A DNA stretch of 38,463 bases. Origin: Thermodesulfovibrionia bacterium. GTDB lineage: Bacteria > Nitrospirota > Thermodesulfovibrionia > UBA6902. Positions 1 through 38,463 of the stretch are shown in pieces. Under the pieces are notes generated by a model. It had not been told where the DNA came from and did not search any database. It saw only the letters and a program-made list of their open reading frames with translations. The stretch lies in assembly GCA_945786855.1 (NCBI GenBank), contig CALZGI010000029.1, positions 1 through 38,463 of the forward strand, given 5' to 3'. The translations under genes were made by a program, and so were the position numbers. Each line of letters opens with the position of its first letter. Within the stretch, counting starts at the first letter, position 1.

Positions 1-257
1 ATTCCCCGTTTTTTAAATCTCTCGGCGAGCTGGAAGGCACGGTTCGCTGTCGATGTTATTGAAGATATGCATACCATGTCAGCATCATCATACAGGTTCC
101 ATGGAGGCGGTGCTATATCCTCAATGAAAACTTTTGCGTTGTAGCCTTCATTCTTCATAATTGTTCCTAACAGGATAGATCCAAGGCGGGGCAGTGAGGT
201 CCTGCTGAAAATGTGTGCGCCTGGTGATTTGGCTTCTATAAAATATATGTTTTTCAT
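1..257 (-). CDS. B12-binding radical SAM protein, N-terminal part (runs off window)
   Basis: This open frame starts at an ATG at 257 and reads leftward without a stop to base 1, giving the first 85 residues. Visible segments are MKNIYFIEAKSPG at the start, a LPRLGSILLGTIMKNEGY stretch, and a DADMVCISSITSTANRAFQLA stretch split by family-typical spacing. This is the usual start of the cobalamin-binding Rossmann domain found before a radical SAM domain, where conserved P-LG and the 'D-V-ISS-T' strand-turn occur. The radical SAM CxxxCxxC motif would lie outside the window, so the enzyme class is inferred from the N-terminus only. It lies downstream of groL on the same strand but is separated from it by a strong terminator. 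The substrate cannot be predicted. Confidence 0.75.
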   Translation of the reverse strand, partial: MKNIYFIEAKSPGAHIFSRTSLPRLGSILLGTIMKNEGYNAKVFIEDIAPPPWNLYDDADMVCISSITSTANRAFQLAERFKKRG

Positions 258-433
258 GGCTGTTTACCTACTAATGATGAATGATTTCTAACTCTTGATT
301 TATAAATAGTAGCATATCACAGAAAGGTTATTTTAACAATGAGATTGCAGCCAGATAGAGGTGTCTCTGGTTTGTCATCTATGGGTGATGGGAGATGAGA
401 AATGTTCTGTTGATTGTATTGATCCCTTTGGCC

Positions 434-466
434 AAAAAAAAGGGTGAGGAATGATCCTCACCCTTT
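434..466 (-). terminator. Rho-independent terminator of groSL
   Basis: An 11-bp perfect stem (439-449 with 456-466, core GGGTGAGG/CCTCACCC) has a 6-nt loop. On the minus strand it is followed by eight T residues (434-441). It lies 28 bp past the groL stop codon and should end the groS-groL transcript before the radical SAM gene. Confidence 0.9.
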
Positions 467-493
467 GGGATTGCTGATAAAACAGGACAGTTT

Positions 494-2170
<1,677 letters not shown>

Positions 2171-2193
2171 TTAAACTCTATATTAATATATTC

Positions 2194-2484
2194 TTATTTT
2201 TCTACTATTCCAAGAATATCGTCTTCCCTGATTATGAGATATTCTGTGTCATCGATATTGATTTTGGAACCGGAGTATTTCTCGAAAAGTACGATATCAC
2301 CAACTTTGACTTCCATCTTCTGGACTTTGCCGTCGTCAGTAATTTTTCCCGAGCCAACTGCTACGATTTCTCCTCTTTGAGGCTTTTCTTTTGCAGTATC
2401 GGGAATATAGATTCCTCCTGCGCTCTTTTCGGGCTCTTCAGAGTATTTAACCACGACTCTGTCTTTTAGCGGTTTTAAGTTCAT
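2194..2484 (-). CDS. groS: Co-chaperonin GroES (10 kDa, Hsp10)
   Basis: This is the heptameric lid of the GroEL chamber. The 96-residue protein has the canonical start [13 protein letters not shown], the mobile-loop region around residues 16-32 ([14 protein letters not shown]), the GEIVAVGSG turn, and the C-terminal strand ILGIVEK. It is first gene of the groS-groL operon. The ATG start is preceded by an AGGAG ribosome site (about 2491-2496 on the minus strand). A CIRCE operator and a sigma-70-like promoter lie 60-115 bp upstream. Confidence 0.99.
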
Positions 2485-2545
2485 AATTAGCTCTCCTTTC
2501 TTTTTTACAGATGATTTTTCTTGATTGTATAGGTCTCAAGCGGGT

Positions 2546-2572
2546 TTAGCACTCTCATGAGGCGAGTGCTAA
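2546..2572 (-). promoter_or_regulatory. CIRCE operator (HrcA-binding site)
   Basis: TTAGCACTC (2546-2554), nine spacer bases, then GAGTGCTAA (2564-2572) match the CIRCE consensus exactly in both arms. HrcA repressor binding here couples groSL to heat shock in many phyla. The hrcA gene itself is not in the window. The operator overlaps the likely -10 element of the groS promoter, which suits direct repression. Confidence 0.97.
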
Positions 2573-2599
2573 TTTAATATAAATTGAAGAGTAAAACAA
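2571..2599 (-). promoter_or_regulatory. Probable sigma-70-type promoter of groSL
   Basis: On the minus strand TTGTTT (2594-2599) and TAAATT (2571-2576) are separated by 17 bases. Each hexamer matches consensus at four positions. The -10 abuts and slightly overlaps the CIRCE element, the usual geometry for HrcA-controlled promoters. Confidence 0.55.
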
Positions 2600-2749
2600 G
2601 GCGCCTTTATGGCAGGGAAAAGGCTTTATGGGGTTGTTATAGCTATATATGTGTATTTATCTCCGTTATTCTCAATATTACTCAAATTTTTAAAAAAGTC
2701 CATAGTTCAATGCTTCACAGTGTTTTCATGACGAACAGGAACGCACTAT

Positions 2750-3430
2750 TTACCAACGGCTAATACGGCCCTTGAAGTCCCTTATAAAGAGACGTATCAC
2801 TAAAATGCCAAATATAAATCCGCCAATATGTGCAAACCAGGCAACCCCCCCGTGACCAGCTGCTCCCTGGCTTAATATCCCGTTAATAAACTGAATCAAA
2901 ATCCATAAACCGATCACAACAACTGCCGGCAGCCTGACCACCTGGATAAAAAAACCAAGAAAAATGAGGGTATGAACTCTTGCCCGGGGAAAGAGCAGAA
3001 GATAGGCCCCTAATATCCCCGAAACAGCTCCACTGGCACCGATCATTGGAATTGTTGATCCCGGGTCTGTTAGTGCATGTGCATACGCTGCAGCATACCC
3101 GCAGAGCAGATAAAAAATGATGAATTTTCCATATCCAAGTTTGTCTTCGACATTATTCCCAAATATCCAGAGAAAGAGCATGTTGGTACCGATGTGCAGC
3201 AGGCCCCCGTGCATGAACATAGAGGTAAGGACCGTTATGAAAGGATGCACGGGCTGTACAGTCTGAAAAGTCAAAAGAAAATGAGGGATTGCTCCATATG
3301 CGTATGCAACCCTCCCCTGATCGGGAGGTGCCATTACCTGGAGAAGGAAAACTATAATATTGAGGGCGATAAAAATAATTGTTACAAAAGGGAAATTCTG
3401 TGTAGGGTTGTCATCTTTGAATGGAATCAT
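2750..3430 (-). CDS. Rhomboid family intramembrane serine protease
   Basis: This is a six-helix membrane protein of 226 residues. Rhomboids cleave transmembrane substrates inside the bilayer with a Ser-His dyad. The catalytic serine lies in GASGAVSG (about residues 131-138) and the histidine in WFAHIGGFIFG near residue 202. The helix-2 HGGLLHIGTNML motif supplies the conserved His and Asn that stabilise the oxyanion. The N-terminus has no extra soluble domain (MIPFKDDNPTQNFP). This compact form is common in bacteria with PDZ-less rhomboids. Substrates are unknown. The ATG start at 3430 is the only sensible one before the first membrane helix. Confidence 0.95.
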   Translation of the reverse strand: MIPFKDDNPTQNFPFVTIIFIALNIIVFLLQVMAPPDQGRVAYAYGAIPHFLLTFQTVQPVHPFITVLTSMFMHGGLLHIGTNMLFLWIFGNNVEDKLGYGKFIIFYLLCGYAAAYAHALTDPGSTIPMIGASGAVSGILGAYLLLFPRARVHTLIFLGFFIQVVRLPAVVVIGLWILIQFINGILSQGAAGHGGVAWFAHIGGFIFGILVIRLFIRDFKGRISRW

Positions 3431-3525
3431 GAGTGAAATTAACTAAATAATCAGGACTTTGTCAAATCATTCATCTTCTGTCCTATTATTCCTCCCCTTG
3501 GCACCTCGACACCCTTACAATATGC

Positions 3526-3531
3526 TATAAT
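3526..3531 (+). promoter_or_regulatory. ssrA: Extended -10 promoter element for tmRNA
   Basis: TGCTATAAT is an extended -10 (TGn plus a consensus TATAAT at 3526-3531). A good -35 at ideal spacing is not visible, which an extended -10 tolerates. Transcription would start near 3538, giving a short leader removed by RNase P before the mature 5' end at 3549. Confidence 0.7.
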
Positions 3532-3548
3532 TAAGTATAAAGACATAC

Positions 3549-3895
3549 GGGGGCGACTGGCTTCGACGAGGGTTATGAGGTCCAGGTCGCATGCCGTGGC
3601 GCTGTCACCACGATAAAAGGCAGCACAACACACAAACGCCAACAACGAACTGGCACTCGCAGCTTAATAAAGCTGTGCGCTTCCCCGGGAACACCTGCTA
3701 CCCGGACCGAGGCGTCGACGAGCAGGCTGGTCTGAAGAAGTTTCCCTTGGTCTTCAGGCGAGATTGAAAGGGATTGGATGGGGGAGAGCCTTCTTGCCGG
3801 CGAGCCCGAATCTGAAATTCAAAAGGTAAGATAAGCATGTAGACGCCTGGATGTAGTGCTTTCGGACGCGGGTTCGATTCCCGCCGCCTCCACCA
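3549..3895 (+). ncRNA. ssrA: Transfer-messenger RNA (tmRNA)
   Basis: tmRNA rescues ribosomes stalled on broken messages and tags the unfinished protein for proteolysis. The 5' end GGGGGCGACTGGCTTCGACG is the standard one-piece tmRNA start, and the 3' end has a T-arm (GGTTCGATTCC) and an encoded CCA. The acceptor stem pairs GGGGGCG with CGCCTCC with one G-U pair. The mature length is 347 nt. The tag frame at 3638-3670 reads ANNELALAA followed by two TAA stops, if the resume codon is GCC at 3638. The hydrophobic ALAA end is the protease-recognised degron. The mRNA-like part and flanking helices appear complete, and a terminator follows. Confidence 0.98.
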
Positions 3896-3937
3896 TTAAA
3901 GTGCCATAGTGCAAAAAGTGCTGAAGAGCAAAAGCGG

Positions 3938-3964
3938 GACAGGCCTATCGCCTGTCTTTTTTTT
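3938..3964 (+). terminator. Rho-independent terminator of ssrA
   Basis: GACAGGC (3938-3944), a five-base loop, and GCCTGTC (3950-3956) form a perfect 7-bp stem followed by eight T residues. It lies 43 bp after the CCA end of tmRNA. Confidence 0.92.
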
Positions 3965-4022
3965 ATGGAAATTCTGATCTAGTGCACTTTTGCACTGTTC
4001 TTCTATAGGCAATGTGAAAACG

Positions 4023-4589
4023 ATGGAATTGATGCTGAGCATATGCATTGGAATCGGCTTAAGCGCTGCGTGCGGCTATCGTGTATTTGTCCCCCTTCTC
4101 GGGATGGGTATTGCTGCAGCGAGCGGTCACATAACACTGCCGGTTGAGTATGAGTGGATTGGGTCAGGACCTGCAATTGCGGCCTTTGCCCTTGCAGCAC
4201 TTCTTGAGATTTCCGCTTACTATATTCCCTTTGTTGACAATGTCATGGATACTGTGGCAACTCCCGCAGCGGTTATCGCCGGAGCAATTGTCATGTCATC
4301 TCTTGTCACTGATGTAAGTCCTTTCTTAAAATGGAGCCTTGCCATTATCGCGGGAGGGGGTACTGCGGCTCTCTTTCAGGGGTCGACGACACTCATACGA
4401 AGCACTTCTACGGTCACGACGGCAGGTATGGGGAATTTTGCTGTCAGTACAATAGAAACAGGGATGTCTCTGATCCTTACTCTTCTTGCATTTATACTGC
4501 CCTTCATTGCAGGTCTGATAATACTGTTTGCTTTCATTTTTCTTGTGAAAATGGCTTTGAAAAAGACACGTCAGTGGAACAGGAATTAA
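4023..4589 (+). CDS. DUF4126 family integral membrane protein
   Basis: The 188-residue protein starts MELMLSICIGIGLSAACGYR and has about five hydrophobic segments. Conserved-looking elements are the AACGYRVFVPLL turn, the amphipathic YYIPFVDNVMDTVATPAA stretch and SPFLKWSLAIIAGGGTA in the middle. These match the DUF4126 family, whose function is not established. A longer frame opens at a TTG at 3990, and GTG at 4014 is possible. I chose ATG 4023 because similar proteins begin at this MEL segment, although no strong ribosome site is visible for any of them. It has no operon partner, being flanked by the tmRNA terminator and the convergent ABC-F gene. Confidence 0.9.
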   Translation: MELMLSICIGIGLSAACGYRVFVPLLGMGIAAASGHITLPVEYEWIGSGPAIAAFALAALLEISAYYIPFVDNVMDTVATPAAVIAGAIVMSSLVTDVSPFLKWSLAIIAGGGTAALFQGSTTLIRSTSTVTTAGMGNFAVSTIETGMSLILTLLAFILPFIAGLIILFAFIFLVKMALKKTRQWNRN

Positions 4590-4629
4590 CAGGAGTCAAG
4601 GCATTCTGATGAGGGAGTGATTGCTGAGT

Positions 4630-4652
4630 GCTGTAAGCTGACAGCCTTTTTT
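4630..4652 (+). terminator. Possible terminator after the DUF4126 gene
   Basis: GCTGT (4630-4634) pairs with ACAGC (4641-4645), followed by six T residues. The stem is short, so this is a weak call. It lies between convergent genes. Confidence 0.4.
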
Positions 4653-6516
4653 ACTGTTCTGCTGTTTCATTGATTCTTTCTTCAAACTCCCTGGCCTTCG
4701 TCTCAAACTCCGCATGCAGGGTTTCCAGTTCAGAAAATAGTGTCTTGATATTTGATTGTGAGCGATGAATGGATTTTGAGAGCCCCTTTATTGATTCTCC
4801 GTTTCCATTCATCGATGCCTCCAGAAGGGCGCTGTTTTCCTTTTCTGTCCTTTCTTCCAGGCGGATTATTTCACTTTCCACAATGTTTATCCTTTCCTGC
4901 AGGGACCCCAGTGTCCTTGATTTCTCATTTATCAGTTCAGCCCGGAGGCGCCGGAGTTTTTTTCTGTCATTCAACCGGGTGGGGGACGTCTCTAATTCAG
5001 GTGCGGGCTGAGTCTTCTCACTTTCATTTTTCCATCCGATGCGGTCCAGGAAATCCCCGTATGTGCCCTCAAAAAAAGTCACCTTCCCGTTATCAAAGAC
5101 AATAAGCCGTGTTGCAAGTGCATGAAGGATCATCTCACTGTGCGTTACCAGAAGGACAGCCCCTCCAAATTCTTCAACGGCGGCGAGAAGCGATTCAGTT
5201 GATTCCATATCAAGGTGGTTTGTGGGTTCATCGAGGAGCAGCATGTTTGCGGGACTGACAAGCAGCTTGCCGAGGAGGACCCGGCTTTTTTCTCCGCCTG
5301 AAAGGACGTTGATTTTTTTCAATGCATTATCGCCCTGGAACATCATGGCCCCGCAGATGCCTCTGGATACCCCTCTGCTTCGTTCCGGATGAGCATCCAT
5401 GATTTCTTCTTCCACGGTTTTATGAGGGTTGAGACGAACTATATTGGTCTGACCGAAATAGGCGAGTCTGGAAGATTTATGGTGACATACAGTGCCCTTC
5501 TGTGGCGTAAGCTCTCCCGCGAGCAGCTTCAGGAGTGTTGTCTTCCCTCTGCCGTTTTTCCCGATTATTGCAATGCGGTCTCTTTTCCCGACATAAAAGC
5601 TTAAGCTATCAATAAGCGGAGGCCCTTCAGGGTCAAATCCAAAAGACAGATCTTTTACCTCCATGAGCTGCTTTCCGGTAAAAGGTGCTGTGTTGAATGT
5701 GAACTCGAGGTTCCTTATTTCAGATAATTCTTCGAGCTGATCCCTTTTCTGCAGACTCTTTATCCTTGACTGAACAGCCTTTGCTTTTGTGGCCTTTGCA
5801 CGGAACCGGTCAATAAACTGCTCCACTTCTTTCCGTTTCTTCTCATCGTTGATGCGGGTCTTTTCATAAATTTCCTCTTCCATGAGGAGCTGTTCATATA
5901 CCTTCCCTGTGGTGCCGGCGACCTTTTTTATTGTGCAACGGTGTATTGCCATCGTGTGTGTCGTTACACTGTCCATAAAGCTGCGGTCATGGGTAATTAT
6001 GATCAGTTCCTTTTGCCAGTTCGTAAGGAACTGTGCAAGCCATCGCAGGGAGAGGATATCAAGGTAGTTTGTCGGTTCGTCAAGGAGGAGGGCGTTCGGG
6101 TCTGACACAATCACTTTTGCAAGATTCAGGCGCACCTGGTATCCGCCGGAGAGCTCCTCAGGACCAAGAGTAAGGTCGTGAACGGTAAACCCGAGTCCCA
6201 TGAGAATTGTTTCCGCCTTATAGGTATCATCTTTTGCGTCTTCACTTCCGGGTATGCTCAGGCACGCTTCTTTAAGAACCGTATTTTCGGTGAACTGGAT
6301 GTGCTGGGAAAGATGTCCCAATCTGTAACTGACGGGCACGCTGATGTTCCCTGAGTCGGGCTGCTCTAATCCAAGCAGCATCCTGAAGAGGCTCGTTTTC
6401 CCGTGGCCGTTCCTTCCTACCAGACCTACCCGTTCCCGCGGGTTGAGAGTGAAGGTGACGTTTTCAAAGATAGTCTGCTTGCCGTATGATTTGTTGAGGG
6501 CATTAACCTGGATCAT
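4651..6516 (-). CDS. ABC-F family ATP-binding protein (translation-type, Uup/YheS-like)
   Basis: This is a soluble tandem ABC ATPase of 621 residues with no membrane domain. The first cassette has Walker A GRNGHGKTS (34-42), signature LSGGYQ (122-127) and Walker B LLLDEPTN (143-150). The second has GKNGRGKTT (319-327), LSGGEKS (405-411) and LLLDEPTNHLD (426-436). Between them lies the charged linker that ABC-F proteins insert toward the ribosomal peptidyl-transferase centre (about 210-265, rich in Lys/Arg/Glu). The C-terminus from about residue 500 is a predicted antiparallel coiled coil, as in Uup and YheS. ABC-F proteins act on ribosomes to relieve stalling or, in some cases, antibiotic arrest. 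Which role applies here cannot be told from the sequence. The next gene upstream is divergent. Confidence 0.95.
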   Translation of the reverse strand: MIQVNALNKSYGKQTIFENVTFTLNPRERVGLVGRNGHGKTSLFRMLLGLEQPDSGNISVPVSYRLGHLSQHIQFTENTVLKEACLSIPGSEDAKDDTYKAETILMGLGFTVHDLTLGPEELSGGYQVRLNLAKVIVSDPNALLLDEPTNYLDILSLRWLAQFLTNWQKELIIITHDRSFMDSVTTHTMAIHRCTIKKVAGTTGKVYEQLLMEEEIYEKTRINDEKKRKEVEQFIDRFRAKATKAKAVQSRIKSLQKRDQLEELSEIRNLEFTFNTAPFTGKQLMEVKDLSFGFDPEGPPLIDSLSFYVGKRDRIAIIGKNGRGKTTLLKLLAGELTPQKGTVCHHKSSRLAYFGQTNIVRLNPHKTVEEEIMDAHPERSRGVSRGICGAMMFQGDNALKKINVLSGGEKSRVLLGKLLVSPANMLLLDEPTNHLDMESTESLLAAVEEFGGAVLLVTHSEMILHALATRLIVFDNGKVTFFEGTYGDFLDRIGWKNESEKTQPAPELETSPTRLNDRKKLRRLRAELINEKSRTLGSLQERINIVESEIIRLEERTEKENSALLEASMNGNGESIKGLSKSIHRSQSNIKTLFSELETLHAEFETKAREFEERINETAEQ

Positions 6517-6798
6517 GTCTTGAGATATTCATGCTGACGGCCGGTCTTAAGATTAAGAGAGGTTGTGAACCCGCTTATCCTCTGTTTTCGTTATTGTCTG
6601 AAGTAAAATATTAGAGCGTAAAAGTAATTGTAAGATTTACTGCTTCTCTTTTGCAATATAACCTGTCTCTGTTGTCCTGCGGGCAGGGGGGTGTCTGAAA
6701 GGGTAAAGAATAACCGTGATTTTGCCGATTATCATAATACTATGGCATGAAGTGAAGAGTGAACATATTTACATGGCTGATGCAGAAAGGATGAAAAA

Positions 6799-7074
6799 AT
6801 GAATGATCTGGAAATGGACGAATGTCTATACGTGAAGCGGAGTAATGGCTCATTTGGCGGGGGGAACACTTCCCGGGAAAAGGTGCTCGAAACTGTCTGG
6901 TATCCCTGCAAAGTAGAGGACGGTTTTGTTGAACTGCTTCTCGTTACGGATAATCTCGAGGGCATCATCATGATTAGGGAGCGGGTCTCCGTCGAGCGTT
7001 TCAGGGATGAGTATTCTGAAGTCGAGAACAGCGGGGACATATATAAAAGATTGAAAGAGAGAGTCCCTGGCTAA
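6799..7074 (+). CDS. Small conserved-looking hypothetical protein
   Basis: The 91-residue acidic soluble protein begins MNDLEMDECLYVKRSNGSFGGG, with no signal peptide or membrane helix. I do not recognise a family. It has a convincing ribosome site (AAGGA six bases before the ATG at 6799), and its composition suits a folded mixed alpha/beta domain rather than a spurious frame. The overlapping minus-strand frame at 6732-7040 has poor composition. It is a single gene, divergent from the ABC-F gene and convergent with the antiporter gene. Confidence refers to its being a real gene. Confidence 0.75.
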   Translation: MNDLEMDECLYVKRSNGSFGGGNTSREKVLETVWYPCKVEDGFVELLLVTDNLEGIIMIRERVSVERFRDEYSEVENSGDIYKRLKERVPG

Positions 7075-7083
7075 AACTTATTC

Positions 7084-7101
7084 AAGCAGTAAGTGCTTTT
7101 T
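7084..7101 (+). terminator. Weak hairpin terminator candidate
   Basis: AAGCA (7084-7088) and TGCTT (7094-7098) flank a five-base loop, and TTT follows. The stem is short. It sits in the 36-bp gap between the small hypothetical gene and the convergent antiporter gene. Confidence 0.3.
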
Positions 7102-7110
7102 CTCATACCA

Positions 7111-8337
7111 TTAAAATTTGTGACTGGTACGGCCCCTTTGGAGAGCAGAGCTGTTCTCAGGGGATTTGTCTTGATCGAGACCATGGAAATCACTGTACAT
7201 TCGTCTGGCTATGGGTCTGAAAAGTGAAGGATAAAGAATACTGGAGACAACGGCAGTTACAATGAGGGCATCTCCCAGCTGCCCGTTAATTAATCCCATC
7301 TTTACGCCGAGAGTTCCCGCAACAACCATAAGAGACAGGGGAGCTGACAGGATGAAGGACATACCCAGGGCGTAGAGCATCTTGATTTTCATGAAGTGAC
7401 AAAACAGGAGAGGGAAGAGATTGCTCGCAAAGACCATGAGAGTAAGAAAGAGCGATAACTGAATGACGGGAAGAGACGCCAGCATGCTGATGTTCAGGTC
7501 AGCCCCGACGCCGATGAAAAAAAAGGGAGTAAAGAAGCCGAACCCGACGGCGTTTATCTTGTCCTCGAAACGGCCTTTGCTCTTGAATACATAACTGAAA
7601 ACCACCCCTGCCATAAATGCCCCGAGAATGGGCTCCAGGCCCGAGACATAGGCCACCATCGCTCCGGCAAAGGCGATGAAGAGAACAACCCGTATCCCCT
7701 CCTCAACAGGGTCTTCACTCTCCATGACTTTCTTCACCTTTTCCGGGTTCCACCACGCAATGATGTAGAGCAGTCTCAGGAAGAGGACTGCTCCGGCGGT
7801 GAGGAGGAAAAACTTTGCGCTTTCAACTGCGGCCCGCAGTGTTATCCCGTACTGATGGTGGATATCAACTGCCATCAGTACAAGTATCGACAGCAGTTCC
7901 CCTGTGAGGGCTATCCCGATAATGTTTCGGCCTGCATCTGAATCAACAATTTCAAACTCTTTCAGCACGGGAATAATAATACCCGCTGAGATCATGGACA
8001 CAACAACGCCCAGAAAAAAAGGATAGCCAAGGTAGTGAAAGAGAACGGGGAAGATGAGCAGGGGGAGAAGGGGAATAATAATATACCAGTGGAAGTTGCG
8101 TTCTATTATAAATTTTCTTAAATCGATCTCCATGCCGACTATAAACATGAGGTAGATGAGACCCAGTTCCTTCAGCAGAGGGAACCAGTCGGGCCGCGTC
8201 TCTATGAGCATGTTGAAGAGAAGAACGCCGTATACGATTTCCAGTGCCGCCGATGTGATTCTGATTTTTCTTGCAATAAAGGGAATAAGGGCGGACCCGC
8301 TGATCACGGCAAACAGTATAAAGAGCTGTTCTTTCAT
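7111..8337 (-). CDS. Cation:proton antiporter (CPA2 / Na+/H+ exchanger family)
   Basis: The 408-residue polytopic membrane protein has about 11-12 helices. The Na_H_Exchanger domain is seen in the IPFIARKIRITSAALEIVYG start, the LGLIYLMFIVGMEIDL segment (helices 2-3, with acidic residues in the ion path), and the LEPILGAFMAGVVFSY and FFIGVGADL motifs typical of KefB/NapA-like CPA2 transporters. There is no C-terminal RCK domain. Instead a separate RCK protein is encoded just upstream, five bases away, and probably acts as its regulatory subunit. Likely role: K+ or Na+ efflux against protons for pH and osmotic control in the inner membrane. Start choice is ATG at 8337, directly before the first helix. 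The C-terminal tail (after about 375) is polar and probably cytoplasmic. Confidence 0.93.
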   Translation of the reverse strand: MKEQLFILFAVISGSALIPFIARKIRITSAALEIVYGVLLFNMLIETRPDWFPLLKELGLIYLMFIVGMEIDLRKFIIERNFHWYIIIPLLPLLIFPVLFHYLGYPFFLGVVVSMISAGIIIPVLKEFEIVDSDAGRNIIGIALTGELLSILVLMAVDIHHQYGITLRAAVESAKFFLLTAGAVLFLRLLYIIAWWNPEKVKKVMESEDPVEEGIRVVLFIAFAGAMVAYVSGLEPILGAFMAGVVFSYVFKSKGRFEDKINAVGFGFFTPFFFIGVGADLNISMLASLPVIQLSLFLTLMVFASNLFPLLFCHFMKIKMLYALGMSFILSAPLSLMVVAGTLGVKMGLINGQLGDALIVTAVVSSILYPSLFRPIARRMYSDFHGLDQDKSPENSSALQRGRTSHKF

Positions 8338-8342
8338 CCTGT

Positions 8343-9818
8343 CTACAGTGCTTCTTCCACCTGCGGAAGGAGCAGAGTGGATATCATGAATTCTTTGAGG
8401 ATCAGCCAGCTCGTGTCAGGGTTCAGAAAAGGAATGAGCAGCCGTTCTTTTTTCCACCCGCCGATGTCAGCGATCATGAGGTTGTAATCTTTCAGGGTCC
8501 CGGTGACTGATTTCACAGGGTTCCCGTCCAGGACTTCTTTTTTGACACTCAGTTTATACATCAGGCTCACTTCATTGATCATCTTTTTCATCTCTTCAAA
8601 GGCGTCGACGTCTTCATCGGAAGAAATGTACTGCGGAGGATTTACAAGGAGGGTGCTTACTTCATTGTTCAGAGAAGAGGCTATTTCCAGCGCCGTCTCC
8701 AGGGACCTCTGCAGATTTGCCTGGTCAAGGGACGGAACAGCGGCTTTTTCATAGGGGAAGGTCCCGGCAGTGACAAGGAGTGGACAGTTTGATAAATGGG
8801 ACAGCTCATGGAGAAAACCTTTTTTCCCTGCATCAGAATTTATGTTCAGCACCGAACGGGGCAGGGCATCTCTGGACAGTACGATGAGGCCCTGCCGTCC
8901 CTTCAATTCTTCAATTTTACTCTTTATTGCCCGGAGAGGAGTGAGCATGGATTCATGAACCTCAAGGTTCTTAAATTTTTCATTGAGGTGTTTCTCCCTT
9001 AATTCCGGGTTTTCAGCCGCCTTTTTAGAAAGAACGGCGACAATCCTGTCCAGGGGGAAGATGGTACAGAGGTATTCAAGCTCCTGAAAGAATGACTCAT
9101 CTTCATTACCGCCCACATATGCAATTATGATTGAACCGTATTCCAGAGGGAACTGCTGGAACTTGAAGGTAAGAATTTCTGAAACAGTCTTGAGCACTGC
9201 GGGGTCGCCGAGAATAACGACCCTGTCTTTCGGCTTCAGCACCGTGTCACTTTTGGGGATGATGATATTGTCGTCCCGGTAAATAATGCCAATTCTCCAC
9301 CTGAGGGGAGTGAGTCTTTTCAATGGTCTGTTTGCAAGCCGGGAATTCTGATGGACCTCTACTTCGAGGATCTCATTTTTCCCCAACCCTATTTCATGAG
9401 AAGTTCGTGATGTCTGTTCCAGCTTATTGCGAATGGCAGTGGCGCTTACGGTGAAAATGTTTTCTACCTCCGCTCCCACTGCCTCTAATGCCTCAATCCC
9501 TGCCTGTGTCATGCCGATGGCAATGACCCGTCTTGATTCAAAGTGCTCGTTCAGTATTGTTGCAGACTCAAGGTTTACTTTTTCATCGGTTGTCGTAATA
9601 ATGATTCCGTCTACATCGGATACCCCTGCTTCCTCAAGGACGAGCCTGCTCGTTGCGTCGCCGACAATGATCGAACAGTCGCTCCGTATGGCCTTTCCTT
9701 TTTCCTCAGCCTCAGGGTCCAGGTCAATGCAGGTTACTTCAAAATCTCTCGATATTTTTTTGAGGAGCTCACGTCCGATGTTGCCCAGGCCGATAATGAC
9801 AAATTTGTTGCGCTTCAT
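8343..9818 (-). CDS. RCK/TrkA-type K+ regulatory protein with extra C-terminal domain
   Basis: The 491-residue soluble protein opens with an RCK_N Rossmann domain: GLGNIG (10-15), an acidic residue closing strand 2 in CIDLD, and GDATSRLVLEEAGV near residues 53-66, which bind NAD(H) or nucleotide. RCK_C (TrkA-C) follows at about 145-225 (VHQNSRLANRPLKRL... DRVVILGD). Residues about 235-491 form a further alpha/beta region, with SIIIAYVGGN, LLVTAGTFP and LLVNPP, that resembles a universal-stress-protein-like module. I name it with caution. The gene ends five bases before the antiporter start, so the pair form one operon, and this protein probably gates the antiporter in response to nucleotide or redox state. 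The ATG at 9818 has a GGAG ribosome site. Confidence 0.9.
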   Translation of the reverse strand: MKRNKFVIIGLGNIGRELLKKISRDFEVTCIDLDPEAEEKGKAIRSDCSIIVGDATSRLVLEEAGVSDVDGIIITTTDEKVNLESATILNEHFESRRVIAIGMTQAGIEALEAVGAEVENIFTVSATAIRNKLEQTSRTSHEIGLGKNEILEVEVHQNSRLANRPLKRLTPLRWRIGIIYRDDNIIIPKSDTVLKPKDRVVILGDPAVLKTVSEILTFKFQQFPLEYGSIIIAYVGGNEDESFFQELEYLCTIFPLDRIVAVLSKKAAENPELREKHLNEKFKNLEVHESMLTPLRAIKSKIEELKGRQGLIVLSRDALPRSVLNINSDAGKKGFLHELSHLSNCPLLVTAGTFPYEKAAVPSLDQANLQRSLETALEIASSLNNEVSTLLVNPPQYISSDEDVDAFEEMKKMINEVSLMYKLSVKKEVLDGNPVKSVTGTLKDYNLMIADIGGWKKERLLIPFLNPDTSWLILKEFMISTLLLPQVEEAL

Positions 9819-9892
9819 ACTCCACTCCCGGTATTTTTAATAATCATATACGATTTGTCTTCTGAATGCCATAATGTCTTCTGTCAGGAGAG

Positions 9893-9911
9893 AGGGCACG
9901 GGCACCGTGCC
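9893..9911. repeat. REP-like GC-rich hairpin
   Basis: GGGCACGG (9893-9900) and CCGTGCCC (9904-9911) form a perfect 8-bp stem around GCA. It has no T run on either strand, so it is not a classic terminator. It lies in the 101-bp gap between the SpmA-SpmB gene end (9920) and the RCK gene start. The form resembles dispersed REP elements with a GTAGGGGC-type flank (the minus strand reads TAGGGGCACGG). Confidence 0.5.
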
Positions 9912-9919
9912 CCTACAGT

Positions 9920-11167
9920 TTAGTGGAAAAACAGATAGGCGATGAATATGGAGGCTGCAATACCTGCAAAATCGGCAATGAGACCGCAGGTAACGGCATA
10001 CCGGGTATTTTTTATTCCTACTGAGCCGAAGTAGACGGCAATGATATAAAAGGTAGTATCAGTTGCTCCCTGCACTATGGAAGAGACCCTGCCCACAAAC
10101 GAATCAGCTCCATAGGTGTTCATTGCATCCACCATCATGCCTCTCGCTCCGCTCCCACTGAGAGGTTTCATGAATGCCGTAGGCAAGGCACCCGTGAAAT
10201 CGGAATTGATGTTAAACATTTCGAGACTAATCTTGATCAGATGAATGAACATGTCCATCGCTCCCGATGCCCTGAAAACGCCAACAGCAACAAGTATTGC
10301 GATCAGGTATGGGATAATCCTGACGGCAACGTGAAAACCGTCTTTTGCGCCTTCAATAAATGTTTCGTATACATTCACCTTTCGAATTACGGCAAGAAGG
10401 ATAAAACATATAATGATAGAGAAGAGGGTAAGGTTGGCCGCGACGGAGGAAAAGGCGGTAATATCCTCTCTGCTCATTCCTGTGAGCAGGAATAGTATGG
10501 AACATAAAAGTAAAACGAATCCTCCCAGATAAGAAAGAATTACTCTGTCGAAAAGGTTAATCTTCTGGTATAAGGCAACACTGATAAGGCCAGCCAGCGT
10601 TGAAAAGGATGTTGCCAGCAGAATGGGGATAAAAATATCAGAGGGATCTGCTGCGCCGAGCTGAAATCGGTATACCATAATGGTGACGGGAATGAGCGTA
10701 AGGCCCGATGTGTTCAACACAAGAAACATGATCATGGCATTCGATGCAGTGTCTTTATTTTTGTTTGTATCCTGCATCTCCTTCATTGCCTTCAGCCCCA
10801 GAGGGGTTGCAGCATTATCAAGCCCGAGCATGTTGGCCGATACGTTCATCATGATGGATCCTATAGCCGGATGGTCTTTTTCCAGTTCAGGGAAGAGACG
10901 GTGAAAGAAGGGCCCCACCAGCATGGAAAAGATTTTCACGACCCCGCCTTTTTCGCCTATTTTCATGAGCCCCATCCAGAGCGTTAATACCCCTGTCAGG
11001 CCGAGGGATATTTCAAACCCGGTCTTTGCATACTCGAAGGTGGCATTCATTATCTGCGGGAAGACTTCCATGTCGTGAAAGATAACGAGCTTTACAATTC
11101 CGACAATGAATGCGGTCAGAAAGAATGCGATCCAGATGTAGTTGAGAACCATGGGATATAGTAGCAT
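9920..11167 (-). CDS. SpmA-SpmB fusion, nucleoside-recognition (Gate) domain membrane protein
   Basis: This is a 415-residue multi-spanning membrane protein. The N-terminal half resembles SpmA (MNATFEYAKTGFEISLGLTGVLTLWMGLMKIGEKGG, stated in parts here: conserved ISLGLTG and WMGLMKIGE), with the characteristic NMLGLDNAATPLGLKAM motif near residues 113-129. The C-terminal half carries the Gate/SpmB domain (VRIIPYLIAILVAVGVFR and RSGSGARGMM-like SGSGARGMMVDAM). The two are separate spore-maturation genes in Bacillus, but in many non-sporulating Gram-negatives they occur fused like this, with unknown transport function. No clear ribosome site precedes the ATG at 11167 or the ATG at 11152, and an inverted-repeat element begins five bases upstream of the first. 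It is the sole gene of its transcription unit or the first of a unit with the RCK gene. Confidence 0.88.
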   Translation of the reverse strand: MLLYPMVLNYIWIAFFLTAFIVGIVKLVIFHDMEVFPQIMNATFEYAKTGFEISLGLTGVLTLWMGLMKIGEKGGVVKIFSMLVGPFFHRLFPELEKDHPAIGSIMMNVSANMLGLDNAATPLGLKAMKEMQDTNKNKDTASNAMIMFLVLNTSGLTLIPVTIMVYRFQLGAADPSDIFIPILLATSFSTLAGLISVALYQKINLFDRVILSYLGGFVLLLCSILFLLTGMSREDITAFSSVAANLTLFSIIICFILLAVIRKVNVYETFIEGAKDGFHVAVRIIPYLIAILVAVGVFRASGAMDMFIHLIKISLEMFNINSDFTGALPTAFMKPLSGSGARGMMVDAMNTYGADSFVGRVSSIVQGATDTTFYIIAVYFGSVGIKNTRYAVTCGLIADFAGIAASIFIAYLFFH

Positions 11168-11171
11168 AGTG

Positions 11172-11252
11172 AAAAGACAGGGCGAGGGGCACGAGGCGAT
11201 AGGCGATAGAAAAAACCCATAGCCCCTTGCCTCTGGCCTCTCGCCATCTTTT
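11172..11252. repeat. Inverted-repeat element built of GGCGATA-like heptamers
   Basis: The left arm 11181-11208 is four tandem heptamers (GGCGAGG, GGCACGA, GGCGATA, GGCGATA). The right arm 11218-11245, read on the minus strand, is again four heptamers (GGCGAGA, GGCCAGA, GGCAAGG, GGCTATG). The arms face each other around nine A-rich bases. Outer AAAAGA (from 11172) mirrors TCTTTT (to 11252). The whole can fold as a long imperfect hairpin. It fills the gap between the divergent SpmA-SpmB and RuvC-like genes. Confidence 0.7.
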
Positions 11253-11270
11253 CTGTTAAGATTTCTATTG

Positions 11271-11741
11271 ATGAGTTCACTTCTTGCTGTTGATTTAGGA
11301 TTAAAAACCGGCCTTGCACTCTATGGTCGCGATGGTAAGCTGTGCTGGTACCGCTCCAAAAATTATGGTTCAGCCGCCAGGTTGAAACGTGACGTCCATA
11401 ATGTGCTTGGCAGTATTGCCGACCTCGAAATCCTCGTGATGGAAGGCGGTGGAACGCTGGCGCCAATCTGGCAGCGTGAAGCTGAACGGAGGAACATTGC
11501 TTTCAGACAAATCGGTGCTGAACAGTGGCGGCGGAAACTCCTCTATCCCCGTGAGCAGATGACCGGACAGCAGGCAAAGCAGTTTGCTGGTGATCTTGCC
11601 AGAAGGATTATTTCATGGTCCGGCTTGTCCCGTCCTGCTTCTCTGAGACACGATGCAGCAGAGGCCATCCTGATAGGATTGTGGGCAGTAATGGATACAG
11701 GCTGGTTGAAAGAGGTTCCCCATGAGTTAAGACGCGGTTAA
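11271..11741 (+). CDS. Stand-alone RuvC-like (RNase H-fold) nuclease
   Basis: The 157-residue (156 from this start) soluble protein matches the RuvC-like RNase H fold. It has a first-strand acidic residue in LLAVDLGLKTGLA (D8), a second acid in ILVMEGGG (E58), and a C-terminal HDAAEA motif with D128 and E131, equivalent to the HDAADA pair of RuvC. A metal-dependent phosphodiesterase or junction resolvase role is likely. It is shorter than RuvC (about 170) and is not next to ruvA or ruvB, so it is not the housekeeping ruvC. Similar single-domain proteins are common in phage and in deep-branching genomes. The start chosen is ATG 11271. A TTG three bases before is possible, and no strong ribosome site is visible for either. 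Confidence 0.75.
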   Translation: MSSLLAVDLGLKTGLALYGRDGKLCWYRSKNYGSAARLKRDVHNVLGSIADLEILVMEGGGTLAPIWQREAERRNIAFRQIGAEQWRRKLLYPREQMTGQQAKQFAGDLARRIISWSGLSRPASLRHDAAEAILIGLWAVMDTGWLKEVPHELRRG

Positions 11742-11941
11742 TCGAGGTCAGGCGCAGTTCGTAATTTTCTTCAGCTTTGCTCTCAAAGCAAAAAAACCTT
11801 TACAATCGATGATTTATTTATTAAACTTTGCTCAATGGCAGAGAAGAGGTCTCGCGTTTTTAAACTTTGCCATGCAATCAAATGGCGGAATTGACAGGGT
11901 AGTTCGCGGTTTTAATTCAGATATTTTATGATGGAGGTCTC

Positions 11942-12364
11942 ATGAAGAAAGTCTGTTACAGAGTGCTGCGTCGATACAAGTTTCAGGTCATGAAGAACTA
12001 TAAGCAACATCTTGAAATTGAGGGCTTTGCCGTTGATACTCCATATCTGCGGCTTGGGAAAAATGGCGAACTGGTTGTAAAGAAAGGCTATGCCTGGGAT
12101 GGTCCGAGCGGACCGACGGTGGATACCATGGATTTCATGAGAGGGTCCCTTGTTCATGATGCTCTGTACCAGTTGATCCGCATGGAGGAAATCCCCTATA
12201 CGTACAGAGAATATGCAGATAAGCTGCTGAAAAATATATGCAGGGAAGACGGCATGTCAAAAATCAGATCATGGTACGTGTACCAGGCGGTAAAACGATT
12301 CGGCGGTGCGAGTGCGGAACCGGGCAGCGAGAAGCCGGCTAAAATAATATGTGCTCCCGGGTGA
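11942..12364 (+). CDS. DUF1353 family protein
   Basis: The 140-residue soluble protein has the YAWDGPSGPTVDTMDFMRGSLVHDALYQLI core of DUF1353 in the middle (key residues W60, D61, G62, P63, and the SLVHDALY helix). DUF1353 proteins are often in phage or in phage-derived loci and have no established function. The pattern of conserved Asp/His hints at an enzyme, as an inference. The start is ATG 11942 with a GGAGG site four bases before it. The last 20 residues are low in complexity. It lies beside the RuvC-like gene on the same strand but with a 200-bp gap, so joint transcription is not shown. Confidence 0.85.
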   Translation: MKKVCYRVLRRYKFQVMKNYKQHLEIEGFAVDTPYLRLGKNGELVVKKGYAWDGPSGPTVDTMDFMRGSLVHDALYQLIRMEEIPYTYREYADKLLKNICREDGMSKIRSWYVYQAVKRFGGASAEPGSEKPAKIICAPG

Positions 12365-12442
12365 GCCTGAATCTTTGAACCTCACGAATCCGAATATGCT
12401 GTATTTGACGTTCTTGAACATATAATTCCTTAGTGGAGGTAT

Positions 12443-12487
12443 ATGATTTTTTGCCGGGATAAACTACGAGAGAGGAGCAGAGCGTGA
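12443..12487 (+). CDS. Possible 14-codon leader ORF overlapping the TPR gene start
   Basis: ATG at 12443 follows a full GGAGG (12435-12439) at three bases and reads MIFCRDKLRERSRA, then TGA at 12485-12487. That stop overlaps the GTG start of the next gene in a GTGA junction, the usual form of translational coupling. It is too short to judge by coding bias. It could equally be chance with an orphan Shine-Dalgarno sequence. Confidence 0.3.
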   Translation: MIFCRDKLRERSRA

Positions 12488-13299
12488 GATCGCTTATGAA
12501 ATCGGGCCTGTCGGCAGTCATTGTGTTCTTTGTTCTGACAGGAGTAGTGCACGGTCAACACACTGAGCAAAATAAAAGTCATGACGATAGCATGTATGAT
12601 GCTGGTCTCAGATACGCCTCTGAGGGAAAATTTAAGAAGGCACGGTCAATGTTTCAGGCAGCTCGAAAATCAGATCCATACAACACTGATGTGAAATTAT
12701 CCATGAAACTCATTCAAGATGTGTTGCATAAAAAAATAAACAAAAGTGCGGCGATCAATTTGTTTGCCGGGCTGTTGGTCAAAAGAACGGAAGGTCCTGT
12801 CCCGGCAATTGTCGAATTTGATAAAGCTATAAGGGCGGCCCCGGATTATTCCCGGGCTTATGTTATCCGGGGTCTGGCATATGCAGCAAAAGGCGATTAT
12901 GATCAGGCCGTTTCAGATTACAGTGAGGCTCTTAAAATAGATCAGGAGTATGTGAAAGCTTTTATTTACCGGGGGATTGCATATGCAAGGAAGGACCAGA
13001 TTGACCGGGCTGTTGCTGATTACAACAGGTCAATAGATCTGGACCGGAACAATAATGATGCATTCTACAACCGGGGGCTTGCCTATACAAGAAAAGGGCA
13101 GTACGACCCGGCTGTCTCAGACTTCAGTCGAGCCATTGAGCTGAACCCGAAATATGCAAATGCGTATATTAACCGCGGCTATATTTATATGGTTTACCTC
13201 AGTGACAGGGAAAAGGGTTGTTCTGACTGGGAAGCGGCATGTGCCTTAGGCCTGTGTAATAATTACACACTTGCAAAAAAACAAGGCAAATGTAAATGA
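12484..13299 (+). CDS. Secreted tetratricopeptide-repeat protein
   Basis: The 271-residue protein has a Sec signal peptide at the N-terminus (hydrophobic ISLM-type core ending VVHGQ near residue 25). It has about five TPR units, including AYVIRGLAYAAKGDYDQAVS, FIYRGIAYARKDQIDRAVA and FYNRGLAYTRKGQYDPAVS. The C-terminus is cysteine-bearing (EKGCSDWEAACALGLCNN), like Sel1/TPR proteins with a disulfide. TPRs mediate protein-protein contact, and a periplasmic scaffolding role is an inference. GTG at 12484 is chosen because a GAGGAG site sits six bases upstream, whereas the internal ATG at 12499 would shorten the signal peptide. There is no obvious operon partner. Confidence 0.85.
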   Translation: MRSLMKSGLSAVIVFFVLTGVVHGQHTEQNKSHDDSMYDAGLRYASEGKFKKARSMFQAARKSDPYNTDVKLSMKLIQDVLHKKINKSAAINLFAGLLVKRTEGPVPAIVEFDKAIRAAPDYSRAYVIRGLAYAAKGDYDQAVSDYSEALKIDQEYVKAFIYRGIAYARKDQIDRAVADYNRSIDLDRNNNDAFYNRGLAYTRKGQYDPAVSDFSRAIELNPKYANAYINRGYIYMVYLSDREKGCSDWEAACALGLCNNYTLAKKQGKCK

Positions 13300-13335
13300 G
13301 GTCAGATGGATCGATGCATGTGCGGTTCAGTACTT

Positions 13336-14097
13336 CTATTTTTCATATGGTTGTTTTTTTAAATAAATAAAGTACTCTACATTCCCTTTTGGGCCTTTCA
13401 CGGGTGATGCCGTAGTGCCCGTCACCTTGAGCCCCATTTTTTCTGATTCCCATCTGATCATATCAACAATTTCAAGCCGTTTCTTTTCATCTCTGACCAC
13501 CCCTCCTTTACCCACCTCATTCCTGCCTGCCTCAAACTGAGGTTTGATGAGCGCCACGATCTCACCGGAAGGTTTCAGGAATTCAAGTACCTTCGGGATG
13601 ACTTTCAGAAGTGATATGAATGATACGTCAATTGCTGCGATATCAATTTCATCAAAGATCAGGCTCTTTTCGAGGTGTCTGATGTTTGTCTTTTCGAAGA
13701 GCACCACTTTATCATGGGTCCGGAGCATCCAGCTGAACTGACCGTAGCCTACATCGATTGCATAGACCTTCCTGGCATTGTTTTGCAGCAGACAGTCCGT
13801 AAAACCACCTGTTGATGCACCGACATCCATGGCGACTTTCTCTTCCATGTCAATCCCGAAATGCTTTATTGCATGCTCGAGTTTCAGTCCTCCCCGGCTC
13901 ACATAAGGCATTTTGTTTTTTATGTCCAGATCATCATCAAGCTTCACAAGCGCGCCGGCCTTGTCCACAACTATGCCGTTGACGAGAACGCTCCCTGCAA
14001 GGATCAGGGCTTTTGCTTTTTCTCTGCTCTCCACAAGGCCTTTTTCAAAGAGCAATTTATCGAGGCGGGATTTGTTTTTGGGAGTATTTGAGCTCAT
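13336..14097 (-). CDS. tlyA: TlyA family rRNA (cytidine-2'-O)-methyltransferase / FtsJ-like
   Basis: The 253-residue protein combines an N-terminal S4 RNA-binding domain (RLDKLLFEKGLVESREKAKALI, about residues 11-70) with an FtsJ-like SAM methyltransferase. Motif I reads MDVGASTGGFTD (about 90-101), with a downstream AIDVGYGQFSW acidic SAM site and the catalytic-site KPQFEAGR motif near residue 185. TlyA homologues 2'-O-methylate rRNA. Older annotations call them hemolysin A. It is the last gene of a probable ispA-dxs-tlyA unit, 158 bp after dxs. The overlap with convergent TPR gene ends is small (36 bp apart). Confidence 0.93.
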   Translation of the reverse strand: MSSNTPKNKSRLDKLLFEKGLVESREKAKALILAGSVLVNGIVVDKAGALVKLDDDLDIKNKMPYVSRGGLKLEHAIKHFGIDMEEKVAMDVGASTGGFTDCLLQNNARKVYAIDVGYGQFSWMLRTHDKVVLFEKTNIRHLEKSLIFDEIDIAAIDVSFISLLKVIPKVLEFLKPSGEIVALIKPQFEAGRNEVGKGGVVRDEKKRLEIVDMIRWESEKMGLKVTGTTASPVKGPKGNVEYFIYLKKQPYEK

Positions 14098-14255
14098 TTG
14101 TTAGCCCGCATCAATAGCTGGGGGGGAAGATATACTTACCGCTGAAGGATTGACAGTAAGAATTGCCTGTTGTAGACGGGCAATCAAGAATAATAGTCTG
14201 ACTCATTGCAATCCTGGATTATGGGATTTACGAATTGATCGTTTCCAAAGCGCTG

Positions 14256-16157
14256 TCAGTTCTTTGCCTGTGCGGAGCGTGAAGCCCGTGGTTTCTTCCC
14301 GACAAGGGCAAGCGCTTCCCTGGTGATTCCTTCAGCATCGAGACCCAGTTTCTGCCTTAAAAGGCTTTGAGGACCCTGCTCAATGAAGGTGTCAGGAATT
14401 CCGAGCATCTTAAACTTTAATCCCTGTATCCCTGCCTCGGTAAGCTTTTCGAGAACAGCGCTTCCAAAACCTCCCAATAGAGCATTTTCTTCGACAGTCA
14501 GGATATGCATGCATTTTTCAGCGTGATGTGATAGTGCGTCAATATCAAGGGGCTTCACAAAACGGGCATTCACTACACAGGCACTTATATGGGCGTCAGC
14601 CAGGAGTTCGGCAGCAGATACTGCTGCAGTGACTGTACTGCCGATAGCAACTATCAGGATATCTGTTCCTTCGCGGAGAAGTTCTGACGTGCCCGGAAGA
14701 ATGGCTTCCAGATTCTCATTTTCCTGATTATCAACGACTGCACCTCTCGGGTATCTGATGGCCGCGGGTTTATTCATTGATAATGCCGTCTTCAGCATAC
14801 ACCTGAGTTCATAACCATCCTTGGGGGCCATAACCGTTAAGTTCGGAATGTGCCTGAGGTAAGAAAGATCAAAAGTTCCGTTGTGAGTGGGCCCGTCATC
14901 TCCAACAATTCCGGCCCTGTCGATTGCGAATGTTACGGGAAGATTCTGAAGACATATATCATGTATGATTTCATCATATGATCTCTGCAGAAAGGTAGAA
15001 TAAACTGCCACAACCGGTTTCAGTCCCTGTGTTGCGAGACCGGCAGCAAAGGTAGCGGCGTGCGGCTCGGCAATTCCGACGTCATAAAATCTCTTTGGAT
15101 AAGCTCTCACGAATTCTGACAGGCCGGTCCCTTCAGTCATTGCTGCTGTGATGGCAACGATGCGCTCATCAGCTGCGGCAAGCTTGGTGAGACAGTTGCC
15201 GAAAATTTCACTGTAGGACTTCCTCGATGACGGCTGCGCTTCTCCGGTCTCAATATCGAAGGGGCCCACACCGTGAAAAATAGATGGATTCTTTTCTGCC
15301 GGTTCATATCCCTTGCCCTTTTTTGTGATCGCATGGATCAGAACCGGTTCAGGAAAATCTTTAAAGGTTTCCATAACTTCTATCAGGGCATCAATTTTGT
15401 GCCCGTCCACAGGCCCGACATATTCAAATCCCAGTTCCTCAAAGAGCAGACCGGGAACAACCAGTCCCTTTACCGTTTCCTCTGCTTTCTGGGCTATTTT
15501 CAGGGCTGCTTCTCCAACGCCGGGGATCTTTTCAAGAAGGTGTTTTGTCTCTTTCTTGAATTTTGTATACAGATCGCCAATCAGGATTCTTTGCAGGTAT
15601 GCAGAGAGTGCGCCTACATTGGGAGAAATTGACATTTCATTATCATTCAGAATGACAATCAGGTCCTTTTTCAGGTGTCCCGCATGATTGAGCCCTTCAA
15701 AGGCAAGGCCTGCAGTCAGGGCTCCGTCACCAATGACCGGGATTACCTTAAAGGATTTTCCGTTCTGTTCGCGGCCTTCCAGAATGCCCAGTGCTGCTGA
15801 TATTGATGTTGAACTGTGTCCTGTACCAAAGGCATCATGCGGGCTTTCTGTAATTTTGGGGAACCCCGAGATGCCGCCATGCTTCCTGATAGTAGAGAAT
15901 GAATTGAGCCTTCCAGTTAGCAGTTTGTGGGCGTAGGCCTGATGTCCCACGTCCCAGATTATCTTGTCTTCCGGGGAGTTAAATACATAATGGAGGGCAA
16001 CGGTGAGATCTACCGTACCCAGGTTCGATGCAAGGTGTCCACCGTTGGTTGCAACGGTCTGAATAATTATTTCCCTTAATTCGTCAGCGACTTGCTGTAA
16101 CTCGGGGACTGTAAGTTTTTTTAAATCTTGAGGATCCTTTATTTTTTCAATATGCAT
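14256..16157 (-). CDS. dxs: 1-Deoxy-D-xylulose-5-phosphate synthase
   Basis: This is the TPP-dependent first enzyme of the non-mevalonate (MEP) isoprenoid pathway, condensing pyruvate with glyceraldehyde-3-phosphate in the cytosol. The 633-residue length is typical. It shows HLASNLGTVDLTVALHY (catalytic His41), IWDVGHQAYAHKLLTGR, the GDGALTAG-to-NDNEMSISPN TPP/Mg site (143-179), the AEPHAATFAAGLA segment carrying the catalytic Glu, the HNGTFDLSYLRHIPN loop and the C-terminal transketolase domain with KMLGIPDTFIEQG. It lies 59 bp downstream of ispA on the same strand, a common pairing. The first codon is ATG at 16157. Confidence 0.98.
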   Translation of the reverse strand: MHIEKIKDPQDLKKLTVPELQQVADELREIIIQTVATNGGHLASNLGTVDLTVALHYVFNSPEDKIIWDVGHQAYAHKLLTGRLNSFSTIRKHGGISGFPKITESPHDAFGTGHSSTSISAALGILEGREQNGKSFKVIPVIGDGALTAGLAFEGLNHAGHLKKDLIVILNDNEMSISPNVGALSAYLQRILIGDLYTKFKKETKHLLEKIPGVGEAALKIAQKAEETVKGLVVPGLLFEELGFEYVGPVDGHKIDALIEVMETFKDFPEPVLIHAITKKGKGYEPAEKNPSIFHGVGPFDIETGEAQPSSRKSYSEIFGNCLTKLAAADERIVAITAAMTEGTGLSEFVRAYPKRFYDVGIAEPHAATFAAGLATQGLKPVVAVYSTFLQRSYDEIIHDICLQNLPVTFAIDRAGIVGDDGPTHNGTFDLSYLRHIPNLTVMAPKDGYELRCMLKTALSMNKPAAIRYPRGAVVDNQENENLEAILPGTSELLREGTDILIVAIGSTVTAAVSAAELLADAHISACVVNARFVKPLDIDALSHHAEKCMHILTVEENALLGGFGSAVLEKLTEAGIQGLKFKMLGIPDTFIEQGPQSLLRQKLGLDAEGITREALALVGKKPRASRSAQAKN

Positions 16158-16216
16158 AATTCTGTTCCCGCGCGGAGGTGATGACGAGGCCTTGAGGCCT
16201 GCCCACGCAGTATGTT

Positions 16217-17104
16217 CTAATTTCTCCTTGAAATGATATATCTGGCAATTTCTGCCAGTGGTTCAGCCTTCTTACCAAAATTTTTTATTGCCTTGAGAGA
16301 TTCATTCACCAGATCTTCCGCAATTTTTTTAGATTTCTCAAGACCGAACGTTGATGGGTACGTGTTTTTGCCTTTCGCATTGTCCGCACCGGTGGTCTTG
16401 CCCAACTCTTCTTTTGTACCTATTATATCAAGAATATCATCAACAATCTGAAATGCAAGTCCTGTTTTTTCTCCGTACAGGGTCAAGGCCTTAAGCCTGG
16501 ACGGGGAACATTCTGCCATGAGAGCGCCAATACGTGTGGATGCCCTGATAAGCGAGCCGGTTTTATGGGTATGAATGTAAATGAGTTCTTTCGGTGTAGC
16601 GTTCGTTCCTTCAAGGGTTAGATCTGCCTGCTGGCCTCCAACCATACCGTCAGGCCCCGCTCCTCCTGACAGCTCGCTGATGACTTTTATTAAAGGCTTC
16701 CGGCTGGCCCTTGTATTTGAAATTATGTGAAATGCGTCAGTGAGAAGCGCATCCCCCGCAAGTATTGCCGTGCCTTCGCCAAAAACCTTATGGGTAGTCG
16801 GCTGATTTCTTCTGAAGTCATCGTCATCCATGGCAGGCAGGTCATCATGTATCAATGAATAGGTATGGATCAGTTCAAGAGAAGCAGCAACGGGGATAAT
16901 GTTTTTTGACGTGCCGCCTGCCGCTTCATAGCTTGCTATAGCGAGGATGGGACGCACTCTTTTGCCCCCTGCCATTAATGCGTAACTCATTGCCTCCCGC
17001 AGGGTTTTGGGGCAGTCTTTGCTCTTTTTTTTCCCAGAGATATAATTTTTCAGAAAATCGTCTATAAGCCGTCTTTTTTTCTGCAAATATAGCTTAAGTT
17101 CCAT
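16217..17104 (-). CDS. ispA: Polyprenyl (farnesyl/geranylgeranyl) diphosphate synthase
   Basis: This is a trans-prenyltransferase elongating DMAPP with IPP, supplying quinone and undecaprenol precursors. The 295-residue length is typical. The first Asp-rich motif is DDLPAMDDDD (87-96, after IH), the second is DDILD (222-226). GGKRVRP (46-52) and GQQADL mark the IPP pocket. Residues before the FARM (YSLIH) fit a type II farnesyl synthase, so chain length C15 is likely, but C20 cannot be excluded. There is no xseB between it and an exonuclease gene. Transcription runs into dxs and tlyA. The first codon is ATG at 17104. Confidence 0.95.
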   Translation of the reverse strand: MELKLYLQKKRRLIDDFLKNYISGKKKSKDCPKTLREAMSYALMAGGKRVRPILAIASYEAAGGTSKNIIPVAASLELIHTYSLIHDDLPAMDDDDFRRNQPTTHKVFGEGTAILAGDALLTDAFHIISNTRASRKPLIKVISELSGGAGPDGMVGGQQADLTLEGTNATPKELIYIHTHKTGSLIRASTRIGALMAECSPSRLKALTLYGEKTGLAFQIVDDILDIIGTKEELGKTTGADNAKGKNTYPSTFGLEKSKKIAEDLVNESLKAIKNFGKKAEPLAEIARYIISRRN

Positions 17105-17403
17105 AGCCAGTATATTCCGGATTTTATTGATAAAAAAATGAAACGGTGCTTCCGCTTTATAGTATACATAAAATATTTCACTTTTGGCATTGCCGGGCAG
17201 GGGGAAGGCGGAAAGAGATGAACTATTATGTGCAGTGGATAAATTTTGAGAAGAATATGAAGCAGCGACAGCTTTCAGCGGGGAGTTGAATTATCAGGGA
17301 GAGAGAGGGAGATGAAAGAATTTTGTAAAAACCATTCGGAAGGATGGTAAGATATTGTGAGTAAGACACCGAGAGTAGTAGCAGGAAGAAGGGTGATAGT
17401 CTC

Positions 17404-18888
17404 ATGACACTCAGCACACTTCTGTCAGACAGGGCGGCGCAGAATGGGAAAAGAACGTGTATCAAGTTTGATGACAGAAATATTTCCTATTCTGAACTGG
17501 ACTCTCTTGTAAGCCTGTGTGCCGGAGGACTTTCTTCACTCGGCGTGAAAGCAGGGGGACGGGTGGCCATTTTAATGGAGAACTGCCCTGAGTACATAAT
17601 TTCCTACTTCGCAATACTGAGGTGCGGCGGCATTGCAGTCCCGGTCAATACCTTTTTGACCCCCGATGAAATTTCTTATATTCTGAATGATTCAGGAAGT
17701 GAGATCCTTATTTACGGGGCCGGATTTTCTGCTCACGTGGAGACAATAAAAAAGAGCATGCCCGACCTGAAGGAGGTTCAATTCAGAGAGATTCCCCGGA
17801 GGGAGGCTGTCCCGTCAGACAGGTCTGAAAATGATGTAGCAGTGCTCCTTTATACTTCCGGGACGACGGGGTTTCCCAAAGGGGCAATGCTGACCCATCG
17901 AAATCTCATATCCAATGCGGAGGCAATTATGAAGGTTGTTCATCTGTCTCGAAAAGACAGAATACTGCTCTTCCTGCCCTTATTCCATTCTTTCAGCTTT
18001 ACTGTCTGCGTTATTTTGCCGGTCTATGGCAGTGCCGGGATGGTTTTGCTGCCATCGGTAAAACCATTCTCCAGGGTTATGAAGAGTGTGTTCCGTGACA
18101 GAATTACTTTTTTTGTTGCGGTGCCGACAATTTACAATATTCTTTCAAGGAAGAAAATGCCCTTCTTTGCAAAGTACCTTCTGAAATTTCTTGTCAATAT
18201 CAGGGCATGCATATCAGGTGCAGCAGCACTTCCTGAATCTACTATAACTGCATTTGAAGAGCGTTTCAACATCCCTCTGATTGAAGGCTACGGGCTGACA
18301 GAGGCGTCACCCGTTGTCGCAGTGAATCCCCTGAAGGGGGTGAGAAAGCTGACATCTGTGGGACCGCCCATCCCCGGAGTCAAAGTATCTGTTATCGGAG
18401 AAGACGGGCAGGATTTGCCGGTGGAGAGCCCGGGTGAGCTGAAGGTAAGAGGTCCCAATGTCATGAAGGGATATTTTAACAGGAAAGAAGAGACGGCTGA
18501 TGCTTTAAAAGGGGGATGGCTCCATACGGGAGATATTGCAAAGATAGATGCTGACGGTTACATATATATCGTTGACAGGAAGAAGGACCTCATCATTGCT
18601 GACGGAATGAACATTTATCCCCGGGAAGTGGAAGATCTCATAATGGAGCACGAAGTTGTTGAAGAGTGTGCAATGGTGGGAATCCCCGATGGAAGAGGAT
18701 CGGAGACCTCGGTGCTCTATGTAAAATCCAGGGAAGATACTCATCTGAACGAAAATGATTTGAGAAACCACATTAAAGGACGATTGGCGCGTTTTAAGAT
18801 CCCGAGAAGGATCATATTCATCGATGAATTCCCCAAGACAGCTACGGGGAAGATAAAGAAAGCTGAATTAAGATTAAGGAAGCTTTAA
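17404..18888 (+). CDS. Long-chain fatty-acid--CoA ligase / AMP-dependent acyl synthetase
   Basis: This adenylate-forming enzyme of 494 residues activates a carboxylic acid (probably a fatty acid) to acyl-AMP and then acyl-CoA. The P-loop-like LLYTSGTTGFPKGAMLTH lies at about 147-164, the GYGLTEASPVVAVNP motif near residue 296, the HTGDIAKIDADGYIYIVDRKKD hinge near residue 375, and the catalytic lysine region KTATGKIKKAEL near the end. It is shorter than FadD (560), lacking an N-terminal extension. The ATG at 17404 has a GAAGAAGGG site, somewhat distant. It is a single gene ahead of the rfb genes, about 135 bp apart. A link to the PEP-CTERM acyltransferase as acyl donor supplier is speculative. 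Confidence 0.9.
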   Translation: MTLSTLLSDRAAQNGKRTCIKFDDRNISYSELDSLVSLCAGGLSSLGVKAGGRVAILMENCPEYIISYFAILRCGGIAVPVNTFLTPDEISYILNDSGSEILIYGAGFSAHVETIKKSMPDLKEVQFREIPRREAVPSDRSENDVAVLLYTSGTTGFPKGAMLTHRNLISNAEAIMKVVHLSRKDRILLFLPLFHSFSFTVCVILPVYGSAGMVLLPSVKPFSRVMKSVFRDRITFFVAVPTIYNILSRKKMPFFAKYLLKFLVNIRACISGAAALPESTITAFEERFNIPLIEGYGLTEASPVVAVNPLKGVRKLTSVGPPIPGVKVSVIGEDGQDLPVESPGELKVRGPNVMKGYFNRKEETADALKGGWLHTGDIAKIDADGYIYIVDRKKDLIIADGMNIYPREVEDLIMEHEVVEECAMVGIPDGRGSETSVLYVKSREDTHLNENDLRNHIKGRLARFKIPRRIIFIDEFPKTATGKIKKAELRLRKL

Positions 18889-19022
18889 AGAAATCGTTCC
18901 CTGTACGGGGGTGTCATTTGCAGATTCCAGGAGCCACTTAACGGGGTATGTTGTGTATTCAAGAGAAGAAAAAATGCCTTCCAATTGAAGTTCAAATGTC
19001 TTTTAAGTTACCATAATACAAC

Positions 19023-20090
19023 ATGAAAGCTATAATATTAAGCGGCGGAAAGGGTACACGGCTGAGACCCTTGACCTATTCGGGAGCAAAGCAGCTTGTG
19101 CCGGTGGCCAACAAGCCTATCCTGTTTTATTGCATAGAAAACATCGTTCAGGCCGGCATCACTGATGTGGGCATTATCATATCGCCCGAAACAGGGCAGG
19201 AAATAAGAGAAACTGTCGGCGACGGCAGCCGTTGGGGCATTCAGATTAAATATATCATTCAGGATGTACCAGGGGGGCTTGCTCATGCAATCAAGACCGC
19301 CAGGGACTTCCTCTCCGATTCCTCCTTCGTCATGTACCTGGGCGACAACCTTATCGGGACAAGAATTGACCGGTTTGTGAGTGAATTTAACAGCACTACG
19401 CCGGAGGCGCTGATATTGCTGAAGGAGGTTGAAAATCCGAAGCAGTTTGGTGTTGCAGACGTGACAAAAGAGGGAACAGTTCTGAAATTGATAGAAAAGC
19501 CCGATGACCCTCCATCAAATCTGGCCCTTGTGGGCATTTATATATTTTCTCCTAAAATACATGACGCCATCGGGAAAATTAAGCCCTCAAAAAGGGGGGA
19601 ACTTGAAATAACCGATGCGATCCAGAAATTGATTGATATGGGATGTAATGTGGAAAGTTTTATTCTTGATATGTGGTGGCTTGATACCGGGAAAAAAGAC
19701 GATATGCTTACTGCCAATGTGATTGTACTCGATGAGTGGCTGAAAGAAAGTATTGATGCCCAGGTAGATGACAAAAGCAATATCCTTGGCCGGGTGTCGA
19801 TCGGCAGGGGATCTGTTGTAAAGGACAGTAAAATACGGGGACCTGTCGTGATAGGTGAAAATGCAGTGATTGAAAATGCCTTTATCGGTCCCTACACCAG
19901 CATTGGCAATAACTCAAAAATTATCAAGTCTTCTGTTGAGCATTCTGTTATTATGGACGGCAGTGAACTGATTGATATTGAGAGGCTGGAAGAAAGTCTT
20001 ATCGGTAGGAATGTGAGGATTTTCAGGAATCATAAAATGCATAAAGCGCTGAGACTGATGATTGGCGACGATTCTGTGGTTGAAGTATGA
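19023..20090 (+). CDS. rfbA: Glucose-1-phosphate thymidylyltransferase, long form (dTDP-glucose synthase)
   Basis: This enzyme makes dTDP-glucose from glucose-1-phosphate and dTTP, the first step of dTDP-L-rhamnose synthesis. The 355 residues comprise a nucleotidyltransferase domain, with GGKGTRLRPLTYSGAKQLVPVANKP stated here in parts (GGKGTRLRPLT at 9-19, then KQLVPVANKP), QDVPGGLAHAI, YLGDNL and EKPDDP. A left-handed beta-helix tail follows (SIGRGSVVKDSKI, VIENAFIGPYTSIG, about 250-330). Classical RmlA is about 290 residues. The tail is typical of the StrD/RmlA2-like long form. The ATG at 19023 lacks a visible ribosome site. It is first gene of the rfbA-C-B-D cluster. Confidence 0.93.
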   Translation: MKAIILSGGKGTRLRPLTYSGAKQLVPVANKPILFYCIENIVQAGITDVGIIISPETGQEIRETVGDGSRWGIQIKYIIQDVPGGLAHAIKTARDFLSDSSFVMYLGDNLIGTRIDRFVSEFNSTTPEALILLKEVENPKQFGVADVTKEGTVLKLIEKPDDPPSNLALVGIYIFSPKIHDAIGKIKPSKRGELEITDAIQKLIDMGCNVESFILDMWWLDTGKKDDMLTANVIVLDEWLKESIDAQVDDKSNILGRVSIGRGSVVKDSKIRGPVVIGENAVIENAFIGPYTSIGNNSKIIKSSVEHSVIMDGSELIDIERLEESLIGRNVRIFRNHKMHKALRLMIGDDSVVEV

Positions 20091-20160
20091 GGATGTTGCA
20101 GGACTTCTCATTCTTTTTTTGAAATAATGCTGATTCCATTGGTGAAAGGTTAAGTATTAA

Positions 20161-20601
20161 ATGGACGGTCTTAAAATAAGGGAATTAATGCAGTTTGAAG
20201 ACCAGCGGGGCTGGCTTGCGGAAATAATCAGGGATGATGATTCTGATATCAGGCCGGTTATGTCTTATATTTCAATGACAAAACCCGGGCTCGCCAGGGG
20301 ACCCCATGAGCACAGGGAACAGACTGACTGCTTCTGTTTTATTGGCAGATTCAGGCTTTATATATGGGATAACAGGAAATCTTCAGCAACCTATCAGGAG
20401 AGCATAACCATAAATACGTCTGATCTTCCTACCATGGCCATAGTCCCGCCGGGGGTTGTTCATGCCTATAAAAATGTAGGGGAAAAAGACGGGCTTGTCA
20501 TCAACCTGCCCGACAGGTTGTATATGGGTCGGGACAAAAAAGAACCGGTGGATGAGATCAGGTACGAGGATGACCCCTCATCCCCTTTCATAGTGGAATG
20601 A
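20161..20601 (+). CDS. dTDP-4-dehydrorhamnose 3,5-epimerase family protein (short cupin form)
   Basis: The predicted reaction is epimerisation of dTDP-4-keto-6-deoxyglucose at C3/C5, the third rhamnose step. The 146-residue protein is short for RmlC (about 180), yet its cupin core is visible: RGPHEHREQTDCFCFIGRF stated in part as GPHEHREQTD, the IVPPGVVHAYKN second cupin motif, and INLPDRLYMG near the end. Canonical RmlC has RGLHYQ; here it is RGPHEH, so it belongs to a divergent subfamily. Its place between rfbA and rfbB supports the epimerase role. The ATGATG start of rfbB overlaps its stop codon by four bases. The first codon is ATG at 20161. Confidence 0.85.
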   Translation: MDGLKIRELMQFEDQRGWLAEIIRDDDSDIRPVMSYISMTKPGLARGPHEHREQTDCFCFIGRFRLYIWDNRKSSATYQESITINTSDLPTMAIVPPGVVHAYKNVGEKDGLVINLPDRLYMGRDKKEPVDEIRYEDDPSSPFIVE

Positions 20602-21626
20602 TGAAGATTCTTGTAACAGGCGGAGCCGGCTTCATCGGGTCCAATTTTATACAGTATGCCCTTGAGGCACATTCTGACTACGCAATAATAAATTTTGACA
20701 AGCTTACCTATGCGGGCAATCTTGAAAACCTGAAAGAGTGCGAATCATCAGAGCGATACAGTTTCATAAAAGGCGACATCGGTGACAGAAAACTGCTTGA
20801 GGGGATTGAGTTTGACGGTATTATTAATTTTGCCGCCGAGAGTCATGTCGACAGAAGCATACTTGATGCCCAGCCTTTTCTGGAGACCAATATAATGGGT
20901 ACTTACAATCTCCTTGAGGTAGCGAGACAGAGGGGCTGTACTTTTCTGCATGTATCTACTGATGAAGTCTATGGTTCAACAGAAAAAGAACCATTTAGTG
21001 AGGACTCACCGTTAATGCCGAACAGCCCCTACGCTGCAAGCAAAGCTTCATCGGACATGCTCGTACGGTCATATATGGAAACCCATAATCTCAAGGCTAT
21101 GATAACGAGATGCTCCAATAACTATGGCCCATACCAGTTTCCTGAAAAGCTCATTCCCCTTGTTGTTCTCAATGGCCTGAACGACAAGCCAATCCCGGTA
21201 TACGGTGACGGCATGAATGTTAGAGACTGGATTTATGTAGTCGACCACTGCAGGGCCGTGGATGCTGTCTTTCAGAAGGGAAGTGTGGGCGAAATCTATA
21301 ATATAGGCTCCCGGAATGAGTGCCCGAATATTGATATTGTTACCATAATACTCAGGAAGGTCGCAGATAAACGTGGTCTCGATGAAGAGTCTCTGTTGAA
21401 ACTGATAACCTATGTGGAAGACCGGAAGGGGCATGACAGGGGATATGCTATTGATCCGGGAAAAATTGAAGAGTCGCTGGGATGGAAGCCGGAAATGGAT
21501 TTTTATCAGGGAATTGAAAAAACTATCGAATGGTACATTGCTCATGAAGAGTGGTGGCAGAGAATTTTAACCAGGGAGTATATGAGATATTATGATGTTC
21601 AGTACGGGGAGAGATTGAAGGGGTGA
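20598..21626 (+). CDS. rfbB: dTDP-glucose 4,6-dehydratase
   Basis: This SDR-type enzyme with bound NAD+ converts dTDP-glucose to dTDP-4-keto-6-deoxyglucose. The 342-residue length is normal. GGAGFIGSNF (about 7-16) is the NAD site, TDEVYG is the active-site Asp-Glu pair after HVS, and YAASKASSD carries the catalytic Tyr-x3-Lys. NNYGPYQFPEKLIP and PVYGDGMNVRDWIYV are substrate loops typical of RmlB. The start is ATG 20598, overlapping the epimerase stop; the second ATG at 20601 is equally plausible. rfbD overlaps by four bases at the other end, so these genes are translationally coupled. Confidence 0.97.
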   Translation: MMKILVTGGAGFIGSNFIQYALEAHSDYAIINFDKLTYAGNLENLKECESSERYSFIKGDIGDRKLLEGIEFDGIINFAAESHVDRSILDAQPFLETNIMGTYNLLEVARQRGCTFLHVSTDEVYGSTEKEPFSEDSPLMPNSPYAASKASSDMLVRSYMETHNLKAMITRCSNNYGPYQFPEKLIPLVVLNGLNDKPIPVYGDGMNVRDWIYVVDHCRAVDAVFQKGSVGEIYNIGSRNECPNIDIVTIILRKVADKRGLDEESLLKLITYVEDRKGHDRGYAIDPGKIEESLGWKPEMDFYQGIEKTIEWYIAHEEWWQRILTREYMRYYDVQYGERLKG

Positions 21627-22450
21627 AGATTGCACTGACAGGCTCAGACGGGATGCTCGGACGGGAGATTGAAAATGCCTTCAAAGAAGTTGAACTTGTG
21701 TCCTTCACACTCCGTGATTTTGATGTAACTGATCTGGACAAAACCCTGTCTGTCATCAAAGAAACCAAACCTGCCTACGTAATACACTCTGCAGCCTATA
21801 CTGATGTAGATGGTTGTGAGCATGACCCGGAAAAGGCATTCCTCGTAAACGGTATAGGTACACGGAATGTGGTTATGGCCTGTGAAGAGATTCAGTGCCC
21901 TCTTATATATATGAGTTCGGACTTCGTATTTGACGGTATGAAGAAAGAGCCCTATAACGAATGGGATTCGCCCAACCCTCTCAACCGCTACGGCGTTTCT
22001 AAATTGATGGGTGAAAATTATGTGACTTCCCTGACGAATCGTTTTTATATTGTGAGGACATCATGGCTGTATGGTAAGAGAGGGAAGAATTTTGTCGATA
22101 CCATAGACAGGTTTCTTTCAGAGAAAAAGGAGCTGAAGGTTGTAAATGATCAGGTCGGGTCTCCGACCTTCGCATTCGATCTTGCGAAAAAATTAAAAGA
22201 ACTTATTGGGAAAGGATATGGAACGTACCATCTGACAAACACATCCCACTGTTCATGGTATGAATTTGCTGTTGAAATTGCCAGGCTTCGATCGAGCAGG
22301 ACACGAATAATACCGGTAACTTCAGAAGAATATAAACTGCCTGCCAAAAGACCAGCCTACTCAGTGCTCAATAATACTATGTTGAAACTTGAAGGGCTGT
22401 ACGAATTAAGGCACTGGAAAGAAGCCCTGCAGGCCTATCTCGGTCACTGA
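21623..22450 (+). CDS. rfbD: dTDP-4-dehydrorhamnose reductase
   Basis: The final step, NAD(P)H reduction to dTDP-L-rhamnose, feeds LPS O-antigen or exopolysaccharide. It is an extended SDR of 275 residues with GSDGMLGREIE (about 7-17), HSAAYTDVDGCE near residue 55 (the conserved AAYT-VD-aE motif), SSDFVFDG and the YGVSKLMGE catalytic Tyr-Lys. The GTG start at 21623 overlaps the rfbB stop (GTGA), with GAAGG upstream. It is last gene of the cluster, followed by a strong hairpin. Confidence 0.96.
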   Translation: MKIALTGSDGMLGREIENAFKEVELVSFTLRDFDVTDLDKTLSVIKETKPAYVIHSAAYTDVDGCEHDPEKAFLVNGIGTRNVVMACEEIQCPLIYMSSDFVFDGMKKEPYNEWDSPNPLNRYGVSKLMGENYVTSLTNRFYIVRTSWLYGKRGKNFVDTIDRFLSEKKELKVVNDQVGSPTFAFDLAKKLKELIGKGYGTYHLTNTSHCSWYEFAVEIARLRSSRTRIIPVTSEEYKLPAKRPAYSVLNNTMLKLEGLYELRHWKEALQAYLGH

Positions 22451-22499
22451 ACTCTGTTATTTCCAGATTTGATTGCATACTTTTTTCAGGATATAAGGA

Positions 22500-22555
22500 A
22501 ATCCGGTGCTGAATCCCTTTCTCTCTCGGAGTTCAGCACCGGATTATGTTTTATC
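22500..22555 (+). terminator. Hairpin terminator after the rfb cluster
   Basis: ATCCGGTGCTGAA (22501-22513) and TTCAGCACCGGAT (22532-22544) form a 13-bp perfect stem, 14 bp with the flanking A-T, with an 18-base loop. A weak T-rich tract (TATGTTTTAT) follows. It lies 50 bp after rfbD and before the convergent PEP-CTERM gene, so it may serve both strands. Confidence 0.75.
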
Positions 22556-22636
22556 TGCAACGTTGTATGATCCAGAATAGAGCACATAATGTTCCGCATC
22601 GGAAACAGGCTCGCTCCCCGGTGCACATACCCTGGC

Positions 22637-23221
22637 CTATTCGATCTTATTTCTTCGCCTCAAGAAACCTTTGGCTGCCATTATGATCCCCCCTGTAAGG
22701 AAGAGAGCGGAACTAACAGGTTCCGGGGCAACCGCCGGGAGAATTGTGTCACCATCACGCACGGCCCATGCATATCTCTTTAAATCTTTGGAACTGATAT
22801 CCTGAGATCCGTACTTGAAACTGAACCTCCATGCATTTGTTGAATCATCAGGATCTTCATTCCCGGACCAGTACATGAAATTTTTTACATCCGTAAACTG
22901 GCCAGGAGACTCATATGTAATCCCGGAAGATTCAAAAAGGTGACCCATTTCGCTGTCTGTACAGCTTTTCCCGGTGCAGGAGATATCTGTGGCCGGCAGA
23001 CGCCAGTCCTGAAAGTCCTGATAGTCAAGACTTTCTGCCCAGTTGATGGCATTATCCCAGTTCATGGTGATGCCTCCATAGTTTGCATTCCCCATCCAGG
23101 TGATATCCAGAATATCATCATAGATGAGACCTGCTCCCCGATCATGGAGTGCAGCTTTCGCCGAATGTGTAAAACCAAGAAGTAAGAACATCGTAATAAA
23201 CAGACTTAATAATCTTTTCAT
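22637..23221 (-). CDS. PEP-CTERM sorting-domain protein with DUF1566-like domain
   Basis: This 194-residue secreted protein has a Sec signal peptide (residues 1-23, ending SAKA). A central domain has the DWRLPATD motif (about 83-90) and the YAWAVRDGD end typical of DUF1566/lectin-like secreted domains. A C-terminal PEP-CTERM tail follows from about residue 165: APEPVSSALFLTGG, a hydrophobic segment, then basic RRRNK. Exosortase would cleave near PEP and attach the protein to the surface or extracellular matrix. No exosortase gene is in the window. Two cysteines (about 91 and 96) may form a disulfide. The gene is single on its strand, behind a 240-nt leader with a strong promoter. The start is ATG 23221, with a GGCGGGGG site. 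Confidence 0.9.
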   Translation of the reverse strand: MKRLLSLFITMFLLLGFTHSAKAALHDRGAGLIYDDILDITWMGNANYGGITMNWDNAINWAESLDYQDFQDWRLPATDISCTGKSCTDSEMGHLFESSGITYESPGQFTDVKNFMYWSGNEDPDDSTNAWRFSFKYGSQDISSKDLKRYAWAVRDGDTILPAVAPEPVSSALFLTGGIIMAAKGFLRRRNKIE

Positions 23222-23460
23222 TTTCCCCCGCCTTTCATTTAATGAAATTGTTAGTTGATTGTAGACGCAATAATCCTTTTGCTAAGACGCACCGGTTGTG
23301 TGCCGGGACTCGTCTTTTGCCACGCGTCCTCCCAAATACTGCCTCTGTACGTACAGGTCGACCTGTAGTTTGGTACTGCTTTACGCTGTTTAGGGAAAAG
23401 TAGGCAGAATTGCCAGTGTGGTGTTACTCTCTTTTACTTGTTCCCATGTCCCCGAATGTG
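23222..23460 (-). promoter_or_regulatory. Putative structured 5' leader (riboregulator candidate) of PEP-CTERM gene
   Basis: The promoter at 23467-23495 implies a leader of about 240 nt. On the minus strand it can fold as: GGCA/TGCC hairpin (23403-23414); CCAAA/TTTGG helix (23369-23373 with 23332-23336) enclosing a TACAGG-TCGA-CCTGTA hairpin (23352-23367); and AAGACG/CGTCTT plus CCGG/CCGG (23311-23316 and 23284-23289, with 23303-23306 and 23292-23295). GACGC (23324-23328) could instead pair with GCGTC at 23286-23290 or 23264-23268. TTTTCCC (23393-23399) is complementary to the GGGAAAA at the ribosome site and start codon. I recognise no known riboswitch class. Folding is by eye. Confidence 0.5.
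23345..23367. promoter_or_regulatory. Overlapping palindromes in the PEP-CTERM leader
   Basis: CTGTACGTACAG (23345-23356) is a perfect 12-bp palindrome, and TACAGGTCGACCTGTA (23352-23367) is a perfect 16-bp palindrome sharing five bases with it. They could form a protein-binding site or an RNA hairpin. The core TGTACGTA recurs at 23742-23749 in the same intergenic region. Confidence 0.5.
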
Positions 23461-23466
23461 TGTTCT

Positions 23467-23495
23467 ATTAAAATAAAGATATCTGTTTTTGTCAA
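23467..23495 (-). promoter_or_regulatory. Strong sigma-70-type promoter for the PEP-CTERM gene
   Basis: On the minus strand a perfect TTGACA (23490-23495) and TTTAAT (23467-23472, five of six) are 17 bases apart. Transcription would start near 23460 and read into the PEP-CTERM gene. Confidence 0.75.
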
Positions 23496-23943
23496 GTATT
23501 TTCAAAGAGTGCTATTAAATTTTTGTCCAGCCTGTCCCTCTATGGTTTATGAATAAATGCAAAATCTGTGCCATAGAACAGCGGTTTGTATACTGCGTAA
23601 TCCGCATGTTTTTCCCGACACGGAGAATGCTGTAACTGTATAATTATAATAATAAAAACACTCACTGACCGAAATCATCTGAATATGATGTAAAGTTTCG
23701 CTGTCATTCGCCCGATTATATAGTTGTGAGACATGACACAGTGTACGTATGTGCAGCTTTTGCCATGTCACAGGAATATGTTATTGTAAGGCGAATGTGC
23801 GGCAAGGGGGAATAATCTGTAATTGTAATGTGTTAATGTTCTGAGAAATTCTACCGTGCCTGTCTTAGATAAAACGAACTATTTACATAATATCGCATAG
23901 ATCATCTGCTTCAGGAAGATAACCGGTTTTTGAGAGGTATGTT
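23496..23943 (+). other. Non-coding region upstream of the acyltransferase gene
   Basis: With the PEP-CTERM leader it makes a gap of 722 bp between divergent genes. No gene is supported here: frames such as 23547-23771 on the minus strand have poor composition and no ribosome site. A GACATG...CATGTC inverted pair (about 23730-23767) and one TGTACGTA copy (23742-23749) are visible. CATAAT near 23887 is a possible -10 for the acyltransferase gene but its -35 is poor. Confidence 0.5.
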
Positions 23944-24702
23944 ATGTCACTAACTGCGTACACAGTCTCCGATGAAAAGGACTTGCATAAAATTTACAGA
24001 TTACGGTACAAAATCTATTGCTACGAATGGGGTTTTGAAAAACCGGAAAACCACCCTGATGAAATTGTGACCGATATTTATGATCAGCATGCCCTGCACT
24101 TTGCCGTTAAGAATGACGTGCAGAAAATTGTTGGGGCGATCAGCCTGATTCTCCCCTCGCCGGAGGGATTCCCGGCTGAAAAATACTGTGAGCTTAATAT
24201 TGATCCCGATAAAATTTCGGGGGAGTCGGTTGCCGAAATTTCTCGCCTGGTAATTCACAGGAGCTGCAGAAGAAGGTCGGAAGATAAATATATTTACGGA
24301 CCCGATGAAGAGAGAAGAAGCATCGGGAATTTTAATTTTCCTTCCAGTTATTCAAGGAACACATCTTCTTACAGGAGGGCCGATGACAAATTCAGGCACA
24401 AAGGTTCCAGACGTACACATGACTCATATAGTGAACGACGGCGGAGGCACGAAGTAATCATTAATCTATATAAAGCCATATATCGGGAAAGCAAGCGAAG
24501 ACAGATAACTCACTGGTATGGAGTGATGACGAAAGGGGTCATGTTATTGCTCGACAAGTTCGGTTTTCATTTCAAGGCTATCGGTGATCCTGTTGATTTC
24601 CACGGAATTCGTACGCCATTTCTGGGAGATATAGAAAGCATGGAGCAGAGAATGTCCGATAGTAATCCGGAACTGTATGCAGAGCTTACAGCAGATTTAT
24701 GA
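23944..24702 (+). CDS. PEP-CTERM/exosortase system-associated acyltransferase
   Basis: This 252-residue GNAT-fold protein resembles autoinducer (homoserine-lactone) synthases. The N-terminus has YRLRYKIYCYEWGFE (18-32), as in LuxI-type and N-acyl amino acid synthases, followed by HFAVKNDVQKIVGAISLI and AEISRLVIHRSCRRR (98-111), the acyl-CoA-binding core strand. Residues 108-169 are an unusually basic and Ser/Tyr-rich insertion (RRSEDKYIYGPDEERRSIGN through SYSERRRRHE). Then VIINLYKAIYRESKRR and HWYGVMTKG complete the fold. Such enzymes cluster with exosortase/PEP-CTERM genes, but their product is unknown. The ATG at 23944 has a GAGAGG site six bases before. The following lipoprotein gene is 150 bp downstream. 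Confidence 0.88.
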   Translation: MSLTAYTVSDEKDLHKIYRLRYKIYCYEWGFEKPENHPDEIVTDIYDQHALHFAVKNDVQKIVGAISLILPSPEGFPAEKYCELNIDPDKISGESVAEISRLVIHRSCRRRSEDKYIYGPDEERRSIGNFNFPSSYSRNTSSYRRADDKFRHKGSRRTHDSYSERRRRHEVIINLYKAIYRESKRRQITHWYGVMTKGVMLLLDKFGFHFKAIGDPVDFHGIRTPFLGDIESMEQRMSDSNPELYAELTADL

Positions 24703-24855
24703 ACTAATTTGCTGGGAACAGGGGACATATGCTGTATTATATTCCGATCATACCCGGAAGAATCGATCATGGTCCGGAGTTAATCGGAGCTCTTAACCGG
24801 GACATGCCAAAACTTGACTGCAAGGATACACTGTTTTTTATTGGAGGCAATGCCA

Positions 24856-25287
24856 TTGGGTAAAGTTGCGGTTTGTAGTATCCTGATTTTATTTTTTTCT
24901 GCCGGGTGCATGAACCAGAATATGGGCAAGCAACAATATTATGAAAATGGACGGAACTATCTGGAGAACGGGAACACTGACGGAGCTGTTCTCATGTTTA
25001 AGAAAGCAATTGAACAGGACCATAACTATTTTGAGGCACGGTATGAGCTTGCACTCATTTATTCCCGTCAGAACAAGCATGGAAATGCCGAGAGAGAATT
25101 GCTCAAGGTGGTACGCCTGAACCCTTCTTTCCATTCCGCCCGTATGGAATTGGCAAAAATTTATCTCATAATGGACAGGGAAGATCAGGCCGAGACTATC
25201 CTCAGGGAGGTACTGGATAAGGACGGGAAAAACAAGAAAGCACAGGACCTTCTCAGAAGTATGCGACTGAAGAGTGGTGGCAGATGA
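24856..25287 (+). CDS. Short TPR lipoprotein (PrsT-like N-terminal part)
   Basis: The 143-residue protein has a lipoprotein-type signal (ILILFFSAGC near residue 16, with Cys as the lipid site; the -3 residue Ser is not ideal). Three TPRs follow: YYENGRNYLENGNTDGAVL, ARYELALIYSRQNKHGNAE and ARMELAKIYLIMDREDQAE. The PEP-CTERM-associated TPR lipoprotein PrsT has the same start but is far longer (about 900 residues), so this is a short relative or truncated copy. Start: TTG 24856 lies eight bases after GGAGG (24843-24847). ATG 24850 is only two bases after it and seems too close. It lies between the acyltransferase and the ATPase, as in exosortase loci. Confidence 0.75.
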   Translation: MGKVAVCSILILFFSAGCMNQNMGKQQYYENGRNYLENGNTDGAVLMFKKAIEQDHNYFEARYELALIYSRQNKHGNAERELLKVVRLNPSFHSARMELAKIYLIMDREDQAETILREVLDKDGKNKKAQDLLRSMRLKSGGR

Positions 25288-25698
25288 AATTGACTGATCG
25301 CTAGTACTTTTTGAAAGCATCCCCGAATGTGGATATTCCTCTAGCAGGCACGACTGAGCTGTTATCTGTTCTCTACGATGCATTAAATAATACCCTGCAG
25401 TGTTTCGGGAGGCGGGTGGAAATATGGAAAACCTGCTCAAGGAGAACTGATTCCAGGGGCATCTTTATCAATCTCTTCGCATTGCACCTTGAAGATCGTT
25501 GTTTCAGCCATTATTATATATATAGCATTGGTGTTGGAAAGATTTATGCGGGTACTCTTGATGGGATGTTGCTTATATTGAACGTGGCCGTTACACTATT
25601 TTTCACGAAGACAGGATGAAAAAACTTTGAAGGGCAGGCACTGAATGAATTGTAAATATGAATTCTGATTGCCTGAAGTTTAGTTGTAGGAGCGCGTA
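25288..25698 (+). other. 411-bp gap, possibly decayed coding sequence
   Basis: No convincing gene is present. The longest plus-strand frame (25311-25619) starts at a TTG without a ribosome site and has no recognisable domain. Neighbouring frames contain short protein-like runs (for example a hydrophobic KIVVSAIIIYIALVLERF segment near 25494-25547) broken by stops. This may be remnant sequence, but I cannot identify the source. Confidence 0.35.
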
Positions 25699-26739
25699 AT
25701 GTATGAAAAACATTTTTCTCTGAAATGCAAACCCTTTGAGTTATTGCCGAACCCGGAATTTCTTTTCGAGAGCAGTACTCATAAAAAGGCGATAACATAC
25801 CTTGATTACGGGATTAAGGAAAAGATCGGGTTTATTCTTTTGACCGGAGAAATCGGGTCCGGGAAGACTACAATCGTCCGGAATCTGATCAAGAACCTTA
25901 ACACGTCGATTAAACTTTCACGGATAAACAACACAAAGGTTACTTCGGAACAGCTGATATCCATGATAAATGAAGACTTCGGCCTTGATACAGATGGGAA
26001 AAGTAAAACCACACTGTTACGTGATTTGAATGATTTTCTCATTAAGAGTTATTCAAAGGGGTATCAGTCTATCTTGCTTATTGATGAAGCGCAGAATCTG
26101 TCACCTGATTTGCTGGAAGAGATAAGACTGCTGTCGAATTTAGAAACAGACAGGGCAAAGCTTCTCCAGATAATACTTCTGGGGCAACCGGAGTTAAATA
26201 AGTCTCTTATGCTCCCGGACATGATGCAGTTACGGCAGCGGATTAATATCAGTTATCATATTAACCCGCTCTCTATAGACGAAACAGGGCAATATATCAA
26301 ACATCGGCTTATGGTAGCCGGGAATATTGAAATCATCAGCTTTGAGGGGGATGTTCTCTCTCTTATTTACAGGTTCAGCAGGGGTATTCCGCGGCTGATT
26401 AACATCCTTTGTGATCTTGTGCTCCTCGCAGCCTTTGTCGATGGAAAGAAAGAGGCTAGTGCCGAGATCGTCAGGGACGTCATACATGATCTTGAATCCC
26501 GGGATAACTGGGATATCCCCGGGAACAGCGATGCTCAGGAAGCCGGTATGCATGACAGAGATTCAGACTATCAGACACTGGCCGGGGATCTTGCGATCAG
26601 AATTATCAAGCTTGAGGAGGCAGTTAAGATCGGTGTTGAAGAGATTGTATTATTATCAGATAAAGTCAGCTGCCTTGAGGAAGAGGTCATGAAAACAAAG
26701 AATTCCAAAGAGGGCGGACAAAAACCCGATTCAGAATAA
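25699..26739 (+). CDS. ExeA-like / PEP-CTERM locus (XrtA-associated) ATPase
   Basis: The 346-residue AAA+ protein matches the ExeA/GspA family and the exosortase-locus ATPase subfamily. It begins MYEKHFSLKCKPFELLPNPEFLF, an invariant family start (given here as MYEKHFSLK and KPFELLPNPEF). Walker A is GEIGSGKTT (50-58), Walker B is ILLIDEAQNL (124-133), sensor-1 region is ILLGQPEL, and RGIPRLINILCD is the sensor-2/arginine segment. The tail after residue 280 is a coiled coil (IIKLEEAVKIGVEEIVLL). Such ATPases are thought to act on secretion or polysaccharide export at the inner membrane. The ATG at 25699 has a TAGGAG site six bases before. The FAD oxidoreductase gene begins 61 bp later. Confidence 0.92.
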   Translation: MYEKHFSLKCKPFELLPNPEFLFESSTHKKAITYLDYGIKEKIGFILLTGEIGSGKTTIVRNLIKNLNTSIKLSRINNTKVTSEQLISMINEDFGLDTDGKSKTTLLRDLNDFLIKSYSKGYQSILLIDEAQNLSPDLLEEIRLLSNLETDRAKLLQIILLGQPELNKSLMLPDMMQLRQRINISYHINPLSIDETGQYIKHRLMVAGNIEIISFEGDVLSLIYRFSRGIPRLINILCDLVLLAAFVDGKKEASAEIVRDVIHDLESRDNWDIPGNSDAQEAGMHDRDSDYQTLAGDLAIRIIKLEEAVKIGVEEIVLLSDKVSCLEEEVMKTKNSKEGGQKPDSE

Positions 26740-26800
26740 TTAATAGATTGATGCTGAAAAAATCGGGGATACCCGGATATCATGAGCGGCTTAAAAGACT

Positions 26801-28252
26801 ATGGAAGCTTCCATTAAAAATCTTAAAAGTGATGATGTCGTTATTATCGGCGCCGGGCCCGCAGGCCTTACGGCTGCCTATCAATTATATAAGAGGGGCA
26901 AAAAGTCTGTCATACTCGAAAAAGACAATGTAGTAGGGGGCATATCACGGACAGTTAAATACAAGGACTATCTCTTTGATATCGGAGGGCATCGTTTTTT
27001 CACGAAAATTGATGCGGCGAGAGAGATGTGGAAAGAGGTTTTGAGTGATGATCTGCTCCACCGTAAACGGCTCTCTAGAATTTACTACAATAAAAAATTC
27101 TTTTTTTACCCCATCCGTCCCCTCAATGCCCTGTCAGGCCTCGGATTGTGGAACAGTTCCATGATTATCCTGAGCTACATACACGCTCACCTCTTTCCCT
27201 GCAAAAAAGAAGATACATTTGATCAGTGGGTAACAAACCGCTTCGGAAAACGATTGTACAAAACATTCTTTAAGACCTACACGGAAAAAGTGTGGGGAAT
27301 GCCCTGTAATGAAATACGGGCTGAATGGGCAGCACAGCGGATTAATGGGCTTTCTCTGCTGAGTGCCATCAGGAATGCACTGGTCAAACAGCATCAGAAA
27401 AACAGGAAGAATCTTGCAAAAACATTGATTGACTCCTTTGACTATCCAAGACTGGGCCCTGGGATGATGTGGCAGGCTGTTTCGCAAATCGTTCATCAGC
27501 ACGGTTCCTCTGTCTGCCTCGAAAATGAAGTTGGAGAGATAGAATGGGACGGCGAGCAAAAAAGGGTAACGTCTGTAGAAGTTAAAGGTGACGGAAGAAC
27601 AAAGAGAATTTATGGGAAAGATTTTATCAGCAGTATGCCCCTCAGGGAGCTGGTACAGAAGTTCCGGCCGCCCGTACCTGATGACGTGCTTGAAGCCGCG
27701 AATAACCTTCATTACAGAGATTTTCTTACCGTAGCCTTAATCGTTAATAAGTCTGAACTTTTCCCTGACAACTGGATATATATTCATGACCCTCTGGTTA
27801 AGCTTGGAAGAGTCCAGAATTTTAAAAACTGGAGTCCCCACATGGTGTCCGATATGAGCAAGTCCTGCCTTGGCCTTGAATATTTTTGCAATGAAGGGGA
27901 CGAACTCTGGAATATGAAGGATGAGGATTTGATCGAACTGGGCAAGAGAGAACTTGAAGTGACCGGACTGGTTGAGGCTGATGATGTTGAAGACGGTAGT
28001 GTTGTTCGGATGCCCAAGGCCTATCCTGCTTATGATACAACGTACATGGAAAAGCTTGAAACCATTCGCCGGTTTTTAAAAGGGATTCACAACCTCCATC
28101 TGGTCGGTCGAAACGGCTTGCACAGATATAATAACCAGGACCACTCCATGTTTACAGCGATGCTGGCTGTGGAAAATATCCATGGAGCTAACCACGATTT
28201 ATGGAGTGTCAACGAAGAACAGGAATATCTCGAAGCCGGAGAAAGCAGCTAA
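26801..28252 (+). CDS. FAD-dependent oxidoreductase (NAD(P)-binding Rossmann, UDP-galactopyranose-mutase-like)
   Basis: The 483-residue protein opens with an FAD-binding GxGxxG: VVIIGAGPAGLTAAYQL (13-29), then VILEKDNVVGGISRT, and the DIGGHRFFTK motif near residue 65 that is typical of UDP-galactopyranose-mutase and amine-oxidase-like glycan-locus oxidoreductases. The C-terminal FAD motif is LHLVGRNGLHRYNNQDHSM near residue 437. It probably acts on a nucleotide sugar or lipid-linked sugar, as an inference from the motif and from the rfb and exosortase neighbours. The substrate is unknown. The ATG at 26801 has only a weak AAAAG site. It ends 15 bp before the convergent FN3 gene. Confidence 0.9.
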   Translation: MEASIKNLKSDDVVIIGAGPAGLTAAYQLYKRGKKSVILEKDNVVGGISRTVKYKDYLFDIGGHRFFTKIDAAREMWKEVLSDDLLHRKRLSRIYYNKKFFFYPIRPLNALSGLGLWNSSMIILSYIHAHLFPCKKEDTFDQWVTNRFGKRLYKTFFKTYTEKVWGMPCNEIRAEWAAQRINGLSLLSAIRNALVKQHQKNRKNLAKTLIDSFDYPRLGPGMMWQAVSQIVHQHGSSVCLENEVGEIEWDGEQKRVTSVEVKGDGRTKRIYGKDFISSMPLRELVQKFRPPVPDDVLEAANNLHYRDFLTVALIVNKSELFPDNWIYIHDPLVKLGRVQNFKNWSPHMVSDMSKSCLGLEYFCNEGDELWNMKDEDLIELGKRELEVTGLVEADDVEDGSVVRMPKAYPAYDTTYMEKLETIRRFLKGIHNLHLVGRNGLHRYNNQDHSMFTAMLAVENIHGANHDLWSVNEEQEYLEAGESS

Positions 28253-28267
28253 CAGGTCTATTCAGAT

Positions 28268-28678
28268 CTACCGAACACACGCTTCTTCTGAATAATTACT
28301 TTCATTTCCTTCGTAATCATATGCGGTGATGGCAAAACACCATCTTTCCGATGACAAGTTGTTTATGGAAGCGGCGTTAGAATTGCCCACATCGAGTGAA
28401 TAGACATATCCCCTTGATGAAGTGCCATAATATACTTTATATCCGGCTAATTCGGTCAGTTGGGATCCATCACCGTTTGTAGTCGGTTTAACCCATGAAA
28501 TAGTTACGTTGCCTCCGCTTCTTGACACCATCCCCTGTTCGCTACCTCTCCTGTCTTGCGAACTGCTGATTGTGCTGGCGCTGCTTCCATCACCGCTGCT
28601 GCCTCCGCAAATGAAGGTTGTGACGAGAAGCGTAACGGCAACGATGATTGTTATTTTTCCCACGAAGTTCTTTCTCAT
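28268..28678 (-). CDS. Small secreted fibronectin type III domain protein
   Basis: The 136-residue protein has an N-terminal hydrophobic segment (about 9-24, IIVAVTLLVTTFI, then Cys) that could be a signal or lipoprotein peptide. A Ser/Gly-rich linker (about 25-55) and one FN3 domain follow: NVTISWVKPTTNGDGSQL, GYKVYYGTSS and CFAITAYDYEGNESNYSE. An FN3 'TSSRGY-S' with an ending 'SNYSEEACVR' resembles domains of secreted enzymes and surface proteins. Function is unknown. No ribosome site precedes the ATG at 28678. A CRP/FNR-type palindrome lies 35-50 bp upstream. Confidence 0.8.
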   Translation of the reverse strand: MRKNFVGKITIIVAVTLLVTTFICGGSSGDGSSASTISSSQDRRGSEQGMVSRSGGNVTISWVKPTTNGDGSQLTELAGYKVYYGTSSRGYVYSLDVGNSNAASINNLSSERWCFAITAYDYEGNESNYSEEACVR

Positions 28679-28712
28679 GATTGTATGGTAAAAAATATAC
28701 AGTCTGGTCAGA

Positions 28713-28728
28713 TGTGATTTAGGTCACG
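28713..28728. promoter_or_regulatory. CRP/FNR-family binding palindrome
   Basis: TGTGATTTAGGTCACG fits TGTGA-N6-TCACA with one mismatch. On the minus strand it precedes TATATT (28694-28699), a possible -10 for the FN3 gene. The centre lies about 33 bp before the inferred start site, so repression or atypical activation is possible. The regulator cannot be named. Confidence 0.5.
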
Positions 28729-28914
28729 GGACAAGCATTTTCCGGTTGGACCTGTTTGCCCGATTATTATTTGGACGAGGTGCCGGATTTGATATTATGA
28801 GGGGACATTGCGATACCGCTGACAGCATCAGGAATTTTTTTTGATGAGTACTAAATATAAACGGTAAGTTGATATTCACGGGTGGGGACAAAAAGGAGCT
28901 TTAAGGTGAAAAAG

Positions 28915-29397
28915 TTATTTGAAATCGGGGAAGTTGCTTAACAGATACCACCTCTTTTCTTCTCTGTCAAATTCCCATTTTTCTTCGATTATGAGAGTCT
29001 TTTCTATGAGCGTATTGATATTATAGTATTTGATCTCTACCGTCCTGAGTGCCTGCTGTTCATTGCCTGAAAGGGTGCTTTTCAGGACTTCATAGGTAGA
29101 TATCCTTATGTCCCGAAGTTTTCCAAAGTCCGGTTCCACCTGGCCGGAATCGGTCTTTTTAATATAATCATAGGCTACTGAGAAATAGCCCCATCGAAGG
29201 GCGTTTTCGTATTTGAAAGTGGTCTGCTCAAATATATGCATACGTTTTTCAAACGAACTTTCAAGGGAATCACCGAAAGATGCACATCCGGCCAGCACAA
29301 TAAAAAATATGCAGTACAGGATCTGTACCCTTCCGGTATTCAGTGGTAAGCTGGCTTTCACAGGTGACTTCGACATGTTAATAGTCCAACGGATCAA
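28915..29397 (-). CDS. Predicted lipoprotein of unknown function
   Basis: The 160-residue protein carries a lipoprotein signal ending FIVLAGCAS (Cys about residue 38). The soluble part (TTFKYENALRWGYFSVAYDYI, KRWYLLSNFPDF) has no family I can name. The TTG start at 29397 is favoured because AAGGAG lies eight to nine bases upstream on that strand. An ATG at 29376 is possible and would give a more usual signal length. It lies 15 bp after the coiled-coil gene, so the two probably form an operon for an envelope complex. Confidence 0.8.
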   Translation of the reverse strand: MIRWTINMSKSPVKASLPLNTGRVQILYCIFFIVLAGCASFGDSLESSFEKRMHIFEQTTFKYENALRWGYFSVAYDYIKKTDSGQVEPDFGKLRDIRISTYEVLKSTLSGNEQQALRTVEIKYYNINTLIEKTLIIEEKWEFDREEKRWYLLSNFPDFK

Positions 29398-29412
29398 TAA
29401 TCAGTTCTCCTT

Positions 29413-29889
29413 TTATTGCAACGAGTCAGATGGAGTGGGTTGCTCCTGACGTGTCAGCAGACGTATTTCCTGGATTGTCTGATTCATGGCCTGGTTTTCC
29501 TTTTCCAGTTTTGCGATGCGGTTATTCATGCTATCAACGAGTTTCCCGGACGCTCCGCCTGATTTGAGCTTTGTTCCTGTTTTGGCCAGCTCAGCCCTGA
29601 GGCCCGAAATCTGCTTTTTCATGGCTTCTTTATCCCGGATTGTTTTTATGAGCTGTTCTTCCTCGTTCCTTTTATTTCCTGTATCCCTGTCTTTGCCAAC
29701 TCCGTCCAGTTTTGCCTGCAAGGTCTGATTCTCACTTTTCAGTGTATCCGTTTCAGCGACTGCTCCGGTCAATAACTGCTGAAGCTCAGCTTCTTTTTCC
29801 ATGCATCCATCCTTGAGGTTGAGACCGATTATGATTCCGAATATAAACGTTATTATTGCTGCTATTAACACAGTCTTGCTATTGGTCAA
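29413..29889 (-). CDS. Membrane-anchored coiled-coil protein of unknown function
   Basis: The 158-residue protein has one N-terminal membrane helix (about 7-23, VLIAAIITFIFGIIIGL), followed by long coiled-coil segments (about 30-75 and 90-145) with Lys/Glu-rich heptads and a Pro/Gln-rich end. There is no family assignment. The ATG at 29889 has an AAGGAGG site at ideal spacing. The helix suggests it is anchored in the inner membrane with the coil in the periplasm. It is the first gene of the pair with the lipoprotein gene. Confidence 0.8.
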   Translation of the reverse strand: MTNSKTVLIAAIITFIFGIIIGLNLKDGCMEKEAELQQLLTGAVAETDTLKSENQTLQAKLDGVGKDRDTGNKRNEEEQLIKTIRDKEAMKKQISGLRAELAKTGTKLKSGGASGKLVDSMNNRIAKLEKENQAMNQTIQEIRLLTRQEQPTPSDSLQ

Positions 29890-30010
29890 TTCTCTCCTCC
29901 TTAAGGTAATTTTAAATAATTATACATGAAACGGATATTTATAAATAAGACAAATTCCCGATGAATCGCTGTCCTTGTCATTTTCCTCCCAAAAGTGTTT
30001 AAATTAAAGC

Positions 30011-30523
30011 ATGGCACTACGTGAGATTAATAAATATCCCGACAAGGTATTGAGAGAAAAAACGGAGCCTGTTGAGGAGTTTGACGGTGAACTTCAGAAG
30101 CTCATCGATGACATGATAGAGACCATGTATGCAGCACCGGGTGTGGGGCTTGCTGCCAATCAGGTAGGCGTCCCAAAACAGGTCACCGTTATAGATGTGG
30201 GTGTTGGACAGGAGGAAAGTTCGTTGATTGTGCTCGTGAATCCTGAGATTGTTCACTGCGGTGGCGAATCCAGCTCCGAGGAAGGCTGTCTGAGCATCCC
30301 TGAGTATACGACCATGGTAAAGAGGGCGGAAACAGTAAAGGTCAAATGTCTCGACAGAGAAGGGAATTCCTGTGAAATTCAAGCTGACGGGCTCCTGGCA
30401 AGGGCAATTCAGCATGAAATCGATCATCTGAACGGTTATCTGCTGATCGACAGGATCGGACGTATCAAGAAAGAATTTTTCAGAAAAAGGTATGCGCGAG
30501 AGCACGCTGCAAGTAAAAAGTAA
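30011..30523 (+). CDS. def: Peptide deformylase
   Basis: This metal enzyme removes the formyl group from the N-terminal Met of new proteins. The 170 residues include GVGLAANQVG (44-53), EGCLSIP (91-97, metal ligand Cys93) and QHEIDHLNG (134-142, ligands His135 and His139, catalytic Glu136). All family motifs are intact. The start ATG 30011 lacks a clear ribosome site. It is followed after 251 bp by fmt, the usual partner that adds the formyl group to Met-tRNA. That gap is wider than usual and holds a hairpin. Confidence 0.97.
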   Translation: MALREINKYPDKVLREKTEPVEEFDGELQKLIDDMIETMYAAPGVGLAANQVGVPKQVTVIDVGVGQEESSLIVLVNPEIVHCGGESSSEEGCLSIPEYTTMVKRAETVKVKCLDREGNSCEIQADGLLARAIQHEIDHLNGYLLIDRIGRIKKEFFRKRYAREHAASKK

Positions 30524-30598
30524 GAAGCCTGAAGACAATTATAAGTACCCCCGGAAGACACTGTTCTCTCAGAAATAATAATCCCAATCTCATTCCAA

Positions 30599-30650
30599 AC
30601 AAACGCAATGAGAACCCAGGATGCAACATCCCGGGGATGGTGTTTGTCTG
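30599..30650 (+). repeat. Hairpin in the def-fmt gap
   Basis: CCCAGGATG (30615-30623) pairs with CATCCCGGG (30627-30635) with one mismatch around a CAA loop. Further out, ACAAAC (30599-30604) faces GTTTGT (30642-30647). There is no T run, so it is not a standard terminator. Confidence 0.4.
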
Positions 30651-30774
30651 AACCTGCCATTTTGACTGGTGAACTCAATTTGTAATTTGGCATTTGGTTA
30701 TTGTAATTTTAATACATGGAATTCTGCTGTATTTGTAAGATAAGAATAGAAAAATTGCATTTTGAGGGATCACT

Positions 30775-31698
30775 TTGAAGCTGGTTTTTTTTGGTACCCC
30801 TGAGTTTGCCCTTTTGCCTCTCCGGGCATTACGCGCTTCAGAGCACGACATTTTAGCTGTCGTGACGCAGCCGGACAGGGAAAGCGGGCGGGGCAGGAGG
30901 ATAAAATCATGCCCTGTCAAGAGTGAGGCGCAAAAGGCTGGTATGGAAATCCTTCAGCCTGAGAAGGTGCGAGATCCCCGGTTTATTCAAGAAATGAGGA
31001 ACTTGGCCCCGCAAATTATAGTAGTTGTTGCCTATGGGCAGATCCTGCCTCGAGAAATAATTCATTTGCCTGAACGGGGGTGTGTTAACATCCATGCGTC
31101 GCTTCTTCCCGCCTATCGTGGTGCTGCACCGATTAACTGGGCTATTATCAATGGAGAGGAAAATACAGGCGTTACGACCATGTTGATGGATGAAGGGATG
31201 GATACAGGCGGAATATTATTGCAGCAAGCTACAGAAATATCAGAAGAGGACTCTGCGGGAAGTCTTTCACTGAGACTCTCAAAAATAGGAGGCGACCTGT
31301 TAATGAAAACGTTAGGGAGAATGGAGAAGGGAGACATTACGCCCCTGCCGCAGGGAAGTGGCGTGTCCTGGGCACCGCTGTTGAAAAAGGCCGACGGGCT
31401 GATTCAATGGTCAAAAAGTTCGAAAGAACTGTGCAGATTGATCAACGGCATGAATCCCTGGCCGGGCGCATACGGCTTTCTTGAAGATGAACGAATTAAA
31501 ATTCTGAGGGCCCTTCCACTTGAGAGCACCGGCAGTGCAGGCATGATAGAGGTGGCCTCAAAAGATCAGCTCGTTGTCGGTACCGGTCATGGGAGTCTGT
31601 CCATTATTGATATTCAACCTGCGGGCAAGCCGGTTATGCCGGTTAAATCATTTCTTCAGGGAAGAAACCTGAAAGAGGGGATGACGTTTGTTGTATAG
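30775..31698 (+). CDS. fmt: Methionyl-tRNA formyltransferase
   Basis: This enzyme formylates Met-tRNAfMet with 10-formyl-THF. The 307 residues include an N-terminal formyltransferase fold starting KLVFFGTPEFALLPLRAL, the active-site Asn105 and His107 (VNIHASLLPAYRGAAPINWA region) and Asp143, and a C-terminal OB-like domain. The TTG start at 30775 is supported by GAGGG seven to eight bases upstream and by the family start MKLVFFGTPEFA; no ATG lies nearer. It follows def. Confidence 0.97.
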   Translation: MKLVFFGTPEFALLPLRALRASEHDILAVVTQPDRESGRGRRIKSCPVKSEAQKAGMEILQPEKVRDPRFIQEMRNLAPQIIVVVAYGQILPREIIHLPERGCVNIHASLLPAYRGAAPINWAIINGEENTGVTTMLMDEGMDTGGILLQQATEISEEDSAGSLSLRLSKIGGDLLMKTLGRMEKGDITPLPQGSGVSWAPLLKKADGLIQWSKSSKELCRLINGMNPWPGAYGFLEDERIKILRALPLESTGSAGMIEVASKDQLVVGTGHGSLSIIDIQPAGKPVMPVKSFLQGRNLKEGMTFVV

Positions 31699-31804
31699 TG
31701 CATGGAGGCAGGGGGGGTGAGAATTCATTCAATGTCATGCTCGTGCAGAATGGCTGTTAATCCGAAAGGTTTATACATCCTGAAAGAAATAATGAGAATG
31801 AAGG

Positions 31805-32509
31805 ATGATTAAGAATATTTTTAAAATACTTTTTTACTTTATCTCATGTGTTTCACTTGGTGCTGCGGTGGCGTTCCTTATTTTCAAGATAATTGATGTT
31901 GATGATACCGGAAGAGTCCCGGTGATTGTCGGCAAAAGTGTGACAGAAGCCGAGGCGGAGTTGAACAGGAGGAAACTGCTCCTGAGCATTAAAGGAAAAG
32001 AGTATCATGATGAAATCCCTGAAGAGCATATTACCAGCCAGGCGATTTCTCCGGAAGAGAGAATCAAGGCAGGGACCGAGGTTGAAGTAATTGTGAGCAG
32101 GGGACAGGAAATATATTCAATGCCTTCCTTTGAAGGACAGCTTCTTGAAGATGCGAAACTCACCATATCGAACCTTGAGATGAAAATAAATAAATTGACA
32201 TGGGTGCATTCCGACTCGGTACGTGAAGGCGAAGTTATTGCCCAGAGACCGCTCCCGGGAAACATAACCGGCAACGAGGTCAATTTCCTTGTAAGCCTCG
32301 GGCCGTACAAAGTATCCTATAGATGTCCGTCCTTTGTTAATATGACGATCGATGACGCACGAGTTCTTGCAAAGGAAATTGGAATTCGGCTGATAGAAAA
32401 GGACGGGGGCAGCAGGGTCATATTTCAGCAGCCTGAAGCGGGAGTGAATATTGAGAATGGAGATGCTGTTGAGGTGAAACTTGGCCGTGGCTGGGGAATG
32501 TGGTTCTGA
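31805..32509 (+). CDS. PASTA-domain protein with N-terminal membrane anchor
   Basis: The 234-residue protein has one N-terminal transmembrane helix (about 5-27) and three PASTA domains: about 38-102 (VPVIVGKSVTEAEAELNRR), about 103-168 (MPSFEGQLLEDAKLTI), and about 169-234 (CPSFVNMTIDDARVLAKEIGI). PASTA domains bind peptidoglycan or beta-lactams in PknB-type kinases and PBPs, but no kinase or transpeptidase domain is present here. Short PASTA-only proteins next to rpe and fmt occur in several deltaproteobacterial-type genomes, and their role is unknown. The ATG at 31805 is preceded by GAATGAAGG-type purines. Confidence 0.9.
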   Translation: MIKNIFKILFYFISCVSLGAAVAFLIFKIIDVDDTGRVPVIVGKSVTEAEAELNRRKLLLSIKGKEYHDEIPEEHITSQAISPEERIKAGTEVEVIVSRGQEIYSMPSFEGQLLEDAKLTISNLEMKINKLTWVHSDSVREGEVIAQRPLPGNITGNEVNFLVSLGPYKVSYRCPSFVNMTIDDARVLAKEIGIRLIEKDGGSRVIFQQPEAGVNIENGDAVEVKLGRGWGMWF

Positions 32510-32609
32510 TTGGCCGCATGCAGTATGCGAATTTAAGTTGAGCCAAAAAATATTATGAAAGAAATATTATTAATTCTTAATGTAAATTTTGACAGTGAAT
32601 GGAGGTAGT

Positions 32610-33266
32610 ATGGTGAAAATTGCACCGTCTATTTTGTCTGCGGACTTTGCGAGGCTGGGGGAAGATGTCCAGGCGGCTGAAAAAGCCGGCGCTGATTTGA
32701 TTCATGTGGATGTTATGGATGGTCATTTTGTCCCAAATATTACCATTGGACCTCCTGTCGTGAAAGCTGTAAAAAAGGCGGCCTCTATTCCACTTGATGT
32801 ACATCTTATGATCGAAAATCCTGATAAGTACATCAAGGATTTTGTCCAGAGCGGTGCCGATATTATTACTGTTCATGAAGAGGCAAGCACTCATCTTCAC
32901 AGGACTGTCCAGAACATACGGGAATGTGGCGTTCGTGCTGCTGTTTCACTGAACCCGGCAACGCCTGTCAGCAATCTTGAGCTGATACTTCCCTATGTTG
33001 ATATGGTTCTGATTATGTCGGTGAATCCAGGTTTTGGCGGACAAACATTTATTCCTGAGGCCCTCGACAAAATCAGGGATCTCAAAAATATTATCACTAA
33101 AAACAATTATCAGGCAGAGATTGAGGTTGACGGGGGAGTCAAGGTTGACAATGTCGCTGACGTTGTAAATGCAGGAGCCGATATTGTCGTTATGGGCAGT
33201 GCATTTTATAACTCGTCAGATTATTCAGAGACTGTCAAAAAAGTCAGGGAACGGTGCAGGGGCTGA
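32610..33266 (+). CDS. rpe: Ribulose-phosphate 3-epimerase
   Basis: This TIM-barrel enzyme interconverts ribulose-5-P and xylulose-5-P in the pentose phosphate pathway. From this start it has 218 residues. Family motifs are IAPSILSADFARLGE near the N-terminus, HVDVMDGHFVPNITIGP (about 29-46), DVHLMIENP, LVLIMSVNPGFGGQ stated as SVNPGFGGQ, and EVDGGVK for the phosphate site. The start is ATG 32610, four bases after GGAGG; the GTG at 32613 is seven bases after it and also possible. The longer TTG frame start at 32589 runs through the ribosome site and is rejected. Confidence 0.96.
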   Translation: MVKIAPSILSADFARLGEDVQAAEKAGADLIHVDVMDGHFVPNITIGPPVVKAVKKAASIPLDVHLMIENPDKYIKDFVQSGADIITVHEEASTHLHRTVQNIRECGVRAAVSLNPATPVSNLELILPYVDMVLIMSVNPGFGGQTFIPEALDKIRDLKNIITKNNYQAEIEVDGGVKVDNVADVVNAGADIVVMGSAFYNSSDYSETVKKVRERCRG

Positions 33267-33335
33267 AGGAATGCTGCGGGCCCCGGGTTTTGAGTGAAAG
33301 GTTTAATCTTTGCTATTCATGGAATGAGGTGAACA

Positions 33336-34364
33336 GTGGCTGTGGATTTCTTTCAAAAGGCTGAGGAGTATAGAAAAAAGGCAGAGTACAGCAAAGCGAT
33401 TGAGTTATACAATAAAGCACTGGCTCTCTGCAGGAATAATTCAGATATCACATGTGTCCTTGACTGTTATTTGTCCATAGCAGATACACTGCGCGCAAAG
33501 GGCGATTTCGTAAAATCAAAGGAGAGCTACAAAGAGGGACTGAGTCTTGCGGAAGCCCTTGATGACCTGTCTTCCGAGGCTGATGCGCTGGTTGGACTTG
33601 GCCTGAGCCTGCGGGCTCTCGGTGACTGGCCGGAAGCATTGAAGATGATTTATAAAGCATCCAGGATGTACAGGAATCTGAAGGACAGGAAAGGGGAGGC
33701 CTTCTCCATGTGGGCCCGAGCGGGTACATTCAGGATACAGGGTGACATAAGCAGGGCCATAAAGACATACAGCACATCCCTCGAAATGTTCAGAGAGTTA
33801 AAAGACCGATCGGGTATGGCATATTCATACTGCGGACTCGGAGGGAGTTCTAGAGTTGGCAGCCGGTTCGGGGACTCGGAGAAGTATTACAAAATGGCCA
33901 ATAGAATGTTCGGGCGACTTGATGACCGTTTCGGGCTTGCCTACTCTTTTTGCGGTCTGGGGAATGCCCGAAGGATGGACAGTGACTGGAAGAATTCACT
34001 GAAATACTTTCAACAGGCAGGAAGGTTGTACAGAAAAATAGGTGACAGGGTCAGCTATGCCTATACTCTCTGGAGTGTGGGCACTACCTATATGATGATC
34101 GGAAAAATTAAGCAGGCCCACGAACAGTACAGTGAGTCTGCCAGGTTCTTTCACGATACGAAAGATCCGAGGGGAGAGATTTACTGCATACTCGGCATGG
34201 GTGAAGTTGACTATTTAAGGGGGGAGAGGCTCAAGGCCAGGAAGGCTTTTCTAAAGGCTGATAAAAGCGCTGATCGGTACGGATTTAAGGTTGAGAAAAA
34301 ATATGCCGAAAGATTATTAAAAGCCCATGACGATAAAAAAGGGATCCCCATGAATATTCCCTGA
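33336..34364 (+). CDS. Cytosolic TPR-repeat protein
   Basis: The 342-residue protein is made almost wholly of tetratricopeptide repeats of about 40 residues, at least seven (for example SKAIELYNKALALCRNNSD, FVKSKESYKEGLSLAEALDD, WPEALKMIYKASRMYRNLKD, ISRAIKTYSTSLEMFRELKD, WKNSLKYFQQAGRLYRKIGD). The phase resembles Rapsyn/LGN-type TPRs. It has no signal peptide, so it should be cytosolic and mediate protein-protein contacts. GTG at 33336 is chosen as start, with GAGGTG a few bases before. It follows rpe by 69 bp, probably in one transcript. Confidence 0.88.
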   Translation: MAVDFFQKAEEYRKKAEYSKAIELYNKALALCRNNSDITCVLDCYLSIADTLRAKGDFVKSKESYKEGLSLAEALDDLSSEADALVGLGLSLRALGDWPEALKMIYKASRMYRNLKDRKGEAFSMWARAGTFRIQGDISRAIKTYSTSLEMFRELKDRSGMAYSYCGLGGSSRVGSRFGDSEKYYKMANRMFGRLDDRFGLAYSFCGLGNARRMDSDWKNSLKYFQQAGRLYRKIGDRVSYAYTLWSVGTTYMMIGKIKQAHEQYSESARFFHDTKDPRGEIYCILGMGEVDYLRGERLKARKAFLKADKSADRYGFKVEKKYAERLLKAHDDKKGIPMNIP

Positions 34365-34587
34365 GCGGACCGGGAAATCTATGGTGTTGTTGCGAAGTTT
34401 TGCAGCAGTCCGGGATGTCCGATGAGCTCATTTTATAGATTCAAAGTTTATTCCGGTTCTTTGCACTTATGGGATTTGAATTACGGGTGTCATTGCTTCA
34501 GCAGAGGCATAGGTTCTCTTTTCCTCCTGTATGGGCGCGAATTATTGAAATATAGCAGACTATTTGTTAGTATTGGATGGAATTGAC

Positions 34588-35085
34588 ATGAACACAACAG
34601 AAACAATGCATGGTGAATTAACTGAAGAGCCTTTACTGTTGAAAACTGCTGATATGTTGAACAGAGTAATCGCAAAGACGATCGATTTGATCATTGTTAT
34701 TGCCCTCTATGAAATAATACCAAAGGTCGGTTATCTGGCAGGCATTTCCTATCTTTTGATAGCCGATGGCCTTTTTCAGGGCAGAAGTGCAGGGAAGCGG
34801 CTGATTGGACTGAAAGTGATAATCCATGAGGACACAGGTATCCATTCATTTTGCGGGTTTAAAGAGTCTATCATCAGGAATTTGCCTTTTGCTGCCGGAT
34901 ATATTCTTTTCAGTATCATGAATGCGATACCCTTTATCGGGTGGCTCTTTGCCTATCTTATTGCTGCGGCGATCATAGTTTTTGAGAGTCTGATTATCCT
35001 TGGGAATGAGAAAGGTATCAGGCTCGGTGATGAGCTTGCGAAAACTCGTGTTGTTGAGGAAAGACAGGGAGGATTAAATGTTTAA
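34588..35085 (+). CDS. RDD family membrane protein
   Basis: The 165-residue protein has three to four membrane helices. The RDD domain shows [19 protein letters not shown] (family Arg-x-Asp-like start, RxxAxxxD), [16 protein letters not shown] in the middle and the RNLPF-type turn. The function of RDD proteins is unclear. The start chosen is ATG 34588, with a GGATGG purine stretch seven bases upstream. A TTG at 34564 is rejected. The stop overlaps mreB by eight bases, so the two genes are coupled. Confidence 0.85.
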
Positions 35086-36094
35086 TAAGATTCTTGGATG
35101 GTTTTCAAGTGATCTTGCCGTAGATCTGGGAACAGCGAATACGCTTGTATTTGTGAAGGGGAAGGGCATTGTCTGTAATGAACCTTCAGTTGTGGCCATA
35201 CAGAAAGACAAAGTGATAGCAGTAGGAACTGAGGCACAAAAAATGCTCGGCAGAACGCCTGCAAACATTGAAGCCATGAGGCCGCTGAAGGAAGGAGTTA
35301 TCGCTGACTTCGACAAGACGGGAGAAATGCTCAAGTATTTCATCAGAAAAGTTCACAACAGGAAGAGTTTTATTTCTCCCCGGATTGCTATTGGCGTTCC
35401 TTCGGGAATTACCCAGGTAGAACAGAGGGCAGTCAAGGATGCGGCGCAGGCATCAGGGGCGAGAGAAATTTATCTGATTGAGGAACCAATGGCCGCAGCA
35501 CTCGGGGTCGGGCTCCCGATCGGGGAACCTTCCGGAAACATGATTGTTGACATAGGTGGAGGCACCACTGATGTGGCGGTCATCTCTCTGCATGGCGTCG
35601 TCTACAGCAAAGCCGTACGAATGGGCGGCGACAAACTGGATGAGGATATAGTGAACCACATAAAGAGCAAAGGGCGGATTCTCATTGGTGACAGGACTGC
35701 CGAACAAATCAAAAGAGAGATCGGATCTGCGTATAAAATTGATGAAGAGAACAGATCCCTGGAAGTGAAAGGCAGGGACCTTGTTTCGGGCATTCCTAAA
35801 ACAATAACAATATTTGAAGATGAAATCCGCGGTGCAGTAAGCGAAACAATAACGGTTATAGTAAATGCAATTAAAGTTGCTCTGGAAAATACACCACCTG
35901 AACTTGCTTCTGACATTGTAGACAGAGGTATAGTACTTGCCGGCGGCGGGGCTCTCCTCAGAGGGCTGGATGCACTGATACGTCATGAAACGGGACTCCC
36001 TGTTATCGTGGCGGAAGAACCTCTGCTGGCTGTGGTCAAGGGCGTTGGAGATGTTCTGGATGATCTGGATATTTTAAGAAGAGTTTCCATATGA
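35078..36094 (+). CDS. mreB: Rod-shape determining protein MreB
   Basis: This bacterial actin directs lateral-wall peptidoglycan synthesis in rod-shaped cells. The 338-residue length is normal. Actin-fold motifs are [19 protein letters not shown] (phosphate 1), [16 protein letters not shown] (phosphate 2) and [15 protein letters not shown] (adenosine), with [14 protein letters not shown] between. It starts [16 protein letters not shown], with a GGAGG site seven bases before the ATG. It is followed by mreC after three bases. Confidence 0.98.
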
Positions 36095-36097
36095 TAG

Positions 36098-36898
36098 ATG
36101 ACCGCAGATGTTAGAAAAAAATTAATCTTCTTTGTCTTTCTTGTTTTCCTCTTTATGGGGTTGCTTACATATCAGAGTATCAAAGGTGAAGGCCGCTTCA
36201 TCGATTTTCCTCTTTACCCCTTAAGGCTTCTTGAACAGGGGACTTCTTTCGTTGTAAAAGGCGTAAAAGATGCCGTGAGCAGCTATGTCCTTATTGTTGG
36301 AAAAGAGGAGGAAAACAGAAGACTGCTTGAAAAAATCAGCGGCTTCGAGCAGGAGAAAAATCGGTATACTGAGACATTCCAGGAGAATGAAAGGCTGAGA
36401 AAGATCCTGCAGCTGAAATCTGAAAGACCAGACTACATCGCATCAGCGGAAGTGTTTGCGAGAGAGCCTACGAACTGGTTCCAGATGGTGGGGATTAATA
36501 AGGGTGCAAAAGACGGCATTGTCAGGGATATGGTCGCCGTTACGCCTGTCGGGCCAGTGGGGAGAATTCACCGGGTCTTTGATAGAGAGGCAAATGTAAT
36601 ACTCATTACTGACGTTAATTCTTCTGTGGCTGTAAGGCTGCAATCGTCCCGAGTTGAGGGGATGCTAGAGGGAAGGGGCGATAACCGGTGTTATTTGAAA
36701 TATATTCCCAGAGAAATAAAGATCCAGATTGGAGAGAAGTTAATAACGTCCGGTCTTGACGGTATATTTCCTGCTGGACTTTTAATTGGCTCTGTTTCGG
36801 ATATCGAATACTCGGGAGAAGACATATTTCAGCAGATTGAGGTTATACCGGCCCAGGATATACATACTTTAGAAGAGGTGGCCATACTTCAGAAATGA
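36098..36898 (+). CDS. mreC: Rod-shape determining protein MreC
   Basis: This bitopic membrane protein links MreB to the periplasmic wall machinery. The 266 residues comprise an N-terminal membrane helix (about 9-24), a coiled coil (about 66-110, KEEENRRLLEKISGFEQEKN) and the beta-rich MreC domain (about 115-260), including VARE-like AREPTNWFQMVGINKGAKDG, DVNSSVAVRLQ and ITSGLDGIFPAGLLIGSV. The ATG at 36098 lies just after the mreB stop. The stop overlaps mreD by four bases. Confidence 0.97.
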   Translation: MTADVRKKLIFFVFLVFLFMGLLTYQSIKGEGRFIDFPLYPLRLLEQGTSFVVKGVKDAVSSYVLIVGKEEENRRLLEKISGFEQEKNRYTETFQENERLRKILQLKSERPDYIASAEVFAREPTNWFQMVGINKGAKDGIVRDMVAVTPVGPVGRIHRVFDREANVILITDVNSSVAVRLQSSRVEGMLEGRGDNRCYLKYIPREIKIQIGEKLITSGLDGIFPAGLLIGSVSDIEYSGEDIFQQIEVIPAQDIHTLEEVAILQK

Positions 36899-37374
36899 GG
36901 CCCTTACTGTTTTATTTGTTGTTTGCCTACTGTGTACTCACAGTGCAGGCGATTTTTTTCAAAGGGATAAAACCGGACTTTGTGCTTGTGCTCGTATGTC
37001 TGTACTCGTTGAAGTACGGTCAAGTGAAAGGAATTGCCTACGGTGCCCTGTCGGGGATGTTGATTGACACTGTATCAGGATTTATTCTCGGACCTCACAT
37101 TATCAGCAAGTCAATTGCAGGATTTCTCCTGGGGATGTTGAAAGAGCACCTCTTCCAGTGGAATCTCTTTATCAACACCCTGGTTATGGCCTTCCTCTCT
37201 GTTATCAACATTTTTCTTGTTTACCTGGTGCTTGAGGCTTTTTCGAAGGTATCATTTATGAACAGGTCAATAGAGATATCAGTTATTGAAATTGTCTATA
37301 CAACGATTGCCGCACTGATCCTCTATCCTGTTTTTAATCCCCTCAGGGACAAAGCAGGTGATTCACCGTTCTGA
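36895..37374 (+). CDS. mreD: Rod-shape determining protein MreD
   Basis: This is a small polytopic inner-membrane protein of 159 residues with about five helices. Family hallmarks are GIKPDFVLVLVCLYSLKYG (helix 2) and GIAYGALSGMLIDTVSGFILGPHI (given here as GALSGMLIDTVSG), in which the glycines and Asp are conserved in MreD. It overlaps mreC by four bases (ATGA) and precedes the PBP2 gene by 101 bp. Confidence 0.95.
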   Translation: MRPLLFYLLFAYCVLTVQAIFFKGIKPDFVLVLVCLYSLKYGQVKGIAYGALSGMLIDTVSGFILGPHIISKSIAGFLLGMLKEHLFQWNLFINTLVMAFLSVINIFLVYLVLEAFSKVSFMNRSIEISVIEIVYTTIAALILYPVFNPLRDKAGDSPF

Positions 37375-37475
37375 AGACGGGATCGAAGAGCAGCTGTTTT
37401 ACGAAATAACAGGCAACAAATAGTATTGAACAGGCTGAGAAGAACGCATTATCAGGATCACGGAAGAGAATCTGA

Positions 37476-38463
37476 ATGAAAAAAAGACTTGCCATTACTT
37501 TGTATATTGTAGTTGTCATATCAGGGATATTCGTTTTCAGACTCTGGCATCTGCAGGTACTGAGAGGGAATGACTATAAAAGGATCGATGAACGCAACAG
37601 GCAGCGGGTCTTAAGTATTGTTCCGGCCAGGGGAATAATTTACGACAGACATGGCAGGCCTCTTGTAAAAAATATTCCTTCCTTTGATGTGGCAGTTGTG
37701 AAAGAGGATATCCCGAAAGATCCAGCGACCCTTGCTGCGCTGGGAAGTCTTATCGGTCTTGGTCAGGATGAAATACTTTTAAAGCTGAACAGTAAATCAA
37801 GGAAATCATTTGAGCCCATTACTCTGAAAGAAGATGTGTCTTTTGATCAAGTTGCAAAAGTGGAGGCAAAGAAAATTGATTTCCCCGGACTTCAGATAAA
37901 AATTCTGAATGGAAGGGAATATATTTATGGACATTCAGCCAGTCATCTGCTCGGCTATCTCGGCAATATGAGCGTAGCTCAGATGAAAAACCCGGAATAC
38001 AGCGGTGTTCCGAGAGAATCGGTTATAGGACAGTTTGGCATTGAAAAGGTCTATGACCGGACATTGAGGGGGATCGCCGGGAAGAAAATTATCGAGGTCG
38101 ATGCTGTAGGCAGCATAATTAAAGTTGTAAGGATACAAAGGCCGATTAAAGGGAGAAACATCAAGCTTACCATCGATATTGATCTTCAGATAGAGGCAGA
38201 GAAGAGCTTGAGAGGGAAAGCCGGGGCAGTGGTTGCATTAAACACGGAAACGGGAGAAGTGCTGGCCCTTGCAAGCGCTCCTACTTTTGATCCCAATCTT
38301 TTTGTGAGAGGGATAGATCGCGGGGAATGGAAAAGACTTGTTAATAATCCGAGAAAACCCCTGTTAAACAGGGCCATTCAGAGCCAGTACCCGCCGGGAT
38401 CAACCTTTAAAATAGTGACAGCCATAGCTGCCCTTGAAGAGGGGCTGATAACAGAGTATACGA
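37476..38463 (+). CDS. mrdA: Penicillin-binding protein 2 (peptidoglycan transpeptidase), 5' part
   Basis: This frame starts at ATG 37476 and remains open to the window end, giving 329 residues, about half of a typical PBP2 (600-650). The N-terminal membrane helix spans about 5-24, followed by the RIDERNRQRVLSIVPARGIIYDRHGRPL pedestal motif (quoted in part). The transpeptidase domain starts near residue 225, with YPPGSTFK holding the active-site Ser at about residue 309 (S-T-F-K). The SxN and KTG motifs would lie outside. It is placed after mreBCD, as in most rod-shaped bacteria, and rodA probably follows. The ribosome site (GGAAGAG) is about seven bases upstream. Confidence 0.96.
   Translation, partial: MKKRLAITLYIVVVISGIFVFRLWHLQVLRGNDYKRIDERNRQRVLSIVPARGIIYDRHGRPLVKNIPSFDVAVVKEDIPKDPATLAALGSLIGLGQDEILLKLNSKSRKSFEPITLKEDVSFDQVAKVEAKKIDFPGLQIKILNGREYIYGHSASHLLGYLGNMSVAQMKNPEYSGVPRESVIGQFGIEKVYDRTLRGIAGKKIIEVDAVGSIIKVVRIQRPIKGRNIKLTIDIDLQIEAEKSLRGKAGAVVALNTETGEVLALASAPTFDPNLFVRGIDRGEWKRLVNNPRKPLLNRAIQSQYPPGSTFKIVTAIAALEEGLITEYT

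Follow-up and report, generated by a model that had tools for sequence, protein, structure and literature searches.

A conserved ribosome-binding-like tag near the predicted mRNA 5' end of a Nitrospirota PEP-CTERM gene with predicted sigma-54 and sigma-70 promoters

The leader of a PEP-CTERM gene from a Thermodesulfovibrionia bacterium carries a short tag resembling a ribosome-binding site close to the predicted 5' end of its transcripts, and comparison with orthologous leaders establishes this tag, its place and its orientation, together with two predicted promoters, one of the sigma-54 and one of the sigma-70 type. Judged by this comparison, it is the tag at the predicted RNA 5' end that selection has kept, and not the riboswitch folds that had originally been proposed for the leader. 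Our preferred explanation, to which we assign a probability of roughly 40%, is that the tag is a docking site for ribosomes at the mRNA 5' end, the gene being transcribed from a PrsR-driven sigma-54 promoter and a sigma-70 promoter; the docking and its effect are our best guess. A false riboswitch candidate is thereby removed, and the finding that the tag keeps to the predicted mRNA 5' end under both types of promoter makes the function of the leader testable in a largely uncultured group.

Results

The gene and its neighbourhood

The window analysed here is an entire contig of 38,463 nucleotides, from a genome of 3.5 Mb that is 97.7% complete; the features of the locus are collected in Table 1. 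Named homologues of the DUF1566 protein, from Nitrospirae/Nitrospiraceae assemblies, share 59, 56 and 54% identity with it, and relatives of the gene at E <= 1e-20 are found in 30 genomes of the family. The sorting tail is plain by eye in the protein sequence (APEPVSSALFLTGG..RRR) and scores 13.7 bits with TIGR02595, below the 16-bit cut-off. The divergent acyltransferase gene stands next to it at 21 of the 26 orthologous loci; sugar-nucleotide genes are also close by, as is one for a PEP-CTERM-system ATPase (TIGR03015).

Table 1 Features of the DUF1566 locus, in window coordinates
Feature	Position	Strand	Remarks
DUF1566/Lcl_C protein gene	22637..23221	-	194 aa, C-terminal PEP-CTERM sorting tail; PF07603 E 2.7e-14
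Ribosome-binding region of the DUF1566 gene, GGCGGGGGAAA	23222..23232	-	GAAAGG-type sequence directly 5' of ATG, kept in orthologues
AAGACG and CGTCTT	23316-23311 and 23289-23284	-	Second hairpin of the original prediction
CCGG, two copies	23306-23303 and 23295-23292	-	Second hairpin of the original prediction
CCAAA and TTTGG	23373-23369 and 23336-23332	-	Strands of the originally predicted helix
TACAGGTCGACCTGTA	23367-23352	-	Originally predicted hairpin
GCAGTA, two copies	23379-23374 and 23342-23337	-	
TTCCC	23393..23397	-	3' strand of hairpin with GGGAA 23445-23441
TTTTCCC	23399-23393	-	Complementary to GGGAAAA 23227-23221
5'-proximal tag GGGGACATGGGAA	23441..23453	-	Predicted +6 of sigma-70 transcript (GGGGACATGG)
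Sigma-70-type promoter TTGACA-N17-TTTAAT	23495-23467	-	
Degenerate tag AGGGACAGG	23531..23539	-	About +8 of predicted sigma-54 transcript
Sigma-54 promoter TGGCACAGATTTTGCA	23558-23573	-	Perfect match; predicted start about 23547
GAATGACAGCGAAACTTTACA	23689..23709	-	Like the activator motif ending TTTACA of Haft 2006 (PMC1569441)
Conserved block TGTGACATGGCAAAAGCTGCACA...CACTGTGT	23736..23772	-	In the region separating the PEP-CTERM and acyltransferase genes; many genomes
PEP-CTERM/exosortase-associated acyltransferase	23944..24702	+	Divergent; TIGR03694 173.6 bits

Two predicted promoters and a long leader

Leader counts refer to a set of 26, the window plus 25 orthologous leaders from one Nitrospirota family, and since they come from related genomes they do not represent independent events. 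The original prediction had placed a long leader behind a TTGACA-N17-TTTAAT promoter, and this is borne out by the relatives, in which the counterpart TTGACA-N16-18-TATAAA is kept (in 9 of the 26 leaders, compared to a mean of 0.02 in shuffles), with the TTTAAT of the window occupying the position of TATAAA in sister genera. The TTTAAT box is absent from the promoter scanner's list because it has no A at position 2. About 80 bp upstream of this promoter lies a sigma-54 site that the original prediction had missed. Sites with at most one mismatch and with the GG and GC kept occur in 17 of the 26 leaders, compared to 0.09 in dinucleotide shuffles, and the whole genome contains 12 perfect sites versus none in a reversed control. 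The distance from the sigma-54 box to the start codon is 247-391 nt in the orthologues, and 417 nt for a box with two mismatches. The long leader is thus probably real and made from both promoters, all start sites being predicted ones, from which its length would probably be about 240 nt with the sigma-70 promoter and 325 nt with the sigma-54 promoter. Perfect sigma-54 boxes also precede other genes of this genome (L007, L014, L016, L017), some of which look PilZ-domain-like and one flagellar hook-length-like, by sequence impression alone.

The arrangement resembles the sigma-54/PrsR PEP-CTERM promoters (PMC1569441; PMC9850573) in its single PEP-CTERM gene, large upstream region and -24/-12 box, in the presence of PrsR in the genome, and possibly in an upstream activator-like TTTACA block. 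In the Haft 2006 study, the motif pair was confined to Proteobacteria; there the mean distance of the sigma-54 motif from the start codon was 71 nt and the greatest 221 nt, and the activator motif, of 17 nt and with TTTACA at its end, preceded the sigma-54 motif by 32-92 nt (PMC1569441); the pepA gene of Aquincola is RpoN-dependent and has a mapped -24/-12 promoter (PMC9850573). Unlike the promoters described by Haft (PMC1569441), those found here belong to Nitrospirota, have their box 247-417 nt away from the start codon, and are joined by a sigma-70 promoter and a 5' tag. Two proteins of the genome match the PrsR family TIGR02915 above cut-off (628 and 597.5 bits), and two hallmarks of a sigma-54-dependent PEP-CTERM promoter, a -24(GG)/-12(GC) box upstream of the gene and a PrsR-type activator in the genome, are present. 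At the level of sequence, this points to Nitrospirota as a second phylum, besides the Proteobacteria for which it was described, where sigma-54 and PrsR control PEP-CTERM surface proteins.

The proposed riboswitch folds

All strings on which the original prediction was built are found on the minus strand where it had placed them. It had read them as an aptamer of riboswitch type, in which helices exclude one another and the start codon can be sequestered. What survives of this reading is that the leader of this PEP-CTERM gene is long, conserved at its start and probably regulatory; the aptamer, the exclusive helices and the sequestered start do not. In an alignment of six leaders with a common 5' domain, the named helices have standard pairs in 51% of the cells of the five homologous leaders, compared to 39-59% when slid by 1-4 columns; the window row was left out of this figure, since the structure had been read from that row and including it inflates the count. 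The proposed pairing of TTTTCCC with the start-codon region retains 0-3 of its 7 pairs in the homologues. A lack of conserved pairing across homologous upstream regions, which the prediction had itself named as refuting it, is largely what is seen for its helices. Nor is the leader unusually stable: its fold (246 nt, -56.5 kcal/mol) does not exceed chance when set against those of shuffled sequences (-54.2 +/- 4.5 kcal/mol; z -0.52, repeat z -0.39).

A scan of the window leader and ten homologous loci against Rfam, using gathering and E-value thresholds, gave no leader match. The matches in the whole scan were a tmRNA gene elsewhere in the window (3549-3895, plus strand, tag peptide ANNELALAA) and one chance match. 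When run over 229 genomes of the class, a covariance model built on the first 114 nt (the 5' domain) recovered only its six training leaders, which precede the same gene throughout in four genera, with the next best hit at E 0.06.

In common with riboswitch leaders (those for c-di-GMP and others in Rfam), this leader is long and stands before a matrix-related gene; it is also partly conserved, and has a 5' hairpin with support in the first tag copies. Where it differs is in the missing Rfam match, in the confinement to a single gene in four genera, and in the lack of excess stability and of a conserved aptamer-like fold, the only pairing with support, of moderate strength, being that one short hairpin. 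A riboswitch is therefore unlikely for the DUF1566 leader, and we give the proposal of a ligand-sensing RNA very little credence.

A tag at the predicted 5' end

The sequence GGGGACATG occurs in 26 copies in 19 of the 26 leaders, representing eight genera (shuffle mean 0.05), and always in the sense orientation (26 sense, 0 antisense). Counted from the predicted sigma-70 start, it (or a near variant, GGGGACG or GGGGATG) begins at +0 to +12 in 11 of 12 leaders, compared to about 1.0 expected at random. Among leaders in which no sigma-70 box was recognised, six (L070, L077, L080, L088, L092, L096) have a GGGGACA-like sequence at -2 to +10 of the predicted sigma-54 start, one (L078) has it at +18, and two (L082, L094) have their first copy at about +100. 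The window carries a tag behind each of its two predicted starts (Table 1), with the degenerate sigma-54 copy at the same offset as GGGGACA/AGGGACA in L077, L088 and L092. In L081, L087, L089, L090 and L093 neither a sigma-54 nor a sigma-70 promoter was recognised. Several leaders contain one or two extra copies of the tag 100-190 nt further downstream, which a pure 5'-end role leaves unexplained. In one locus (L095), 500 nt ahead of the start codon, a recognisably similar unit of roughly 100 nt that opens with GGGGACATGG stands three times in tandem, and two such units are seen in L079 and L091.

The fixed place of the tag just past the predicted start of two promoter types could be that of a DNA operator or an element of the initial transcribed region, at which promoter escape is controlled or transcription repressed, by a protein or through pausing of the polymerase around +5 to +15. 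The extra copies could make looping possible, and the core GACATGG is present in the upstream block too. This is a serious rival, but one that we consider rather unlikely: the tag is never found reversed, it is palindromic in genus g7 only, and in genus g13, where ATGGCAAAA is missing from the upstream block, the leader still has its tag.

The tag does not mark a genome-wide regulon here, GGGGACATGGNAA having yielded 27 sites versus 33 in the reversed control, and the 19 upstream regions of more distant DUF1566 paralogues contained no GGGGACATG and one sigma-54-like site. Another PEP-CTERM gene (L009; G000:C26:25410-25425) has a perfect sigma-54 box with a TGTGACATGGCA element upstream; its leader is short, and the GGGGACATG tag is absent.

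Pairing with the ribosome

The mean energy of pairing with the anti-Shine-Dalgarno sequence is -8.2 kcal/mol for the tag, compared to -9.1 kcal/mol for the genes' own sites and -3.6 kcal/mol for other leader ATGs. The sequence GGGGACATG also forms the actual start of genes elsewhere, namely radC and a response-regulator gene in the relative G018 (L100, L106; GGGGACATGGGAAA as ribosome site and start) and a REP-type transposase gene in this genome, and is therefore usable by ribosomes. The GGGAA directly after GGGGACAT can pair with a downstream TTCCC, for which the comparative support is moderate: for the first tag copies, 24 of 3000 swapped partners and 0 of 1500 shuffles reached as high a pairing, and with one leader per genus the signal is weaker (100 of 3000 swaps, 2 of 1500 shuffles). 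After later tag copies, no such pairing signal was found.

With its strong ribosome site and ATG, GGGGACAUG could open short upstream ORFs that control the gene through translation, stalling or attenuation, and the resulting peptides are indeed alike within genera (e.g. MKIRNRSQP/METRNRSQP and MANENTRQLT/MANENTRPLT). Between genera, however, they are unlike, the frame shifts inside genus g7, and their lengths match those of other leader ATGs (median 9 in both). A coding test likewise gave no clear frame signal, with a synonymous share in the best group of 0.38 in frame 0 versus 0.37 in frame 2, and we rejected these ORFs as coding. Since they are unconserved, frame-shifting and of usual length, docking is favoured over a specific leader peptide, and control through such ORFs appears improbable to us.

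One could also speculate that the tag is the target of a small RNA or an RNA-binding protein, the remaining leader being a mere spacer, as would befit a sense-only, exposed 5' site that is repeated in some leaders. No partner has been found or is known, however, and ANGGA, the core motif of CsrA, is not matched by most copies, for which reason a CsrA site was rejected; we rate the chances of this explanation as small.

Docking as the preferred explanation

According to the docking explanation, an enhancer-binding activator, probably PrsR, would drive the sigma-54 promoter, with the downstream sigma-70 promoter as a second source of mRNA. Only a few bases into the transcripts would come GGGGACAUG, or a variant of the AGGGACA kind, which can pair with the 16S rRNA at its 3' end. 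A 30S subunit or initiating ribosome might then dock at this 5'-terminal tag, just ahead of the small GGGAA/UUCCC hairpin, and the docked ribosome would shield the mRNA or prime translation of an abundant surface protein. Against this explanation stand the GGGG-to-AUG spacing, which is short for efficient initiation, the two leaders with a first copy about 100 nt in, the five leaders with neither promoter, and four other PEP-CTERM loci of this genome that have sigma-54 boxes and no tag.

A precedent is provided by the cry3A mRNA, which is stabilised by a Shine-Dalgarno-like site with no part in directing translation (PMC4113751). The most likely role of the conserved tag, ribosome docking that protects the message or primes it, would resemble that of this STAB-SD: both have a Shine-Dalgarno-like 5' sequence, which on the predicted start would pair with 16S rRNA at the mRNA 5' end, a long leader, a position far from the gene's start, and two transcripts (PMC4113751). 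There are differences, in that the tag is here followed by an AUG, and that RNase J (TIGR00649) was not found in the 97.7% complete genome, in which RNase Y is present. Since blocking of RNase J is the known effect of STAB-SD, we do not class the tag as a member. A more specific proposal, which we regard as tentative and rather unlikely, is that the GGGGACAUG docking tag, selected to lie within about 10 bases of the start under either sigma factor, protects or primes the mRNA by a route other than that of STAB-SD and RNase J, an enzyme that seems to be missing from at least this one of the bacteria concerned.

Conserved blocks upstream of the promoters

A conserved block starting TGTGACATGGCAAAAGC, in the window TGTGACATGGCAAAAGCTGCACA...CACTGTGT, is located 188-201 bp above the sigma-54 box in eleven genomes, and at other distances elsewhere. 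It is a candidate enhancer, or may be a control region common to both divergent genes. When searched for as a genome-wide regulon, with 3 mismatches allowed, the upstream block occurred at control level. In the relatives L091 and L095, an inverted repeat CACTGTGAC...GTCACAGTG is seen. Similarity to the activator motif of Haft 2006 (PMC1569441) is shown by a second block, near AAACTTTACA, with AAACTTTA found about 120 bp above the sigma-54 box in several genera. In the window, GAATGACAGCGAAACTTTACA lies about 115 nt from that box, compared to the 32-92 nt published for the motif (PMC1569441).
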